Part shown: positions 1-41,961 of the stretch, piece by piece
How the letters are laid out: the number at the start of each line of letters is the position of its first letter
How positions within the stretch are numbered: the first letter of the stretch is position 1
Source: Acidobacteriota bacterium
GTDB lineage: Bacteria; Acidobacteriota; JAAYUB01
Reading direction: 5' to 3'
Assembly: GCA_017996395.1 (NCBI GenBank)
Contig: JAGOHA010000017.1
Span: 1-41,961, forward strand
Length of the DNA: 41,961 bases
The notes under the pieces: generated by a model
What the model was told of the DNA's origin: nothing
Databases searched by the model: none
Seen by the model: the letters and a program-made list of their open reading frames with translations, nothing else
Program-made: the position numbers and the translations under genes

Positions 1-145
1 GCTGGGTGCTGGGTGCTGGGGTATGAGATCCAGGATTCGGGATCCAGAACAGGGACCCAGAACCAGGTCCCAGCACCCAGGTCCCAGGTCCGATTTCCGA
101 TGTCTGATGATCGGATACGAGCCTCGAACCCCGAGCCCCGAGCCG
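1..145. repeat. Modular intergenic repeat, copy A (inverted orientation)
   Basis: This gene-free edge holds GCTGGGTGCTGGG units, then CCCAGGTCCCAGGTCC arms, CCGATG units and a GAGCCTCGA block. The order is the reverse of copy G at the right end of the window, so this copy lies in the opposite orientation. The two arm types (GGGTGCTGGG and CAGCACCCAGG) could fold into a long imperfect hairpin. The left end may be cut by the window edge. No coding potential is credible here. Confidence 0.7.
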
Positions 146-2191
146 TCAGTTCGGAATGACGATCTGGGCGCCGGCCTGGAGGCGGTCGGAACTCAGGGAG
201 TTGGCGCGCTTGAGGCTGGCCACGTCGGTGCCGTAGTGGCGGGCGATGGCCGAGAGGGTCTCGCCCTTGCGGACGGTGTGAAAGCGCGGGGCGCCGCCCC
301 GCGGCGCCGCGGCGGCTGTCGCCGCGGCCGGGCCGGCGGCGCCGGGTATCCGCAGCGACTGACCCGGCTTGATCACGCCGCCGCGCTGCAGCCCGTTGGC
401 GGCCAGCAGGTCGTCCAGCGCCACTCCGTGGCTGCGGGCGATGCCGAACAGCGTGTCGCCGGCCTTGACCGTGTAGGTGCCCCCCGCCCCGCTTGACGCG
501 GTCCGCGCCGCCGGACCCGCGCTGCGGGCCGGTTCCCGCAGGCGGAGGGTCTGCCCCGCGCGGAGGGCCGGGCCGGGCAATTGGTTCCACGACATCAGCT
601 GGGCCACGGAAACCTGCGTCCGGCGGGAGATGCTCCATAGGGTGTCGCCCCGCCGCACCCGGTAGGTGGCGCCGGCGTAGGCGACCGGACGGGGTTCCGG
701 CTCGGCGGCCGCTCGGGCGGGCCGGCTGAAGTCCGACACGGGCACCTGCAGCACCTGGCCGATGCTCAGGATCGCCCGCTTGCTCCGGATGTCGTTGAAG
801 TCCATCAACGCCGAGAGCGACACATCGTACTTGCGGCAAATTTTGTACAGGGTGTCCCCCTTGGCCACCACGTGCTCCAGGTACATGAGGCGCTCCTTGA
901 CCGGCAGGTCGTAGAGGAGCGCCAGCACTTCCTGGCGGGTGTCCACGGGGACACGCAACGGGTACGTTTTGGCATCCGGCGGCGTGAGCATGCGTCGCAG
1001 CGCCGGGTTGAGCTCCTGGAGCGTCTCGGCGGGAACGCCGATGGTTTCCGCCACCACCCGGAGGTCGGTGGGCGAGGGGATCTCCACGAGGATGCCCGTC
1101 CAGGCGTCCTGCGGCTCCACGCGGATGTCGAACCGCTCGGGATTCTTGCCCACGATGATGGAGGCCAGGATGGCCGGGACGTAGTTGCGGGTTTCGCGGG
1201 GCAGCAGGCGCTGCTCGGCCATCTCCCAGAAATCGCGGTCGGGATGGCGGTTCAGGATCCGCTGGATGCGGCCCTCGCCGGAGTTGTACGCGGCCAGCAC
1301 CAGGTACCAGTCGCCGAACATTCCGTAGAGGTCTTTCATGTACCGGCAGGCGGCGCGGGTGGCTTTCTCGGGGTCGGAGCGCTCGTCCACCCACCAGTCC
1401 ACGCGGAGCCCGTAGCGGCGGCCGGTCCACTGGATGAACTGCCAGAGCCCCTTGGCGCGGGCGCGGGAGTAGGCGCTGATCTTGAAGTTGCTCTCCACGA
1501 GCCCGAAGTAGATCAGGTCGAGGGGAATGCCCTCCTCCCGGAAAATCCGCTGGAACATCTCGTGGAAGCGGGTGAGCCGGCCGAGACCCTGCGCCACCTG
1601 GTCCCGCTTGACGCCGGTGGTCAGCTGGCTGATGTAGGCCATCACCTCGCGGTTGACATAGACCGGCAAGTCGTAGTGCTGCCGGAGGATGTCCTCCTCG
1701 ATCAGGTGCTCGATTTCCGGATCGATCTCGGCCGGCGTGAGGGATGCGTCGAGCAGCGTGTCGAGCGGCGGCGCCTCCGGATCGGGGATGTCCTCGTCCT
1801 CGCCGGAGTCGGGGAAGAGGCCGAGCCGGTCGCGGTGCAGGTCGATCCGCGCCAGCAGCTCCGCCAGCCGGGCCTGGAACAGGGGCGAGCCGTCCAGCTC
1901 GACCCCCGAGAAAAAGATGCTCTCCAGCGCGTAGGTCATTTCCCGGACGGCCCACTCGGTGTTGTTCGTGTCGGCGAAGAGCTCGCCCAGCTCGAAGGCG
2001 GCGAAGCTCTCGCTGATGCGATCCGCCTCGGGCGAGGCGCCGAGATCGCGGTCGTGCAGCTGGTAGGCGACCGGCGCGGACCGCGGCGGCAGGGGGAGCT
2101 CCAGCGGGCTCATGGAGGTGCTGGCGAGGCCGGCAAAGCCGAACAGCGGCAGGAGGATCGCTACGAGCCGGGAAGGATACTTTGCAACCAT
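146..2191 (-). CDS. LysM-containing membrane-associated lytic murein transglycosylase (MltD-like)
   Basis: A 681-residue exported cell-wall enzyme expected to cleave the glycan strands of peptidoglycan in the periplasm. A hydrophobic stretch at residues 9-24 looks like a signal sequence. The SLT domain spans about 212-345 and contains the family signature with catalytic Glu233 in GLVESNF, followed by AKGLWQF and the AAYNSGEGRI motif. Four LysM peptidoglycan-binding repeats follow at about 440-485, 510-553, 573-616 and 638-680, each with the GDTL or GETL signature, joined by Ala/Pro linkers. A degenerate LysM-like stretch lies at 373-416. One catalytic domain followed by several LysM units is the MltD arrangement. 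GGGAG abuts the start codon with no spacer, and the promoter (2201-2230) puts transcription start only about 3 bases upstream, so the message may be leaderless. Confidence 0.93.
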   Translation of the reverse strand: MVAKYPSRLVAILLPLFGFAGLASTSMSPLELPLPPRSAPVAYQLHDRDLGASPEADRISESFAAFELGELFADTNNTEWAVREMTYALESIFFSGVELDGSPLFQARLAELLARIDLHRDRLGLFPDSGEDEDIPDPEAPPLDTLLDASLTPAEIDPEIEHLIEEDILRQHYDLPVYVNREVMAYISQLTTGVKRDQVAQGLGRLTRFHEMFQRIFREEGIPLDLIYFGLVESNFKISAYSRARAKGLWQFIQWTGRRYGLRVDWWVDERSDPEKATRAACRYMKDLYGMFGDWYLVLAAYNSGEGRIQRILNRHPDRDFWEMAEQRLLPRETRNYVPAILASIIVGKNPERFDIRVEPQDAWTGILVEIPSPTDLRVVAETIGVPAETLQELNPALRRMLTPPDAKTYPLRVPVDTRQEVLALLYDLPVKERLMYLEHVVAKGDTLYKICRKYDVSLSALMDFNDIRSKRAILSIGQVLQVPVSDFSRPARAAAEPEPRPVAYAGATYRVRRGDTLWSISRRTQVSVAQLMSWNQLPGPALRAGQTLRLREPARSAGPAARTASSGAGGTYTVKAGDTLFGIARSHGVALDDLLAANGLQRGGVIKPGQSLRIPGAAGPAAATAAAAPRGGAPRFHTVRKGETLSAIARHYGTDVASLKRANSLSSDRLQAGAQIVIPN

Positions 2192-2200
2192 CTCCCGGCC

Positions 2201-2230
2201 ATCTTAGACCGGGCGCCGCGAAACTGTCAA
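2201..2230 (-). promoter_or_regulatory. Sigma-70-like promoter of the lytic transglycosylase gene
   Basis: On the minus strand a perfect TTGACA (2225-2230) is followed after 18 bases by TAAGAT (2201-2206). The predicted transcription start near 2194 is almost on the start codon at 2191. Confidence 0.6.
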
Positions 2231-2289
2231 CCGATAATGCGTCCGAGAGCCTCTGTCGGTGGGGGTCTCCGCCCGGTGTCCCGGCGCGC

Positions 2290-3243
2290 TCAGGAGGACG
2301 CGACCGGCTCCACCACGCCCATGCGGCGGAATTTCTCAGTTCGCGACAGGGGCAGTCCGTCGAAGGGGAGGGTCATCAATTCGGTCAGGTGCCGCTCCAC
2401 CGCGTCGCCCAGCGCCCGGGCGGTGGCGTCCCAGTCCGTGTGGGCGCCTTCCGGCGGCTCGGGCACGATCTCGTCGATGATGCCGAGCCGCTTCAGGTCG
2501 CGGCTGGTGAGCCCCAGGTTGTGGGCGGCGGCCTCGGCGTGTCCCTGGTCTTTCCAGAGGATGGCCGAGCAGCTCTCCGGGGAGATCACCGAGTAGACCG
2601 CGTTCTCCAGCATCAGGATCCGGTCGCCCACCCCGATGCCCAGCGCCCCGCCGGAGCCGCCCTCCCCGATGACGCTGACGACGACCGGCACGCGCAGGCG
2701 GGCCATCTCGCGGAGGTTGTAGGCGATGGCCTCGGCCTGGCCGCGCTCCTCCGCGCCGATGCCGGGGAAGGCGCCCGGCGTGTCGATGAACGTCAGAATC
2801 GGCTTGCGGAACTTCTCGGCCAGCCGCATCGCCCGGAGCGCCTTGCGGTAGCCCTCCGGTTGCATCATCCCGAAGTTGCGGTGCTTCCGCTCGGCCAGGT
2901 TGCGCCCCTTCTGCTGACCCACCACCACCACGGGCCGGGTGCGGAACCAGCCGAAGCCGGTGATGACCGCCGGGTCGTCGGCATACTTGCGGTCGCCGTG
3001 GATCTCCTCGAAGTCGGTGACGAGCCGTTCGACGAGGTCCAGGGAGTAGGGCCGGTTCTCGTGCCGGGCCAGCTTGATCCGCTGCCACGGGGTGATCTGC
3101 TCGTAGATGCGCCCGCGCACCTGGCGGATCTTCTCGCGGAGGATCTCCAGGGCGCGTCGGGCCGATTCGTCGTCGCCGAACCGCTCGAGTTCGGCCAGCT
3201 GGCTTTCCAGATCTTTGAGCAGTGCGCTGTGCCAGTCGTTCAT
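2290..3243 (-). CDS. accA: Acetyl-CoA carboxylase carboxyltransferase subunit alpha
   Basis: A 317-residue protein, the usual AccA length. With AccD it transfers carboxyl from carboxybiotin to acetyl-CoA, making malonyl-CoA in the first step of fatty acid synthesis. It aligns along its length with known AccA proteins: the N-terminal helix (LESQLAELERFGDD), ARHENRPYSLDLV, the GDRKYADD block, KGRNLAERKHRNFGM, the IDTPGAFPGIGAEERGQ motif and the GEGGSGGALGIGVGD oxyanion region. The start MNDWHS was chosen because it matches the family N-terminus; an in-frame ATG at 3276 lies in the AT-rich promoter-like zone and is less likely. No accD or biotin gene is nearby. It is divergent from the RNA methyltransferase gene, and the 84-base gap must hold both promoters. 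Confidence 0.97.
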   Translation of the reverse strand: MNDWHSALLKDLESQLAELERFGDDESARRALEILREKIRQVRGRIYEQITPWQRIKLARHENRPYSLDLVERLVTDFEEIHGDRKYADDPAVITGFGWFRTRPVVVVGQQKGRNLAERKHRNFGMMQPEGYRKALRAMRLAEKFRKPILTFIDTPGAFPGIGAEERGQAEAIAYNLREMARLRVPVVVSVIGEGGSGGALGIGVGDRILMLENAVYSVISPESCSAILWKDQGHAEAAAHNLGLTSRDLKRLGIIDEIVPEPPEGAHTDWDATARALGDAVERHLTELMTLPFDGLPLSRTEKFRRMGVVEPVASS

Positions 3244-3259
3244 GAACGCCCCAATCGTT

Positions 3260-3289
3260 TTGATTTCGCCGGGCATTTTAACATACAAT
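3260..3289 (+). promoter_or_regulatory. Candidate promoter of the RNA methyltransferase gene
   Basis: TTGATT (3260-3265), an 18-base spacer and TACAAT (3284-3289) lie 39 bases upstream of the ATG at 3328. It overlaps the short divergent region shared with accA. Confidence 0.5.
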
Positions 3290-3327
3290 GGCGCCGCGCC
3301 ACCGAATTCAGCGCCGGGGGGTGGGTC

Positions 3328-4104
3328 ATGGAGCTCATCAGCAGTCGCACCAACGACCAGGTGAAGCAGTTCATCCGGGTGCGGGAGGGGACGTACGACA
3401 ATCCGCTCTGCTTCGCCGTCGAGGGCGCCAAGCTTCTGGTGGAGGTCGCCCGCTCGGAGCACGCGGTGCTGCAGGTGTTCGTCGTGCAGGGGTACGAGGA
3501 CAAGCTGCCGCCGGTGCCGGCTCACCAGGTCTTCGCGGTGACCCCGGAGGTCATGCACAAGCTGTCGGGTCTCAAGTCGCCGGCCTGGGTGGCGGCGCTC
3601 TGCTGCCGGAAGGAGTCGCGGGGGCCCGGTCAGGTCCTGCGGCGGACGCCCTGGCTGGTGCTGGACGGCGTCCAGGATCCGGGCAACGTCGGCAGCATCC
3701 TCCGGTCGGCCGAGGCGCTGGGACATGTCCCGGTGGTGCTCCTGCCGCCGGCGCCGTCCCCCTTCCAGGAGAAAGTCATCCGGACCAGCATGGGTTCGGC
3801 GCTGCGGGCGCCCTACTGGCGGCCGCCGGATGCCGAGACCTTCCTCGTCCGGGTGCGCGAGCGCGGGGTCCGGCTCTGGGCGCTCGACGTCAAGGGCGAG
3901 GTCGACCTGGCCGACTTGCCGGCGGAGTCCGGCCAGGCGTTCATCATCGGCGGTGAGGGGCACGGGCTCTCGGGCGGGATCGCCGCCGCGGTGGAGCGGA
4001 CCGTGCGCATCCCCATCCGGGCGCAGGTGGAATCGCTGAACGCGGCCGCGGCCGCGGCCATCCTGCTCTACCATCTGAGCGCCCGTCGGCGCGAATCCCG
4101 CTAG
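3328..4104 (+). CDS. SpoU/TrmH-family RNA 2'-O-methyltransferase
   Basis: A 258-residue cytoplasmic enzyme expected to methylate a ribose 2'-OH in rRNA or tRNA using S-adenosylmethionine. The N-terminal 100 residues (SSRTNDQVKQFIRVREG, CFAVEGAKLLVEV) form the substrate-binding domain of the RlmB/TsnR type. The C-terminal SPOUT domain shows all three motifs: DGVQDPGNVGSILRSAEA (about 113-130), GGEGHGL (about 208-214) and VESLNAAAAAAILLY (about 234-248), which build the trefoil knot and cofactor pocket. The ATG follows GGGGGGTGGG. Which nucleotide is methylated cannot be told from sequence. The gap to rarA is 20 bases and both are on the plus strand, so they may be co-transcribed. Confidence 0.93.
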   Translation: MELISSRTNDQVKQFIRVREGTYDNPLCFAVEGAKLLVEVARSEHAVLQVFVVQGYEDKLPPVPAHQVFAVTPEVMHKLSGLKSPAWVAALCCRKESRGPGQVLRRTPWLVLDGVQDPGNVGSILRSAEALGHVPVVLLPPAPSPFQEKVIRTSMGSALRAPYWRPPDAETFLVRVRERGVRLWALDVKGEVDLADLPAESGQAFIIGGEGHGLSGGIAAAVERTVRIPIRAQVESLNAAAAAAILLYHLSARRRESR

Positions 4105-4124
4105 TCCTTCTGGAGAACATCGCG

Positions 4125-5528
4125 ATGGGCGGCAAAGGCAAGCAGGAACCGAACCAGGCTCCCCCCCTGTTTCCGGCCGAGGAGGCCGTGGAGGCGGAGG
4201 AGCCCCGCGTCCCGCTGGCGGAGCGGATGCGGCCGCGGACGCTGGACGAGTTCCGGGGGCAGGCGCATATCGTCGGGGAGGGGAAGCCCCTGCGCCGGAT
4301 GATCGAGTCGCGGCGCATCCCCTCGCTGATCCTGTGGGGCCCGCCCGGCACGGGCAAGAGCACCCTGGCCCACGTCATCGCCCGCACCCTCGACACCCAC
4401 TTCGTGAGCTACAGCGCCGTGCTGACGGGCATCAAGGAAGTGCGCGACGTCATGAGCGACGCGGCCTACTTCTTCGAGCGGACCGGGCGGCAGACACTCA
4501 TCTTCATCGACGAGATCCACCGGTTCAACAAGTCCCAGCAGGACGCCTTCCTGCCGTTTGTGGAGAAGGGGCAGGTCCTGCTCATCGGCACCACCACCGT
4601 CAACCCCAGCTTCGACCTCAACGCGGCCCTGATGAGCCGGGTCAAGGTGCTCACCCTGAGGTCGCTGGACGTGGCCGACATCGAGTCGATCCTGGCCGAG
4701 GCCCTGGCCGACCCGGACCGCGGCCTGGGCCGGCTGGGTCTGCAGGTCCCGCCGGAGCTGCTGCACAAGATCGCGGTGTTCTCCTCCGGCGACGCGCGCC
4801 GCGGCCTGAACCTGCTGGAGCAGCTGGCCGACTACGCCGAGCAGCGGGGCGTCGCGCCCACCGACGAGGAGCTGCGCGAGGTGCTCCACCAGAAGGTGCT
4901 GCTTTACGACAAGGACGGCGAGGAACACTACAACCTGCTTTCGGCGCTGCACAAGTCGATGCGCAACTCCGACCCCGACGCCACGGTCTACTGGGTGGTC
5001 CGGATGCTCGAGGCCGGCGAGGATCCGCGGAACGTCTGCCGGCGCATCCTCCAGTGCGCGTCGGAGGATGTGGGGCTGGCCGACAACCAGGCCCTGCATG
5101 TGGCCGTCCAGGCCTGGCAGGCCTATGAGCTGATGGGCCTGCCCGAGGGCCGGCTGGCCATCCTGCAGGCGGCGGTGTACGTGGCCGTCGCCCCCAAGTC
5201 CAACGCCCTGCTCCGGGCCTGGGCCGCCGCCCATCGTGACGTGGCTGAGAGCAGCGCCGAAGGCGTGCCGCTGCACCTGCGCAACGCGCCCACCCGCCTC
5301 ATGGAGGCGGAAGGCTACGGGGAGGGCTACCTGTACGCCCATGATTACCCCGAAGGGACCACGGACATGACCGGTCTGCCGCCCGCCCTGGCCGGCCGGA
5401 TTTACTACGAGCCGTCCGGGGCGGGCCTCGAGGCCCGCATCCGCGAGAAACTGCGGGAAATCGCCGAGCGGAAGGCCGCGTTCGCCAAACGGCGGCCGGA
5501 CGGTCGGAAAGGCCGCCGGACCGAGTGA
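4125..5528 (+). CDS. rarA: Replication-associated recombination protein A (AAA ATPase)
   Basis: A 467-residue AAA+ ATPase of the RarA/MgsA/WRNIP1 family, which acts at stalled replication forks and on single-stranded DNA gaps. The clamp-loader-like core has Walker A [9 protein letters not shown] (72-80), Walker B [18 protein letters not shown] (from 127), a sensor region [18 protein letters not shown], and the family C-terminal domain with [27 protein letters not shown]-type sequence (here [11 protein letters not shown]), which forms the tetramer. The extension after [17 protein letters not shown] ends in a basic tail ([11 protein letters not shown]). The N-terminus is about 30 residues longer than the conserved core and may start slightly late. 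The gene is followed by the separately promoted kinase gene. Confidence 0.96.
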   Translation: [467 protein letters not shown]

Positions 5529-5546
5529 AAGAGCTTGAAAACGTGA

Positions 5547-5563
5547 TGTAAATCATGTTTACA
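5547..5563. promoter_or_regulatory. Perfect inverted repeat TGTAAA-N5-TTTACA, likely operator
   Basis: TGTAAA (5547-5552) and TTTACA (5558-5563) form a perfect dyad around TCATG. The right half is also the -35 element of the downstream promoter, so a protein bound here would occlude RNA polymerase. The cognate regulator is unknown. Confidence 0.6.
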
Positions 5564-5586
5564 ATGTCTGGTGGATACGTTACAAT
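5558..5586 (+). promoter_or_regulatory. Sigma-70-like promoter of the kinase fusion gene
   Basis: TTTACA (5558-5563), a 17-base spacer and TACAAT (5581-5586) give a near-consensus promoter. Transcription should start near 5593, giving a leader of about 27 bases with GAGGGAGAG before the ATG at 5620. Confidence 0.75.
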
Positions 5587-5619
5587 CCGGGTAATTCTGG
5601 TCTAGCCGAGGGAGAGTGA

Positions 5620-8600
5620 ATGAGCGACAAGAAGATCTTGGTTGCTGACTACAACACGCGGGAGCTTCAGCAGCTGAAGAAGATTTTCACCGATGCCGGC
5701 TTTGAAGTCGTCACGGTGCAGGACGGAAAAGCGGCCCTCGACTCGTTCGAGGCGGACAAGCCGGACGTCGTGCTCCTCTCGGCCATGCTGTCCAAGATCA
5801 ACGGGTTCGACGTCTGCCGGAAGATCAAGGACACCGAGACCGGCCGCAACGTTCCGGTGATCATCGCCACCTCGGTGTACAAGGGCCAGAAGTACCGCAA
5901 TAAGGCCCTGCACGAAAACGGCGCCAGCGAATTCATCGAGAAGCCCGTGCCCGACAACGTCATCCTGGAAACCGTCCAGCGGTTCATGGGCGACACTCGG
6001 AGCCTCATCGACACGCACCGGAGCGAATTCATCGACAAGATGGCCAAGGAGTCGGTTGCCGAAGCTCCGCCGGCACCCCCGCCGAAGCCGGCCCCGGCAC
6101 CGGCGGCCAAGGCCCCGGCGCCGCCGCCCCAACCCGCTCCGGAACCGCCCAAGCCGAAACCGGCGCCCGCCGCTCCGAAACCCGCGGACGTGGAGAGCCG
6201 CTTCGAACAGGAGATCGCCGCGACGCTGATCGCCTCGGAAACCCCGGCGGCGGCCGAGATGGACGACTCCATGGACAAGCTGCTCAGCGACACGCTCTCC
6301 GGCCTGGGACTCGACCTCGGCAAGGGCAAGCCCAAGGCAGCCCCCGCGCCGGCGCCCCCGCCGCCGGTGGTCAGCGAAGCCAAGAAAACCGAGGCCGCCC
6401 TTGAAAAGCTCGTGGAGTCGGCCAGCCAGGCGACGGCGCCCCCGCCGCCGCTGCTCGGTCCCGACACCGGCGAAATCCGCTTCGACCAGTTGCAAAAGGA
6501 AGTGAAGGCAGCCGGGGAACCGGCCGCGGCCAAGGTGGACGCGGTGGAGGCTTTCCTCCGCTCCTTCGACACCGATCTGGAGAAGAAGCTCAGCGATACG
6601 CTCAGCGGCGTGGGCCTGTCCGACACCAGCATCGACAAGGTGATCCAGCCCAAGGCGGAGGAGCCGGCGCCGGTCGACTCGAAGCCGAAGCCCGCCCCCG
6701 TCCCGCCCCCCCCGGTGGAGCCCGAGCACGAGGAAGGCACCAAGTTCGGGGATTACATTCTGGACCGGAAGATCGGCCACGGCGGCATGGCGGAGCTGTT
6801 CCGCGCGAAGAAGCGGGGCCAGGAAGGCTTCCAGAAGATCGTCGCCATCAAGCGGATCCTGCCCCATCTGTCGGACAACCAGGAACTCGTCACCATGTTC
6901 ATCGACGAGGCGAAGATCGCCGCCCAGTTGTCCCACCAAAACATCGTCACCATCTTCGATTTCGGCAAGATCAACCACTCGTTCTACATCGCGATGGAGT
7001 TCGTGGACGGTTTCGATTTCAAAAAGATCCTGAGCCGGGCGAAGGAGCTGGGCATCCGGCTGCCCCACAAGCTCGCCGCCCACATCGCCCTGCAGATCGC
7101 CAGCGCGCTGGACTACGCGCACTTCAAGAAGGACTTCGGCAATAAGGAAATGAACATCGTCCACCGGGATGTCAGCCCGCAGAACATCCTGATCTCCCGG
7201 GAGGGCGAGGTGAAGCTGGTGGATTTCGGCATCTCCAAGGCCGAGTCCAAGATCCACCACACCGTCAAGGGGGCGCTCAAGGGCAAGCTCCTGTACATGA
7301 GCCCCGAACAGGCCTGGGGCAAGCCGGTGGACAAGCGGTCGGACCTCTTCTCGCTGGGCATCGTGCTCTGCGAGGCCATCAGCGGCAAGGTCCTGTTCGA
7401 GGATTCCTCCGAATTTGACGTCCTCGAGAAAGTCCGCTCCGGCAAGATCCCGATCCTTGAAAACGAGATGCCCTCCCTGCCGCCGCGGCTCAAGAACATC
7501 ATCAACAAGGCGCTCCAGATCGACATCGGCCAGCGCTACCAGACCGCCGGCGAAATGGCCAAGGACCTGCACGATTACCTCAGCACCGGCAAGCAGCGGC
7601 CGTCGCCCAAGGACCTGGCCACGTTCCTGACCCGGATGTTCCCCGACGCGTTCGGTTTGAAGGAGAGCGAGGTCCGCAACCTGAGCTTCGACGAGTTCAT
7701 GGAGCGGGAAGATGCCCTGCCGCCGAAGGCCATGAGCGAGGAGACGGTCATCCTGGAATCCGAGGAGATGGCCGGCCTCGAAGAGATCCGCCCCGCCGCG
7801 GAGATGCCGGTGGCGCTCGAAGAAGACGAGATCGTGGTGGACGGCAAGTTCCAGCCGCCGCCGCTGGTGCAGGAGCCGATCCCGCCCAAGAAGGCCGCCG
7901 CCCCGCCGATCGCGCCCGTCGAGGAAAAACCGGCGGTGATCCGCAAGGAAAAGAAGAAGGCGCCCGAGCCGGTCAAGCCGAAAGCGGAACCGGTGAAGGC
8001 GAAGGTGGAGCCCGCGCCACCGCGGAAGGAGGCGCCGCCGCCGAAGAAGGAGGCGGTCCCGCCGCCGAAGAAGGAAGCCGTGCCCCCGCCGGCTGAGGAA
8101 AAGAAAGTCCTCACGAAGCGGTTGAAGGAGAAGCCGGCGGCCGAAAAACCGATGTTCGGTGATGTGGCGGCCGCGTCGAAGAGCTCCAACAAGGGACTGG
8201 TCATCGGCATCATCGCCGCCCTGGTGATCATCGCGGCGGGTGTGGCCGCCTACCTGATGTTCTTCAACAAGCCGGCTGTGCCGGGGCAGCCGGAACCCAT
8301 CGCCGCGGGCGCCACCGAACCGGCCGCTCCGGGTGAACCGACTCCTGCCGCCGGCGAACCGACCGCGCCCGCCGGCACCACCCCCGCCGCCACTCCGGCG
8401 GCGGCGACCGATGCCAAGCCTGAAACCAAGCCCCAGCCGCAACCCGCTCCGACCAAACCGGGCCAGCCGACGACGGTGGCCCAGCAGCCGCAACCCACGC
8501 CGGCACCGGCGAAACCAGCCACGACTGCCGCGACTCAGCCGGCAGCCCAGCCCGTCGCCCAGCCGGCCGAACCGAAACCGGAACCGGCGAAACCGGCAAC

Positions 8601-9096
8601 CCAGCCGGAACCGGCCGCCCAACCGGCCGCACCAAAGCCGGAACCGGCGACTCAACCCGCGGCCCAGCCGGCGGCCCCAAAGCCGGAGCCGACTCCCCAG
8701 CCGGCGGCTCCGAAGCCGGAACCGGCGAAACCGGCGACCCCGCCCGCGGCGGCGGACATCTCCATGGACCTGCCGGCGGCCGCCGAGAAGGCCAAGACCG
8801 GCGACCTGGTGGCCCTGGGGCCCGACGTCAAGCCGCCGAAGGAATTGCGGACCCCCTCGCCGCGGATCCCGGCCCAGGCCCAGCGCCTCAACCTCAAGGG
8901 CCGCCTGGTGTGCCGGCTGCTCGTGTCCCACACCGGCGAGGTGGAGCGGGTGCTCATCGTCTCGGCCGATTCGGTCCGGGTGAAGGAGATGCTGGGCCCT
9001 GCGGCCGAGGAGGCCCTGAAGCAATGGCGCTACACGCCGGCCGAGAAGGACGGCGTGAAGGTGAAGGTTTGGAAAACGGTGACGCTGTCGTTCTAG
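5620..9096 (+). CDS. Pseudo-receiver / Ser-Thr kinase / transmembrane / TonB C-terminal fusion protein
   Basis: A 1158-residue signalling protein. Residues 1-125 resemble a response-regulator receiver, but the phospho-acceptor Asp is Ser54 (VVLLSAML) and the acidic pair is Asp10-Tyr11; the Lys of EKP is kept. After a Pro/Ala linker carrying two copies of LSDTLSG(L/V)GL (about 222 and 324), a Hanks-type kinase spans about 375-650: glycine loop IGHGGMAELF (385-394), Lys411 of VAIK, HRDVSPQN with Asp517 and Asn522, DFG at 535-537, then a SPEQ motif. All catalytic residues are present. One membrane span lies at about 859-880, then a long P-K-P-E-P-A repeat region and a TonB C-terminal domain (about 1080-1158). 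The kinase should be cytoplasmic and the TonB domain periplasmic. Partners are unknown. Confidence 0.9.
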   Translation: MSDKKILVADYNTRELQQLKKIFTDAGFEVVTVQDGKAALDSFEADKPDVVLLSAMLSKINGFDVCRKIKDTETGRNVPVIIATSVYKGQKYRNKALHENGASEFIEKPVPDNVILETVQRFMGDTRSLIDTHRSEFIDKMAKESVAEAPPAPPPKPAPAPAAKAPAPPPQPAPEPPKPKPAPAAPKPADVESRFEQEIAATLIASETPAAAEMDDSMDKLLSDTLSGLGLDLGKGKPKAAPAPAPPPPVVSEAKKTEAALEKLVESASQATAPPPPLLGPDTGEIRFDQLQKEVKAAGEPAAAKVDAVEAFLRSFDTDLEKKLSDTLSGVGLSDTSIDKVIQPKAEEPAPVDSKPKPAPVPPPPVEPEHEEGTKFGDYILDRKIGHGGMAELFRAKKRGQEGFQKIVAIKRILPHLSDNQELVTMFIDEAKIAAQLSHQNIVTIFDFGKINHSFYIAMEFVDGFDFKKILSRAKELGIRLPHKLAAHIALQIASALDYAHFKKDFGNKEMNIVHRDVSPQNILISREGEVKLVDFGISKAESKIHHTVKGALKGKLLYMSPEQAWGKPVDKRSDLFSLGIVLCEAISGKVLFEDSSEFDVLEKVRSGKIPILENEMPSLPPRLKNIINKALQIDIGQRYQTAGEMAKDLHDYLSTGKQRPSPKDLATFLTRMFPDAFGLKESEVRNLSFDEFMEREDALPPKAMSEETVILESEEMAGLEEIRPAAEMPVALEEDEIVVDGKFQPPPLVQEPIPPKKAAAPPIAPVEEKPAVIRKEKKKAPEPVKPKAEPVKAKVEPAPPRKEAPPPKKEAVPPPKKEAVPPPAEEKKVLTKRLKEKPAAEKPMFGDVAAASKSSNKGLVIGIIAALVIIAAGVAAYLMFFNKPAVPGQPEPIAAGATEPAAPGEPTPAAGEPTAPAGTTPAATPAAATDAKPETKPQPQPAPTKPGQPTTVAQQPQPTPAPAKPATTAATQPAAQPVAQPAEPKPEPAKPATQPEPAAQPAAPKPEPATQPAAQPAAPKPEPTPQPAAPKPEPAKPATPPAAADISMDLPAAAEKAKTGDLVALGPDVKPPKELRTPSPRIPAQAQRLNLKGRLVCRLLVSHTGEVERVLIVSADSVRVKEMLGPAAEEALKQWRYTPAEKDGVKVKVWKTVTLSF

Positions 9097-9147
9097 CGAA
9101 CATGAGAGCCAGGATTTATAAATTCTAACGGCATGGGAGGTTCACCG

Positions 9148-9390
9148 ATGGAACTCAGCAAAGAACAACGGAAGTTCTACGAGGAAACCCGGGAGATGGC
9201 CCGCAAGGAAATCGAGGACATCGAGAAGAAGATCGAAGAGGAACTGGCCCGGGTCAAGCAGCGCCTCATCGACCTGCAGAACGCCAAGAAAGCGGCCCGC
9301 CAGATCTACGACGGCGCCTGCTCCCGCCTGGGCGTCAAGAGCGACCTGGCGGAATCGACGGTGGACATCCCGAAGGAGATGTCGTCCTGA
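9148..9390 (+). CDS. Small coiled-coil protein, function unknown
   Basis: An 80-residue charged protein, predicted largely helical. Residues 1-55 form a probable coiled coil (KEIEDIEKKIEEELARVKQR); the rest holds RQIYDGACSRLGV and an acidic tail. No signal peptide or membrane span is seen. The start at 9148 was chosen because GGGAGG (9135-9140) sits 7 bases upstream; an in-frame ATG at 9133 has no such site. It lies 51 bases after the kinase fusion gene on the same strand and directly before a strong terminator, so the two probably form one transcription unit. I do not recognise the family. Confidence 0.75.
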   Translation: MELSKEQRKFYEETREMARKEIEDIEKKIEEELARVKQRLIDLQNAKKAARQIYDGACSRLGVKSDLAESTVDIPKEMSS

Positions 9391-9440
9391 GGCGGGCGGC
9401 GTCCGCCCGACAGCCCATCTGATTCTCGGCATTTACGTAC

Positions 9441-9482
9441 GGGATGCATCGGTTCAGGCAACGGATGCATCCCCTTTTTATT
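9441..9482 (+). terminator. Rho-independent terminator after the kinase unit
   Basis: GGGATGCATC (9441-9450) pairs perfectly with GATGCATCCC (9464-9473) around a 13-base loop, and the stem is followed by CTTTTTATT. It ends just before the radical SAM gene and closes the kinase and coiled-coil transcription unit. Confidence 0.88.
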
Positions 9483-9507
9483 GCCCCCACACCCGGAGAC
9501 GGCGGCC

Positions 9508-10545
9508 ATGGTCGAAGCCCAACTGTATGAGCGGCGCGATGCCGGCGCGGTCCGTTGCCTGCTGTGCAGCCACTACTGCGTCATCGGCGACGGCCGGCGC
9601 GGGATCTGCGGCGTGCGCGAGTGCCGGGGCGGCCGCCTGTTCACCCGGGTGGCGGACCGCGTGGTGGCGATCCACGTGGACCCCATCGAGAAGAAGCCGC
9701 TCTTCCACTTCCTGCCCGGATCCCGATCGCTGTCCGTGGCCGCGGTGGGCTGCAATTTCCGGTGCGAGTTCTGCCAGAACCACTCGATCTCCCAGTATCC
9801 CCGCGAGGCGGCGGACATACCCGGCGATCCCACGACGCCGGACGAGCTGGTGGCGGCCGCGGTGCGGCACGGGTGCGGCTCCCTGTCCTACACCTACACC
9901 GAGCCCACCGTGTTCTTCGAGCTGACCCGGGCGACCGGGCTGGCGGCGCGGCGGGCCGGGCTCCGCAATGTGTACGTCACCAACGGATTCATGAGCGGCG
10001 AGGCCGCCGCGGCGATGGCGGAGTTCCTCGACGCGGCCAACGTGGACCTGAAGAGTTTCTCCGATGCGTTTTACCGCAGCTATTGCGGCGCGCGGCTGCA
10101 GCCGGTGCTCGATTCCATCCGCCGCCTGCATGCCGCCGGCGTGTTTCTCGAGGTGACCACCCTGATCATCCCCGGGCGCAACAGCGACGCGGCGGAGCTG
10201 CGCGCCGTGGCCGAATTCCTCGCCGGAGTGGATCCGGCGATCCCGTGGCACGTGTCGGCCTTCCATCCCGACTACCGGATGCTGGACGCCCCGCCCACCC
10301 CGGTGGCCCTGCTGGAGCTGGCCTACGCCGAGGGGTGCCGGGCCGGGCTGAAGTACATCTACTGCGGCAACGTGCCCGGCCATGAGCTCGAGAACACCTC
10401 CTGCCCGGCCTGCCGCGCCGTGCTCATCGAGCGGACCGGCTTCCGGATCCGCCGCCAGCGCCTGACGCGACCGGTCTGCCCGGACTGCGGCGCGCCGGTG
10501 CCCGTCGTGCTGGCGACGGCCGGCGGCGATGCGGAGCGGGCCTGA
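9508..10545 (+). CDS. AmmeMemoRadiSam-type radical SAM enzyme (AmrS-like, PflA-related)
   Basis: A 345-residue radical SAM protein. The cluster motif CNFRCEFCQN gives Cys82, Cys86 and Cys89 for the 4Fe-4S cluster that cleaves S-adenosylmethionine. Four N-terminal cysteines (17, 20, 24, 34) and two C-terminal CxxC pairs (SCPACR, VCPDCG) are typical of the AmmeMemoRadiSam (TIGR04337-like) group, usually found with AMMECR1 and Memo homologues; neither is in this window. Other motifs are KKPLFHFLPG, SYTYTEPTVFFE, NVDLKSF and WHVSAFHPDY. The exact reaction is not established for the family. The ATG at 9508 has GGAG (9495-9498); a TTG at 9481 falls inside the terminator tail and was rejected. Its TGA overlaps the selB ATG by one base, implying coupled translation. 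Confidence 0.9.
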   Translation: MVEAQLYERRDAGAVRCLLCSHYCVIGDGRRGICGVRECRGGRLFTRVADRVVAIHVDPIEKKPLFHFLPGSRSLSVAAVGCNFRCEFCQNHSISQYPREAADIPGDPTTPDELVAAAVRHGCGSLSYTYTEPTVFFELTRATGLAARRAGLRNVYVTNGFMSGEAAAAMAEFLDAANVDLKSFSDAFYRSYCGARLQPVLDSIRRLHAAGVFLEVTTLIIPGRNSDAAELRAVAEFLAGVDPAIPWHVSAFHPDYRMLDAPPTPVALLELAYAEGCRAGLKYIYCGNVPGHELENTSCPACRAVLIERTGFRIRRQRLTRPVCPDCGAPVPVVLATAGGDAERA

Positions 10546-12455
10546 TGAATCCGCTCGCCAAAAGCATCGTCCTCGGTACGGCCGGCCACATCGACCATGG
10601 GAAAACCGCGCTGCTCAAGAGCCTCACCGGCGTGGACGCCGACCGGCTCAAGGAGGAGAAGGAGCGCGGGATCACCATCGACATCGGCTTCGCCCCGTGG
10701 GTGGATCCGCCGCACCGCATCGGCTTCATCGACGTGCCCGGCCACGAAAAGTTCGTCAAGAACATGCTGGCGGGCGCCGGCGGCATCGCCGGCGTCCTGC
10801 TGGTGGTCGCGGCCGACGAGGGGGTCATGCCCCAGACCCGCGAGCACTTTGAGATCATCCGCCTGCTCGGGATCACCGACGGGGTGATCGCCCTGACCAA
10901 GTGCGACCTCGTGGCGGAGGAGTACCAGGAACTCGCGGAGGACGACGTTCGCCGCCTGGTCCGCGGCTCGTCCCTGGAGACGGCGCCGGTGATCCGGACC
11001 AGCGCCGTGACAGGGCAGGGGCTGGCGGAGCTCCGGGCGGCGCTGCACGGGCTGGCCGACCGAATCGCCGAGCCGTCCGCCGGCGGGACTCCGCGCCTCT
11101 TCATCGACCGGGTGTTCGTTATCCGGGGCTTCGGCACCGTGGCCACCGGGACCGTGCTGTCGGGCGCGTTCCGCCGCAACGACCGCGTGGCCATCTTTCC
11201 GGAAGGGCGGGAGGCGAAGATCCGCCACCTCGAGGTCTATGAGCAGGAGGTGGCGGAGGCGCGGGCGGGCGAGCGGGCCGCGCTGAACCTGGCCGGACTG
11301 GAACCCGCCGATCTGCGCCGGGGGCAGGCCGTGACGGTGCCCGACTGCTTCACGCCCACCCAGATTTTCTACGCCCGATTCCATCTGTTGGAATCGTTCG
11401 GCCGCGCCGTCAAGGCCGTGGTGCCGGTGCACGTCTACCACGGCAGCGCCGAGCTGCTGGGCCGGCTGCAGCTGCTGGACCGGCCGCACCTGGAGCCGGG
11501 TGCGAGCGCCTTCGTCCAGATCCGGCTGGAGTCGCCGGCCCTGGTCTGGCCGGGTGATCACCTCGTCGTGCGTCAGTACTCCCCGCTCCGGACCATGGGC
11601 GGTGGCCGGGTGCTGGAGATCCATGCCGCCCGCTACCGCGCCCGAGAGGGGCGGCGCGTGCAGGCCCGCCTGACGCGCCTCGATGGCGCCGGCGATGCGG
11701 CGCGGATCCGGGAGGCGGTCGACGCCCGCGAGGACAACGGCGTCACCGTCGCCGAGCTGGTGAACCTGACGGGTCTGCCGGCGGCGCGCGTGACGGCGGT
11801 GCTGGCCGGCGTTCCCGCCGGCGGGCTGCTGCCGCTGGCTCCGGACGGAACCGCCTGGATCGGCGCGGCCGCGGCCGGGCGGCTCCGCGACCAGGTCCTC
11901 CAGCGGATGGAGGACCACGACCGCCGCAACCCGTATGCCCACGGGATCAAAAAACAGGAGTTGCGCAGCCTCTTCCCCGGGATGGGCGACGAGACGTTCG
12001 CCTACCTGATCCGCAGCCTGCAGGCGGAGGGGAAGATCGACGCCGACGCCGAGCGCCTCATGCTGGCCGGGCGCAAGATGGAGGTGGAAAGCTCGCTGGC
12101 CGGCGCCATCGCCGGCGTCGAGGACTCGCTGCGGCGCGGCGGAATCGAGGGACTCACCGACGCCGCCCTCCACGACCTGCTGGTGCGGGCCGGCCGCGCG
12201 GAGGCGTCCGCCGTGGATTTCCTGCTCAAGAGCCGCCGGCTGGTGCGGGTGGGTCCCGACTACTACGTCCACCCCGATACGCTGGCCGAAGTCGTCGCCG
12301 CGCTGCGCGGACGTCTCGCCAAGGGCGACCCCCTCGAAGTGGGACTGTTCAAGGAGCTCTTCGGCCTGACCCGCAAGCGGGCCATCCCGCTGCTGGAGTA
12401 CCTGGACCGGCAGGGCGTGACCCGCCGGGTCGGCGCCAGCCGCTTTTTCTGCTGA
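10545..12455 (+). CDS. selB: Selenocysteine-specific translation elongation factor
   Basis: A 636-residue translational GTPase that brings selenocysteinyl-tRNA to UGA codons followed by a SECIS hairpin. G-domain motifs are clear: GHIDHGKT (14-21), the SelB-type RGITIDIGFA, DVPGHEKF (63-70) and TKCD (118-121). Two beta-barrel domains follow (GFGTVATGTVLSGAF; VWPGDHLVVRQYSP), and the C-terminal 250 residues form the winged helices that bind SECIS RNA, ending in KRAIPLLEYLDRQGVTRRVG. Length and order match bacterial SelB. Its start overlaps the radical SAM stop by one base. selA, selD and tRNA-Sec are not in the window, and no in-frame UGA selenoprotein was recognised, but the gene implies that the host makes selenoproteins. 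Confidence 0.96.
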   Translation: MNPLAKSIVLGTAGHIDHGKTALLKSLTGVDADRLKEEKERGITIDIGFAPWVDPPHRIGFIDVPGHEKFVKNMLAGAGGIAGVLLVVAADEGVMPQTREHFEIIRLLGITDGVIALTKCDLVAEEYQELAEDDVRRLVRGSSLETAPVIRTSAVTGQGLAELRAALHGLADRIAEPSAGGTPRLFIDRVFVIRGFGTVATGTVLSGAFRRNDRVAIFPEGREAKIRHLEVYEQEVAEARAGERAALNLAGLEPADLRRGQAVTVPDCFTPTQIFYARFHLLESFGRAVKAVVPVHVYHGSAELLGRLQLLDRPHLEPGASAFVQIRLESPALVWPGDHLVVRQYSPLRTMGGGRVLEIHAARYRAREGRRVQARLTRLDGAGDAARIREAVDAREDNGVTVAELVNLTGLPAARVTAVLAGVPAGGLLPLAPDGTAWIGAAAAGRLRDQVLQRMEDHDRRNPYAHGIKKQELRSLFPGMGDETFAYLIRSLQAEGKIDADAERLMLAGRKMEVESSLAGAIAGVEDSLRRGGIEGLTDAALHDLLVRAGRAEASAVDFLLKSRRLVRVGPDYYVHPDTLAEVVAALRGRLAKGDPLEVGLFKELFGLTRKRAIPLLEYLDRQGVTRRVGASRFFC

Positions 12456-12482
12456 GCCCGGCGGCGGCGGGGGATATTCCCA

Positions 12483-12512
12483 TTGACCCTAACCGGGCGT
12501 TGGGATTATGAT
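12483..12512 (+). promoter_or_regulatory. Candidate promoter of tatA
   Basis: TTGACC (12483-12488), an 18-base spacer and TATGAT (12507-12512) lie just after selB. The leader of about 30 bases carries AGGAGG at 12537-12542. Confidence 0.6.
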
Positions 12513-12549
12513 TCAGCGAAAGGACGGAACACCATCAGGAGGATCCCCT

Positions 12550-12738
12550 ATGTTTGGTTTGGGCCCCACCGAGCTGATTATCATCTTCCTGATCGTACTG
12601 CTCCTCTTCGGCTGGAACCGCCTCCCCCAGATCGGCAAGGGGCTGGGCGAGGGCATCCGCAATTTCCGGACCTCGATGCGGGAGGCGGGCGACAAATCGG
12701 ACGACGAGAAATCGGAGCCCGATAAGGGCAAGAAGTAG
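12550..12738 (+). CDS. tatA: Sec-independent protein translocase TatA/E family protein
   Basis: A 62-residue single-span protein of the twin-arginine translocation pore, which exports folded proteins. The N-terminal helix (GPTELIIIFLIVLLLFG, residues 5-21), the FG hinge, and the amphipathic helix NRLPQIGKGLGEGIRNFRTSM are diagnostic, followed by a charged tail ending KGKK. TatB is longer and has a different amphipathic helix, so TatA/E is preferred. The start was fixed by a perfect AGGAGG 7 bases before ATG 12550; an upstream ATG at 12508 lies within the promoter. tatC is not nearby. The DUF4388 gene follows after 16 bases and may share the transcript. Confidence 0.95.
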   Translation: MFGLGPTELIIIFLIVLLLFGWNRLPQIGKGLGEGIRNFRTSMREAGDKSDDEKSEPDKGKK

Positions 12739-12754
12739 TCTTCCCTCCAGCCAC

Positions 12755-13903
12755 ATGGCAGTATCGGGAAAGATCAAGACCTTCCCCCTCACCGATTTGT
12801 TTCAGTGGATATCCCTGTCCCGCAAGTCGGGGGTGCTCCGGATCTCCTGCGGCGATTACCTGATTCAGGTGTATTTCCGGAAGGGCGTGCTGGTCTCCGC
12901 CACGTCCACCGAGCCATCACGGCGCTTCGGCCAGCACCTGCTGGCCCGGGGATTCCTCGACGAGGAGCGGCTGCGCCTGGCCCTGAACCACCAGGAGAAA
13001 GCCGAAGGCGAGCGGTTGCTGGGGGACGTGCTCCAGCAGCTGGGTCTCATGGACCGGGAGCAGATCGAACGCGCGCTGCGGGAGCGGGCGGCGGAGCTCG
13101 TTTTCGACCTGTTCCTGCTGGAAGACGGCGTGTTCTTCTTCGAGGAGCGGGAAGGGGTCCCCGACAACCTGGTGCCCATCAACCTGAACATCGACTCGCT
13201 CATTCTCGAGGGCGTCCGCCGCAAGGACGAGTGGGAGCGCATCCGGCAGCTGCTGCCGGACGACACGATCCGGGTGCGGGTCGTGCCGAAGCCAAAGGCG
13301 CCGGCCGGCGCACCGTCGGAGCTGCGCCGGAAGATCCTCAGCCTGTCGGACCGGGACTACTCCGTCGGCGAGATCGGCATGCATACGCGCCGGTCGGCGT
13401 TCGACCTCTACTTCGAGGTGTTCCGGCTGATCAAGGACGGGATCATGGTGATCGTCGAGCCGGTGGCGCCGCCGGCGCCACCGCCGCCGGCCGAGACGGA
13501 CACCCGGCGGTTCGAGGCCGAGATCCGCAACCTGGCGAAAGGGTGCCTCTACCAGAGCGCCTGGGCGCTGCTGCGGGACATGCAGGGAAAGCTCGCCAAT
13601 CCCGACGACCTGCGGGAAGTGGAACGCTGGCTGCTGGAGCACGAAAACGTGTTCCTGCGCCAGAGATACCACGACACCGACGTGCCGGCAATGAGCGGGC
13701 CGCCGGATAAGGTCCGGCGGGAAAAACTGAGCCCCCGCGAAGGCTTTCTGCTCAGCCGCCTGGGAGCGGGCGTGACGGTGAAAGACCTGTGCCAGGTGAT
13801 GCCCCTGGCCGAGATCGAGATTCTCCGCCTGCTTGATTCCCTGGAACGGAAGGGCGTGATCAGCTTGACGTCTCGTACGTCCGGATCTGGCCCAGCCGGC
13901 TGA
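12755..13903 (+). CDS. DUF4388 protein with MshEN-like c-di-GMP-binding type helical motifs
   Basis: A 382-residue cytoplasmic protein. Residues 1-50 match the DUF4388 start (GKIKTFPLTDLFQWISLSRKSGVLRI). Two helical repeats follow of the kind at the N-terminus of GspE/MshE ATPases: RRFGQHLLARGFLDEERLRL (from 56) and LLGDVLQQLGLMDREQIERA (88-107). The first keeps the R-x-G-x-x-L form; the second has Leu88 where Arg is expected. In MshEN domains such pairs bind cyclic di-GMP; binding here is inference. A second DUF4388-like stretch (LRRKILSLSDRDYSVGEIGM) and a winged-helix-like C-terminus follow. No clear Shine-Dalgarno site precedes ATG 12755; it may be coupled to tatA. Its last 44 bases overlap the convergent pseudopilin gene. 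Confidence 0.8.
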   Translation: MAVSGKIKTFPLTDLFQWISLSRKSGVLRISCGDYLIQVYFRKGVLVSATSTEPSRRFGQHLLARGFLDEERLRLALNHQEKAEGERLLGDVLQQLGLMDREQIERALRERAAELVFDLFLLEDGVFFFEEREGVPDNLVPINLNIDSLILEGVRRKDEWERIRQLLPDDTIRVRVVPKPKAPAGAPSELRRKILSLSDRDYSVGEIGMHTRRSAFDLYFEVFRLIKDGIMVIVEPVAPPAPPPPAETDTRRFEAEIRNLAKGCLYQSAWALLRDMQGKLANPDDLREVERWLLEHENVFLRQRYHDTDVPAMSGPPDKVRREKLSPREGFLLSRLGAGVTVKDLCQVMPLAEIEILRLLDSLERKGVISLTSRTSGSGPAG

Positions 13904-14432
13904 TGCCGGCAACGCGGACGTACGTCTTGAAACCGCCTGCCGATTGCATGGTGATCTTCTGGGATCGCGTGTTCGGATCCCACGGATCGACGTTGGGCAG
14001 CGTGGTCGGGATGCCCAGCGTGCCGTCGGGGAGGAAGACGATCAGGTTTTTATTGACCACGGTGCCGTCGGGGAGGGTATACCTCCCGTAATCGAGGCTC
14101 GTGACCTGAACTTCGGACGTGATATTGAATCGGACCCGGGTTGCGTTCTCACCCGCCAGCGTGCACGCCAGATCCCAATTGTCATCCCGGAAGATCACGA
14201 TGGGGGTGCCCGTCGCCCCCGGCGTGCCCAACTCCATGATGTACAGGGCGTTTTGGGACGAGGCCAGGTAGCGGCCGCGCTGGATGGCCTGCGAGTAGGC
14301 TTGGAGAGCGGTGTTGAGGCGGTAGTCGGCCATCACCGTGGTGAAGACGGGGACACCGACAACCACCAGGATGCCCATGATGACGATCACCACGAGCGCT
14401 TCTACCGTCGAAAACCCTTTGGGATGGGTCAT
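13860..14432 (-). CDS. Type IV pilin-like / GspH-FimT family pseudopilin
   Basis: A 190-residue prepilin-like protein. The leader MTHPKG is followed by FSTVEALVVIVIMGILVVVG, with Gly at -1, Phe at +1 and Glu at +5, the prepilin peptidase signature, then the hydrophobic assembly helix. The C-terminal region is beta-rich (VIFRDDNWDLACTLAGENATRVRFN), like the minor pseudopilins GspH and FimT that prime pili or type II secretion filaments. The start at 14432 has AGGAG 6 bases upstream; a more upstream ATG lies in the promoter zone. No pilus assembly genes are adjacent, so it is an orphan locus next to the glycan cluster. Its 3' end overlaps the DUF4388 gene by 44 bases on the opposite strand. Confidence 0.85.
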   Translation of the reverse strand: MTHPKGFSTVEALVVIVIMGILVVVGVPVFTTVMADYRLNTALQAYSQAIQRGRYLASSQNALYIMELGTPGATGTPIVIFRDDNWDLACTLAGENATRVRFNITSEVQVTSLDYGRYTLPDGTVVNKNLIVFLPDGTLGIPTTLPNVDPWDPNTRSQKITMQSAGGFKTYVRVAGISRLGQIRTYETSS

Positions 14433-14458
14433 GGTAAGCTCCTGGGACTTTTGACCCA

Positions 14459-14464
14459 ATTATA
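14459..14464 (-). promoter_or_regulatory. -10 element of the pseudopilin promoter
   Basis: A perfect TATAAT on the minus strand sits 27 bases upstream of the pseudopilin ATG in an AT-rich island. A TTGACA (14477-14482) is only 12 bases further upstream, too close to be its -35 element, so the full promoter is uncertain. Confidence 0.45.
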
Positions 14465-14505
14465 CATTAATTTGAATGTCAATGGAAAATCGGGAGGCGA
14501 CCGGG

Positions 14506-15636
14506 TCAATTTACCTGCGGGGCCCCTCCGGCTCGATCGGCGTGGAACAGCCGCAGGTAGGCATCGGTGACCCGCTCCCAGTCGTAGTGTTCGGCGGCCC
14601 GGCGGCGGGCGGCCTCGCGCAGCGCCAGGAACCGGTCCGGCGTGTCCTCGATGGTTTGGAGGGCGGCTGCGGCGGCGGCCGGATCGCCGGCGCGGAACAG
14701 CACGCCGGCGCCGCCGAGCACCTCGGTGTTTTCGGGAGTGTCCAGGCAGAAGATCAGGTTGCCGGCGGCCATGTTCTCCACCAGCGCCGGGTGAGTGCCG
14801 CCCACCTCGGTGGCGTGGATGTAGCAGTGGGCGTTGCTGACCAGCTCCCGGTACCCCTCGCCGTAGATGGCGCCGGGGAAGCAGATCCGCGGATCGGCGG
14901 TCTGGCGCAGCTCGCGGATGTAGGCGGCGTTGTACGGTGCGTCGCCCACGACCAGGAGCTTCCGCCCCGTGTGCAGGCGTTCGAAGATATCCACTACGAG
15001 GCGGGCGTTGTTCTCCGGCTCGAGGCGGCTGACATACAGGTAGTAGCCGCCGGGTTCGACGCCGAGCGCCGCCAGCGTCGGGCCGGGCGGCCGGTCGAAG
15101 GCGCCCCCGCCGTAGGGAATCATGGTGGTCGCCTTGCCGTAGCGCTGCCGGAAGTAGTCCTGGATGGCAACGGCGTCGGTCACCACGGCGTGGGGAAAAA
15201 GGCAGGCCAGGCGTTCGGACACCCGGTAATGAAGCCGTGCCAGAGCGTTCCATTTGCGCCGCTTGCGCTCCAGGCCGTCAACGTTGAGCACCACCCGCTG
15301 CCCCCGCAGCCGGGGCAGCAGGCAGAGCGCGGCGTTGGCGGCGTTGCAGACGAGCAGGACCTGGTACGGGCGGAACAGGGCGTGGCCCATCGACAGCGCC
15401 GTGTGCGAGACCGTGTCCAGGTACTTGTGGCGGACCGCCGGGAGGACCACCAGCCGGACCCCGCGGTGCTCGGCCCGCGGCGCGTCCTGGTAATGGCGGC
15501 GGCAGTACACCGTGACCGCGTGGCCGCGCCGCACGAGCCGGATGGCCAGCTCCTCGGCGAAGGTTTCGAAACCGCCGTAGTTGGCCGGGATCCCCCGGGT
15601 ACCCAGGATGGCGATCTTAAGCGGCGGCGTGCTCAT
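14506..15636 (-). CDS. GT4-like glycosyltransferase with DUF1972 N-terminus
   Basis: A 376-residue glycosyltransferase of the GT-B fold. The N-terminal GTRGIPANYGGFETFAEEL (residues 12-30) is the DUF1972 signature, found in rhamnosyltransferases such as Cps2T and WsaF. The C-terminal half has the nucleotide-sugar site (YYLYVSRLEPENN, LLVVGDAP, EVGGTHPALVENMAAGNL). It should act on the cytoplasmic face, adding a sugar to a lipid-linked glycan. The acceptor and sugar cannot be named, though rhamnose is plausible from the family. It starts 20 bases inside the end of the O-antigen ligase-like gene, with which it must share a transcript. It is the last gene of the glycan cluster. Confidence 0.9.
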   Translation of the reverse strand: MSTPPLKIAILGTRGIPANYGGFETFAEELAIRLVRRGHAVTVYCRRHYQDAPRAEHRGVRLVVLPAVRHKYLDTVSHTALSMGHALFRPYQVLLVCNAANAALCLLPRLRGQRVVLNVDGLERKRRKWNALARLHYRVSERLACLFPHAVVTDAVAIQDYFRQRYGKATTMIPYGGGAFDRPPGPTLAALGVEPGGYYLYVSRLEPENNARLVVDIFERLHTGRKLLVVGDAPYNAAYIRELRQTADPRICFPGAIYGEGYRELVSNAHCYIHATEVGGTHPALVENMAAGNLIFCLDTPENTEVLGGAGVLFRAGDPAAAAAALQTIEDTPDRFLALREAARRRAAEHYDWERVTDAYLRLFHADRAGGAPQVN

Positions 15637-16867
15637 GGTCCGTCCCGGGACGGAGAACGGGTACGTAGGCCAGGCTGATGAGGGCGCAGTACATCAGCAG
15701 GACCTCGGAGTCCCCGAAGTTGTATTCGAACAGCCCGCCCACGAACAGGGCGACGGTGACCGCGATGGCCAGCACGGGCCACAGCGTGGCGCCCGGGTCC
15801 GGACCGGCGCGCAGTTGCCGGAACCGGCGCCAGTGATCGACGACGATCTGCACCAGGAGCCAGAGCCAGCAGGCCAGAGCCGGGAGGCCGCGTTCGGCGG
15901 CGATCTGGATGATGTTGTTGTGGAGGTGCTGGTAAAAATCGGGCCGGATGTGGGCGTCCGCCCCGTAGCGGTAGATGAACTGGTCGATCATCCGCGGCCC
16001 CACGCCCACGAGCGGCCGGTCGGCGACGATCCGCACTCCGGTGCGCATCATGTCCAGCCGCGCGGCGTTGCCCGCCTCAGCCGGGTCCAGGAGGTGCCGG
16101 ACCCGTTCCCGGACCAGGTTGGGCGCCGCCAGCAGCACCACGGCCAGCACCACCGGCGCCGCCAGCAGCCAGCGGGGTCGCGTCAGCAACAGCGCGGCGG
16201 CCGCCCCGAAGCCGAAGCCGATCCAGCATCCGCGAGTCAGCGTGAACACCAGGGCGGCGGCAAGCAGCAGGGCGGCGGCGAGCAGCAGCGGCCAGCCGGT
16301 CCGGCGTGCCCCGAATTCGAGGAGCAGGAGCGGCAGCAGCGCGGTCAGCGCCAGCATCAACTGGCCGGAAAATGTCATGTGGTGGCTCATCAGGCCGTGG
16401 ATGCGGTAGAGCGGTTCGGTGGCGGTGACGAACTGGACCAGGCCCACTCCCGCCGACAGCGTCATCGTGGCCAGCAGCAGCAGCAGGAATGTCCGGGACT
16501 GGGCCGGCCGGTCGAGCACCAGCAGCAGCATGGGAATCAGAAAGAGCAGCAGCAGTTTTTTCAGGTGGAACAGGCTCAGGAGCGGTGCGTCCGAACAGAG
16601 CGCCGAGACGACGGACCAGACGATGAAGCCGATGATGGGCCAGTAGAACCGGGGGAGCGGCAGCCAGCTCGGGAAGCGAAGCACGGGATACGCCACCGCG
16701 CCGCAGACCACGGCGACGGCCAGCAGGATCTGCGTGGCCGACAGGCTGACCGGAATGGCCACCACCGTGGCCGTCATGAACAGCAGAATGATGATGCGCC
16801 GCCACCACGCCGGGAGGAAGTGGCGTCGCAGACCGTCCATGAGGCGTGCCGCGGCCGGTTGAGTCAT
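15617..16867 (-). CDS. O-antigen ligase / polymerase-like membrane protein
   Basis: A 416-residue inner membrane protein with about ten to twelve hydrophobic segments. It has the Wzy_C/WaaL layout: closely packed spans, then a large periplasmic loop holding RLDMMRTGVRIVADRPLVGVGP and the PDFYQHLHNNIIQIAAERGLPAL region, which matches the conserved HNxxLQxxxExGxxG motif with its essential His. Such proteins join finished O-polysaccharide to lipid A core or polymerise repeat units. Ligase and polymerase cannot be separated by sequence alone. The ATG at 16867 follows AGGGGCG and lies 14 bases after the aminotransferase stop; the end overlaps the glycosyltransferase start by 20 bases. Confidence 0.9.
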   Translation of the reverse strand: MTQPAAARLMDGLRRHFLPAWWRRIIILLFMTATVVAIPVSLSATQILLAVAVVCGAVAYPVLRFPSWLPLPRFYWPIIGFIVWSVVSALCSDAPLLSLFHLKKLLLLFLIPMLLLVLDRPAQSRTFLLLLLATMTLSAGVGLVQFVTATEPLYRIHGLMSHHMTFSGQLMLALTALLPLLLLEFGARRTGWPLLLAAALLLAAALVFTLTRGCWIGFGFGAAAALLLTRPRWLLAAPVVLAVVLLAAPNLVRERVRHLLDPAEAGNAARLDMMRTGVRIVADRPLVGVGPRMIDQFIYRYGADAHIRPDFYQHLHNNIIQIAAERGLPALACWLWLLVQIVVDHWRRFRQLRAGPDPGATLWPVLAIAVTVALFVGGLFEYNFGDSEVLLMYCALISLAYVPVLRPGTDHEHAAA

Positions 16868-16881
16868 GTTCGCCCCTGGTT

Positions 16882-17991
16882 TCAGCTCCGGTTGAAGAAC
16901 GCGCGCACGGCCGCGATGGTCTCGGCCACTTCGGGCTCGGTGATGCCCTGGTACAGCGGAAGCGAAAGCACGGTGCGCGAGCACTCCATCGAGACGGGGA
17001 AATCCTCCGGCGCGTACCCCAGGTGGAGGTAGGCCTTCTGGACGTGAAGCGGGATGGGGTAGTGCACCGCGGTGCCGATGCCCCGCTCGGTGAGGAAGGC
17101 GCGCAGGGCGTCGCGCTGCTGCGTGCGCACCGAGAACAGGTGCCAGGCGTGGGTCGCCCCCTCGGTGATCGGCGGGAGGACGAGGTCGCCGACCTGGCGC
17201 AGGCCGTCGTAGTAAACGTCCGCCCAGTGGGCCCGCTGGCGGTTCCACTCGGGCAGATGCCGGAGCTTCTCGTTGAGCACGGCCGCCTTCAGGGCGTCCA
17301 TGCGGGCGTTGTATCCCTCGAACTCGTGGGCGTAGCGGGCGCTCTGGCCGTGATTGCGCAGGGCCAGGACTTTCTGGGCCAGCTCCTCGGAGTGGGTGGT
17401 CACGAAACCGCCCTCGCCGGTGGCGCCCAGATTCTTGGTGGGGTAGAAGCTGAAGGTGCCCATGGTGCCGAGGCCGCCGACGGCGCGGCCGCCGAGCGTG
17501 GCGCCGTGCGCCTGGCAGGCGTCCTCGACCACCCACAGCTTGTGGCGGCGGGCGATGTCCATGATGGCGTCCATGGGCGCCGGATTGCCGTAGAGGTGCA
17601 CCGGGATGATGCCGCGGGTGCGCGGGGTGATGGCGGCCTCGAGCTTCCGCGGGTCCATGTTGTAGGTGTCCGGATCGATGTCCACGAACACCAGCCGAGC
17701 GACGTTCTGGGTGATCACCTCGGCGGTGGCGATGAAGGTGAACGGGACGGTGATGATTTCGTCGCCCGGCTCCAGGCCGCAGGCGGCGATGGCCAGGCGC
17801 AGAGCGTCGGTGCCGCTGTTGACGGCGACGCCGTGCGGCACCTGGCAGAAGCGGGCGAAGTTGGCCTCGAACTCCTGCACGTAGGCGCCGCCGATGAAGG
17901 CGCTCTTTTCGAGGATGTCCGAGAACAGGGCCAGGGCGCGGTCGCGGATCTCGCGGTTCTGGCGGCTGAGATCCAGGAAGGGAACAGGCAT
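16882..17991 (-). CDS. DegT/DnrJ/EryC1/StrS-family sugar aminotransferase
   Basis: A 369-residue PLP enzyme expected to put an amino group on a nucleotide-activated keto-sugar for surface polysaccharide. The N-terminus VPFLDLSRQNREI is characteristic. The cofactor motif NSGTDALRLA is at 58-67, the pyridine-contacting Asp157 in VVEDACQAHGA, and the Schiff-base Lys186 in SFYPTKNLGATGEGG. GHN-type substrate residues follow (LRNHGQ; HYPIPLH). Length and motifs are complete. AAGGAG lies 9 bases before ATG 17989-17991. The product sugar cannot be predicted. It sits between the epimerase and ligase genes on the same strand, as a donor-sugar step for the same glycan. Confidence 0.94.
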   Translation of the reverse strand: MPVPFLDLSRQNREIRDRALALFSDILEKSAFIGGAYVQEFEANFARFCQVPHGVAVNSGTDALRLAIAACGLEPGDEIITVPFTFIATAEVITQNVARLVFVDIDPDTYNMDPRKLEAAITPRTRGIIPVHLYGNPAPMDAIMDIARRHKLWVVEDACQAHGATLGGRAVGGLGTMGTFSFYPTKNLGATGEGGFVTTHSEELAQKVLALRNHGQSARYAHEFEGYNARMDALKAAVLNEKLRHLPEWNRQRAHWADVYYDGLRQVGDLVLPPITEGATHAWHLFSVRTQQRDALRAFLTERGIGTAVHYPIPLHVQKAYLHLGYAPEDFPVSMECSRTVLSLPLYQGITEPEVAETIAAVRAFFNRS

Positions 17992-18076
17992 AGGGGCTAC
18001 TCCTTGACAGTGTGTGCGGTGGGTCGGGCCTCGGTCCGCGCGGTCGCGACCGGCGGTGTCCGGTCCCGCCGGCGGG

Positions 18077-19045
18077 TCAGCGTGAGGCGGCGGCCGCCTG
18101 CGCCTGGAACCAGGCGAGCGTCCGGGTCAGGCCGTCCTCGAAGCCCACGCGGGGCAGGTAATTCAGGTATTCGCGGGCGGCGGTGATGTCGGCCTCGGAG
18201 TGTCGCACGTCGCCGCGGCGGGGCGGCTCGTGCACGGGTCGGAGACCTGCGCCCAGCCTGCGGTTCAGCAGGTCGACGATGGCGAGCAGGTCCACCCGGA
18301 CGCCGCAGGCGATGTTGAACACCCGGCCGCAGGCGGCGGGCGGCGCCGCGGCCGCCAGCAGGTTGGCCTCCACCACGTTGTCGATGTACGAAAAGTCCCG
18401 CGACTGCCGGCCGTCGCCGTAGATGATCGGCGGCTCGCCGCGGAGCATCCGGCTGATGAACAGGGGGATGACGGCGGCGTACTGGGAGGCGGGGTTCTGC
18501 CGCGGTCCGAACACGTTGAAATAGCGGAGCGCCACCGTCTCCAGTCCGTAGAGCTGGTGGAACTGACGGCAGTAGATCTCACCGGCCAGTTTCGTCAGGG
18601 CGTACGGCGACAGCGGGTCCGTCGGCATCGTCTCGCGCTTGGGCAGCGTCGGGGTGTCGCCGTAGGCGGACGAGGAGGCGGCGTAGACGACGCGCCGCGC
18701 CCCGCCGTCGCGGGCCGCCAGCAGCACGGCCAGGGTGCCGCCGATATTGTGCTCGTTGGTCCGGGCGGGGTCGTCCACCGAACGCTGCACGGACGCCAGG
18801 GCCGCCTGGTGGTAGACGGTGTCGACGTCGGTGACGCAGCGGCGCAGCAGCGCGGCGTCGGTGACGGAGCCCTCGACGATCTCCAGTCGGCCGTCCCCGG
18901 CGGCGGCGAGCGCCTCGGCCAGGTTCTCCCGGCGGCCCGTGCTGAAGTTGTCGATGACGCGGACCCGCCGCCCGCGCGCCAGCAGCGCGTCCACCAGATT
19001 GGAGCCGATGAAGCCCGCGCCGCCGGTGACGATGTCCCACGCCAT
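18077..19045 (-). CDS. NAD-dependent epimerase/dehydratase (UDP-glucose 4-epimerase-like extended SDR)
   Basis: A 322-residue extended short-chain dehydrogenase. The Rossmann motif [16 protein letters not shown] binds [11 protein letters not shown] follows; the catalytic pair is the Tyr and Lys of [11 protein letters not shown], with AASSSAYGD supplying the Ser. [23 protein letters not shown] and [20 protein letters not shown] are nucleotide-sugar epimerase motifs. UDP-glucose or UDP-GlcNAc 4-epimerase is most likely, but the substrate cannot be fixed. The start MAWDIVTGG at 19045 has GGGGG about 8 bases upstream; an in-frame ATG at 19072 would add nine unrelated residues. It is the first gene of the glycan cluster and diverges from metK. 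Confidence 0.92.
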
Positions 19046-19117
19046 AGACAACCCCCGAATAAAAGATGCCATCTTAGCAGAAAGTCGCGGCGCCGGCCAC
19101 CGGTTCCTGAAAAATTA

Positions 19118-19146
19118 TTGAAACACCCGGAGGCGTGTGGTACCCT
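19118..19146 (+). promoter_or_regulatory. Candidate promoter of metK
   Basis: TTGAAA (19118-19123), a 17-base spacer and TACCCT (19141-19146) lie upstream of the AGGAGG at 19167-19172. The -10 match is weak. No SAM riboswitch is seen in the short leader. Confidence 0.45.
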
Positions 19147-19177
19147 GCTCCACTTGATTTCGACCAGGAGGTTGACC

Positions 19178-20329
19178 ATGGCCATCAACGGCAAGCACCT
19201 GTTCTCTTCGGAATCGGTCACCGAAGGGCATCCCGATAAGATCGCCGACCAGATTTCCGACGGCGTCCTCGACGCCATCATGGCCCAGGATCCCTACGGC
19301 CGCGTCGCCTGCGAGACCCTCGTCACCACCGGGCTGACCCTGGTGGCCGGCGAGATCACCACCGATTGCTACGTGCACGTTCCGGAAATCGTCCGCGAGA
19401 CCATCAAGAAGATCGGCTACACCAGCGCCGAATACGGCTTCGACTACCTGACCTGCGGCGTCATCACCACCATCGACAAGCAGTCGCCCGACATCGCCAT
19501 GGGCGTGGACACCGGCGGCGCCGGCGACCAGGGCATCATGTTCGGCTTCGCCTGCAACGAGACCGAGGAATTGATGCCCATGCCCATCCACCTGGCCCAC
19601 CAGCTCACGCTGCGCCTCACCGAGTGCCGCCGGAAGAACATCCTCCATTTCCTCCGCCCCGACGGCAAAAGCCAGGTCACCGTGGAGTACGACGGCAACA
19701 AGCCGGTGCGGGTCCCCGCGGTGGTGGTGAGCACCCAGCACCATCCCGAGATCCCCATCGAGGAGCTGCGGGAGCAGATCCGCGAGCACATCGTCGCCCC
19801 GGTTATCCCGGCCGAGATGATCACTCCCGAGACGAAGTATTACATCAACCCCACCGGCCGCTTCGTGATGGGCGGTCCCCAGGCCGACTGCGGGCTCACC
19901 GGCCGCAAGATCATCGTGGACACCTACGGCGGCGTGGGCTCCCACGGCGGCGGCGCCTTCTCGGGCAAGGACCCGTCGAAGGTGGACCGCTCCGCCTCCT
20001 ACATGGCCCGTTACATCGCCAAGAACGTGGTTGCCGCCGGCCTGGCCGACACGATTGAGCTGCAGCTGGCCTACGCCATCGGCGTGGTGGAGCCCGTCAG
20101 CATCATGGTGGACACCTTCGGCACGGCCAAGGTGGACGAGGACAAGTTGAAAAAGGTCATCCAGGAAGTCTTCCCCCTGACCCCGCGGGGCATCATCGAG
20201 CACCTGGACCTGCGGCGGCCCATCTACCGGCGCACCGCCGCCTACGGCCACTTCGGCCGCAGGGAGCCCGGGTTCACCTGGGAGCTCACCGACAAGGTGG
20301 ACGTGCTCAAGAGCGCCTTCAACCTGTAG
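19178..20329 (+). CDS. metK: S-adenosylmethionine synthetase
   Basis: A 383-residue enzyme that makes S-adenosylmethionine from methionine and ATP in the cytoplasm. Diagnostic motifs are all present: [20 protein letters not shown] at the N-terminus, the ATP-binding [37 protein letters not shown], and the phosphate loop [16 protein letters not shown], then [15 protein letters not shown]. Length matches the family. AGGAGG precedes the ATG by 5 bases. It is followed by a strong terminator and, beyond a repeat, by the glyA-like gene; together they suggest one-carbon and methyl-cycle metabolism. Several products in this window (RNA methyltransferase, isoaspartyl methyltransferase, radical SAM enzyme) use its product. 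Confidence 0.98.
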
Positions 20330-20366
20330 CCGCTTCGAAGCCCGCCCGGCGGGCGACGGCATATTC

Positions 20367-20397
20367 CGAGGGGACCTCCGGGTCCCCTCGTTCATTT
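20367..20397 (+). terminator. Rho-independent terminator of metK
   Basis: CGAGGGGACC (20367-20376) pairs perfectly with GGTCCCCTCG (20381-20390) around TCCG, followed by the T-rich TTCATTTATT. It starts 38 bases after the metK stop. Confidence 0.82.
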
Positions 20398-20699
20398 ATT
20401 GGCTATTGTTGATTGCTTATATATTATTGGCTATTTTGGGGCGAGTTGGGCCTTGCCGAAATGTGGATCTGGGGACCTGGGTGCTGGGACCTGGGATCTG
20501 GGACCTGGGACCTGGGACCTGGGATCTGGGACCTGGGCCCTGAGTACTGGGACCTGGGCCTTTGGACCTGGGATCCGGGACCTGGATCCAGGGATTTGGG
20601 TTTTGGGAATTGGGATCAATTAACCAGGACCCAGAACCCAGGTCCTAGGTCCTCGGTCCTTGGTCCGAAGTCCAATGTCCGATGACCGATCGCCGTTTC

Positions 20700-20770
20700 G
20701 CCGGCTCGCCCCTCGCCAGTTCGATCCCCGCCGGCCCGCCCTTCGCCGGTTCGATTCCTGCCGGCTCGCT
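20700..20770. repeat. Tandem 30-base repeat, two and a third units
   Basis: Unit 1 (20700-20729) and unit 2 (20730-20759) share GCCGGCTCGCC/GCCGGCCCGCC starts and end GTTCGATCCCC/GTTCGATTCCT; a partial third unit follows from 20760. The GGTTCGATTCC core resembles a tRNA T-loop, but no tRNA can be folded around it. Confidence 0.65.
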
Positions 20771-20780
20771 CCGCGGGGGG

Positions 20781-20810
20781 TTGCGCCGGGGCGCCGGGCT
20801 GGACTATACT
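20781..20810 (+). promoter_or_regulatory. Candidate promoter of the glyA-like gene
   Basis: TTGCGC (20781-20786), an 18-base spacer and TATACT (20805-20810). The leader of about 37 bases includes GGGAGG at 20844-20849. Confidence 0.65.
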
Positions 20811-20854
20811 GACATTTTGCATCGTCCCGCATCACAACCGCATGGGAGGCTTTC

Positions 20855-22324
20855 ATGAATAACCTGGAACAGCAGCTCCGCGACCTGGCCGCCAAGGTGG
20901 TGGAGAACAACCTGTGGCGCCAGCGCCGCTGCATCAACCTGATCCCGTCGGAGAACACCCCGTCGCTGCTGGTGAAGCTGTGTGAAATCAGCGATCCCTC
21001 CGGCCGCTACGCCGAGCACAAGACCGCGCTGAAGAAGGAGATCGAGGCCCTCACCGGCACCGGGGCGCTCAAGGGCGACCAGGTCTACTACTACCAGGCC
21101 ACCGATTTCATCTACGAGGTGGAGGAGCGGCTCAAGCAGGAGTTCGGCGCCTACCTCGGCGCCTCCGAGGTGGAGGCCCGCCCCGTGAGCGGCCAGATGG
21201 CCAACGAGATCGTCTTCAAGGCCACGGTCAAGTTCCTCGGCGGCGCCGGCGAGGGCTTCCCCAAGCTGACCGCGACGGGTCGCCTAGCCACCGCCATGAA
21301 CAACAACCTGAACTACGGCGGCCACCTCAGCGCCCAGCCGTTCGGCGCCCTGTTCAACTTCGCCGACGGCGACCCGGTCAACTTCCCCCTTGAGGCCGGC
21401 AACCCCTACAAGATCGATGTGGCCCGGATGCTGGAACTGGTGCGCGAGCACCGGCCGCCCATCATCGTGTTCGGCAAGAGCATGTTCCTGCACCCCGAGC
21501 CGGTCAAGCCCCTCCGTGAGCTGGTGGACGCGATGCCCGACTACCGGCCCGTGATCATGTACGACGGCGCCCACGTCATGGGCATCCTGGGCCCCGGCTT
21601 CCAGGATCCGCTGGCCGAGGGCGCCGACGTGGTCACCGGCTCCACTCACAAGACCTTCTTCGGCCCGCAGCGCGGCATCATCGCCGGGCGCATGCCCAAG
21701 GGCGCGCCGCTGCGCAAGCTCTGGCTCGAGATCAACGCCCGCTCCTTCCCGGGCTCCACCAGCAACCATCACCTGGGCACCCTGCTGGCGATGCTGGCGG
21801 CCACCCTCGAGATGAACCACTTCAAGGCCGAGTACCAGGCCGCGGTGCTGGCCAACGCCCGCGCGTTCGCCGCCGCCTGCCACGCCGCCGGCATCCCGGT
21901 GGAAGGGGGCGAGGCCGACGGCTTCACCCGCACCCACCAGGTGGTCATCCGGGTCAAGCCGTTCGGCGACGGCAAGGAGGTCGCCGCCCGCCTGGAGGCC
22001 AACAACATCATCACCAACTACCAGGCGCTCCCCGACGACGAGACGTTCTACCACCCGAGCGGCATCCGCATGGGCGTGTCCGAGATGACCCGGTTCGGCA
22101 TGGGCCCGGCGGACTTCGCCGAGCTGGCCCGGCTGCTCGCCGACGTGGTCATCCGGAAGAAGGACGTCGCCGCCGACGTGGCCGCCTTCCGCGGGAAGTT
22201 CAGCCGGATGGGCTTCTGCCTCGACGCCGAGGCGACGATGCAGGTCGCGCCGGCCGTCTTCGCCAGCGTCTTCCCCGATTCGTCGTACTTCCAGAGCTTC
22301 GCCGAGGCGCTGCGGCGGATCTGA
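20855..22324 (+). CDS. Divergent serine hydroxymethyltransferase-like PLP enzyme (GlyA family)
   Basis: A 489-residue PLP enzyme of fold type I. The region VVTGSTHKTFFGPQRGII carries the Schiff-base Lys266 and matches the THKTLRGPRGG signature of serine hydroxymethyltransferase; INLIPSENTPS near residue 28 matches the LIASENxxS motif, and YDGAHVMGILGPGFQDPLAEGADVVTGS is typical. It departs elsewhere: the NRYAEGYPGKRYYGG block is replaced by SGRYAEHKTALKKEIEALTG, and the canonical LTHG region reads GGHLSAQPFGALFNF. It is about 70 residues longer than usual GlyA. Serine-glycine interconversion fits the nearby metK, but a related aldolase or transferase activity is possible. GGGAGG lies 5 bases before the ATG. 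Confidence 0.82.
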   Translation: MNNLEQQLRDLAAKVVENNLWRQRRCINLIPSENTPSLLVKLCEISDPSGRYAEHKTALKKEIEALTGTGALKGDQVYYYQATDFIYEVEERLKQEFGAYLGASEVEARPVSGQMANEIVFKATVKFLGGAGEGFPKLTATGRLATAMNNNLNYGGHLSAQPFGALFNFADGDPVNFPLEAGNPYKIDVARMLELVREHRPPIIVFGKSMFLHPEPVKPLRELVDAMPDYRPVIMYDGAHVMGILGPGFQDPLAEGADVVTGSTHKTFFGPQRGIIAGRMPKGAPLRKLWLEINARSFPGSTSNHHLGTLLAMLAATLEMNHFKAEYQAAVLANARAFAAACHAAGIPVEGGEADGFTRTHQVVIRVKPFGDGKEVAARLEANNIITNYQALPDDETFYHPSGIRMGVSEMTRFGMGPADFAELARLLADVVIRKKDVAADVAAFRGKFSRMGFCLDAEATMQVAPAVFASVFPDSSYFQSFAEALRRI

Positions 22325-22340
22325 TCGAACCGGCGAACCA

Positions 22341-22694
22341 GCGAGCCGGCGAACCGGCTCGCGTCGTGCTCGTAATCCCAACCCGGCGGAGCCGGAGCCA
22401 AGCGGTGGGTTGGCGGTGAATGGGCCCGAGACCGTGCGTCTGGGCACGCTCCTTCTCCAGCCCCGCTCCGCGGGGCTTGTGCCCCCTGTAGCCCGTCCGT
22501 TTACGGACGGGTCGGCGGCGTCGGGTTGGATTCGTATTCAGCCCGGTTCACCGGGCTTGTTCATTTCTACGGCCCCCGTTCCAACGGGGGCCGGCATTGC
22601 CAAGCCCCCTGAAGGGGGCTGGCCCCCAACCCCGACGTTCGGCCCCGTCGCTGGAAGCGACGGGCTAGTTTAATCCAAGGCCGGTGAACCGGCC
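22341..22694. repeat. Cluster of eight short perfect hairpins with TNNA-type loops
   Basis: Hairpins (stem length; loop): 22341-22362 (9 bp; CGAA), 22459-22477 (7; CTCCG), 22492-22511 (8; TTTA), 22540-22557 (7; TTCA), 22571-22592 (9; TCCA), 22603-22620 (7; TGAA), 22644-22664 (8; TGGAA), 22679-22694 (6; TGAA). Five loops fit TNNA exactly. Arms differ between copies yet stay fully paired, and several begin AGCCC and end GGGCT. The pattern resembles REP-type elements mobilised by IS200-like transposases, though none is encoded here. Confidence 0.8.
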
Positions 22695-22795
22695 TGGGAG
22701 AGGGTGCTGCCGATCAGATGGGCCCGATGAATCGAAAAATATTTCGTCAAATTTTGGCAGAATTTCGGGCGTAACTGAGTAATCGTTATCGTAAT

Positions 22796-22834
22796 CGTGC
22801 CCGTGATCGAATCCCGCTCACGGGCACGTTTTTT
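22796..22834 (+). terminator. Terminator-like hairpin inside repeat copy C
   Basis: CGTGCCCGTGA (22796-22806) pairs perfectly with TCACGGGCACG (22818-22828), followed by six T. It meets the sequence rule for an intrinsic terminator but is 470 bases past the nearest upstream plus-strand gene. Confidence 0.65.
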
Positions 22835-23009
22835 ATATAACGAGCAGAAATCTGAGCAATTGGACATGGGCCCTCGGTGCTGGGACCTGGGGTCTCGGTC
22901 TTGGGTGCTGGATGTTGAATCCAAAACCCAGTTCCCAGAACCCAGGTCCCAGGTCCCCGAACCCAGTGACTCCTTTGTGTTCTCCGTGCCTTCGTGGTGA
23001 ATCCGCGAC

Positions 23010-23777
23010 TTACCGCTTCCCGGGCACCAGCGGCACGAACCGCACCGGCATGAGATTTTCGGTGCGGGTGCGGCCGTCCGGCTCCCGGGTGATGCGGAGC
23101 AGGTACTGGATGTCGTGGGTTCCCCCCACGGGGATGACCATCACCCCGCCCGGCGCGAGCTGTTCCACCAGCCGTGGCGGCACCGTCGGCGCCGCCGCGG
23201 TGACCACGATGGCGTCGAAGGGCGCCGCCTCGGGCCAGCCGCCGTAGCCGTCGCCGATGCGGCAGCGCACGTTGGGGCAGGGGAGCGCCGCGAGCAGGGC
23301 CGCCGCCTTCTGCCCGAGCTCCGGCAGCAGTTCGATGGTGTACACCTGGGCCACCAGCGCCGCCAGCACCGCGGCCTGATAGCCGGAGCCGGTGCCCACC
23401 TCCAGCACCTTGTGCTCGGGCCGCGGGCGGATCGCCTCGGTCATGAAGGCGACGATGTACGGCTGCGAGATGGTCTGGCCGCTGCCGATGGGGAGCGGCC
23501 CGTCCTCGTAGGCGGCGGCGATGTAGGGCTCCGGGACGAAGCGTTGGCGGGGCACGGCGAGCATGGCGGCAAGCACGCGCTCGTCGCGGACGCCGCGGGC
23601 GCGGATCTGCTCGTCCACCATGCGGCGTCGCAGCGCCGCGAAGCCGTCGTCGCCGGGCGGCCCCGGCGGTGTCGATGGGGCGCCGTTGGGTCCGGCGGCG
23701 CCGGGCGCCCGGCAGGCAAGCAGGACGGCCAGCCCGGTCCCCGCGACGAGCAGGGCCCACAGCAGGAGGTACTTCAT
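23010..23777 (-). CDS. Protein-L-isoaspartate O-methyltransferase with predicted lipoprotein signal
   Basis: A 255-residue protein. Residues 45-255 are a full PIMT: RMVDEQIRARGVRDERVLAAM, PRQRFVPE, the substrate loop GSGQTISQPYIVA (98-110), the SAM motif VLEVGTGSGYQAAVLA (124-139), and VTAAAPTVPPRLVEQLAPGG. PIMT repairs isoaspartyl damage in proteins using S-adenosylmethionine. Ahead of it is MKYLLLWALLVAGTGLAVLLAC, a signal sequence ending in a lipobox-like LLAC with Cys22, then a Gly/Pro linker. This predicts a membrane-anchored protein outside the cytoplasm, odd for a SAM-dependent enzyme. GAGGAG precedes ATG 23775-23777. It stands alone between repeat copies C and D. Confidence 0.92.
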   Translation of the reverse strand: MKYLLLWALLVAGTGLAVLLACRAPGAAGPNGAPSTPPGPPGDDGFAALRRRMVDEQIRARGVRDERVLAAMLAVPRQRFVPEPYIAAAYEDGPLPIGSGQTISQPYIVAFMTEAIRPRPEHKVLEVGTGSGYQAAVLAALVAQVYTIELLPELGQKAAALLAALPCPNVRCRIGDGYGGWPEAAPFDAIVVTAAAPTVPPRLVEQLAPGGVMVIPVGGTHDIQYLLRITREPDGRTRTENLMPVRFVPLVPGKR

Positions 23778-24440
23778 GGCGTTTCTCCTCGGCGGCCTGT
23801 TGCCCCTATTGTAATGCGCCGCCCGCCGGGGCGCAACCGGGAGGCGGAACGGTGAACGGTGAACAGTGAACAGTGAGGAGATAGGAGTTCCTTGCCCGTC
23901 GTGCTCGTCATTCGTAATCGTGATCGTAATCGTAATCGTGATCGCCATCGCCATCGCCATCGCCATCGCCATCGAGACTCGAGGCTCGTTCCCGGCCACC
24001 GGGTCTCGCGGTTCGGGGTTCGGGGCTCGGCACTCGCAACCAAGGATCAACCATCAACTATCAACCTTCAACAATAGTCGGACTTGGGACCTGGGACATG
24101 GGTTCTGGTTGTCGGACTTTGGACCTGGGACCTGGGTGCTAGGTCCTTGCTGACAAATCCCAGATCCAATGATGATGAACGAATGCCGCAGCTGAAGCGG
24201 CGGCAAACAATCAAGATGATGGACCACCCGACTATGAGGCGCGCCGGCATGGCGTTATGCTACGGGAATCGGCGCCTGGCACAGCTGCTGCCGCCGAGCA
24301 TCGACGACTGCGTGCCGACCGCCCGCCCCGGGCGAATGGTCTGATCAGAATGCGCCGGCGCTGGACGCCATCCGGTGGTGGAAATGACACGCCGCGATAT
24401 GGATCGATTTTCTGGTGGGGCGTCAGGGTGACGGACCCAT
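23778..24440. repeat. Gene-free region with modular repeat copy D
   Basis: From about 23850 come GGTGAACAGTGAACAGTGAGG, then CGTAATCGTGATCG units passing into a run of ATCGCC hexamers (about 23941-23970), the block CTCGAGGCTCGTTCCCG (to 23994), CAACCATCAACTATCAACC, and from 24076 GGGACCTGGGACATGGG units. Orientation is as in copy G. From about 24165 to 24440 I see no gene, terminator or promoter that I can defend. Confidence 0.75.
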
Positions 24441-26039
24441 TCACGGAGAATCCACCTGTCCCTGCGGCTCCTCTTCCGCTGCCAGCCGGAAGTGGACGGT
24501 CACCGTGCCGCGAACCGGGACTGGACGGCCGTTCAGGATCATCGGCTTGTACCGCCATTTTCGAACCGCATCCGCCGCCGCTGCTTGCAGCAGCGGGTGT
24601 CCGGACACGGGGCGCACGTCGCTGACCTCGCCCCGGGTGTTGACCTGGATATCCAAAACGACAGTGCCCTGAAGGCGCGCCGCACGGGCCACCGCCGGAT
24701 ATTGCGGCGGTACACGCTCCAGGGGGGCGGACTCCAGATAGTCCGTGGATACATGGATCGGGGTCTCGTCTTCTGCGTCGGTCAGTGATCCGTCCCCTGC
24801 CGGGTGGGGAGCCGCTGCCCCCTTCCGGACCGATTTCCCGTCGCCAAGCGGTGCGTCGAGAACGCTTCCCTCGAAACCTCCCTCGACGCCTCCCTCGAAA
24901 ATTTCGTCCGCGGCGCCGTCGTCGGCGGAGGGCGGGGGAGGCGGCAACTCGATCGAGACCTCATCCGATGATGCCGGATCCAGGCGGTCCGGGGGAGCGG
25001 ACACGGCCGGTCCCTCAGCCAGCGCGTGAATGTACCCGGCCATCGTTCGATGGACCCACCAGTGGGCGCCGACCGCCAGGGCCAGAATCGCCAAAAAAAC
25101 GATTGGCTGGATCATCGGTGCGGTTGTCCGGCCGCCGTCCCGCCGGTACCGCCAGGCCAGGAATGCTGCCGGTAGCAGAGCCAGGATACCACCGCCGAAA
25201 TACAACAGCGTCAGATGAGGAGATGAAAGGACCAGATCGTGGGACGCGGTCATGGCGAACTGCGTACAGACGTCGATCCGGAACAGCAGGGCCACTGTGC
25301 CGGCCGCCGACCAGAAGGCCAGTCCCACCGCCGCCGCGGCGGCCACCCCGCCTGGCGAGCGCCCCGCCCATCCGGACAGAGCCCACAGCACCACCGCTCC
25401 GACGGCCAGGAGCACCAACCACCCGGCCGATTCGTGGCGGAGCACCCAGAACACGATCAATCCCAGCGCCGGCAGCCCCATCGCGGCGGCCGGTAAAATG
25501 CCCGCCGGCTGGAGCCGCCGTTCCCGCTCGCCCAGGGCCAGGAGCAGCAAGCCCGCTCCGATGGAGGCCAGCAGCCAGCAGGCGAACCAGGAGCCCGACA
25601 AAGGAAACAGCATGATCTCGGCCAGGCCGGCGGCCACGGCCCCCATTCCCCCAACTCCCATCGCCACGGCCTTGTCGATCTCGGCCAAGCCGGGCCGGGC
25701 CAGAAACTCTCCGGCCAGCCAGGGAAGAATTCCGGCAGCCCAGCAGGCGGCGGCCGGAATGCGCCAACCCAGGCCGCGGAGCACGAGACAGACAACGGCG
25801 ACAACCACCGCCGTGGCTGCCACTGCCAGCCAGATCAGCAGATGTAGCTTGGGGATTGCCGCCCAGATGTCCGCTCCGGCCACCGGCTGACTTCTCGCGA
25901 TCCATAGCCCCATCGTGCCCAGGGCGGCCATCGAGCCGAGGAGGGGCAGGGCGGCGGCTGAAACGATGCCTGGCGTAGTCGAACGGGTCCGGACGGAAGG
26001 ATCGGGCGCCTCCGCACCGGATGCATGCACCGTGGGCAT
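24441..26039 (-). CDS. Polytopic membrane protein with C-terminal TonB domain
   Basis: A 532-residue protein with about ten hydrophobic spans in residues 25-370, then an acidic Pro/Gly-rich linker (PPPPPSADDGAADEIFEGG) and a TonB C-terminal domain in the last 90 residues (PPQYPAVARAARLQGTVVLDIQVNTRGEVSDVRPVSGHPLLQAAAADAVRKWRYKP is the region; key motif YPAVARAARLQG then a WRYKP). Classical TonB has one N-terminal anchor, so ten spans are unusual; the membrane part has no family I recognise. The start at 26039 has GGAGG upstream; in-frame ATGs further upstream give non-membrane arginine-rich sequence and were rejected. No exbB, exbD or outer-membrane receptor is nearby. It may transduce energy or act as a structural envelope linker. 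Confidence 0.78.
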   Translation of the reverse strand: MPTVHASGAEAPDPSVRTRSTTPGIVSAAALPLLGSMAALGTMGLWIARSQPVAGADIWAAIPKLHLLIWLAVAATAVVVAVVCLVLRGLGWRIPAAACWAAGILPWLAGEFLARPGLAEIDKAVAMGVGGMGAVAAGLAEIMLFPLSGSWFACWLLASIGAGLLLLALGERERRLQPAGILPAAAMGLPALGLIVFWVLRHESAGWLVLLAVGAVVLWALSGWAGRSPGGVAAAAAVGLAFWSAAGTVALLFRIDVCTQFAMTASHDLVLSSPHLTLLYFGGGILALLPAAFLAWRYRRDGGRTTAPMIQPIVFLAILALAVGAHWWVHRTMAGYIHALAEGPAVSAPPDRLDPASSDEVSIELPPPPPSADDGAADEIFEGGVEGGFEGSVLDAPLGDGKSVRKGAAAPHPAGDGSLTDAEDETPIHVSTDYLESAPLERVPPQYPAVARAARLQGTVVLDIQVNTRGEVSDVRPVSGHPLLQAAAADAVRKWRYKPMILNGRPVPVRGTVTVHFRLAAEEEPQGQVDSP

Positions 26040-26434
26040 GAGTGACCTCCTGAACCGTATCGGTTTGGCCCATTTCTTCCTGGTCGTGCGCCGGCGGGCC
26101 GGGCGGCGCCACATCCTGCCCCAACGCCCAAAACGGTGCAGGCGCAGGATCCCGAGTGGATGTCCGCAAAGAAGGAGGAGTCGGAACAATGGTACCATGC
26201 GGTGCGTGGCGGCATCAAGAACCGTCGGTTCGGCACGTGATGAATTGCACCCGTCCGGCATTCGCGCCGCTGCGGTGCACGGGCGGCGCGGGGCCAGGCA
26301 GAACTCGGGGCGTGACGGTGCGTTCGTGACCGCCCGTCCACCCGGTTGTTGCCGCCCCTTCGGTTATCGGTATGCAAGGGCAGCGATTTGCTGTAATAAT
26401 GATGATTCTGCAAGAACTCACCGGGAGGTGTCCC
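26040..26434. other. Divergent intergenic region, no gene seen
   Basis: The 395 bases separate the TonB-domain gene (minus) from the flavin-reductase-like gene (plus). They contain the two ribosome binding sites and an AT-rich TGTAATAAT at 26392-26400 that could be a -10 element for the plus-strand gene, but I find no convincing -35. Open frames here are arginine-rich and unlike proteins. Confidence 0.4.
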
Positions 26435-27178
26435 ATGAACGGACGTCTGGGTTGGATCGGGATCCTGGTGGCGATGTCTGTGGCCGGGGCCGGGTTGACC
26501 GCGCTCTTGTCCGACGGGGTGGCGGTCCGTGGCGACAGCCGTGGCTGCCAGTCGGCAGAGACGGGCAGCCCGCAAGTGGATCCGCCCGGCAACAGCGCAA
26601 CCGGTGAAAAAATCTCGCTGGGCGCCAAAACCGCCATCATCCCCGCGCCGGTGTGGGTGATCGGATCCTATGACAAGGAGGGGAAGCCCAACCTGATGAC
26701 GGCCGCATGGGTGGGAATCTGCGCCTCGACCCCGCCATCCGTCACGGTCTGTCTGCGGAAAGCCACCTACACGCATGGCAACATCATGGAGCGGAAAGCC
26801 TTCACGGTGAACATCGCTTCGGAATCGCTGGCCCGGTACGCCGCGTATGTCGGCCGGGTATCCGGAAGGACTCAGGACAAGTTTCTAAAGACGGGCCTGA
26901 CACCGGTGAAAAGCGCCCGGGTGGATGCCCCGTTCGTCAAAGAGTTCCCCCTGGTCGCGGAATGCAAGGTCCGGCAGACGGTGGAGGTGGGTTCGCACAC
27001 CGTGTTCATCGGGGAAATCGTGGACGTGAAGGCGGACCCGTCCATTCTCGGTGAGGATGGCGTTCCCGACATGGGCAAGCTGAAGCCGTTCGTATTCTCT
27101 CCCGGCAGTTCCCAATTCTATGGAATCGGGCCGAGCCTGGGCCGCGTGTCGGAATTGGCCAAAGAAGCGGAAAAATAG
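26435..27178 (+). CDS. Exported flavin reductase / flavoredoxin-like protein (FMN-binding split barrel)
   Basis: A 247-residue protein. Residues 1-30 include a hydrophobic segment (WIGILVAMSVAGAGLTALL) that looks like a signal peptide or anchor, followed by a low-complexity spacer. Residues 58-230 match the flavin reductase-like split-barrel fold: TAIIPAPVWVIGSYDKEGKPNLMTAAWVGICASTPP is the FMN-binding region, followed by RKATYTHGNIMERKAFTVNI and the FPLVAECKV...GSHTVFIGEIVDV strands. Relatives are flavoredoxins that bind FMN and pass electrons; most are cytoplasmic, so export is notable. The start at 26435 has GGGAGG 6 bases upstream. It is monocistronic and convergent with the next gene. 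Confidence 0.85.
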   Translation: MNGRLGWIGILVAMSVAGAGLTALLSDGVAVRGDSRGCQSAETGSPQVDPPGNSATGEKISLGAKTAIIPAPVWVIGSYDKEGKPNLMTAAWVGICASTPPSVTVCLRKATYTHGNIMERKAFTVNIASESLARYAAYVGRVSGRTQDKFLKTGLTPVKSARVDAPFVKEFPLVAECKVRQTVEVGSHTVFIGEIVDVKADPSILGEDGVPDMGKLKPFVFSPGSSQFYGIGPSLGRVSELAKEAEK

Positions 27179-27326
27179 CTGCCGGCGATTTCTCAGTCAG
27201 GCAGCGCGTCCGGAATCGGGCACATCCTTCCCGGTGTGTACTTACTTACGATTCTCCCGGACGACGGATTGCGCCAGCCGCACGGGTCGGCTCGCGCAAC
27301 AGCTCGGACGCCGGGTGAAGCTAAGC

Positions 27327-29678
27327 TTAAAACACCTCGAAGGTCCCTTCGGCCACCTTCTGGCCGGCCACGAATAGCTCCACCCGATAGACGCCGGGCG
27401 CCCAGGTACCGGGCTCGCGTCCGCCGAAACCCATGAAGTGGGACGAACTGGTCCACGGCGATTGGATGAAATAATTCTGCGTCTGCCGGTTGAGGAGCGA
27501 GCCGTCCGGTCCGAAGCAGAAGGATTCAATCGAAAAATCGATCCGCCGGCCCGGGTCCGGATAGGCGAGATTGGTCTCCCACCAGACGAGCCGGGTGGTG
27601 GACCGGGGGAACCGCGTGGTGTAGACCCGTTGCTCCGCGGGGACCGCGTCGATCCCGCTCTCGAAGAATTTCACGCTGGTCACCGTGGCCTGCAGCGACG
27701 GGATGCCGGCCGCCGGCTCGCGCGTCAGCCCCTCCATGATCCGGGCGGCCAGGTCGAGGTCGATGGGCTCCGCGGGACGATCGGCGCCGAAGATACCCGC
27801 CGTGTCCGTGGCATCCGCCGTGCCCGTGGCATTCGCCGTCCTCGTGGTATCCGCCACGCGTTGCGGCTCCCCACGGTCTGCATTTTCCCAGGACACGTAC
27901 CGGATGTTCTCCCAGACCCGATCCAGTTGGGCGGGATCGAAGGCCGCCGTGACGGCCGGCTGGGCGGGCGCGCAGGTGGCCACCTGGCCGGATCGGAGGT
28001 CCACCCGGGCGTCCCCCCGGCCGGCGTGCAGCACCGGCTTCCCCTCGAGCACGAAGAATTTCAACCGGGCGTCCGCCTCCGGCTGGACGTACACCTCCGA
28101 CTCCAGCTCCAGGTACTGGATGTCGCTGAGCACCGTGTCGCCGGCGTGCCAGGAGAACACGCCGTACTTCTTGGCGTTGGCCATGGCCGGGCCCACGCCC
28201 GGGATCCGGCGCAGCACCCACTCCACCGGGTTGGGAAATTTGTGGACTTTGTTGAATGCATCTCTCGACGAGCCGTCGAAGGTCTCGTTGGGTACCTGGG
28301 TGAAGAGGATCCCGTAATCACGCAGCGTCCGGCCCCAGCGGTTGGTGATCTCGCCCGAGAGACCCCGCGTGACTCCCACCGTGAACTGCCCCCCGCCCAC
28401 CGTGTACAGACCCGGCCGGTAGAATGCCCGGCCCCGCACCCCGCCCTCCCACTCCAGGTCGACGCTGGAAAGGATCGGCCACCGGGTGTCACCGCCCGCC
28501 GTCCGGGTGACCCGCTGGCCGGTGTCGGCCAGCACCACCCGGTCGCCGTCATACAGCCAGGCCGAATGGATGGCTTCGGCGTCGGCGCTCCGGTCCGCCG
28601 GCGGGGCGGCGCTGTCCCGCACGAACAGGGCGCCGTCTTTCCGGGCGACGTCCTGTTTTCGGATGACGAAGACTTTTCCCGACACGCCCTTGATTTCGGC
28701 CGCCGGCGCCGGCACGTCCACCTCGATCCGGAAGCGGTCTTCGTAGGCCAGCGCGCGGTTGGAAGGCATGTGGTACCGGCGGTCCAGCAGGTCCACCCGG
28801 AGGGTGATGGGGCCGGTGCGTTCGGTGGTCAGCACGCGCTCCACCCGGATTTCGCGCTCGGACACCGCAATTGAAGCGTCGCCGGGCTCTGAATTGAGGA
28901 CCTGGTCGCCCAGGCGCACGGCGACCAGCACGTCGCCGGGCCGAGGATTTCCCGTGGCCTGCGGATACCGGACGTAGGCGATGACGGTGAGCGCGGCGCG
29001 GGTTCGGGAGAGATGCTGCAGCCGGACCCGGGCGCTGTGGATCCGGGGCGGATCGGGGCTGGCTGCCGGCTGGATCAGCCCGAAGATGGTCTCGGCGACG
29101 CTCCGGGCCGTCCGGCCGGCGGTGCCGTCGTCCACCACGGATTCGTCCAGGCGGTTGTACACGCTCACCCAGAGAAACCATCCGTCCCCGACTGCCTCCA
29201 CCTTGTAGGCGGGGCGGCCCACGGGCGTCCCGTCCCGCTTGACGCTCTCGAAGTACTTGTACATGGTGCTCCGGCTGCCGATCCCGAAGTTTTCGGCGAG
29301 GACCTCCCACCGCTTCCGCTGGATTTCGCCGATGGCCCAGTTGAAGTGTTCCTCCGCCTCGTCGGCGGCGTTGAATTTTTTCAAGTCGATGTACACGTGG
29401 GGGATGTTGGTGCCGCCGTACCGGGCCAACGCCTGGCTGGCGTAGGCATAGCCTTTGGTCACACTCGAAGTCGGCGAGACGCCCACATGAGGATCCTTGG
29501 GAGTCCAGCCGGCCAGGTGGCGGTCGGTCTGAATGGCCCGCTGGACGATTTCGGCCGGGTCACCCTGGCCGGCGACAGAGACCGCGCAGATGACCAGCCC
29601 GGCGAGCACGACGATCATCCGTCCTGCGTCCGTTTTCAGACCGTTTCTCCGCCTCCGGTTTCTGCTCGTGGTCATCAT
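27327..29678 (-). CDS. Large exported protein, function unknown
   Basis: A 783-residue protein. MMTTSRNRRRRNGLKTDAGR is a long basic N-region, followed by MIVVLAGLVICAVSVAG, a signal-peptide core. The rest is soluble and beta-rich. Residues about 40-210 hold GGTNIPHVYIDLKKFNAADEAEEHF and the repeated theme of an energy- or state-sensing domain I cannot name; the middle has a FecR-like stretch (SGKVFVIRKQDVARKDGALF, then YDGDRVVLADTGQRV); the C-terminus (TSVKFFESGIDAVP to the end) looks Ig-like. An 18-base tandem repeat encodes TTRTAN-ATGTAD-ATDTAG. AGGAGG precedes the tandem ATGs at 29678; ATG 29618 is an alternative. A strong promoter lies 160 bases upstream. Confidence 0.72.
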   Translation of the reverse strand: MMTTSRNRRRRNGLKTDAGRMIVVLAGLVICAVSVAGQGDPAEIVQRAIQTDRHLAGWTPKDPHVGVSPTSSVTKGYAYASQALARYGGTNIPHVYIDLKKFNAADEAEEHFNWAIGEIQRKRWEVLAENFGIGSRSTMYKYFESVKRDGTPVGRPAYKVEAVGDGWFLWVSVYNRLDESVVDDGTAGRTARSVAETIFGLIQPAASPDPPRIHSARVRLQHLSRTRAALTVIAYVRYPQATGNPRPGDVLVAVRLGDQVLNSEPGDASIAVSEREIRVERVLTTERTGPITLRVDLLDRRYHMPSNRALAYEDRFRIEVDVPAPAAEIKGVSGKVFVIRKQDVARKDGALFVRDSAAPPADRSADAEAIHSAWLYDGDRVVLADTGQRVTRTAGGDTRWPILSSVDLEWEGGVRGRAFYRPGLYTVGGGQFTVGVTRGLSGEITNRWGRTLRDYGILFTQVPNETFDGSSRDAFNKVHKFPNPVEWVLRRIPGVGPAMANAKKYGVFSWHAGDTVLSDIQYLELESEVYVQPEADARLKFFVLEGKPVLHAGRGDARVDLRSGQVATCAPAQPAVTAAFDPAQLDRVWENIRYVSWENADRGEPQRVADTTRTANATGTADATDTAGIFGADRPAEPIDLDLAARIMEGLTREPAAGIPSLQATVTSVKFFESGIDAVPAEQRVYTTRFPRSTTRLVWWETNLAYPDPGRRIDFSIESFCFGPDGSLLNRQTQNYFIQSPWTSSSHFMGFGGREPGTWAPGVYRVELFVAGQKVAEGTFEVF
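27802..27855. repeat. In-frame 18-base tandem repeat, three units
   Basis: Units at 27802-27819, 27820-27837 and 27838-27855 read GTGTCCGTGGCATCCGCC with a few changes. On the coding strand they add six residues each to the large exported protein, so copy-number change would preserve the frame. Confidence 0.8.
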
Positions 29679-29844
29679 GCCGCCTCCTGGGATCTGTGTT
29701 CTGTCATCCCCGCCGGCCCTTCCATTGGCTGAATCTGTGATAGTCCCTCCCGACAGCGACACCGTCAGCGTGCACTCGCCTGCTCGTCGGTTGACTCGCG
29801 CCGGCTACCGTAGAGGATTCATTCCACCTGATGAATATATTTCG

Positions 29845-29872
29845 ATTGTATTTTTTGGGTCTGAATTGTCAA
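29845..29872 (-). promoter_or_regulatory. Strong sigma-70-like promoter of the large exported protein
   Basis: On the minus strand, perfect TTGACA (29867-29872), a 16-base spacer and TACAAT (29845-29850). Transcription should start near 29838, giving a leader of about 160 bases. Confidence 0.75.
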
Positions 29873-29946
29873 GAATTGTCGCTGTCCGGAACCGAATATT
29901 CCTGCCGGTGGCACGCGGGATCGACCGTCCGTGGTCCGACCCGTGG

Positions 29947-29976
29947 TGGACGCCGCCGCCTGTTTCCCGCTATACT
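29947..29976 (+). promoter_or_regulatory. Candidate promoter of the kinase-like gene
   Basis: TGGACG (29947-29952), an 18-base spacer and TATACT (29971-29976). It lies downstream of an in-frame upstream start at 29931 and so supports the GTG start at 30006. Confidence 0.6.
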
Positions 29977-30005
29977 GCACCGGCAGTGGAACCGGAGGAG
30001 CCGAC

Positions 30006-31310
30006 GTGCTGACGCCCGAACTGCGCCGCATCTTCGCCGCCTGGGGCCACCCCGTGGACGAGGCGGCGGCGGCGCGTTTCCTCGCCGGTTACGCCGACCC
30101 CGCCGCGGCGGCCCGGGAGATGGTCGCGTTCGCCCAGGCCGGCGCCGCCGGGGAGTTGGGCATCCCGTTCGACCCGGCCGCCTTCCTCGCCGACACCTTT
30201 CTGGCCCGCAACCTGCCGCTCCTCACCGACCGGGCCGGCGCCGCGCTGTTGCGCTTCCCGCCCGGCTCGCCCGTTTATGCCGTGGCGGCCCGAACGGCGC
30301 CCACCCTCGTCGCCGTTCAGCTGGAGGCCGCTTTCCCCGGCCTGGCCGAGGTCCTGCCGCGGCTCTGCCCGACGCTGTCGGCGCCGGTGAACCTCGCCGG
30401 GGCGGTGGCCGACGTGGCCTGGGAGGACGTCAAGACCGGCGTCATGGGCGCCACCACCGGCGCGTTCCACGTCCGCCTGGGCGGGGCGGCGGCCGGGCAG
30501 CGCCTGGTTCTCAAACAGATGGACATGGCGGTGGAGCGGGTCCTGGCGGCGATGGTCGCCGAGGTGTTCGAACTCCCGGCGGTGGACATTCTTTGGACCG
30601 GCTCCGCCTGGTCCGCCATGCGGCCGGTGGCCGGCCGGTCGCTGCGCGATATCTCGGGCAATCCCCTCACCGAGCCGAGGCGCCGGTGCTGGAGCCCGGC
30701 GGCGGTGGCGCGCGTGGCCGAAGAGCTGGGCCGGGAGTCGGCGCTGGCGTGGTCATGCCGACTCTTCGGCCGGCACAGCGGCAACCTCATCGCCACCCAC
30801 CCGGATGACCTTGCGGAAGGCGGCTACGTCCGGATCGACTTCGGCCAGTCGCTGCTCCCGTCGCGCAACCGCTATCTCGAGGCGGTGATGCCGCTCTGGC
30901 ACCTGCGCCGCTTCTTCCCCGCCGAGGGAACCGGCGGCTATGAGGAGCCACCGGTGTGCGCCGCCGTGGCGCGCGGCTTCACCGGCATCGCCGCGACGGC
31001 GCGGCGTGCCCGCGCCGCCGTCGCGCGGCATCTGGCGGCGGCGGTGGGCCTGCCGCTTCCCGAAATGGACGGCGAAGCGCCGGATCCCCGGGTGACGCCC
31101 GCTCATGTGGCAGCGGTTGTGGCGGAACTTGAGGCAGGGCCGGAACCGGCGGCGGCGTTCAACGAGCTGTACAGCCGGTTCTACCAGGGGTTCTGGCAGG
31201 TGCACGGCTGGCAGGAGCACCTCCCGCCCGCCGACCACCGCCAGGAGCTGAGCGCCGACGAGTTCCACGGCCTGCTGCCGGAGCGCACCTGGATCGAGGA
31301 GCAAGGGTGA
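30006..31310 (+). CDS. Protein with phosphoinositide-kinase-like catalytic motifs, function unknown
   Basis: A 434-residue soluble protein. Residues 165-285 resemble the kinase core of PI3/PI4-kinase and related folds: VLKQMD with Lys170 as a possible ATP lysine, LPAVDILW then MRPVAGRSLRDI, and GRHSGNLI (255-262) followed by VRIDFGQSL with Asp278-Phe279-Gly280. In lipid kinases these are DRHxxN and HIDFG; here the catalytic Asp of DRH is Gly255, so either the chemistry differs or the enzyme is inactive. The N-terminal 150 residues and C-terminal 120 are helical and unassigned. The GTG start follows GGAGGAG by 5 bases. No bacterial family could be named. Confidence 0.6.
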   Translation: MLTPELRRIFAAWGHPVDEAAAARFLAGYADPAAAAREMVAFAQAGAAGELGIPFDPAAFLADTFLARNLPLLTDRAGAALLRFPPGSPVYAVAARTAPTLVAVQLEAAFPGLAEVLPRLCPTLSAPVNLAGAVADVAWEDVKTGVMGATTGAFHVRLGGAAAGQRLVLKQMDMAVERVLAAMVAEVFELPAVDILWTGSAWSAMRPVAGRSLRDISGNPLTEPRRRCWSPAAVARVAEELGRESALAWSCRLFGRHSGNLIATHPDDLAEGGYVRIDFGQSLLPSRNRYLEAVMPLWHLRRFFPAEGTGGYEEPPVCAAVARGFTGIAATARRARAAVARHLAAAVGLPLPEMDGEAPDPRVTPAHVAAVVAELEAGPEPAAAFNELYSRFYQGFWQVHGWQEHLPPADHRQELSADEFHGLLPERTWIEEQG

Positions 31311-31508
31311 ATAGGATAATGGGTGAATCGGTGAATGGGTGAATCGGTGAATCGATCCTTTCGTGCTCGTAATCGTGCTCGTGATCGCAATCGTGATCGT
31401 AATCGAGGCTCGATGCTCGAGACTCGAGGCTCGTTCCCGTAACGCGGACATCGGATATCGGACATCGGTCTGCAGCATCCGATTCCCAGTATCCGAGTCC
31501 CGACGCAT

Positions 31509-31528
31509 TCTGTCCGTTTCCGGACAGA
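31509..31528. promoter_or_regulatory. TCTGTCCG-TTTC-CGGACAGA palindrome, candidate enhancer site
   Basis: A perfect 8-base dyad around TTTC. Two further TGTCCG half-sites lie at 31532-31537 and 31557-31562. At about 190 bases upstream of the sigma-54-type promoter the position suits an enhancer-binding activator. Confidence 0.6.
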
Positions 31529-31715
31529 ACATGTCCGCTTCTCAAACAAACGTGAATGTCCGGCAAGGGACCTGGGTTGAGTGATTCACCGGCGGATGGT
31601 TCATCCCGCCCCTGGTAGTCCTTGTTGTAACCCCTTTACCATCAATGTCAAACCTGGTTCAGATTTGCGGGCGGGGTAGCGGCCGGTTCGGCGGAATCCG
31701 TCCCCGCTGGGGAAG

Positions 31716-31731
31716 TGGTATGCCGGTTGCA
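31716..31731 (+). promoter_or_regulatory. Sigma-54 (RpoN) type promoter of the padR-permease operon
   Basis: TGGTATGCCGGTTGCA has the invariant GG and GC exactly 10 bases apart and matches TGGCACG-N4-TTGCA at 10 of 12 defined positions. Transcription should start near 31742, giving a leader of about 25 bases before ATG 31767. Downstream, ATATGTA occurs twice (31731-31737, 31748-31754) and could be a PadR site. Confidence 0.7.
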
Positions 31732-31766
31732 TATGTAGAGGTGTTAGATATGTAAAGTGAGGAAAT

Positions 31767-32108
31767 ATGACATCCAAAGCTCTCATCGCCGCTTCGGCCA
31801 AGCCCATCATCCTGTCGCTACTCCTGACAGGGGAGAGTTACGGTTACGAGATCCTGCAGCGGGTCCGCCAGGTGTCGGGCGGCCGGCTCGGCTGGTCCAG
31901 CGCCATGCTCTACCCGGTGCTCCATCGGCTGGAGAAGGACGGCCTCATCCGCTCCGAGTGGAAGCTCTCCGAGGAGGGGCGGATGCGCAAGTACTACACC
32001 CTGTCCGACGCCGGGCGTCTGGAGCTGGCGGCCGAAAAGGAGGACTGGACCGCCGTCACGGCCTCGCTGGCCCGGCTCTGGGGCCGGATCGAAGCGGCGG
32101 AGGAGTAG
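31767..32108 (+). CDS. PadR-family transcriptional regulator
   Basis: A 113-residue winged-helix regulator. The PadR signature is clear: AKPIILSLLLTGESYGYEILQRV (helices 1-2), SSAMLYPVLHRLEKDGLI (recognition helix), the wing EEGRMRKYYTLSDAGRLEL, then a short C-terminal dimer helix. Such regulators usually repress a neighbouring transporter gene and bind small hydrophobic compounds. GTGAGGA precedes the ATG. The permease gene follows after 9 bases, so the two form an operon, the usual arrangement for this permease family. Autoregulation through the ATATGTA repeats at the promoter is possible but unproven. Confidence 0.93.
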   Translation: MTSKALIAASAKPIILSLLLTGESYGYEILQRVRQVSGGRLGWSSAMLYPVLHRLEKDGLIRSEWKLSEEGRMRKYYTLSDAGRLELAAEKEDWTAVTASLARLWGRIEAAEE

Positions 32109-32117
32109 GGGGGCGCC

Positions 32118-34745
32118 ATGTTCGATCTGGAAGACTCCATCCGGCAGTGGAAGCGGGAGCTGGCGGCCAGCTCGGCGCTGGAGGACGGCTATGTCGCGGA
32201 GCTCGAGGCGGGACTGCGGGACGAAGTGGCCGCCCGCGTGCGTTCGGGCCAAGCGGAGGAGGCGGCGTTCCGCGAGGCGGTGGCGGGGATGGGGGACGTC
32301 GAGGCGGTGGGCGCCGAGTTTCACAAGGTGTACACCACCCGCCGCTCCGGGCGCCCGCCCTGGCAGGCGCCCCTCTGCCTGTCGCCGCTCGTGTGGAACA
32401 TGGTCAAGGTCGCCGTGCGGCAGATGCGCCGCTACAAGGGGTACGCCCTGATCCACGTGGCCGGGCTGACGGTGGGCATGCTCTGCTTCCTGCTCATCAC
32501 GGTCTGGGTGCGGGACGAGCTGAGCTTCGACGGCTTCCACGTCCACAAGGACCGGGTCTACCGAGTGCTGTACGCCGAGCGCGACGGCGGCCTGCACACC
32601 GCGGTGTCGTACGCGCTGCCGCCCGGGATGGCCGCGGAGATCCCCGAGGTGGAGGCGAGCGCCCGGGTGTGGCCCTGGACCGGCTCCCTGGTGATCCGCG
32701 GCGACATCCGCCACCAGGAAGACGCCATCCACCTGACCGATCCCGACTTTTTCCGGATGTTCAGCTTCGAGTTCGTCCGCGGAACTCCGGAGATGGCGCT
32801 TCCCGACCTGCACTCGGTGGTCCTGACCGAGTCCGCCGCGCGGCGGTACTTCGGGGACGACGAACCGCTCGGCCAGACCTTGCATGTCGCGGAGATCGAC
32901 GAGGACTTCCGGGTCACCGGCGTCATCCGGGACCTGCCGCCCAACTCCCACCTGCAGTTCGAATTGGTGGGCCGGGTGGAATGGCTGGGCGAGGACCGGC
33001 TGGCGCGGTGGGAGGAGTGGGTGGCGCCCGCCTACGTCATGCTCCGGCCGGGGGCTTCCGCCGAAGCGGTGGAGGCCAAGGCGGCATCTCTGTTCCGGAG
33101 GGAGCTGGGCGAGATGCAGCGGATGATCTCGCCGGTGCTGCAGCCGTTGCCCCAAGTCCACCTCCGCGAGGACGGGACGCCGGCGAACCTGAGCCGGGTG
33201 GTCATCTTCTCCGGCATCGCGCTGTTGATCCTGGTCGTCGCTTGCGTCAATTTCATGAACCTGAGCACCATGCGGGCCACGCTCCGGGCACGGGAGGTGG
33301 GCCTGCGCAAGGTGGTGGGAGCCTCCCGCCTGCTGGTGGCCGCCCAGTTCATCGCCGAGGCGATGGTGCTGGCGGTGCTGTCCATGGGGCTGGCGGTGCT
33401 CGGCGGCTATCTGCTCCTGCCGCTGGTGAACGAGGCGGCTGGCCTGTCGCTGCGACTATTCGGCGACGACGCGTGGGGAATGTTCGCCATCCTGGCGGCG
33501 GCGACGCTGGTCACCGGACTGGTCTCCGGCAGCTACCCGGCGTTCGTGCTGTCGGCCTTCCGCCCAGTTGACACCCTCCGGAGCCGCGCCGCCGGCGGCC
33601 GCGGCGGCGTGCTGTTCCGCAAGGTCCTCATCGTCTTCCAACTCACCGTTTCGGTGGGGTTGCTCCTGTGCACCCTCGTCGTGGCCCGGCAGCTACGGTA
33701 CATTCAGGACAAGGACCTGGGGCTGAACCGGCATCAGGTGGTGGTCCTGTTCAACAACCCGCGATTGAACCGGGATTTCGACGCGTTCAAGGCGCAGCTC
33801 GAGTCACGCGCCGGAATCGTGCGCGTCACCGCCGCCTCCCAGAATCCCACCGACGTGGGCACGGGGCTGGGCGTGTGGCCCGAGGGAGGGACGGACCGTG
33901 ACCAGATCGGATTCGGCTACTGCGACGTGGACTACGATTTCTTCGAGACCTTTCGGATGACTGTCGTGCGGGGCCGGGCGTTCTCGCGGGCTTTCCCCGC
34001 CGACGCCGCTGAGGGTTGCCTGATCAACGAGAAGGCGGCCGCCGCGCTGGGGTGGCCCGATCCGGTGGGCCGCCGCCTCCATTTCAACCATCCCGGCGTC
34101 GATCCGGTCCGCCAGCGGCTGCGCGTCATCGGCGTGGTGCGGGATTTCCACTCCCGGCCGCTACGCGAGGCGGTGCAGCCGTTTCTGTTCCGGATGTACC
34201 GCCCCTGGCACTCCCGGGTGTTCGTCCGGGTGAGGCCGGACCGCGTGCCGGAGGCGCTGGCCGCCATCGGGGAGGTGTTCGGCGCGTTCGCGCCCGAATA
34301 CCCGTTCCGCTATATCTTTTTGAGCGAGTTGTATCAGCGACAATACCGGGCCGATCACCAGTTGGGGTTGCTGTTCGACCTGTTCAGCCTGCTGGCGTGC
34401 TTCGTGGCCGGCCTGGGACTGTTCGGCTTGTCCGCGTTCACGGCGGAGCGGATGACCAAGGAGATCGGCGTCCGCAAGGCGTGCGGTGCGCCGACCCGGG
34501 ATATCGCCACCCTGATCCTGCGGAAGTATGCCGGCCTCGTCCTGGCGGCCAACCTGCTGGCCTGGCTGGCCGGCTACCTGCTGATGACGGCGTGGCTGGA
34601 CCAGTTCGCCTACCGGGTACCACTGGAACCCGGAGTGTTCTTGGCCGCCTCCGGTCTGATGGTGCTGGTGGTGGGGGTGTCGGTGGGCTACCGGACCTAC
34701 CGGGCGGCGACGGCCCGGCCGGTGGACGCGCTCCGTTACGAATGA
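32118..34745 (+). CDS. FtsX-type ABC permease with N-terminal prefix domain (orphan, acidobacterial type)
   Basis: An 875-residue inner membrane protein. Residues 1-80 are a helical permease prefix domain (LEDSIRQWKRELAASSALED, then AFREAVAGMGDVEAVGAEF). A first membrane span (YALIHVAGLTVGMLCFLLI, about 112-132) leads to a MacB-type periplasmic domain and an FtsX unit of three spans with REVGLRKVVGASR; a second periplasmic domain and FtsX unit with KEIGVRKACGAPTRD follow, ending ARPVDALRYE. Two FtsX units give about eight spans. The family works with a MacB-like ATPase in export or mechanotransmission, but no ATPase gene is adjacent, the 'orphan' state known for acidobacterial duplicated permeases. 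AGGGGGGCGCC precedes the ATG. Substrate unknown. Confidence 0.9.
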   Translation: MFDLEDSIRQWKRELAASSALEDGYVAELEAGLRDEVAARVRSGQAEEAAFREAVAGMGDVEAVGAEFHKVYTTRRSGRPPWQAPLCLSPLVWNMVKVAVRQMRRYKGYALIHVAGLTVGMLCFLLITVWVRDELSFDGFHVHKDRVYRVLYAERDGGLHTAVSYALPPGMAAEIPEVEASARVWPWTGSLVIRGDIRHQEDAIHLTDPDFFRMFSFEFVRGTPEMALPDLHSVVLTESAARRYFGDDEPLGQTLHVAEIDEDFRVTGVIRDLPPNSHLQFELVGRVEWLGEDRLARWEEWVAPAYVMLRPGASAEAVEAKAASLFRRELGEMQRMISPVLQPLPQVHLREDGTPANLSRVVIFSGIALLILVVACVNFMNLSTMRATLRAREVGLRKVVGASRLLVAAQFIAEAMVLAVLSMGLAVLGGYLLLPLVNEAAGLSLRLFGDDAWGMFAILAAATLVTGLVSGSYPAFVLSAFRPVDTLRSRAAGGRGGVLFRKVLIVFQLTVSVGLLLCTLVVARQLRYIQDKDLGLNRHQVVVLFNNPRLNRDFDAFKAQLESRAGIVRVTAASQNPTDVGTGLGVWPEGGTDRDQIGFGYCDVDYDFFETFRMTVVRGRAFSRAFPADAAEGCLINEKAAAALGWPDPVGRRLHFNHPGVDPVRQRLRVIGVVRDFHSRPLREAVQPFLFRMYRPWHSRVFVRVRPDRVPEALAAIGEVFGAFAPEYPFRYIFLSELYQRQYRADHQLGLLFDLFSLLACFVAGLGLFGLSAFTAERMTKEIGVRKACGAPTRDIATLILRKYAGLVLAANLLAWLAGYLLMTAWLDQFAYRVPLEPGVFLAASGLMVLVVGVSVGYRTYRAATARPVDALRYE

Positions 34746-34774
34746 CCCATCGGGCGGGTCTCCGCATGGGTGGA

Positions 34775-34802
34775 TTGACAAATCACGGCGGGGTGCCATA
34801 CT
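34775..34802 (+). promoter_or_regulatory. Promoter of the WD40 gene
   Basis: Perfect TTGACA (34775-34780), a 16-base spacer and CATACT (34797-34802), giving a leader of about 45 bases. It makes the WD40 gene independent of the permease operon that ends at 34745. Confidence 0.65.
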
Positions 34803-34853
34803 GGGGCCGGCCCGGAGGGATGGGCGACGACCGAGGTTGAGGCGCGAGGTGCG

Positions 34854-35846
34854 ATGGGCGAAGACATTCTCATCCAGGCGGCGAGGTTTTCGCCGGACGG
34901 ACGGCGCATGCTCACCGGCAGCGTGGACGGCGTGCTGGCGGAGTGGGACGCGAATAGCGCCCGGCGCCGCCGCCTCCTGCTGGATCCAGCGGGGAATGAG
35001 GATCACCCGGCAGCACCGCACGCGGGCGCCTTTGGGGAAGGGGCCCCGCCTCCCGGAACGGACATACTGGCGGCCGTCCGCGGCGGCTCCATCACGGCGG
35101 TCGCCTGGTTTCCCGATGGCCGGCGCTATGCCGCGGCCGTCGCCAACGGCTGGGCCGCGGTCTGGGACGCCGGGTCCGGCCGGGCGCTCTGCGCCTGGGA
35201 GGCGGACGCCACGGCCGTCGTTGTGATCGAGGTTTCACCCGACGGCCGGTGGCTGGCCACCGGCAGCTGCGAAACCGGCACCACCACGCTGCGCGTCTGG
35301 CGGATCGGGGAATCGTGGGCGGCACCACCCGTCGAGGCGTTTTCGAGCGACCGCATGATCGGCGGCGTCTTTTCGCTGTCGTTCTCCCCCGATAGCCGCT
35401 CGCTGGCTTCGGGCGGCTGGGGGTTCTCGGGTTACAGCGCGCCCATGATCTACGACGTGAACACCGGTGAGCGGGTCAACACCCTGCCCTGGGATGCCAG
35501 CCGAGCCATCAGTTTTTCCCCGGACGGCCAACGGCTGGCCACGGGAGACGAGTTCGGCAAGGTCAGCGTCTGGGACCTCGAGCGGCGGGCCCGGCTGGTC
35601 GAAAAGGAGGCGCACGGCGGAATCGTCAGCCTCGTCCTGTTTTCGCCCGACGGGCGGTCGCTCCTGTCCGGCAGCTGCGACGGCGGCCTGAAGCTTTGGG
35701 ATGCCGCCAGTGGCGAACTCCGGATGGAACAGGCGTACGACGGCCTGGTCCTGGACGGCCGGTTCGAGGGGGACGGCCGCGGCGCGGCCGTCGTCACCGG
35801 CGTCCGGGGCGATGAGCGCCCGCGGATCCATCAGGTGAGGTTCTGA
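34854..35846 (+). CDS. Seven-bladed WD40 repeat protein
   Basis: A 330-residue protein made almost only of WD40 blades. Repeats centre on FSPDGRRMLTGSVDG, FPDGRRYAAAVANGWAAVWD, SPDGRWLATGSCETG, FSPDSRSLASGGWGF, FSPDGQRLATGDEFGKVSVWD, FSPDGRSLLSGSCDGGLKLWD and a last, degenerate FEGDGRGAAVV blade, enough for a closed seven-bladed propeller. There is no signal peptide, so it is probably a cytoplasmic binding scaffold or sensor. Blade 1 is followed by an acidic/proline insertion (residues 45-70). No catalytic domain is attached. The stop codon is 4 bases from that of the convergent TIR gene; in many bacteria WD40 sensors and TIR effectors are fused, which makes a functional pair conceivable. Confidence 0.9.
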   Translation: MGEDILIQAARFSPDGRRMLTGSVDGVLAEWDANSARRRRLLLDPAGNEDHPAAPHAGAFGEGAPPPGTDILAAVRGGSITAVAWFPDGRRYAAAVANGWAAVWDAGSGRALCAWEADATAVVVIEVSPDGRWLATGSCETGTTTLRVWRIGESWAAPPVEAFSSDRMIGGVFSLSFSPDSRSLASGGWGFSGYSAPMIYDVNTGERVNTLPWDASRAISFSPDGQRLATGDEFGKVSVWDLERRARLVEKEAHGGIVSLVLFSPDGRSLLSGSCDGGLKLWDAASGELRMEQAYDGLVLDGRFEGDGRGAAVVTGVRGDERPRIHQVRF

Positions 35847-35850
35847 CCCG

Positions 35851-36621
35851 TCAGGCCTCGTCGGGCGGGGTCGGGGGCGGACCATCCGATCCGTCACCGT
35901 AGCACCAGGGGATGAGTGCCCGGATCGCCGCGGGATCGGCGATGACCGGCTCCATCTCGAACATGCCGAAACCGCCGGCCGCCGCCACCTCCGGCGCCCG
36001 CGCCGGGTCGCCCAGGGCGACAATGGTTGCGCCGGTGCATTCGATGGGGAGGGCGGTGAACTGTTCGGCCGAGGCGCGATCCAGGTGGCAGACGCAATCC
36101 GGATCGGCGGCGTTCGGCAACCGCAAGTCCACCGCCGGCAGACGGTATTTACGGATCAAAGCGGTGATCTCGGGCGGCCATTGGGTGCGCCGGCCGCGCG
36201 GGGCGCCGCACGCCGTCAGCCGGTCGGCGATCGCCGGGACCGCCGGCCACGGATCGTCCGGCGGCAGCACCAGGGGATCCGCGGCCGCGAGCGTCCGGGC
36301 GGTCTCGTCCGCCTGGCGGCTCAGTTCGCCGGCGGTCAGCCGGTCCAGAACGGGCAGCAGCGGTTTCCCGGTTCCCCGGATCGCTTGAATGTCGCCGTGG
36401 AACCAATGCGTGGCCCGCTTTCCCCAGACGGCGGGCGTGACGACCGCCAGCACCGCCGCGCACTCCGCCAGCCGCCGCTCGTTCTGGCCCGCCAACGACG
36501 GACCGTGGCAGCCGTCGCGCCAGCGGTACCAGGTGTGGAACCCCTGGATATCCAGCCCGCGGGCCAGGGTCCGGGCCAGCGGCTCGTCGGCCGGGACGTA
36601 GGTGATGAAGACGAAGCTCAT
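35851..36621 (-). CDS. TIR domain fused to an MshEN-like (GspE N-terminal) domain
   Basis: A 256-residue soluble protein. Residues 1-95 are a TIR domain: FVFITYVPADEPLARTLARGL, GFHTWYRWRDG, NERRLAECAAVLAVVTPAVWG and HWFHGDIQAIRGTGKPLLPVL. The position of the catalytic Glu of NAD-cleaving TIR domains (four after the Trp, as in SARM1) is Asp77 here. Residues about 156-240 match the alpha/beta part of the GspE/MshE N-terminal domain: YRLPAVDL, then DRASAEQFTALPIECTGATIVALGDPA, and MEPVIADPAAIRALI. In MshE this domain helps bind cyclic di-GMP, but the RLGxxL helical half is absent. ATG 36621 is preferred because AAGGA lies 5 bases upstream; ATG 36627 has none. Convergent with the WD40 gene at 4 bases. 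Confidence 0.8.
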   Translation of the reverse strand: MSFVFITYVPADEPLARTLARGLDIQGFHTWYRWRDGCHGPSLAGQNERRLAECAAVLAVVTPAVWGKRATHWFHGDIQAIRGTGKPLLPVLDRLTAGELSRQADETARTLAAADPLVLPPDDPWPAVPAIADRLTACGAPRGRRTQWPPEITALIRKYRLPAVDLRLPNAADPDCVCHLDRASAEQFTALPIECTGATIVALGDPARAPEVAAAGGFGMFEMEPVIADPAAIRALIPWCYGDGSDGPPPTPPDEA

Positions 36622-36774
36622 GGGCATCCTTCGGCGAGGCTCGGGGCTGGAAGCTTGAGACTCGCTCCCGATCGATCCAGCAATCGCAGGTTTACAGGTT
36701 CACAGGTTCGAAGGTTCAGGCCCACAATCATCGGCGTACTCGTTCTCGCCATCGTCATCGTCATCGACTACCTG
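36622..36774. repeat. Short modular repeat remnant, copy F
   Basis: This gap carries GAGGCTCGGGGCTGG, GAGACTCGCTCCCGATCG, four tandem GGTTCACAGGTTCGAAGG-type units and ATCGTCATCGTCATCG. It shares the CTCG...TCCCG and ATCG modules with the other copies but lacks the GGGACCTGGG arms. Orientation is as in copy G. Confidence 0.6.
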
Positions 36775-37401
36775 CTACTCCTCGATCCGGAACACCGGCA
36801 GGCGCAATCCCCAGACGATGGCCAGCAGTCGGAGCAGCACCACCACGGCCAGTCCGATCAACGCGGCGGCGTCCCGGCCGACGCCCGCCGCCTGGAGCGC
36901 CACGTAGACCGTCGAGCCGGCGATGGCCGCGGTGGCGTAGATGTCGCGGCGCAGGATCAGCGGGATCTCGGCGCTCAGCACGTCGCGCACCATGCCGCCG
37001 GCCACTCCGGTCATGGTGCCCATGGCCACGGCGATGAGCGGCGCCACGTGGGCGGCTTCGGCGATGCGGGTGCCCGTGATCGTGAACAGGGCCAGTCCCA
37101 GGGCGTCGGCGATCGCCAGCGCCCGGCCGGGCGGCTGGCGGTGGCGGACGTAGAGGAGCGTGATCAGCGCGGCGATGGCGATCACCACCAGGTACACCGG
37201 GTCGGCGATCCAGAAAATGGGGTGGCGGTCCAGGAGGATGTCGCGCAGCGTCCCCCCGCCGATGGCGGTGACCACGGCGATCACCAGCACGCCGAGCAGG
37301 TCCAGCCCCTTGCGCCCGGCGGACAGGGCGCCGCTGGCGGCGAACACGGCCACGCCCACGAGATCGAGCACATGGAGCAGGGTTGCGGGTTGCTGGAACA
37401 T
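36775..37401 (-). CDS. TRIC-type trimeric intracellular cation channel family protein (UPF0126)
   Basis: A 208-residue inner membrane protein with seven hydrophobic segments in two related halves. Each half carries the signature: [42 protein letters not shown] region near 15-56, and [41 protein letters not shown] region near 100-140; the paired GGGTLRD and GGMVRD motifs are diagnostic. Prokaryotic TRIC proteins conduct monovalent cations. No Shine-Dalgarno site is seen; the -10-like TATTAT (minus strand, 37413-37418) puts transcription start about 5 bases from the ATG, so translation may be leaderless. It follows the LOG gene by 72 bases on the same strand. Confidence 0.92.
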
Positions 37402-37473
37402 CGGCTGAGATGATAATACAGGGAGGCGGCCGCCGTCCACCGGGGAACGCGGGCGCGGCGGCCGGCCGCGGCG

Positions 37474-38076
37474 TCAGCGGTCGCGCACGGCGAAGCGCCG
37501 CACGTCCTCGCTCCAGGGGGGCGCCGCGGCGATGGCGTCGGGCACCGCTTCGGGCTCGGCGACCACCTGCCACATGGACCGGTGGCGCTCGTCCATGAAG
37601 CGCTCGGCGATGGCGCTTTCCAGCAGCCGGACCAGCGGGTCGAAGAAGTTGCGCGTGTTCACCAGGATGATGGGGTTCAGGTACAGCCCGAGCCGCTTGA
37701 GGGTGACGGCCTCCAGCAGCTCCTCCAGGGTTCCGCAGCCGCCCGGCAGCGCCACGGCGGCGGCGCTCTCGGCCAGCATCAGGTGCTTCCGGACGCGCAT
37801 GTCCTCCACCAGGCGGAGCTCCGTGAGGCCGGGGTGCCCCCACTCCAGGTCGGCCATGAACCGCGGCAGCACGCCGGTGACGCGGCCGCCGTGGGCGAGC
37901 GCGCCGTCGGCCAGCGCGCCCATGGAGCCCATGCCGCCGCCGCCGTAGATGACGGGATAGCCGCAGTCGGCCAGCGCCACGCCGAGACGGAAGGCGGCGT
38001 CGCGGTAGGCGGCGTCGGCCGCCGGGCTCGAGGCGCAGTAGACGCAGACGGGCGCTCGGTTTTCCGTTTGAACCAT
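37474..38076 (-). CDS. LOG family protein (nucleoside 5'-monophosphate phosphoribohydrolase-like)
   Basis: A 200-residue cytoplasmic enzyme of the Lonely Guy / TIGR00730 family, related to lysine-decarboxylase-like Rossmann proteins. The nucleotide-binding YGGGGMGSMGALADGAL (44-60), the Arg-Lys pair in MRVRKHLM (96-97) and the hallmark PGGCGTLEE (111-119) are all present. Members split a ribose 5-phosphate from purine nucleotides; in plants this activates cytokinins, in bacteria the role is often unknown. Length is typical. No good Shine-Dalgarno site is visible, but a clear promoter lies at 38122-38150. Confidence 0.93.
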   Translation of the reverse strand: MVQTENRAPVCVYCASSPAADAAYRDAAFRLGVALADCGYPVIYGGGGMGSMGALADGALAHGGRVTGVLPRFMADLEWGHPGLTELRLVEDMRVRKHLMLAESAAAVALPGGCGTLEELLEAVTLKRLGLYLNPIILVNTRNFFDPLVRLLESAIAERFMDERHRSMWQVVAEPEAVPDAIAAAPPWSEDVRRFAVRDR

Positions 38077-38121
38077 GATTCAGCCCCGTTCGCCGGCCGC
38101 TTTCCCGGGCCGGACCGACTC

Positions 38122-38150
38122 ACTATATGACTCCGGAGAGGCGGATACAA
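38122..38150 (-). promoter_or_regulatory. Promoter of the LOG gene
   Basis: On the minus strand TTGTAT (38145-38150), a 17-base spacer and TATAGT (38122-38127). The leader is about 40 bases. Confidence 0.6.
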
Positions 38151-38200
38151 GCCCCAAGATGCCGGCTACCGCGGACGGCGTGATGACGGCCCCCGGGAAT

Positions 38201-38578
38201 CTAAGCGGGCGATTCCGGAGACGGCTTCGGGCGGGTCGCCCGCCAGGCCGCGAGGAAGAGGATGGCGAGAACCAGGTCCACGCCGGCGGCCGGCACCATG
38301 CCGAAATCCGTCCGCCCGGCGGCGAACAACCAGGTGATGCTGACGAAGCTCAGGGTTTTGACCAGGATGGCCGGGAGCATGATGGGGCGGTAACGGGCCG
38401 GGTCGGTGGCCAGGACGAGGTAGAGAATCTGCCAGACGAGATTGATGCCGACAAAACCGTAAAAGAAGACGGGATGCTCCAGACCGGGGGCCATCCGGTG
38501 TTCCATGAAGTACATCGGCGCCACGGCGAGAATCCCGAAAATTCCGGCGATCCGGAACACCCATCTGGCGAATGTCAT
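38201..38578 (-). CDS. Small four-span membrane protein, function unknown
   Basis: A 125-residue protein with four hydrophobic segments: FRIAGIFGILAVAPMYF, FFYGFVGINLVWQILYLVLA, LPAILVKTLSFVSITWLFAA and AAGVDLVLAILFLAAW, then a short polar tail. I do not recognise a named family with confidence, though the layout resembles small DUF membrane proteins of unknown role. The start at 38578 has GGAGG about 9 bases upstream; longer in-frame starts give non-membrane sequence. It sits upstream of the LOG gene on the same strand, but the LOG gene has its own promoter. Confidence 0.75.
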   Translation of the reverse strand: MTFARWVFRIAGIFGILAVAPMYFMEHRMAPGLEHPVFFYGFVGINLVWQILYLVLATDPARYRPIMLPAILVKTLSFVSITWLFAAGRTDFGMVPAAGVDLVLAILFLAAWRATRPKPSPESPA

Positions 38579-38955
38579 GGCTATGTTCCTCCGCGTGAGT
38601 TGGATTCCACCGAGTCCGGAACCTGCAACGGTTCGGATCCGGCCGGAGGGCCGGTGCGGTCCTGTCATCTGGCGGACAGACGAAGACCTGCACCCCACAC
38701 ACGGATGTACGCCGACTGGGGATCGGATGTTCCCGGAGCGGCCAAGCGGGAAGATCGGCGCCGCCGGCACACCGCCATACCCTCACTCACCGACGTCGGA
38801 TCGGGTTCGCCGTGGCTGTGGAGCTGTTCGGTCTTGGGGTGGAAGGCGCAGTGGAACAGGATGAACAGCCCCAGTCCGCGCGTTTGGTTGATCGTCCCCC
38901 CTCCGCCATCAGCACGGCGCAGTCCCCGCTGCATACCGGCGGGTCGGGCGCTGCT
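38579..38955. other. Intergenic stretch, no gene seen
   Basis: These 377 bases between two minus-strand genes contain only the GGAGG of the small membrane protein gene as a recognisable signal. Short open frames exist on both strands but lack family resemblance and ribosome binding sites. It could be decayed coding sequence, but I cannot show that. Confidence 0.35.
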
Positions 38956-39453
38956 TTATCCGCCGATGACCACGGTCCAGGGACGGACGCGCCATTCGGC
39001 AATCAATCCGTTCTGCACGTACGGGTCGCTCTCGGCAAACGCCTCGGCCACACGGGGCGAGTCGCCGCGGAACACCAGCACCGCGCCGTCGGCGGGTTCG
39101 GCGAAGGCGCCGGCCATGACGAGCTCGCCCCGGGCGTGGGCCGCTTGGGCCAGGGCCAGGTGCGCGTCCCGGAACGGCGCGCGGCGGGCCACATAGTTCT
39201 CGACGGTGGTGTAGAACAGCAGATGGTAGCGCCCGGCGGATTCCGGCCGGCGCTGCTCCGTGGCCCGCTGAGCGCGGTAGGCCTGCAAGGCGGCGGTCAG
39301 TGACGCGCCGGCGCCGAACGCCCCGGCGATGAGGGCGATCAGACCGGCCATGCTGGTCGTGCCCGCCAGCGTCTGCAGCGCTGCGGCGGTCGACGCCAGG
39401 AAACAGGCCAGGACGATCAGGTTCAACATCAGATGGCGGCGGGACTGAGTCAT
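38956..39453 (-). CDS. YciI-like domain protein with N-terminal membrane segments
   Basis: A 165-residue protein. Residues 8-27 and 34-56 are hydrophobic (LMLNLIVLACFLASTAAAL; MAGLIALIAGAFGAGASL), probably two membrane spans. Residues 75-165 match the YciI/YCII ferredoxin-like fold: HLLFYTTVENYVARRAPFRDAHLALAQ, GELVMAGAFAEPADGAVLVFRGDS and DPYVQNGLIAEWRVRPW, including the conserved His and the AESDPY motif (Asp) typical of the family. Most YciI proteins are soluble and their chemistry is poorly known. AGGAGG lies 5 bases upstream, and its ATG overlaps the stop of the SnoaL-like gene as ATGA, so the two are translationally coupled. Confidence 0.85.
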   Translation of the reverse strand: MTQSRRHLMLNLIVLACFLASTAAALQTLAGTTSMAGLIALIAGAFGAGASLTAALQAYRAQRATEQRRPESAGRYHLLFYTTVENYVARRAPFRDAHLALAQAAHARGELVMAGAFAEPADGAVLVFRGDSPRVAEAFAESDPYVQNGLIAEWRVRPWTVVIGG

Positions 39454-39917
39454 GGAATGCCTCCTGAATCGGATGGGCCGGCGGCGCCGAGCTGGTCTAA
39501 CAGGTCAAGACCGTCCCACTCGCCCCAGCGCTCGGTGATCCGCCCGCCGGCGATGCGGATGATCTCGATGCCGCGGAAGGTGATCCGCCGCCCGGTAGGC
39601 GCCGCGCCGAGGAACACGCCGCGATGGGTGCCGGCAGCGGTCCAGCGGATGGCCACCGTGGCGGTGGCGGTGTCCACCACCAGGTCCTCGGTGGTCGTTT
39701 CGAAGTCGGGGAACGCGGCGAAGAGCTCCGCCACGCCCGCCGCGTAGGCAGCCAGCCCCGGATCGCGGCCGGCGGGTGAGCGGTCCCGGAAGTCGGGCGC
39801 GTGCAGCTGAGCCAGGGCCGCCAGGTCGCGCTGCCGCCAGACGCGTTCCATCCAGTTGACGGCCACCGCCGCCAGGGCGGCGTACTCGGGATCGGGTGCG
39901 GTGGGCTGTGACGTCAT
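39450..39917 (-). CDS. SnoaL-like / ester cyclase family protein
   Basis: A 155-residue protein of the NTF2-like (SnoaL) fold: NWMERVWRQRDLAALAQLHAPDFRDRSPAG, GLAAYAAGVAELFAAFPDFETTTEDLVVDTATATVAIRW (in pieces), GTHRGVFLGAAPTGRRITFRGIEIIRI, and GGRITERWGEWDGLDLLDQLG, the closing motif of this group. Such proteins act as polyketide cyclases or small-molecule hydrolases; the substrate is unknown. ATG 39917 is preferred because GGGAGG lies 9 bases upstream; ATG 39926 directly abuts that site. The stop overlaps the YciI-like start by four bases. Confidence 0.87.
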   Translation of the reverse strand: MTSQPTAPDPEYAALAAVAVNWMERVWRQRDLAALAQLHAPDFRDRSPAGRDPGLAAYAAGVAELFAAFPDFETTTEDLVVDTATATVAIRWTAAGTHRGVFLGAAPTGRRITFRGIEIIRIAGGRITERWGEWDGLDLLDQLGAAGPSDSGGIP

Positions 39918-39998
39918 GTCGACCATCCTCCCGAGGATGCGATAACGGCTGGCGGCGGCTGTAGGATGCCTGAAGCCAGCGCCGCCTCGTCCGGGACG

Positions 39999-40625
39999 TT
40001 AGTCGTCCCGCGGCGTGTAGCCGTCCAGATATTCGAGCTTCGGACGAACGAGCACGTCCCATGCCATGGGATCGTCGAAGTATATGCCCACGATCGCCAC
40101 CAGAAATGTTTTCTTGCCCCGACGGGTGAGAAAGACGTTGCCGGCGGGTCCCGCCCGGCCCGGGACGACGGCGCAGTACGACTCGTCGCCCCAGCGGTAG
40201 AAATCGGGGACCTCCCGGAGAGAGCCGCCGCCGATCTGGGTGCCGACGCCGATGCCGCCCTTGAACAGGCGGTAGCTGTCGGCGGCGTCGGCTACGGAGT
40301 TTTCGAAGCCGACGACGGTGTTGATATAGAACACCTCGGCGGCGCCCTCCGGGGTTTCGAATGCATATTCGACTTCCAGCGATCCGTCGAAATAATGGTT
40401 CCGCCGGAAGGTCTCCTGGCCCTGGAGCGTGTCGGGATCGATGCCGAATCCGGCCAGATCCTGTTTCGTGACGAGGAGGGGCCGGTCCGCTACGCGGACG
40501 CGGCTCTCGGTGCAGCTGGTCAGGAGCGTGGCCGCCAGGATCAGACCGAGCGCGGCGGCGGCGCCCCGGTAAAACGGGGCGACCGGTCGTCCACGGGGGT
40601 GGTTGAGGCGACCGGAATCAGGCAT
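39999..40625 (-). CDS. Predicted lipoprotein, function unknown
   Basis: A 208-residue protein. After a basic, proline-rich N-region, the segment AAALGLILAATLLTSC ends in a clear lipobox with Cys38, predicting lipid attachment and an envelope location. The mature part has FDGSLEVEYAFETPEG and a closing EYLDGYTPRDD but no family I know. The start overlaps the upstream membrane protein gene by 8 bases, so these two are co-translated and may act together in the envelope. Confidence 0.78.
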   Translation of the reverse strand: MPDSGRLNHPRGRPVAPFYRGAAAALGLILAATLLTSCTESRVRVADRPLLVTKQDLAGFGIDPDTLQGQETFRRNHYFDGSLEVEYAFETPEGAAEVFYINTVVGFENSVADAADSYRLFKGGIGVGTQIGGGSLREVPDFYRWGDESYCAVVPGRAGPAGNVFLTRRGKKTFLVAIVGIYFDDPMAWDVLVRPKLEYLDGYTPRDD

Positions 40626-41355
40626 GGCCGGCCTCCGGTGGCGGCGCGTCGTCCCGGTTTTTGCGTTTGCCGTGAGCCGAGACCGTCAGGTCGAACGGGT
40701 GACGGAATCCCCGCATGAAGCCGGCCTGGCCCACCACATCCAGCCGCCAGCGGATGTGGCCGTCGGGGTGGGTGGGGCCGGAGGGCCGGGCGTCGTCGGG
40801 GACGGTGAAGTCGCGCTCGCGCTCCAGCGCCTTGCCCTCGCGGACGCGGGTGTCCCGGATCTCGAGGACGGGGCGTTCGCAGAGCTGCTCCTGGTCCTCG
40901 ACGGTGGAATGCGACTTGACGCTCACCCGGCGGCGGTACACCCGCTCGCCGACCAGGGTGACCGTGAGCTTCTTGAGCGCCACCGGTCCGGGCTGGCGCA
41001 GCCGCAGCCGCGCGGTCTGGCCGGGGCGCAGGGTCGCACCGGGCGAGATGCCGAGGTCGGTCCACGGGATCTTCCGGCTTCGCCAGCCCTTGAGGCCGGC
41101 GCTCAGGAGCAGCAGACCCACACCGCCGAACATGCCGCCCACCACCGCCATGACCCAGAGGTCTTCGTCGCTCTTCGGCATGAAGATAAAGAGGATGATG
41201 ATGGCGGCGCCGAACAGGAAGAGCGGAACGCCGAGGAGGAAGACGCAGGTCAACTGCTCGCTGGGCTTGGCGCCCGCGCGCGGCAGGCGTTCGAAGGCTG
41301 CGGCGGGCGTCGGGTCCGGTCCGGCGCCGGGAATATCATCATCCGCTCGGGTCAT
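40618..41355 (-). CDS. Two-span membrane protein with C-terminal beta-rich domain
   Basis: A 245-residue protein. Residues 1-33 are cytoplasmic and Pro/Ala-rich, two spans follow (LTCVFLLGVPLFLFGAAIIILFIF; VMAVVGGMFGGVGLLLLSAG), then a beta-rich C-terminal part with LRPGQTARLRLRQPGPVALKKLTVTLVGERVYRR (in pieces) and RWRLDVVGQAGFMRGFRHPFDLTV. Strand spacing recalls arrestin-like beta-sandwiches, but this is weak. No family is named. A promoter-like TATACT lies about 35 bases upstream. It overlaps the lipoprotein gene by 8 bases. Confidence 0.72.
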   Translation of the reverse strand: MTRADDDIPGAGPDPTPAAAFERLPRAGAKPSEQLTCVFLLGVPLFLFGAAIIILFIFMPKSDEDLWVMAVVGGMFGGVGLLLLSAGLKGWRSRKIPWTDLGISPGATLRPGQTARLRLRQPGPVALKKLTVTLVGERVYRRRVSVKSHSTVEDQEQLCERPVLEIRDTRVREGKALERERDFTVPDDARPSGPTHPDGHIRWRLDVVGQAGFMRGFRHPFDLTVSAHGKRKNRDDAPPPEAGHA

Positions 41356-41391
41356 GGTCGTCTCGCACCTGAGCCGTTGATCGTGGGCCTA

Positions 41392-41419
41392 GTATACACC
41401 GGGGAACTTCAAAGTGAAG
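41392..41419 (-). promoter_or_regulatory. Candidate promoter of the membrane protein-lipoprotein pair
   Basis: On the minus strand TATACT (41392-41397) is preceded, after about 16 bases, by TTCACT. The -10 is good, the -35 moderate. Confidence 0.5.
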
Positions 41420-41860
41420 AGTGAGGAGTAAGGAGTGCGGATCCGTGCTCGTAAATCGTAATCGTAATCGTGATCGTGATCGTAATCGTGATCGTAATCG
41501 TGATCGAGGCTCGAGCCTCGAGGCTCGTTCCCGATCATCGGACATCGGAATTCGGACCTGGGTCTTGGGTTCCGGGTCCCAGGTCTTGGGTTCTAAATCT
41601 TGGGTTCCAGGTCCAAGATCCCAGCTCCTTGTTCCCAGAGATCCGGTTCCAGTCTCCAGGTTTCAGTCCCCAGGTCCCAGATCCCAGATCCCATGATCAG
41701 CAAATACGGACTCGACTCCAAATAGCCAATAAAATATAAGCAATTCGCAATAACCATTAAATGGAAAATGACAAATGAACGATGATCGATGAAAAATGAT
41801 TGATCCCTTCGTGCCCTTCGTGACTTTGTGGTGGATCGGTCCGAATCCGGCAGGAAATCG
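41398..41860. repeat. Modular intergenic repeat, copy G (most complete)
   Basis: Module order on the plus strand: GTGAAGAGTGAGGAGTAAGG; CGTAATCGTGATCG units (about 41454-41505); CCTCGAGGCTCGTTCCCG (41516-41533); ATCATCGGACATCGG; GACCTGGGTCTTGGG units; complementary CCCAGGTCCCAGATCCC arms; an AT-rich block (41721-41763) also present inverted in copy B; and CCCTTCGTGACTTTGTGG near 41815. It is the reference for the other copies. No gene is credible. Confidence 0.8.
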
Positions 41861-41890
41861 TTGCCCGGCGGGGCCCCGGGCGGCTACAAT
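41861..41890 (+). promoter_or_regulatory. Candidate promoter of the edge gene
   Basis: TTGCCC (41861-41866), an 18-base spacer and TACAAT (41885-41890), followed by GGAGGTGAG (41919-41927) and ATG 41933. Confidence 0.6.
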
Positions 41891-41932
41891 GAAACCGTCA
41901 TCCGTTCCAAAAACCGCCGGAGGTGAGGCGCC

Positions 41933-41961
41933 ATGGTCCGAATCGGCCTGGATGTGGGAGC
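41933..41961 (+). CDS. Start of a gene cut by the window edge
   Basis: Only nine full codons are present, reading MVRIGLDVG. A strong GGAGGTGAG 5 bases upstream and a promoter support a real start. The IGLDVG pattern suits the phosphate-1 motif of actin-fold ATPases such as BadF/BadG-type activases, hydantoinases or PilM, but nine residues cannot decide. Confidence 0.55.

Follow-up and report, generated by a model that had tools for sequence, protein, structure and literature searches.

The window, meaning the whole stretch of 41,961 nucleotides from an Acidobacteriota bacterium that was analysed here, carries on its forward strand a gene for a large protein that begins with a receiver (REC), continues through a disordered linker into a Ser/Thr kinase and, after one membrane span and a Pro-rich linker, ends in a C-terminal TonB_C domain (Table 1). 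The Pfam models Response_reg, Pkinase and TonB_C each match above their curated cut-offs, and one hydrophobic span separates the kinase from TonB_C, which bears out the order receiver-kinase-span-TonB_C read by an earlier note on this DNA. Judging from its sequence, the length of the Pro-rich linker would probably suffice to span much of the periplasm.

Directly downstream lies a second, small gene, whose start is 51 bases past the stop codon of the large gene and is preceded by GGGAGG; the stretch separating the two genes showed no terminator-like site. The promoter-like site upstream of the large gene is the sole match between positions 5400 and 9600, where 0.3 are expected in shuffled sequences. 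For the small protein, Pfam and NCBIfam gave only sub-threshold coiled-coil-like matches, and the PDB likewise gave nothing convincing.

Of the remaining neighbours, which were named from their translation or a Pfam match, those upstream are rarA-like and trmH-like, and those downstream comprise a radical SAM gene and one resembling selB. In this genus only, accA lies further upstream of the large gene; a link between accA and the two genes was rejected because the proximity is confined to the genus. Elsewhere in the window, a DUF4388 protein (12755-13903, + strand; 111 bits) is encoded 3.4 kb downstream of the small gene, and a 606-residue protein (24444-26261, - strand) combines many hydrophobic stretches and no named N-terminal family with a C-terminal TonB_C domain (72.8 bits).

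Table 1. Features of the large gene, its upstream region and the small partner gene, in window coordinates.
Feature	Position	Strand	Basis
Sigma-70-like promoter match, TTTACA-17-TACAAT	5558..5586	+	10/12 matches; consensus match only
Pseudo-receiver / Ser-Thr kinase / TM / TonB_C protein	5620..9096	+	ORF from ATG to stop, 1158 aa
Pseudo-receiver domain, residues 6-119	5635..5976	+	PF00072, 68.4 bits; alignment; AlphaFold model with mean pLDDT 92.9, (beta-alpha)5 fold
Linker motif A, copy 1, SMDKLLSDTLSG, residues 217-228	6268..6303	+	
Linker motif A, copy 2, DLEKKLSDTLSG, residues 319-330	6574..6609	+	Leu324, Thr327 and Gly330 invariant in 16 orthologues
Ser/Thr kinase domain, residues 380-641	6757..7542	+	PF00069, 142.7 bits; catalytic residues intact
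Single membrane span, about residues 858-881, no His	8191..8262	+	Hydropathy
Pro/Ala/Lys/Glu-rich linker, residues 882-1060	8263..8799	+	Sequence
TonB_C domain, residues 1081-1158	8860..9093	+	PF03544, 45.1 bits, cut-off 24.6
Linked partner gene, 80-aa protein, one long helix (residues 5-61)	9148..9390	+	No known family; helix predicted

Residues and fold of the receiver and kinase

By profile and fold, the N-terminal domain is a receiver in which Tyr11 and Ser54 replace Asp, so that at least one of the five catalytic residues is absent; the aligned key positions read Asp10, Tyr11, Ser54, Thr84, Phe105 and Lys108, and it is at Tyr11 and Ser54 that the domain departs from a canonical receiver with its two acidic residues, acceptor Asp, Thr/Ser and Lys. 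Other receivers of the same genome have Asp at position 11 in 11 of 11 scored and at the site aligned with 54 in 12 of 12 sampled, which substantiates the earlier claim that the phospho-acceptor Asp has given way to Ser. Two possible sources of error raised together with that claim were not borne out: the receiver alignment holds no conserved Asp elsewhere in the acidic pocket, and a sequencing error at codon 54 is rejected, because Ser is also read in five more assemblies, drawn from the window's genus, family and order.

Across the family, position 11, the second metal-binding Asp site, is non-acidic in all 79 scored members (Tyr in 51). Position 54, scored in 80 members with a detectable receiver, is Ser in 28, Asp in 14, Arg in 10, Glu in 9, Thr in 9, Asn in 5, Ala in 4 and Tyr in 1; 11 of the 14 cases of Asp54 are Geothrix-type proteins with Gly at position 11. 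At least 11 changes at position 54 were counted on a quick tree of 63 members with several long branches, and the window's own order is the only group in which Ser54 does not vary. On the alignment, what all members have in common is the lesion at position 11, with the residue at 54 a secondary matter.

The predicted receiver has the standard fold and resembles many solved receivers in a Foldseek comparison, FrzS among them; in the model, Ser54 closes the beta-3 strand and lies at the bottom of the pocket. Members of the genus give dN/dS values of 0.05-0.07 for the receiver, at most 0.01 for the kinase, about 0.03 for TonB_C and 0.15-0.22 for most linker comparisons. The receiver thus looks dead for Asp phosphotransfer yet maintained, being under purifying selection. 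The non-acidic position 11, the fold predicted to be intact and this selection, together with the precedent of FrzS, lend good support to the earlier proposal that the pseudo-receiver acts by binding and not by phosphotransfer.

The FrzS pseudo-receiver of Myxococcus xanthus (PMC1974792; PDB 2gkg, 2i6f), which matches the receiver described here in sequence (E 3.5e-12) and in fold (TM 0.81), also lacks the acceptor Asp and has the second residue of the acidic pair replaced (Ser10 in FrzS, Tyr11 here). It differs in being without the Thr switch residue, kept here as Thr84, and in not being a membrane kinase with TonB_C. FrzS provides the precedent for a receiver without Asp chemistry that acts by protein contacts (PMC1974792), and it binds SgmX (PMC12632262). 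Fungal Rim15 kinases also join a protein kinase to a receiver with another residue, in many of them Glu, in place of the Asp, but they are eukaryotic, carry the receiver at the C-terminus and have no TonB_C (PMC12632262). More generally, key residues are missing from several percent of receivers, and a non-acidic second DD residue, as in the present protein, is found in about 80% of pseudo-receivers (PMC4395418, PMC12632262). TonB is not mentioned in the searched text of either of these papers, and the mode of action of bacterial pseudo-receivers is stated to be an open question (PMC12632262).

The kinase appears intact in sequence, as the earlier note had held: Lys411, Glu430, the HRD motif (515-517), Asn522 and the DFG motif (535-537) are invariant in 16 orthologues, and the Gly loop, VAIK Lys, HRD and DFG that mark Hanks-type Ser/Thr kinases are all present. 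Thr548 in the activation segment, invariant in 16 of 16 orthologues, is the likelier predicted autophosphorylation site when set against Ser54. PknB-type transmembrane Ser/Thr kinases share the kinase domain, the single span and an extracytoplasmic C-terminal domain, whereas here TonB_C stands in place of PASTA or a similar sensor, a receiver precedes the kinase and a small linked partner follows; the NCBIfam PknB model reaches 254 bits against a cut-off of 450, and no PASTA domain was found. An identity as an anti-phage defence kinase (PD-T4-6, MADS6) was also considered and rejected, since nearly all PADLOC matches cover the kinase domain only and the neighbours are housekeeping genes. The genome, at 3.7 Mb, contains more than 25 other open frames matching this kinase domain, a large kinase set for its size.

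Distribution of the gene pair and of the linker motifs

With the receiver as query against 40 related genomes, long homologues were recovered in many Acidobacteriota families, which rules out an assembly artefact for 5620-9096; the named relatives belong to Acidobacteria, Thermoanaerobaculia, Holophagae and Aminicenantes. The family sample comprised complete genes, of which 16 orthologues were aligned, and 80 added loci from named organisms, with domains mapped. Homologues with the same domain order, for which the earlier note had proposed a search, occur across Acidobacteriota alongside three reduced architectures: REC-kinase-TM without TonB_C (Geothrix, including named strains of that genus), REC-TM-TonB_C without the kinase, and a short TM-TonB_C form without REC and kinase. 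The small gene is retained in all three, persisting without TonB_C (Geothrix L082, L086), without the kinase (L057, L188-L190, L200) and without REC and kinase (L174, L176).

Overall, 56 of the 60 distinct module loci (~93%) have the small gene directly after the large one, a figure that includes loci first scored as lacking it, mostly because the open frames overlap; the median gap between the two frames is 4 bases. A large protein without the small gene nearby was seen at L064, L065, L078 and L121. Starting from the small gene, the large gene was found upstream in 48 of 52 loci; one of the remaining four is truncated by a contig end, and in the other three an Era-like gene precedes a separate copy. 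In family f48 (L193, L194, L195), the small protein has an additional copy that follows an Era-like gene and is set apart from the kinase gene. Among 199 Acidobacteriota genomes, 73 matched the small-protein profile, nearly always with a single hit, and no match was obtained in 33 genomes (Myxococcota, Nitrospirae and others) that carry the closest kinases not belonging to the family; a further match outside these 33, labelled Deltaproteobacteria (L101), carries the whole module.

Two short linker motifs recur in most of the architectures: motif A, approximately DLDKxLxxTLSG (in shorter form [LI]xxTLSG), and motif B, approximately LTSEDLFGDVL (in shorter form TSEDLFGDVL). Using position weights trained on other clades, and counting as a pass at least one motif (A or B) at p <= 0.01, passes were obtained for 6 of 6 proteins of the window's own order, 18 of 18 Geothrix-like proteins and 6 of the 7 proteins that lack the kinase or belong to the Glu54 clade; of the 37 control kinases, 1 passed. 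Among the proteins without REC and kinase (L174 type), which keep the small gene, 1 of 6 passes; given this result, the idea that the motif is the docking site of the small protein may be wrong. The shared lesion at position 11, the partner gene, these motifs and the accD-folC synteny of relatives, described below, had been overlooked in the earlier note.

A proposed docking module and competing readings

The reading to which we give modest preference is that of a two-gene module, in which a membrane-anchored pseudo-receiver kinase would dock with a helical partner while its TonB_C domain reaches an envelope protein. With the metal site broken by Tyr11 and the acceptor gone, the receiver would no longer undergo Asp phosphorylation and would survive as a docking domain, forming a docking platform together with the linker motifs. 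The helical protein of about 80 residues would be a stable subunit, most likely binding the cytoplasmic N-terminal half, probably at the linker motifs, and may help to assemble or gate the kinase. The anatomy of the protein suggests a cytoplasmic kinase with the span as its anchor, from which the Pro-rich arm and TonB_C would reach an envelope partner outside; a ligand of TonB_C and a substrate of the kinase are presumed. GltG, compared below, is an example of a signalling domain joined through a span to TonB_C within an envelope machine (PMC3169522). Information on the state of the envelope might thereby pass to the kinase, or information on the kinase to the envelope, the direction being likewise conjectural.

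The reduced architectures qualify this picture. Since the small protein outlasts the loss of the kinase, of TonB_C or of REC, its binding site is probably in the common part, that is, the cytoplasmic linker or the juxtamembrane region; and since several lineages have lost the kinase, kinase output cannot be the sole function. Domain content, residues, selection, gene linkage and motif conservation are direct observations, and gene linkage can also be ancestral synteny, accD and folC being linked in some 25 loci too. A broader and more tentative reading joins these points in an as yet undescribed envelope-spanning complex, with a constant helical subunit and linker motifs, a dead docking receiver and interchangeable kinase and TonB_C parts, which possibly couples the supply of fatty acids to the state of the envelope by way of the accD operon.

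A mainly structural scaffold between cytoplasm and outer membrane, with the kinase as a dispensable addition, is unlikely but has a counterpart in GltG of Myxococcus xanthus, which shares with the present protein a cytoplasmic signalling domain, one span, a Pro-rich arm and TonB_C, and is part of the gliding machinery; its own domains, PF00498 and PF03544, stand in the same order (FHA-TM-TonB_C; PMC3169522). GltG differs in having an FHA domain (PF00498) in place of receiver and kinase, in being encoded within a cluster of motility genes and in interacting with the AglR proton channel. A scaffold would fit the kinase-less REC-TM-TonB_C lineages, which keep the small gene and its linkage; the retention of the kinase by most members, with invariant catalytic residues and the very low dN/dS within the genus, does not, and neither does the loss of TonB_C in some lineages (Geothrix) that kept the kinase and a terminal span.

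The most regular neighbours after the small gene are accD and then folC, on the same strand downstream in about 25 loci (L055, L062, L063, L075, L110 and others) that represent at least four clades and include L064 and L121, both without the small gene. This arrangement could mean that the module, from an ancestral operon with accD-folC, tunes the supply of fatty-acid or envelope precursors, the kinase acting on acetyl-CoA carboxylase or a pathway neighbour. Such a role is nevertheless improbable, as accD-folC are absent beside the module in the window's own order, in Geothrix and in gp7 loci, and are a common housekeeping pair that may reflect passive synteny; the proximity of accA to the window gene is limited to the genus.

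Phosphorylation of Ser54 by the attached kinase, which would mimic phospho-Asp and switch the receiver, is very unlikely. Ser or Thr occupies position 54 in 37 of 80 scored receivers, and Glu, a possible phospho-mimic, occurs in each of the seven members that have a detectable receiver but no kinase (L057, L065, L188, L189, L190, L196, L200); this last pattern is striking, but it amounts to 2 to 4 independent pairs, too few to reach significance, and L185 has both a kinase and Glu54. In addition, many members with an intact kinase have Arg, Ala, Asn or Tyr at this position, the residue has changed repeatedly on the tree, and Ser54 ends a core strand in the model. As a family feature, the earlier suggestion that Ser54 is a target of the attached kinase therefore fails, while a lineage-specific role may exist in the window's own order, where Ser is constant.

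In TonB and TolA, a His in the span is the residue that couples the protein to the proton channel. A genuine TonB, coupled to ExbB/ExbD through its span and energising outer-membrane receptors under kinase control, is the least probable reading: TonB_C above its cut-off, the Pro-rich arm and an ExbB/TolQ-like gene that, in some 15 loci belonging to one clade, lies 0.8-1.9 kb upstream in divergent orientation would agree with it, but the best span is without the coupling His in 98 of 100 module proteins, including the one described here, and no ExbB-like gene is close to the window gene, while elsewhere it lies beyond yebC, recalling the common yebC-ruv-tolQR cluster.

Returning to the docking module, its constituent parts are known singly, whereas the domain order, the orphan partner and the linker motifs are apparently undescribed in the open-access literature searched, in which no paper describing the fused architecture was found. 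Taken together, the gene pair probably represents a conserved, little-known two-gene signalling module in part of Acidobacteriota. By providing a pseudo-receiver together with a genetic partner, a kinase output and well-delimited short motifs, it makes docking directly testable, and it adds a TonB_C-bearing kinase to the possible phosphorylation links between envelope and cytoplasm, in a phylum that has been little worked on experimentally.

Follow-up and report, generated by a model that had tools for sequence, protein, structure and literature searches.

A hairpin array between two convergent genes of an Acidobacteriota bacterium as the probable interior of a non-autonomous, single-strand-type mobile element

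With a probability of roughly 0.8, the intergenic hairpin array described here makes up the interior of a single-strand-type mobile element that is non-autonomous and belongs to the REP/REPIN and IS200/IS605 (PATE) kind. It lies in a stretch of 41,961 nucleotides (the window), which is contig C97 of the 3.73-Mb, 246-contig assembly G000, and is flanked by the stop of a gene with an SHMT domain (20855-22324, + strand) and by a convergent gene with a PCMT domain (23010-24050, - strand). An earlier sequence-only reading had proposed either REP elements recognised by IS200-like TnpA proteins or a structured RNA. The first guess is supported and a mobile element is preferred, because the same hairpins flank a Y1 transposase gene on contig C47, further copies exist without tnpA, and the site is empty in one congener and differently filled in another.

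Eight perfect stems of 8-11 bp with loops of 2-4 nucleotides were found where that reading had located them, at about 22341-22694. In 500 first-order Markov shuffles of the 400 bases from 22324 to 22723 the mean was 0.09 stems and the maximum 2. The genome is GC-rich, which would favour a chance run of GC-rich palindromes; this explanation is refuted by eight stems against 0.09 expected and by their ordered recurrence elsewhere, and its probability is negligible. Five loops indeed have the form TNNA (TTTA, TTCA, TCCA and twice TGAA), and because T and A can pair they are also readable as two-nucleotide loops closed by a T-A pair. Folded as single-stranded DNA with DNA parameters, 22380-22787 gives z = -7.2 against 100 shuffles. 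The parts of the element and its surroundings are:

22341-22362, + strand: the first hairpin of the eight, in the upstream gene's native flank and outside the element (present in the empty-site locus L137)
22370-22377, + strand: putative target TCGTAATC, adjoining the element on its left (in the consensus of 20 left flanks, TCGTAATC precedes CCAACCC)
22378-22784, + strand: probable non-autonomous mobile element, about 407 bp (empty site in G002; shared ends in 22 aligned elements)
22383-22395, + strand: left-end subterminal palindrome CCGGC-gga-GCCGG, in the conserved left end (sequence; recurs at left ends)
22459-22477, + strand: hairpin h1, mirror partner of h7
22488-22491, + strand: GTAG foot directly 5' of h2 (sequence)
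22492-22511, + strand: hairpin h2, REP-like, with the 5' GTAG foot, mirror partner of h6
22540-22557, + strand: hairpin h3, mirror partner of h5
22570-22593, + strand: hairpin h4, at the centre of the array; tnpA stands between it and h5 on C47
22603-22620, + strand: hairpin h5, which overlaps the 3' end of the tnpA frame on C47
22644-22664, + strand: hairpin h6, REP-like, with a 3' CTA(G) foot
22665-22668, - strand: CTAG immediately after h6 on its 3' side, which reads as a TAG foot on the opposite strand (sequence)
22678-22695, + strand: hairpin h7, without any difference among the 7 copies aligned there
22744-22759, + strand: right-end palindrome, common family form TGCCAAATTTTGGCA, imperfect here (sequence comparison)
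22771-22784, + strand: right terminus GTAACTGAGTAATC (15-mer with the following G counted in congeners)
22783-22800, + strand: right-hand TCGTNN hexamer array, native target context
22796-22834, unstranded: native intrinsic-terminator-like hairpin with a T run; not part of the element, and present in the empty site too

The eight hairpins had been taken as one group. Seven of them do form one unit, but the first is part of the native flank, because the empty-site locus L137 of a congener has it as well, with a slightly shorter stem. The unit also runs further right than the stated 22694, to about 22784; each border is uncertain by up to about 6 nt because the target and the right end share GTAATC. 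Beyond the terminator, 22862-22960 holds low-complexity GGACCTGGG and TTCTGGG-like units plus their inverted form, and similar stretches flank many elements in congeners.

With its three pairs of mirror partners (h1/h7, h2/h6, h3/h5) around the central h4, the array is a mirror-symmetric imperfect inverted repeat. It matches the reverse strand of a C47 copy over most of its length (E 1e-11), and h3 and h5 show 81% complementarity over 21 nt. Two hairpins carry REP-type feet, GTAG 5' of h2 and CTAG 3' of h6, and together they make an inverted pair of GT[AG]G-footed hairpins as in REPINs, with the right foot reading CTAG and not CTAC. The pattern AGCCC..GGGCT alone is uninformative as a signature, because 45 forward matches were found genome-wide against 39 for the reversed control.

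On C47 the seven hairpins of 22459-22695 recur twice in the same order. One copy (C47:258-1031) consists of four hairpins, tnpA and three hairpins, with a 163-aa Y1_Tnp frame at 480-971 and h5 inside its 3' end, and the other (C47:1316-1559), 0.3 kb away, has the seven hairpins without tnpA, as in the window. The search for further copies that had been proposed was successful: using the array as a DNA query, sequence of this kind (family 1) was found at C97, C121, C47 (two copies) and C229 and partly at C192, C236 and C223, which makes eight loci in this genome, the window included and some of them partial, when matches that reflect the inverted symmetry of the array itself, or that span at most 21 bases, are left out. 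The array is also present in the congeners G002 (C57, C173) and G001 (C128). Over the array, the fuller copies share about 75-79% identity, and neither an exact excision product nor recent identical copies were seen among those compared, so the activity of the element may be old.

That the fold is kept while the sequence changes, as had been claimed, turned out to be mostly wrong. The element has seven different hairpins, which is why the arms differ; from one copy to the next the same hairpin stands at each place, with its sequence conserved. In an alignment of ten rows 90.3% of the cells are paired, against 34-51% for slid versions. A program counted 7 cells with changes on both sides of a pair, only one of which is credible on reading the rows, because the others fall in misaligned or non-homologous rows: the innermost pair of h4 (22570-22593), which is T-A in the window and C-G on C47. 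Compensatory evolution was rejected for the remaining six, which lie in misaligned or beyond-homology rows or columns (G2C173 in h2, several in h4).

The C47 TnpA has an intact Y1_Tnp frame of 163 aa with the motifs EDHVH, WQ and YIANQAEHH. It matched the Pfam family Y1_Tnp with 71 bits (E 1e-19) and the NCBIfam model for IS200/IS605 transposases with 60.3 bits (cut-off 55), and the NCBIfam model for REP-associated tyrosine transposases was not reached (23.6 bits, cut-off 80). A RAYT gene had been suggested as the one to look for. An IS200-like Y1 tnpA was indeed found amid the same hairpins; by the REP-associated model, and by its YIANQAEHH in place of the Y..NP of REPIN/REPtron enzymes, it is not a member of the REP-associated family. 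The protein is 31% and 25% identical to two other proteins of the same group in this genome, a scan of the genome contigs with it gave one remote relative only, and a TnpB-type domain (PF07282) was not found in G000. Another tnpA of the same group (L002 / L068, G000 C25) stands amid CGACCCGC hairpins plus one GTAG-footed hairpin.

These results bear on a narrower explanation, in which the locus is a REP/BIME cluster whose h2/h6 REP pairs were amplified by a classical RAYT/TnpA-REP, with the other hairpins and the ends as passengers. The feet on h2 and h6 (GTAG/CTA), their inverted layout and their extragenic position between convergent genes are as described for GTAG REPs (PMC3733652) and speak for this explanation. 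However, the enzyme passes the IS200 model and falls far below the REP-associated one, its tyrosine motif is Y..Q..HH and not the Y..NP listed for class 2 (PMC6006769, Table 1), and the inserted unit is bounded by shared ends and not by the REP pair. We consider the narrow REP cluster unlikely.

The features that define TnpA-Y1 subclass 1.2 in sequence (Y1_Tnp, HUH, Y..Q..HH, WQ, about 148 aa) are all present in the C47 TnpA, which appears to fit this subclass by motif, not by tree. For subclass 1.2, Table 1 of Quentin et al. 2018 (PMC6006769) gives 'REP: no' and 'does not share IS properties' and names Cyanobacteria/Bacteroidetes. This absence of REP and IS properties is a reported observation on the subclass and not part of its sequence definition, and it does not hold here, where TAG-footed hairpins accompany 42 of 85 such genes and an empty site exists.

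The empty site is the SHMT/PCMT junction of G002 (L137), which reads GTCGTGCTCGTAATC-GTACTCGTAATC... and is preceded by the native hairpin and followed by the native terminator. At the same junction G000 has the element of the window, and G001 has an element with the same ends and the hairpins of another family (family 2). Selection on an RNA fold, in a structured non-coding RNA or at a transcript end with several hairpins, would agree with the strong fold (the z-score was obtained with DNA parameters) and with the invariance of h7 in 7 copies. It is very improbable in view of the congener's empty site with intact flanks, the unrelated hairpins at the same site in another species, the stems of h1 and h4, which are broken in several copies, the tnpA gene interrupting the array on C47 and the zero matches to Rfam at the gathering threshold in the window.

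A sequence search revealed that in G000, G001 and G002 the outermost parts of 22365-22795 are found again in pairs, with other interiors between them. Twenty-two such elements were read, and they give the left end CCAACCCGGCGGAGCCGG and the right end GTAACTGAGTAATC. The right-end 15-mer (GTAACTGAGTAATC plus the following G, at most 2 mismatches) occurs at 42 places, 18 in G000, 9 in G001 and 15 in G002, and once each in two more distant genomes; the reversed control gave 0-1 per genome and strand. By marker strings, 16 of the 22 interiors belong to family 2, three to family 1 (including the window) and one to family 4, and two are without such hairpins. As side observations, five loci (L131, L142, L126, L140, L113) have the same right end, two of them both ends, around an interior of about 470 bp without hairpins, and at L103 and L116 (G000 C206, C233) two elements stand head to tail, the right end being followed by the next left end within few bases.

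The array and the conserved ends might alternatively be two mobile elements, the array having been inserted into, or recombined with, an older end-bearing element. Among the 22 elements, at least four kinds of interior stand between the same ends, and neither end was recognisable by BLAST in the C47 family-1 copy with tnpA, the family-1 copies on C47 being without those ends. On the other hand, no remnant of another interior stands beside h1-h7 in the three family-1 elements read, and a family-2 autonomous copy in G001 (C80) holds both ends, hairpins and tnpA in one 0.9-kb unit. Two elements are possible, though the less probable option; a single mobile element remains our preferred reading.

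Palindromes lie near both ends of this element, there is no visible target-site duplication, and a specific target stands 5' of it, as in PATEs and IS200/IS605 elements. Within 40 nt of the left end, TCGT hexamers run in the element's orientation in 18 of 20 elements and in reverse in none (L122 and L103 have no usable left end, hence 20 of the 22); on the right side the numbers are 16/22 and 2/22. Random 40-mers of the window, used as control, gave 3.5% and 2.5%. Matches to a 15-mer of the hexamer array number 473 in G000, 292 in G001, 806 in G002, 14 in G003 and 0 in G004, with 0 for the reversed control; TCGTNN hexamer arrays characterise the genus, being very common in the three congeners, and the two more distant genomes tried have hardly any. 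In the window, TCGTAA/TCGTGA/TCGTGC arrays are also found at 23912-23941, 31361-31384, 36752-36769 and 41456-41503.

From these observations the following mechanism can be proposed. A Y1 (HUH) transposase of the IS200-like 'subclass 1.2', encoded in trans, would read folded hairpins on single-stranded DNA. Recognition would rely chiefly on the GTAG-footed h2 and its mirror image, the CTA-footed h6, with two more nested pairs, h1/h7 and h3/h5, all of them putative binding sites. The C47 TnpA or a relative would cut at these ends and transposition would involve single-stranded DNA; the element is inserted beside TCGTAATC, within a TCGTNN hexamer array that lies between convergent genes, shows no visible target duplication and itself ends in a sequence resembling its target (AGTAATC). 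It would most likely have arisen from a copy like C47:258-1031 by loss of tnpA.

More tentatively, TnpA together with its own TAG-footed hairpins may form swappable modules between conserved ends that are aimed at one strand of the hexamer array, which would make this a distinct kind of subclass-1.2 element between IS200 and REPtrons; we consider this possible rather than probable. If true, module exchange would give the same site hairpins of family 1 in one species and of family 2 in another. Instead of an exchange in place, different elements may have independently hit the same hexamer array.

Subclass-1.2-like genes were surveyed with a profile of seven such proteins, which matched 62 of 247 genomes of the phylum. 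The 85 loci analysed were selected and not random, 46 being high-scoring matches and 39 picked to spread over genomes (from 40 stretches, the 40th of which repeated a locus already included); L244, which has a short flank, was kept, and the loci include orthologous pairs such as L060/L066 and are therefore not independent. Y[IV]..Q..[HR]H is present in 82 of the 85. A hairpin with a TAG-type foot lies within 300 bp in 42 loci, against 0.25 in shuffles of the same flanks; by this rule 43 loci have none. Perfect stems of at least 8 bp within 300 bp occur upstream in 46 loci, downstream in 50, on both sides in 40 and on neither in 29, where shuffles give 2.3 upstream, 2.65 downstream and 0.1 for both. 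Real sequence served as a further control: among loci with about 1.5 kb on each side, a TAG-footed hairpin was found in 30 of 70 adjoining 300-base windows and in 1 of 70 at a distance of 1.05-1.35 kb.

Of 61 relatives of a Prolixibacteraceae genome, 51 have the gene. In the best 30 matches a TAG foot was seen at 4 loci and hairpins on both sides at 6 (shuffles 0.2 and 0.05), the other 26 having no TAG foot, so the association with TAG feet is weak in this group. At L102/L203 (Prolixibacteraceae) a tnpA of the same group stands among about ten hairpins, stems of at least 7 bp, of at least five kinds.

The element resembles a PATE or a REPIN mobilised by an IS200-like TnpA. It is fully neither of the two, because its enzyme failed the REP test and its interior contains many hairpins. 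IS608 and ISDra2, members of IS200/IS605, use TnpA alone, have subterminal palindromes and insert beside a short specific target without duplicating it. The element resembles this family as described in PMC6006769 and PMC8266576 in each of these points, and differs from it in its many interior hairpins, in its hexamer-array target and in that no TnpB-type domain was found in this genome. PATEs are palindrome-associated, transposase-free relatives of IS605-type elements with near-terminal palindromes (PMC3119063); according to that description they share with our element the lack of a transposase, palindromes near both ends, the lack of target duplication and, probably, an origin by core deletion from a tnpA-bearing parent. 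Unlike PATEs, the element has seven distinct interior hairpins (three mirror pairs and a central one), REP-type TAG feet and ends common to unrelated interiors.

Likewise, a low-copy Y1 gene enclosed by perfect hairpins that carry GTAG feet and form inverted pairs, an own hairpin family for each gene and tnpA-less copies elsewhere are all as described for REPINs and REPtrons (PMC3116915, PMC6006769, PMC8266576). In contrast to REPtrons, which as described have class 2 enzymes with Y..NP, the enzyme here is of the IS200 type (class 1, Y..Q..HH), and unlike REPINs the inserted unit is about 0.4 kb long and has conserved ends outside the hairpins. REPs are usually described as present in more than 100 copies per genome (PMC2817692), whereas here there are the eight family-1 loci, some partial, and 18 places with the right-end 15-mer in G000. 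With subclass 1.2 as given in PMC6006769 the group shares DHVH, WQ, Y..Q..HH, a length of about 150 aa and few copies per genome with low identity; it differs from the listing there in its REP-like pairs, tnpA-less copies, empty site and different genome group. In the one collection of open-access papers searched we found no report of REP-type hairpins and non-autonomous copies with subclass-1.2 enzymes, of one set of ends around unrelated hairpin modules, or of a one-strand TCGTAA-array target.

How IS200-type transposons became REP-associated, 'domesticated' enzymes is described as an open question (PMC8266576). A group with an IS200-like enzyme, REP-type hairpins and tnpA-less copies is a candidate intermediate. 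Its shared ends around different hairpins let one ask which part of the DNA the enzyme reads, and a single site that is empty in one congener, holds family 1 in a second and family 2 in a third provides a ready-made test case.

Follow-up and report, generated by a model that had tools for sequence, protein, structure and literature searches.

What kind of protein carries the paired motifs of a kinase active site with glycine in the place of the catalytic aspartate? This question is raised by an open reading frame in a 41,961-nucleotide stretch of an Acidobacteriota genome (the whole of which is here called the window), where the initial annotation had noted GRHSGNLI followed 16 residues later by RIDFGQSL. 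The protein encoded, P0001, counts 434 amino acids from a GTG codon to the stop. We report that its gene is maintained by selection, that genuine copies have so far been found in a single genus only, and that P0001 probably derives from a kinase by degeneration or repurposing, as judged from its motifs, its conservation and profile comparisons.

A gene under purifying selection

Among three species of the genus, substitutions in the P0001 gene fall mostly on third codon positions (27, 21 and 76; 42, 35 and 125; and 43, 32 and 132 at the first, second and third positions, respectively), and dN/dS is low, at about 0.23, 0.20 and 0.17. P0001 is therefore a real gene under purifying selection. The GTG start at position 30006 is supported by a conserved GGAGGA sequence and by an indel just 5' of the start in one orthologue, which puts any earlier start out of frame. 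The features of the locus are collected in Table 1.

Table 1. Features of the P0001 locus, with positions counted in the window.
Feature	Position	Strand	Basis
P0001 gene, orphan kinase-like protein	30006..31310	+	ORF and purifying selection
Ribosome-binding site GGAGGA	29994..29999	+	6 nt 5' of GTG; identical in 3/3 species
TATACT, possible -10 element	29971..29976	+	Conserved in 3/3 species; no -35 element assigned
N-terminal part, residues 1-130, Ala-rich, probably helical, may cap the N-lobe	30006..30395	+	Helices in low-confidence model
Invariant run WEDVKTGVMGATTGAFHVRL, residues 139-158, at glycine-loop / beta1-beta2 position	30420..30479	+	Third longest invariant run
Invariant run, residues 166-184, beta3-type lysine K170 and helix with E177	30501..30557	+	Conservation; K170 aligned to Lys of solved APH (GQxLxLK)
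Hinge-like SAMRPVAGRSLRD, residues 203-215	30612..30650	+	ABC1 profile alignment; ordered-pattern test
GRHSGN, residues 255-260, catalytic-loop position, Gly for expected catalytic Asp	30768..30785	+	
IDFG, residues 277-280, metal-binding Asp D278, within longest invariant run (273-315)	30834..30845	+	
C-terminal part, residues 345-434, without known relative	31038..31307	+	
WD40 protein gene	34854..35846	+	Next gene 3' of P0001 orthologue in both sister genomes

Kinase motifs and their conservation

The two 8-mers GRHSGNLI (residues 255-262) and RIDFGQSL (residues 276-283) are separated by 13 residues, and R276 lies 16 residues after N260, just as the initial annotation had it. Its reading of glycine for the catalytic Asp also holds, Gly255 being found in all three species. 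LVLK carries K170, and at the level of sequence an ordered beta3 Lys, loop Asn and DFG-type Asp are present at plausible spacing (K170, N260 and D278). A further kinase mark, absent from the initial annotation, is the hinge-like segment SAMRPVAGRSLRD ordered between K170 and GRHSGN. When P0001 was aligned by MAFFT with a FAM20-like family (alignment A4, a mixed alignment used for column register only, to avoid the circularity of a fold predicted from it), K170, R256, N260, I277 and D278 fell on conserved columns. E177 is conserved in the orthologues but lies off the conserved Glu column of that family.

K170, H257, N260 and D278 are retained in all P0001 orthologues. None of the 26 columns within three residues of positions 170, 255, 260 and 278, at which the initial annotation had proposed, ahead of any alignment, that homologues be compared, is variable, against a mean of 4.98 over circular shifts, and only 5 of 433 shifts were as low. 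With wider windows of 5, 7 and 10 residues around the four positions, 39, 112 and 151 of the 433 shifts were as low; this weakening of the signal shows that the effect is local. The longest invariant runs are 273-315, 407-427, 139-158 and 166-184, followed by 391-404 tied with 251-264, so that four of the six (273-315, 139-158, 166-184 and 251-264) are kinase motif segments. The conservation sample comprises three distinct orthologues only, with 89 and 85% identity to P0001, and invariance of a single residue is weak evidence among so few and such close sequences. Near the loop no conserved acid that could stand in for the missing one was found, residues 267, 268 and 271 being variable in these orthologues.

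Chance does not account for the motif pair in a protein of this composition. A loose version (R[HN]xxN followed by [ILVMF]D[FHLYWN][GSTQ]) arose in 69 of 1,000,000 shuffles of P0001 and a strict version (RHxGN followed by IDFG) in none of 1,000,000, while beta3 Lys, hinge, HxxN and DFG in that order arose once in 300,000; all of these patterns were written after P0001 had been seen, which makes the chance figures optimistic. In a six-frame translation of 893,338 amino acids the loose pair was matched only by the P0001 family and by one true kinase-like family, retrieved beforehand through its match to PI3/4-kinase (PF00454). The ordered four-part pattern was matched only by the P0001 family in a six-frame translation of 1,164,887 amino acids. 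None of the fetched kinase loci in that scan fits it, and the pattern is thus specific, not sensitive.

An orphan so far found in one genus

Among 60 relatives, P0001 copies were found in its own genome and in two others of the same genus. Across the phylum, a search with the P0001 profile A1 matched 6 of 396 genomes, three being those of the genus and three giving weak partial matches, and a search with the core profile A2 matched 115 of the 396 genomes at E up to 1, again with three from the genus. The motif pair was present in none of the eight weak loci that were read (7 of the 17 other loci fetched with A2 and one of the three weak loci from A1). One locus from these searches (L021) showed a likeness to the RIDFGQ stretch that was rejected as an off-frame reading of another ORF, which we take to be acyl-CoA-synthetase-like. 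No copy was found in viral contigs, and plasmids and phages gave no match at E up to 1 and only chance matches up to E 10.

An exact-word scan of a collection of 84,980 species, which detects close relatives only and could let distant ones in other phyla escape, returned two loci. The first has no mismatch where it aligns, and the whole of its 7,070-base contig, labelled Planctomycetota, is identical to the window; the second, at 89%, belongs to a sister labelled Acidobacteriota. The search at the level of the class took in two genomes only. On these sequence searches P0001 is classed as an orphan, with genuine copies found so far in one genus only.

Relationship to known kinase families

No match to P0001 was found in Pfam, NCBIfam or PHROGs at E up to 10, nor in PADLOC at E up to 1. 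This includes PI3/PI4-kinase (PF00454) and APH (PF01636), both at E up to 10, as well as HipA (PF07804) and HipA_2 (PF20613), for neither of which the host genome itself has a match. The names SEHBP and DUF697, obtained below the Pfam threshold on pieces of P0001 or of an orthologue, were judged to be chance. With home-made kinase HMMs (hmmsearch), P0001 scored no better than its shuffles, of which 249, 549 and 47 in 1000 were as good for FAM20/PI3-like, HipA and APH, respectively.

Profile-profile comparisons (hhalign) were made against families built here, and all probabilities were below 3%. The best score was obtained with an APH profile of 25 sequences, which aligned to the P0001 core on the catalytic loop and the DFG motif with a score of 20.9-21.2 and a probability of 2.8%. 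None of 200 column shuffles and none of 293 background pieces reached this score; of 54 window pieces one did, and it comes from the gene at 5620-9096, which itself looks like a kinase. APH 7s3l was also the best PDB sequence match of the P0001 profiles (E 1.4 with A1 and 0.46 with A2) and came second, at E 1.7, in a single-sequence search that gave only weak matches overall. The 7s3l match covers the N-lobe, a different stretch from that aligned with the APH profile, and K170 is in register with the N-lobe Lys. P0001 differs from APH in lacking the HxDxxxxN motif of that family, the His of HxD falling at position 253: P0001 has Leu253 and Gly255.

The gene at 5620-9096 (+) encodes an ORF of 1158 amino acids, whose residues 381-570 match the APH profile strongly (score 47.1), and it probably contains a real kinase domain.

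P0001 shares with PI3/PI4-kinases and with the FAM20/PI3-4K-like family A6 the elements R-[HN]-x-G-N and I-D-[FH] at similar spacing, but the Asp of DRH is Gly. Scores as good as the 19.4-20.0 obtained with A6 came from 5 of 200 shuffles, from 4 of 54 window pieces, among them the kinase-like piece of 5620-9096, and from 6 of 293 background pieces. The ABC1/UbiB profile (PF03109) scored 19.2, with the helix, the hinge and both motifs (H-x-G-N and D-F-G) aligned, but 2 of 150 shuffles were as good, Pfam gave no match, and the D of D-P-H-P-G-N is Gly in P0001. The HipA and HipA_2 profiles aligned off the motif, with 6 of 200 and 30 of 150 shuffles as good.

The family A6 (L031-L060) is a bacterial FAM20-like family of the phylum with DRNxGN followed by LIDHSRAF, and many of its rows have a hydrophobic, signal-like N-terminal stretch. 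The likeness to FAM20 is seen in the matches of its profile to solved FAM20A/FAM20C (E 2e-14 to 1e-11); each of its 24 members also matches PF00454 at E up to 0.1. In the phylum, 36 of 297 genomes have PF00454 matches at E up to 0.01.

The initial annotation had suggested that P0001 may be a divergent kinase, AMPylator or pseudo-enzyme, had likened its motifs to those of PI-kinases and had proposed a comparison with PI3/4-kinase and HipA folds. Of these, divergent kinase or pseudo-enzyme suits P0001 best. A kinase-like nucleotide site stands at the level of motifs and conservation, and the specific links to PI-kinase and HipA do not. An R-H-x-G-N / I-D-[FH] pair is common to PI3/4-kinase-, FAM20- and ABC1-type kinases, and APH gives the best profile, so the PI-kinase label is without support beyond the motif: PF00454 is not matched, the Asp of DRHxxN is missing with IDFG present, and A6 does not rise above background. 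HipA falls with the absence of a PF07804 match and the off-motif alignments. A literature search found no paper tying the motif string DRHxxN to bacterial kinases. The evidence favours placing P0001 in the PKL superfamily without singling out a branch.

AlphaFold2 models were of very low confidence, both for full-length P0001 with three sequences (pLDDT 35.2) and for residues 115-350 with two sequences (pLDDT 35.9). The order of secondary structure in the core model is kinase-like, but the confidence is too low for this to count. Foldseek and VIA-align with the same model gave unrelated matches and no kinase fold among the rows shown, which is uninformative either way. A kinase fold for P0001 is thus no more than likely.

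Genomic context

In both sister genomes the P0001 orthologue is followed by the WD40 gene and then by a gene for a TIR-type protein on the other strand. In the window, a pair made up of a PadR regulator and a MacB/FtsX permease (31767-34745) lies between P0001 and the WD40 gene, and in the closer sister nothing but short repeat matches corresponds to the segment 31388-34867 at this site. Adjacency of P0001 and the WD40 gene is therefore not obligatory.

The TIR-type protein of the window (35851-36627, -) has 258 amino acids and full-length orthologues in both sister genomes. Its TIR_2 domain matches at E 2.5e-8; at the C-terminus lies an MshEN-like domain whose match, at E 1.8e-4, falls slightly short of the Pfam cut-off. 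MshEN domains bind cyclic di-GMP elsewhere, and no paper on the combination of TIR and MshEN was found in the literature. Divergently oriented to P0001 lies a gene for an 811-amino-acid protein (27327-29762, -) without a Pfam match, syntenic in the sister genomes. Short intergenic tandem arrays, with units such as GGTGAATC and ATCGTAATCGTG, occur at 31306-31354, 31361-31405, 23899-23974 and 41449-41506, and stretches related to them are found again in the window and in sister contigs.

Possible function of P0001

The most likely function of P0001, to judge from its residues, is that of a nucleotide-responsive regulatory pseudokinase. In the proposed layout, the helical N-terminal part would be followed by an N-lobe comprising a glycine-rich pair of strands (139-158), K170 and a C-helix, in which E177 is a possible constituent, then by the hinge (203-215), the catalytic loop GRHSGN, the putative metal ligands N260 and D278, and a helical C-terminal part. 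P0001 would bind ATP and Mg, and the nucleotide or a partner could change its shape, making it a regulatory or scaffold pseudokinase, while ordinary phosphate transfer would have been lost. That P0001 is a nucleotide-binding pseudokinase of kinase-like layout, devoid of the usual phosphotransfer, we consider moderately probable.

The LanM dehydratase CylM, which has a lipid-kinase fold, offers a biochemical analogy. As described in PMC4550811, it shares D/G-x-H-x-x-N followed by D and has helices before the N-lobe; no modification of the substrate occurred with the D347A and D364A mutants even on prolonged incubation, H349A was still active, if slow, and N352A gave partial products. P0001 differs in having Gly at the equivalent of Asp347 and no visible cyclase domain or elimination motif. 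By this analogy P0001, which is without the first Asp but has the His, the Asn and the later Asp, has probably lost ordinary phosphotransfer and may have kept ATP/Mg binding. A similar combination is described for the Legionella pseudokinases Llan_0165 and Lspi_2187, in which, according to PMC9758233, the catalytic Asp is lost and the N171 and D184 equivalents are kept. Most of the seven families of bacterial pseudokinases reviewed in PMC12599244 lack the beta3 Lys and the DFG that P0001 keeps; Pfam and NCBIfam relate P0001 to none of these pseudokinase families, and the comparison is by description only. Nucleotide binding was found in 13 of 31 surveyed pseudokinases and is not reliably predictable from sequence, as stated in PMC4718504.

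The main rival to the regulatory pseudokinase is altered transferase chemistry. P0001 would then be an active PKL enzyme that transfers AMP or another group without an Asp base, or that transfers phosphate by using His257 or some other residue as the base. Retention of K170, H257, N260 and D278, with active-site segments among the most conserved of the protein, goes beyond what a pure scaffold would need, and pseudokinases that transfer other groups are on record in PMC10211241, namely SelO in AMPylation and SidJ in glutamylation. Nevertheless, there is no conserved acid near the site to replace the missing one, Pfam and NCBIfam reveal no similarity to SelO, and the nearest tested analogue, CylM D347A, is dead (PMC4550811), all of which leaves such an enzyme rather unlikely.

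A resemblance due to chance or convergence, in a genus-specific fold unrelated to kinases, would agree with the lack of significant homology to any profile, the lack of a reliable model and the orphan distribution. This explanation is nonetheless unlikely in our estimation, in view of the ordered multi-part pattern, the focus of conservation on the motifs and an APH profile score above that of all non-kinase background.

A bolder proposal is that P0001 founds a separate PKL family, known so far from one uncultured genus, in which Gly at the Asp position marks a changed chemistry such as transfer of AMP or another group and His257, Asn260 and Asp278 would hold the nucleotide; we regard it as quite improbable. 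P0001 could also be a diverged APH- or ABC1-type kinase that phosphorylates small molecules or proteins in the ordinary way, with an Asp supplied from elsewhere in the chain. This would fit the top-scoring profile, the hinge aligned with ABC1 and the K170-N260-D278 spacings (90 and 18 against 99 and 13 for K72, N171 and D184 in PKA numbering), but with no strictly conserved candidate Asp near the loop and with Leu253 where APH has the His of HxD, such a kinase is very unlikely.

A subfamily label such as PI-kinase is unreliable when drawn from motifs alone, and reading motifs can nevertheless flag kinase-like proteins that were missed by the profile libraries searched here. The bacterial pseudokinases that fall outside the eukaryote-like Ser/Thr kinase group have been little explored, and P0001, if the preferred interpretation is true, would be an orphan test case for the role that a PKL nucleotide site can play once phosphotransfer is lost.

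What the first reader, a model, noticed from the sequence alone, without database searches (positions are those of the whole stretch)
35851..36621. TIR domain fused to an MshEN-like domain
A TIR domain, often an NAD-cleaving effector in bacterial immunity, is joined to a domain like the GspE/MshE N-terminal module that in MshE binds cyclic di-GMP. I know no described family with this architecture. It suggests a TIR effector gated by a nucleotide second messenger. The usual catalytic Glu is Asp77, and the RLGxxL helical half of MshEN is missing, so the domain may bind another ligand or a protein.
Basis: partly seen in the sequence, partly recalled or inferred. Interest (0 to 1): 0.82.

Follow-up and report, generated by a model that had tools for sequence, protein, structure and literature searches.

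The report
TIR protein with pilus-motor docking domain
A small Acidobacteriota protein joins an immune-type TIR enzyme domain to one half of the docking region of a pilus motor (PilB); the pairing appears undescribed, but the half that binds the messenger c-di-GMP is missing, so the domain more likely grips another protein than senses a nucleotide.

Summary
The gene lies on the minus strand (35851-36621). It encodes a TIR domain (Pfam PF13676, E 2.5e-8) followed by a PF05157 domain. The window copy alone scores just under the PF05157 cut-off (21.8 against 23.1 bits). Two sister-species orthologues and a 34-36%-identical two-domain relative from another family of the phylum score 26.8-33.2 bits. 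The C-terminal domain folds as MshEN_C (Foldseek to MshE 5htl, probability 1.00) and is closest to PilB. Asp77 and Trp73 of the TIR active-site motif are invariant in all four members. dN/dS is 0.29-0.38.

That half is absent, and there is no room for it between the domains. MshEN_C (ND1) is the part through which GspE docks on GspL, and by homology PilB on PilM. The best reading is therefore a TIR recruited or gated through a protein contact, not by c-di-GMP. The partner and any NADase activity are untested.

The pair is rare: four genomes among about 1,370 searched, all Acidobacteriota; other phyla could not be searched. No literature or PADLOC/NCBIfam entry describes it. It is a new architecture built from known parts.

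The parts
35851..36621 (-). TIR-MshEN_C gene, 256 aa, start at the ATG of 36621 (a mechanical ORF extends to the in-frame ATG at 36627)
   Evidence: ORF; start choice from SD spacing and the orthologue's start; purifying selection
36627..36631 (-). Shine-Dalgarno-like AAGGA, spaced appropriately for the start at 36621
   Evidence: sequence printed; the same in two sister species
36214..36612 (-). TIR domain (residues 6-138 counted from the 36627 ATG)
   Evidence: Pfam TIR_2 6-96; related TIRs align to about residue 138; Foldseek to BtTir, SARM1 and AbTir
36391..36405 (-). WxxxD motif (W73-x3-D77 from the 36621 start), at the place of the WxxxE active-site motif of bacterial TIR NADases
   Evidence: invariant in all four members; Glu at this place in most other TIRs of the phylum; AbTir W204 and catalytic Glu
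36175..36213 (-). 13-residue linker; no room for the 53-residue MshEN_N bundle
35890..36174 (-). MshEN_C / ND1 domain (PF05157), PilB type
   Evidence: Pfam; PDB profile search E 3.8e-10 to PilB; Foldseek to 5htl MshE, 8pdk PilF, 2d28 XpsE and 7lko PilB
34854..35846 (+). stand-alone WD40-repeat gene, convergent with the TIR-MshEN_C gene; the pair is conserved in the genus (context, link unproven)
36775..38076 (-). neighbouring YadS/glycine-transporter-type gene and TIGR00730 LOG-family gene (genus-level synteny only; context)

Best explanation
This is a two-domain protein in which a TIR domain is carried on the ND1 (MshEN_C) part of a PilB-type pilus/secretion motor. Most likely ND1 works as a protein-docking handle: it ties the TIR to a partner that recognises PilB/GspE-type N-domains (the stator protein PilM or GspL, a PilZ-type regulator, or another protein with a matching surface). 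Engagement or clustering there would then control the TIR. The TIR keeps the fold and the WxxxE site in the form WxxxD, so it may be a weakened or altered NAD-cleaving or cyclising enzyme, or a signalling scaffold. Shown: the two folds, the missing c-di-GMP-binding half, conservation across two families of the phylum, and selection. Inferred: docking as the function of ND1 here, the identity of the partner, and any enzymatic activity.
For: Both domains match by Pfam. The PDB profile search gives PilB (3jc8, 5zfr, 5tsg/6olj) at E 4e-10 to 5e-9 for 152-249 and BtTir 7uxr at E 1e-5 for 8-119. The AlphaFold2 model has pLDDT 88 and pTM 0.84; its N-terminal half matches TIR NADases (BtTir, SARM1, AbTir, TIR-APAZ). 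The C-terminal part, modelled alone, matches MshE 5htl (E 1.9e-5, TMq 0.70), PilF GSPII-B, XpsE and X. citri PilB-N. No 24-residue c-di-GMP motif occurs in any of the four proteins, while an Acidobacteriota PilB used as control shows two. Published work: ND1 of EpsE/GspE binds EpsL/GspL and some GspE lack ND0 altogether; PilZ binds the PilB N-domain largely through ND1. D77, W73 and the stretch TWYRWRDGC.G.SL.GQ.ERR.AE are invariant at 34-38% overall identity. dN/dS 0.29-0.38; within ND1 0.16-0.26.
Against: A surface helix invariant in PilB (N-V-F-A-x-D-D-I after the DP turn) is replaced in all four TIR proteins, so if that helix forms the PilM interface, docking on PilM in the PilB manner would fail; I did not determine which face binds PilM. 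No T4P, PilM or PilZ gene was recognised beside the gene. No binding or enzyme data exist. Only four members are known.
Confidence: 0.55

Rival explanations
1. TIR effector gated directly by c-di-GMP or another cyclic dinucleotide bound to the MshEN-like domain, analogous to TIR-STING or TIR-SAVED proteins.
For: The domain belongs to the MshEN family; the genome has 11 GGDEF matches, so c-di-GMP is probably made; in PilF the C-subdomain contributes one ligand contact.
Against: The binding bundle MshEN_N is absent and there is no space for it; isolated MshEN_N binds c-di-GMP without MshEN_C. Only one contact from MshEN_C has been described, and it is dispensable in MshE.
Confidence: 0.06
2. EAD-like adaptor: ND1 is a shared adaptor that links this TIR effector to WD40-type sensor proteins that also end in ND1, as effector-associated domains do in Kaur et al. 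conflict systems.
For: The same genome encodes two tandem WD40-repeat proteins each ending in an MshEN_C domain without MshEN_N, and the TIR gene itself is convergent with a WD40 gene in all three species. In G258 the gene lies near a second TIR and a DUF4062-AAA-WD40 gene; DUF4062 is reported as an antiphage NADase in a 2026 preprint. Multi-copy, terminal placement and effector coupling are the EAD marks.
Against: The ND1 of the TIR protein is closer to PilB (29-36%) than to the WD40-linked ND1 (16-20%), whereas EADs of one genome tend to be most alike. The WD40-ND1 genes lie on another contig. MshEN, GspE and PilB are not mentioned in either EAD paper searched.
Confidence: 0.14
3. Integrated decoy or guard: the PilB-like ND1 is bait for phage proteins that attack the pilus motor (pili are phage receptors), and binding triggers the TIR.
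For: The ND1 is of PilB type and diverged on the surface; phages do encode PilB inhibitors (Tip, Aqs1, Zip). Patchy distribution.
Against: The mapped Tip site is in N2D, not ND1. I know of no Acidobacteriota phage inhibitor of this kind. The gene shows purifying, not diversifying, selection within the genus.
Confidence: 0.1
4. The TIR is a catalytically dead scaffold and the protein is a purely structural regulator at the pilus or secretion platform (this concerns the TIR half and can hold together with docking by ND1).
For: Glu is replaced by Asp in all four members while the nearest TIR relatives keep Glu.
Against: Asp and the Trp four residues before it are invariant across 34-36% identity, and the replacement keeps the charge. 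The closest TIR relatives carry Q-x3-E there, so the Trp is an additional active-site feature, not a loss.
Confidence: 0.35

Closest known systems
PilB / MshE / GspE assembly ATPases (ND1 = MshEN_C = PF05157)
   Same: C-terminal domain shares fold and 29-36% identity with PilB ND1
   Different: No ND0/MshEN_N, no N2D, no ATPase; the PilB-invariant NVFAxDDI helix is changed
Bacterial TIR NADases (BtTir 7uxr, AbTir, PdTir) and SARM1
   Same: TIR fold and WxxxE position
   Different: Catalytic Glu is Asp in the whole family; fused C-terminal ND1 in place of the other regulatory parts of those proteins
MshEN c-di-GMP receptors (MshE, PilF GSPII-B, and MshEN fusions to REC, HD-GYP, CheA, glycosyltransferase)
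   Same: Use of an MshEN-family module as a fused regulatory domain
   Different: The part shared here is MshEN_C, not the c-di-GMP-binding MshEN_N
TIR effectors gated by cyclic dinucleotides or oligonucleotides (TIR-STING, TIR-SAVED) and Thoeris ThsB
   Same: TIR plus a regulatory domain
   Different: No STING or SAVED domain and no PADLOC match; the regulatory domain is a protein-docking fold
Acidobacteriota TIRs fused to membrane, FGE-sulfatase-like or WD40 parts (G504, G618, G607, own C185)
   Same: Closest TIR relatives by sequence
   Different: Keep Glu (QxxxE); other C-terminal parts; no ND1

Membership tests
TIR domain family (Pfam TIR_2) | Profile match above curated cut-off | tested here: met
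   34.9 bits against 28 in the window copy; 31.7 in the distant orthologue
TIR domain family (Pfam TIR_2) | TIR fold | tested here: met
   AF2 model; Foldseek best hits are TIR domains, probability 1.00
TIR NADase | Catalytic Glu in the WxxxE position | tested here: not met
   Asp in all four members
TIR NADase | NAD cleavage | not testable with these tools
   needs a biochemical assay
MshEN family (PF05157) | Profile match above curated cut-off | tested here: met
   Window copy 21.8 bits alone and 23.1 with neighbours in the frame (cut-off 23.1); orthologues 26.8, 27.6 and 33.2
MshEN family (PF05157) | MshEN_C / ND1 fold | tested here: met
   Foldseek of the domain alone to 5htl, 8pdk, 2d28 and 7lko
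MshEN c-di-GMP receptor | Two 24-residue RLGxx...LxxQ motifs forming MshEN_N | tested here: not met
   No relaxed motif in any member; no helical bundle between the domains
MshEN c-di-GMP receptor | Micromolar or tighter c-di-GMP binding | not testable with these tools
   needs ITC or DSF
PilB/GspE assembly ATPase | N2D and Walker A/B ATPase domain | tested here: not met
   the protein ends after ND1
PADLOC-listed defence systems (Thoeris, TIR-CBASS etc.) | Match to a defence-protein model | tested here: not met
   no PADLOC match at E 0.01
Effector-associated domains (EAD) of Kaur et al. | Same small adaptor on an effector and on a sensor of the same genome, most similar to each other | tested here: inconclusive
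   ND1 occurs on a TIR and on two WD40 proteins in the genome, but the copies are not each other's closest relatives

The most novel reading that the evidence does not exclude
A TIR immune effector that is wired to the type IV pilus / type II secretion platform through a detached PilB docking domain (ND1), either as a monitor of the machine or as a decoy of its motor: a link between TIR signalling and pilus machines that, as far as I could search, has not been described.
Probability: 0.25. Interest if true: 0.85.

Novelty: new variant of a known kind. Interest (0 to 1): 0.52.

Why it matters
TIR effectors are defined by what switches them. A TIR carried by the docking part of a pilus motor would point to pili or secretion platforms, which are common phage receptors, as something bacterial TIR systems watch or act on. 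It also shows that the MshEN label alone does not mean a c-di-GMP receptor: the PF05157 model covers the half that does not hold the ligand-binding motifs, so annotation by this model over-predicts c-di-GMP control.

Tried and rejected
c-di-GMP gating: rejected as the leading idea after locating the ligand-binding half outside the present domain. Artefactual fusion: rejected, four genomes and two families carry the same open frame. Decayed gene: rejected by dN/dS 0.29-0.38. Thoeris-like operon with the nearby LOG-family gene: not pursued as an explanation, since that gene matches ordinary TIGR00730 LOG proteins and the arrangement is not kept in G258. Mobile or viral origin: no relatives in 72,556 plasmids or in IMG/VR. 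WD40-linked ND1 as the source of the TIR-linked ND1: not supported by identities. My first own-genome search used the wrong strand and was repeated correctly.

Full report
What was checked. The finding's coordinates hold an open frame on the minus strand, 35851-36627, with a better start at 36621. The mechanical ORF begins two codons earlier, but the AAGGA sequence has proper spacing only to the ATG at 36621, and the distant orthologue begins at the same residue.

Domains. hmmscan gives TIR_2 at 6-96 (E 2.5e-8, above cut-off) and MshEN PF05157 at 161-246 (E 1.8e-4, 21.8 bits, just under the cut-off of 23.1) and nothing else. The second match would be doubtful alone. It is settled by relatives: two species of the same genus (86 and 95% identity) and a protein in another family of the phylum, G258, which aligns over the whole length at 34-36% identity. 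The G258 protein scores 31.7 bits for PF05157 on its own (E 1.5e-7) and 31.7 for TIR_2, and also hits TIGR02538 PilB at the ND1 positions. In six-frame searches all four score at or above the cut-off. A profile of the four finds PilB structures at E 4e-10 to 5e-9 for residues 152-249 and the BtTir TIR domain at E 1e-5 for 8-119.

Structure. AlphaFold2 with a 33-row alignment gives pLDDT 88 and pTM 0.84. Foldseek on the whole model returns almost only TIR domains among the 50 best (BtTir, SARM1, AbTir, BtpA, TIR-APAZ). The C-terminal 112 residues modelled alone (pLDDT 86) match MshE 5htl (E 1.9e-5, TMq 0.70, rmsd 2.0 A), PilF GSPII-B, XpsE and X. citri PilB-N in the PilZ complex, all with probability 1.00. 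The alignment included PilB rows, which helps the fold of this part but does not create the match, since sequence profiles found it independently.

What is missing. [quoted passage not shown] MshEN_C gives at most one contact, and isolated MshEN_N still binds the ligand. In the four TIR proteins the segment between the TIR core and MshEN_C is the end of the TIR fold, as related TIRs with other tails show, plus about 13 linker residues. No relaxed c-di-GMP motif occurs, while an Acidobacteriota PilB control carries two; the window genome's own PilB also fails the strict pattern, with close variants. So this is an MshEN_C (ND1) fusion, not an MshEN c-di-GMP receptor.

What ND1 does elsewhere. 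ND1 of EpsE/GspE binds the cytoplasmic domain of EpsL/GspL, the PilM relatives; some GspE have ND1 without ND0; PilZ binds X. citri PilB largely on ND1. This is the basis for reading ND1 here as a docking handle. Against a simple copy of PilB docking, the PilB-invariant NVFAxDDI helix is replaced in all four proteins, while the core residues Y-x-x-P-A, G, A-x-x-DP and EPV-x-A are kept. Whether that helix is the PilM face was not determined.

The TIR. The four members share TWYRWRDGC.G.SL.GQ.ERR.AE and a WxxxD motif in place of WxxxE. Most other TIR_2 domains sampled from the phylum carry Glu there, and the nearest TIR relatives have QxxxE. AbTir W204, four residues before its catalytic Glu by my knowledge of that enzyme's numbering (E208), is needed for cyclisation. 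The replacement is thus conservative and old; whether it leaves an enzyme is open.

Selection and spread. dN/dS within the genus is 0.29-0.38 for the gene, 0.38-0.43 for the TIR part and 0.16-0.26 for ND1 in the tested pairs; neighbours give 0.10-0.29. Full-length members were found in 3 genomes of one genus and 1 of 7 genomes in the family of G258, out of about 1,370 genome searches in the phylum (some genomes counted twice). The most permissive cut-offs were used only in the first searches, and empty samples without a positive control prove little. No plasmid or viral-contig relative was found.

Context. In the genus the gene is convergent with a WD40-repeat gene and near a YadS-type and a LOG-family gene; none of these is kept beside the G258 copy. 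There the same strand carries an amidohydrolase, a TIR protein with a C-terminal membrane segment and a DUF4062-AAA-WD40 protein; DUF4062 is described in a 2026 preprint as a TIR-like antiphage NADase. This is suggestive of conflict systems but not decisive. The window genome also holds two tandem WD40 proteins that each end in an ND1 without ND0, so ND1 has been detached from motors more than once in this genus; the copies are not specifically related to the TIR-linked one.

Verdict. The nucleotide-gating idea is unlikely. The best explanation is a TIR tied to a partner through a PilB-type ND1 (confidence 0.55 for docking rather than ligand sensing; about 0.25 that the partner is the pilus or secretion platform). 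I found no description of this architecture in the libraries and the open-access papers searched, which leaves subscription literature unsearched.

Noticed in passing
L128:2966-5782:- and L128:573-2966:- (window genome, contig C143); also L129 in a sister species: Two tandem WD40-repeat proteins, each ending in an MshEN_C (PF05157, about 53 bits) domain without the c-di-GMP-binding half; an unusual WD40-ND1 architecture.
   Followed up: partly
L130:1856-4534:- (G258): An FHA - MshEN - FHA protein with a zinc-ribbon-like start and a C-terminal DUF3616-type region.
   Followed up: no
L043:2-9155:- (G258): On one strand near the TIR-MshEN_C orthologue: an amidohydrolase, a TIR protein with a membrane segment at its end, a 218-aa unknown and a DUF4062-AAA16-WD40 protein of at least 1612 aa.
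   Followed up: partly
window 31767-34745: A PadR-type regulator gene (best NCBIfam match padR_acidobact, below cut-off) and an ADOP-like permease gene lie between the kinase-like gene and the WD40 gene; in both sister species the two flanking genes are adjacent, so the pair is a lineage-specific insertion or was lost there.
   Followed up: partly
L048, L118-L121, L042: A set of Acidobacteriota TIR proteins with related TIR domains (QxxxE) followed by membrane, FGE-sulfatase-like or WD40 parts.
   Followed up: partly
window 36680-36770 and 41421-41700: Intergenic stretches with short imperfect repeats (such as caggttcacaggttc and gatcgtgatcgtgatc).
   Followed up: no
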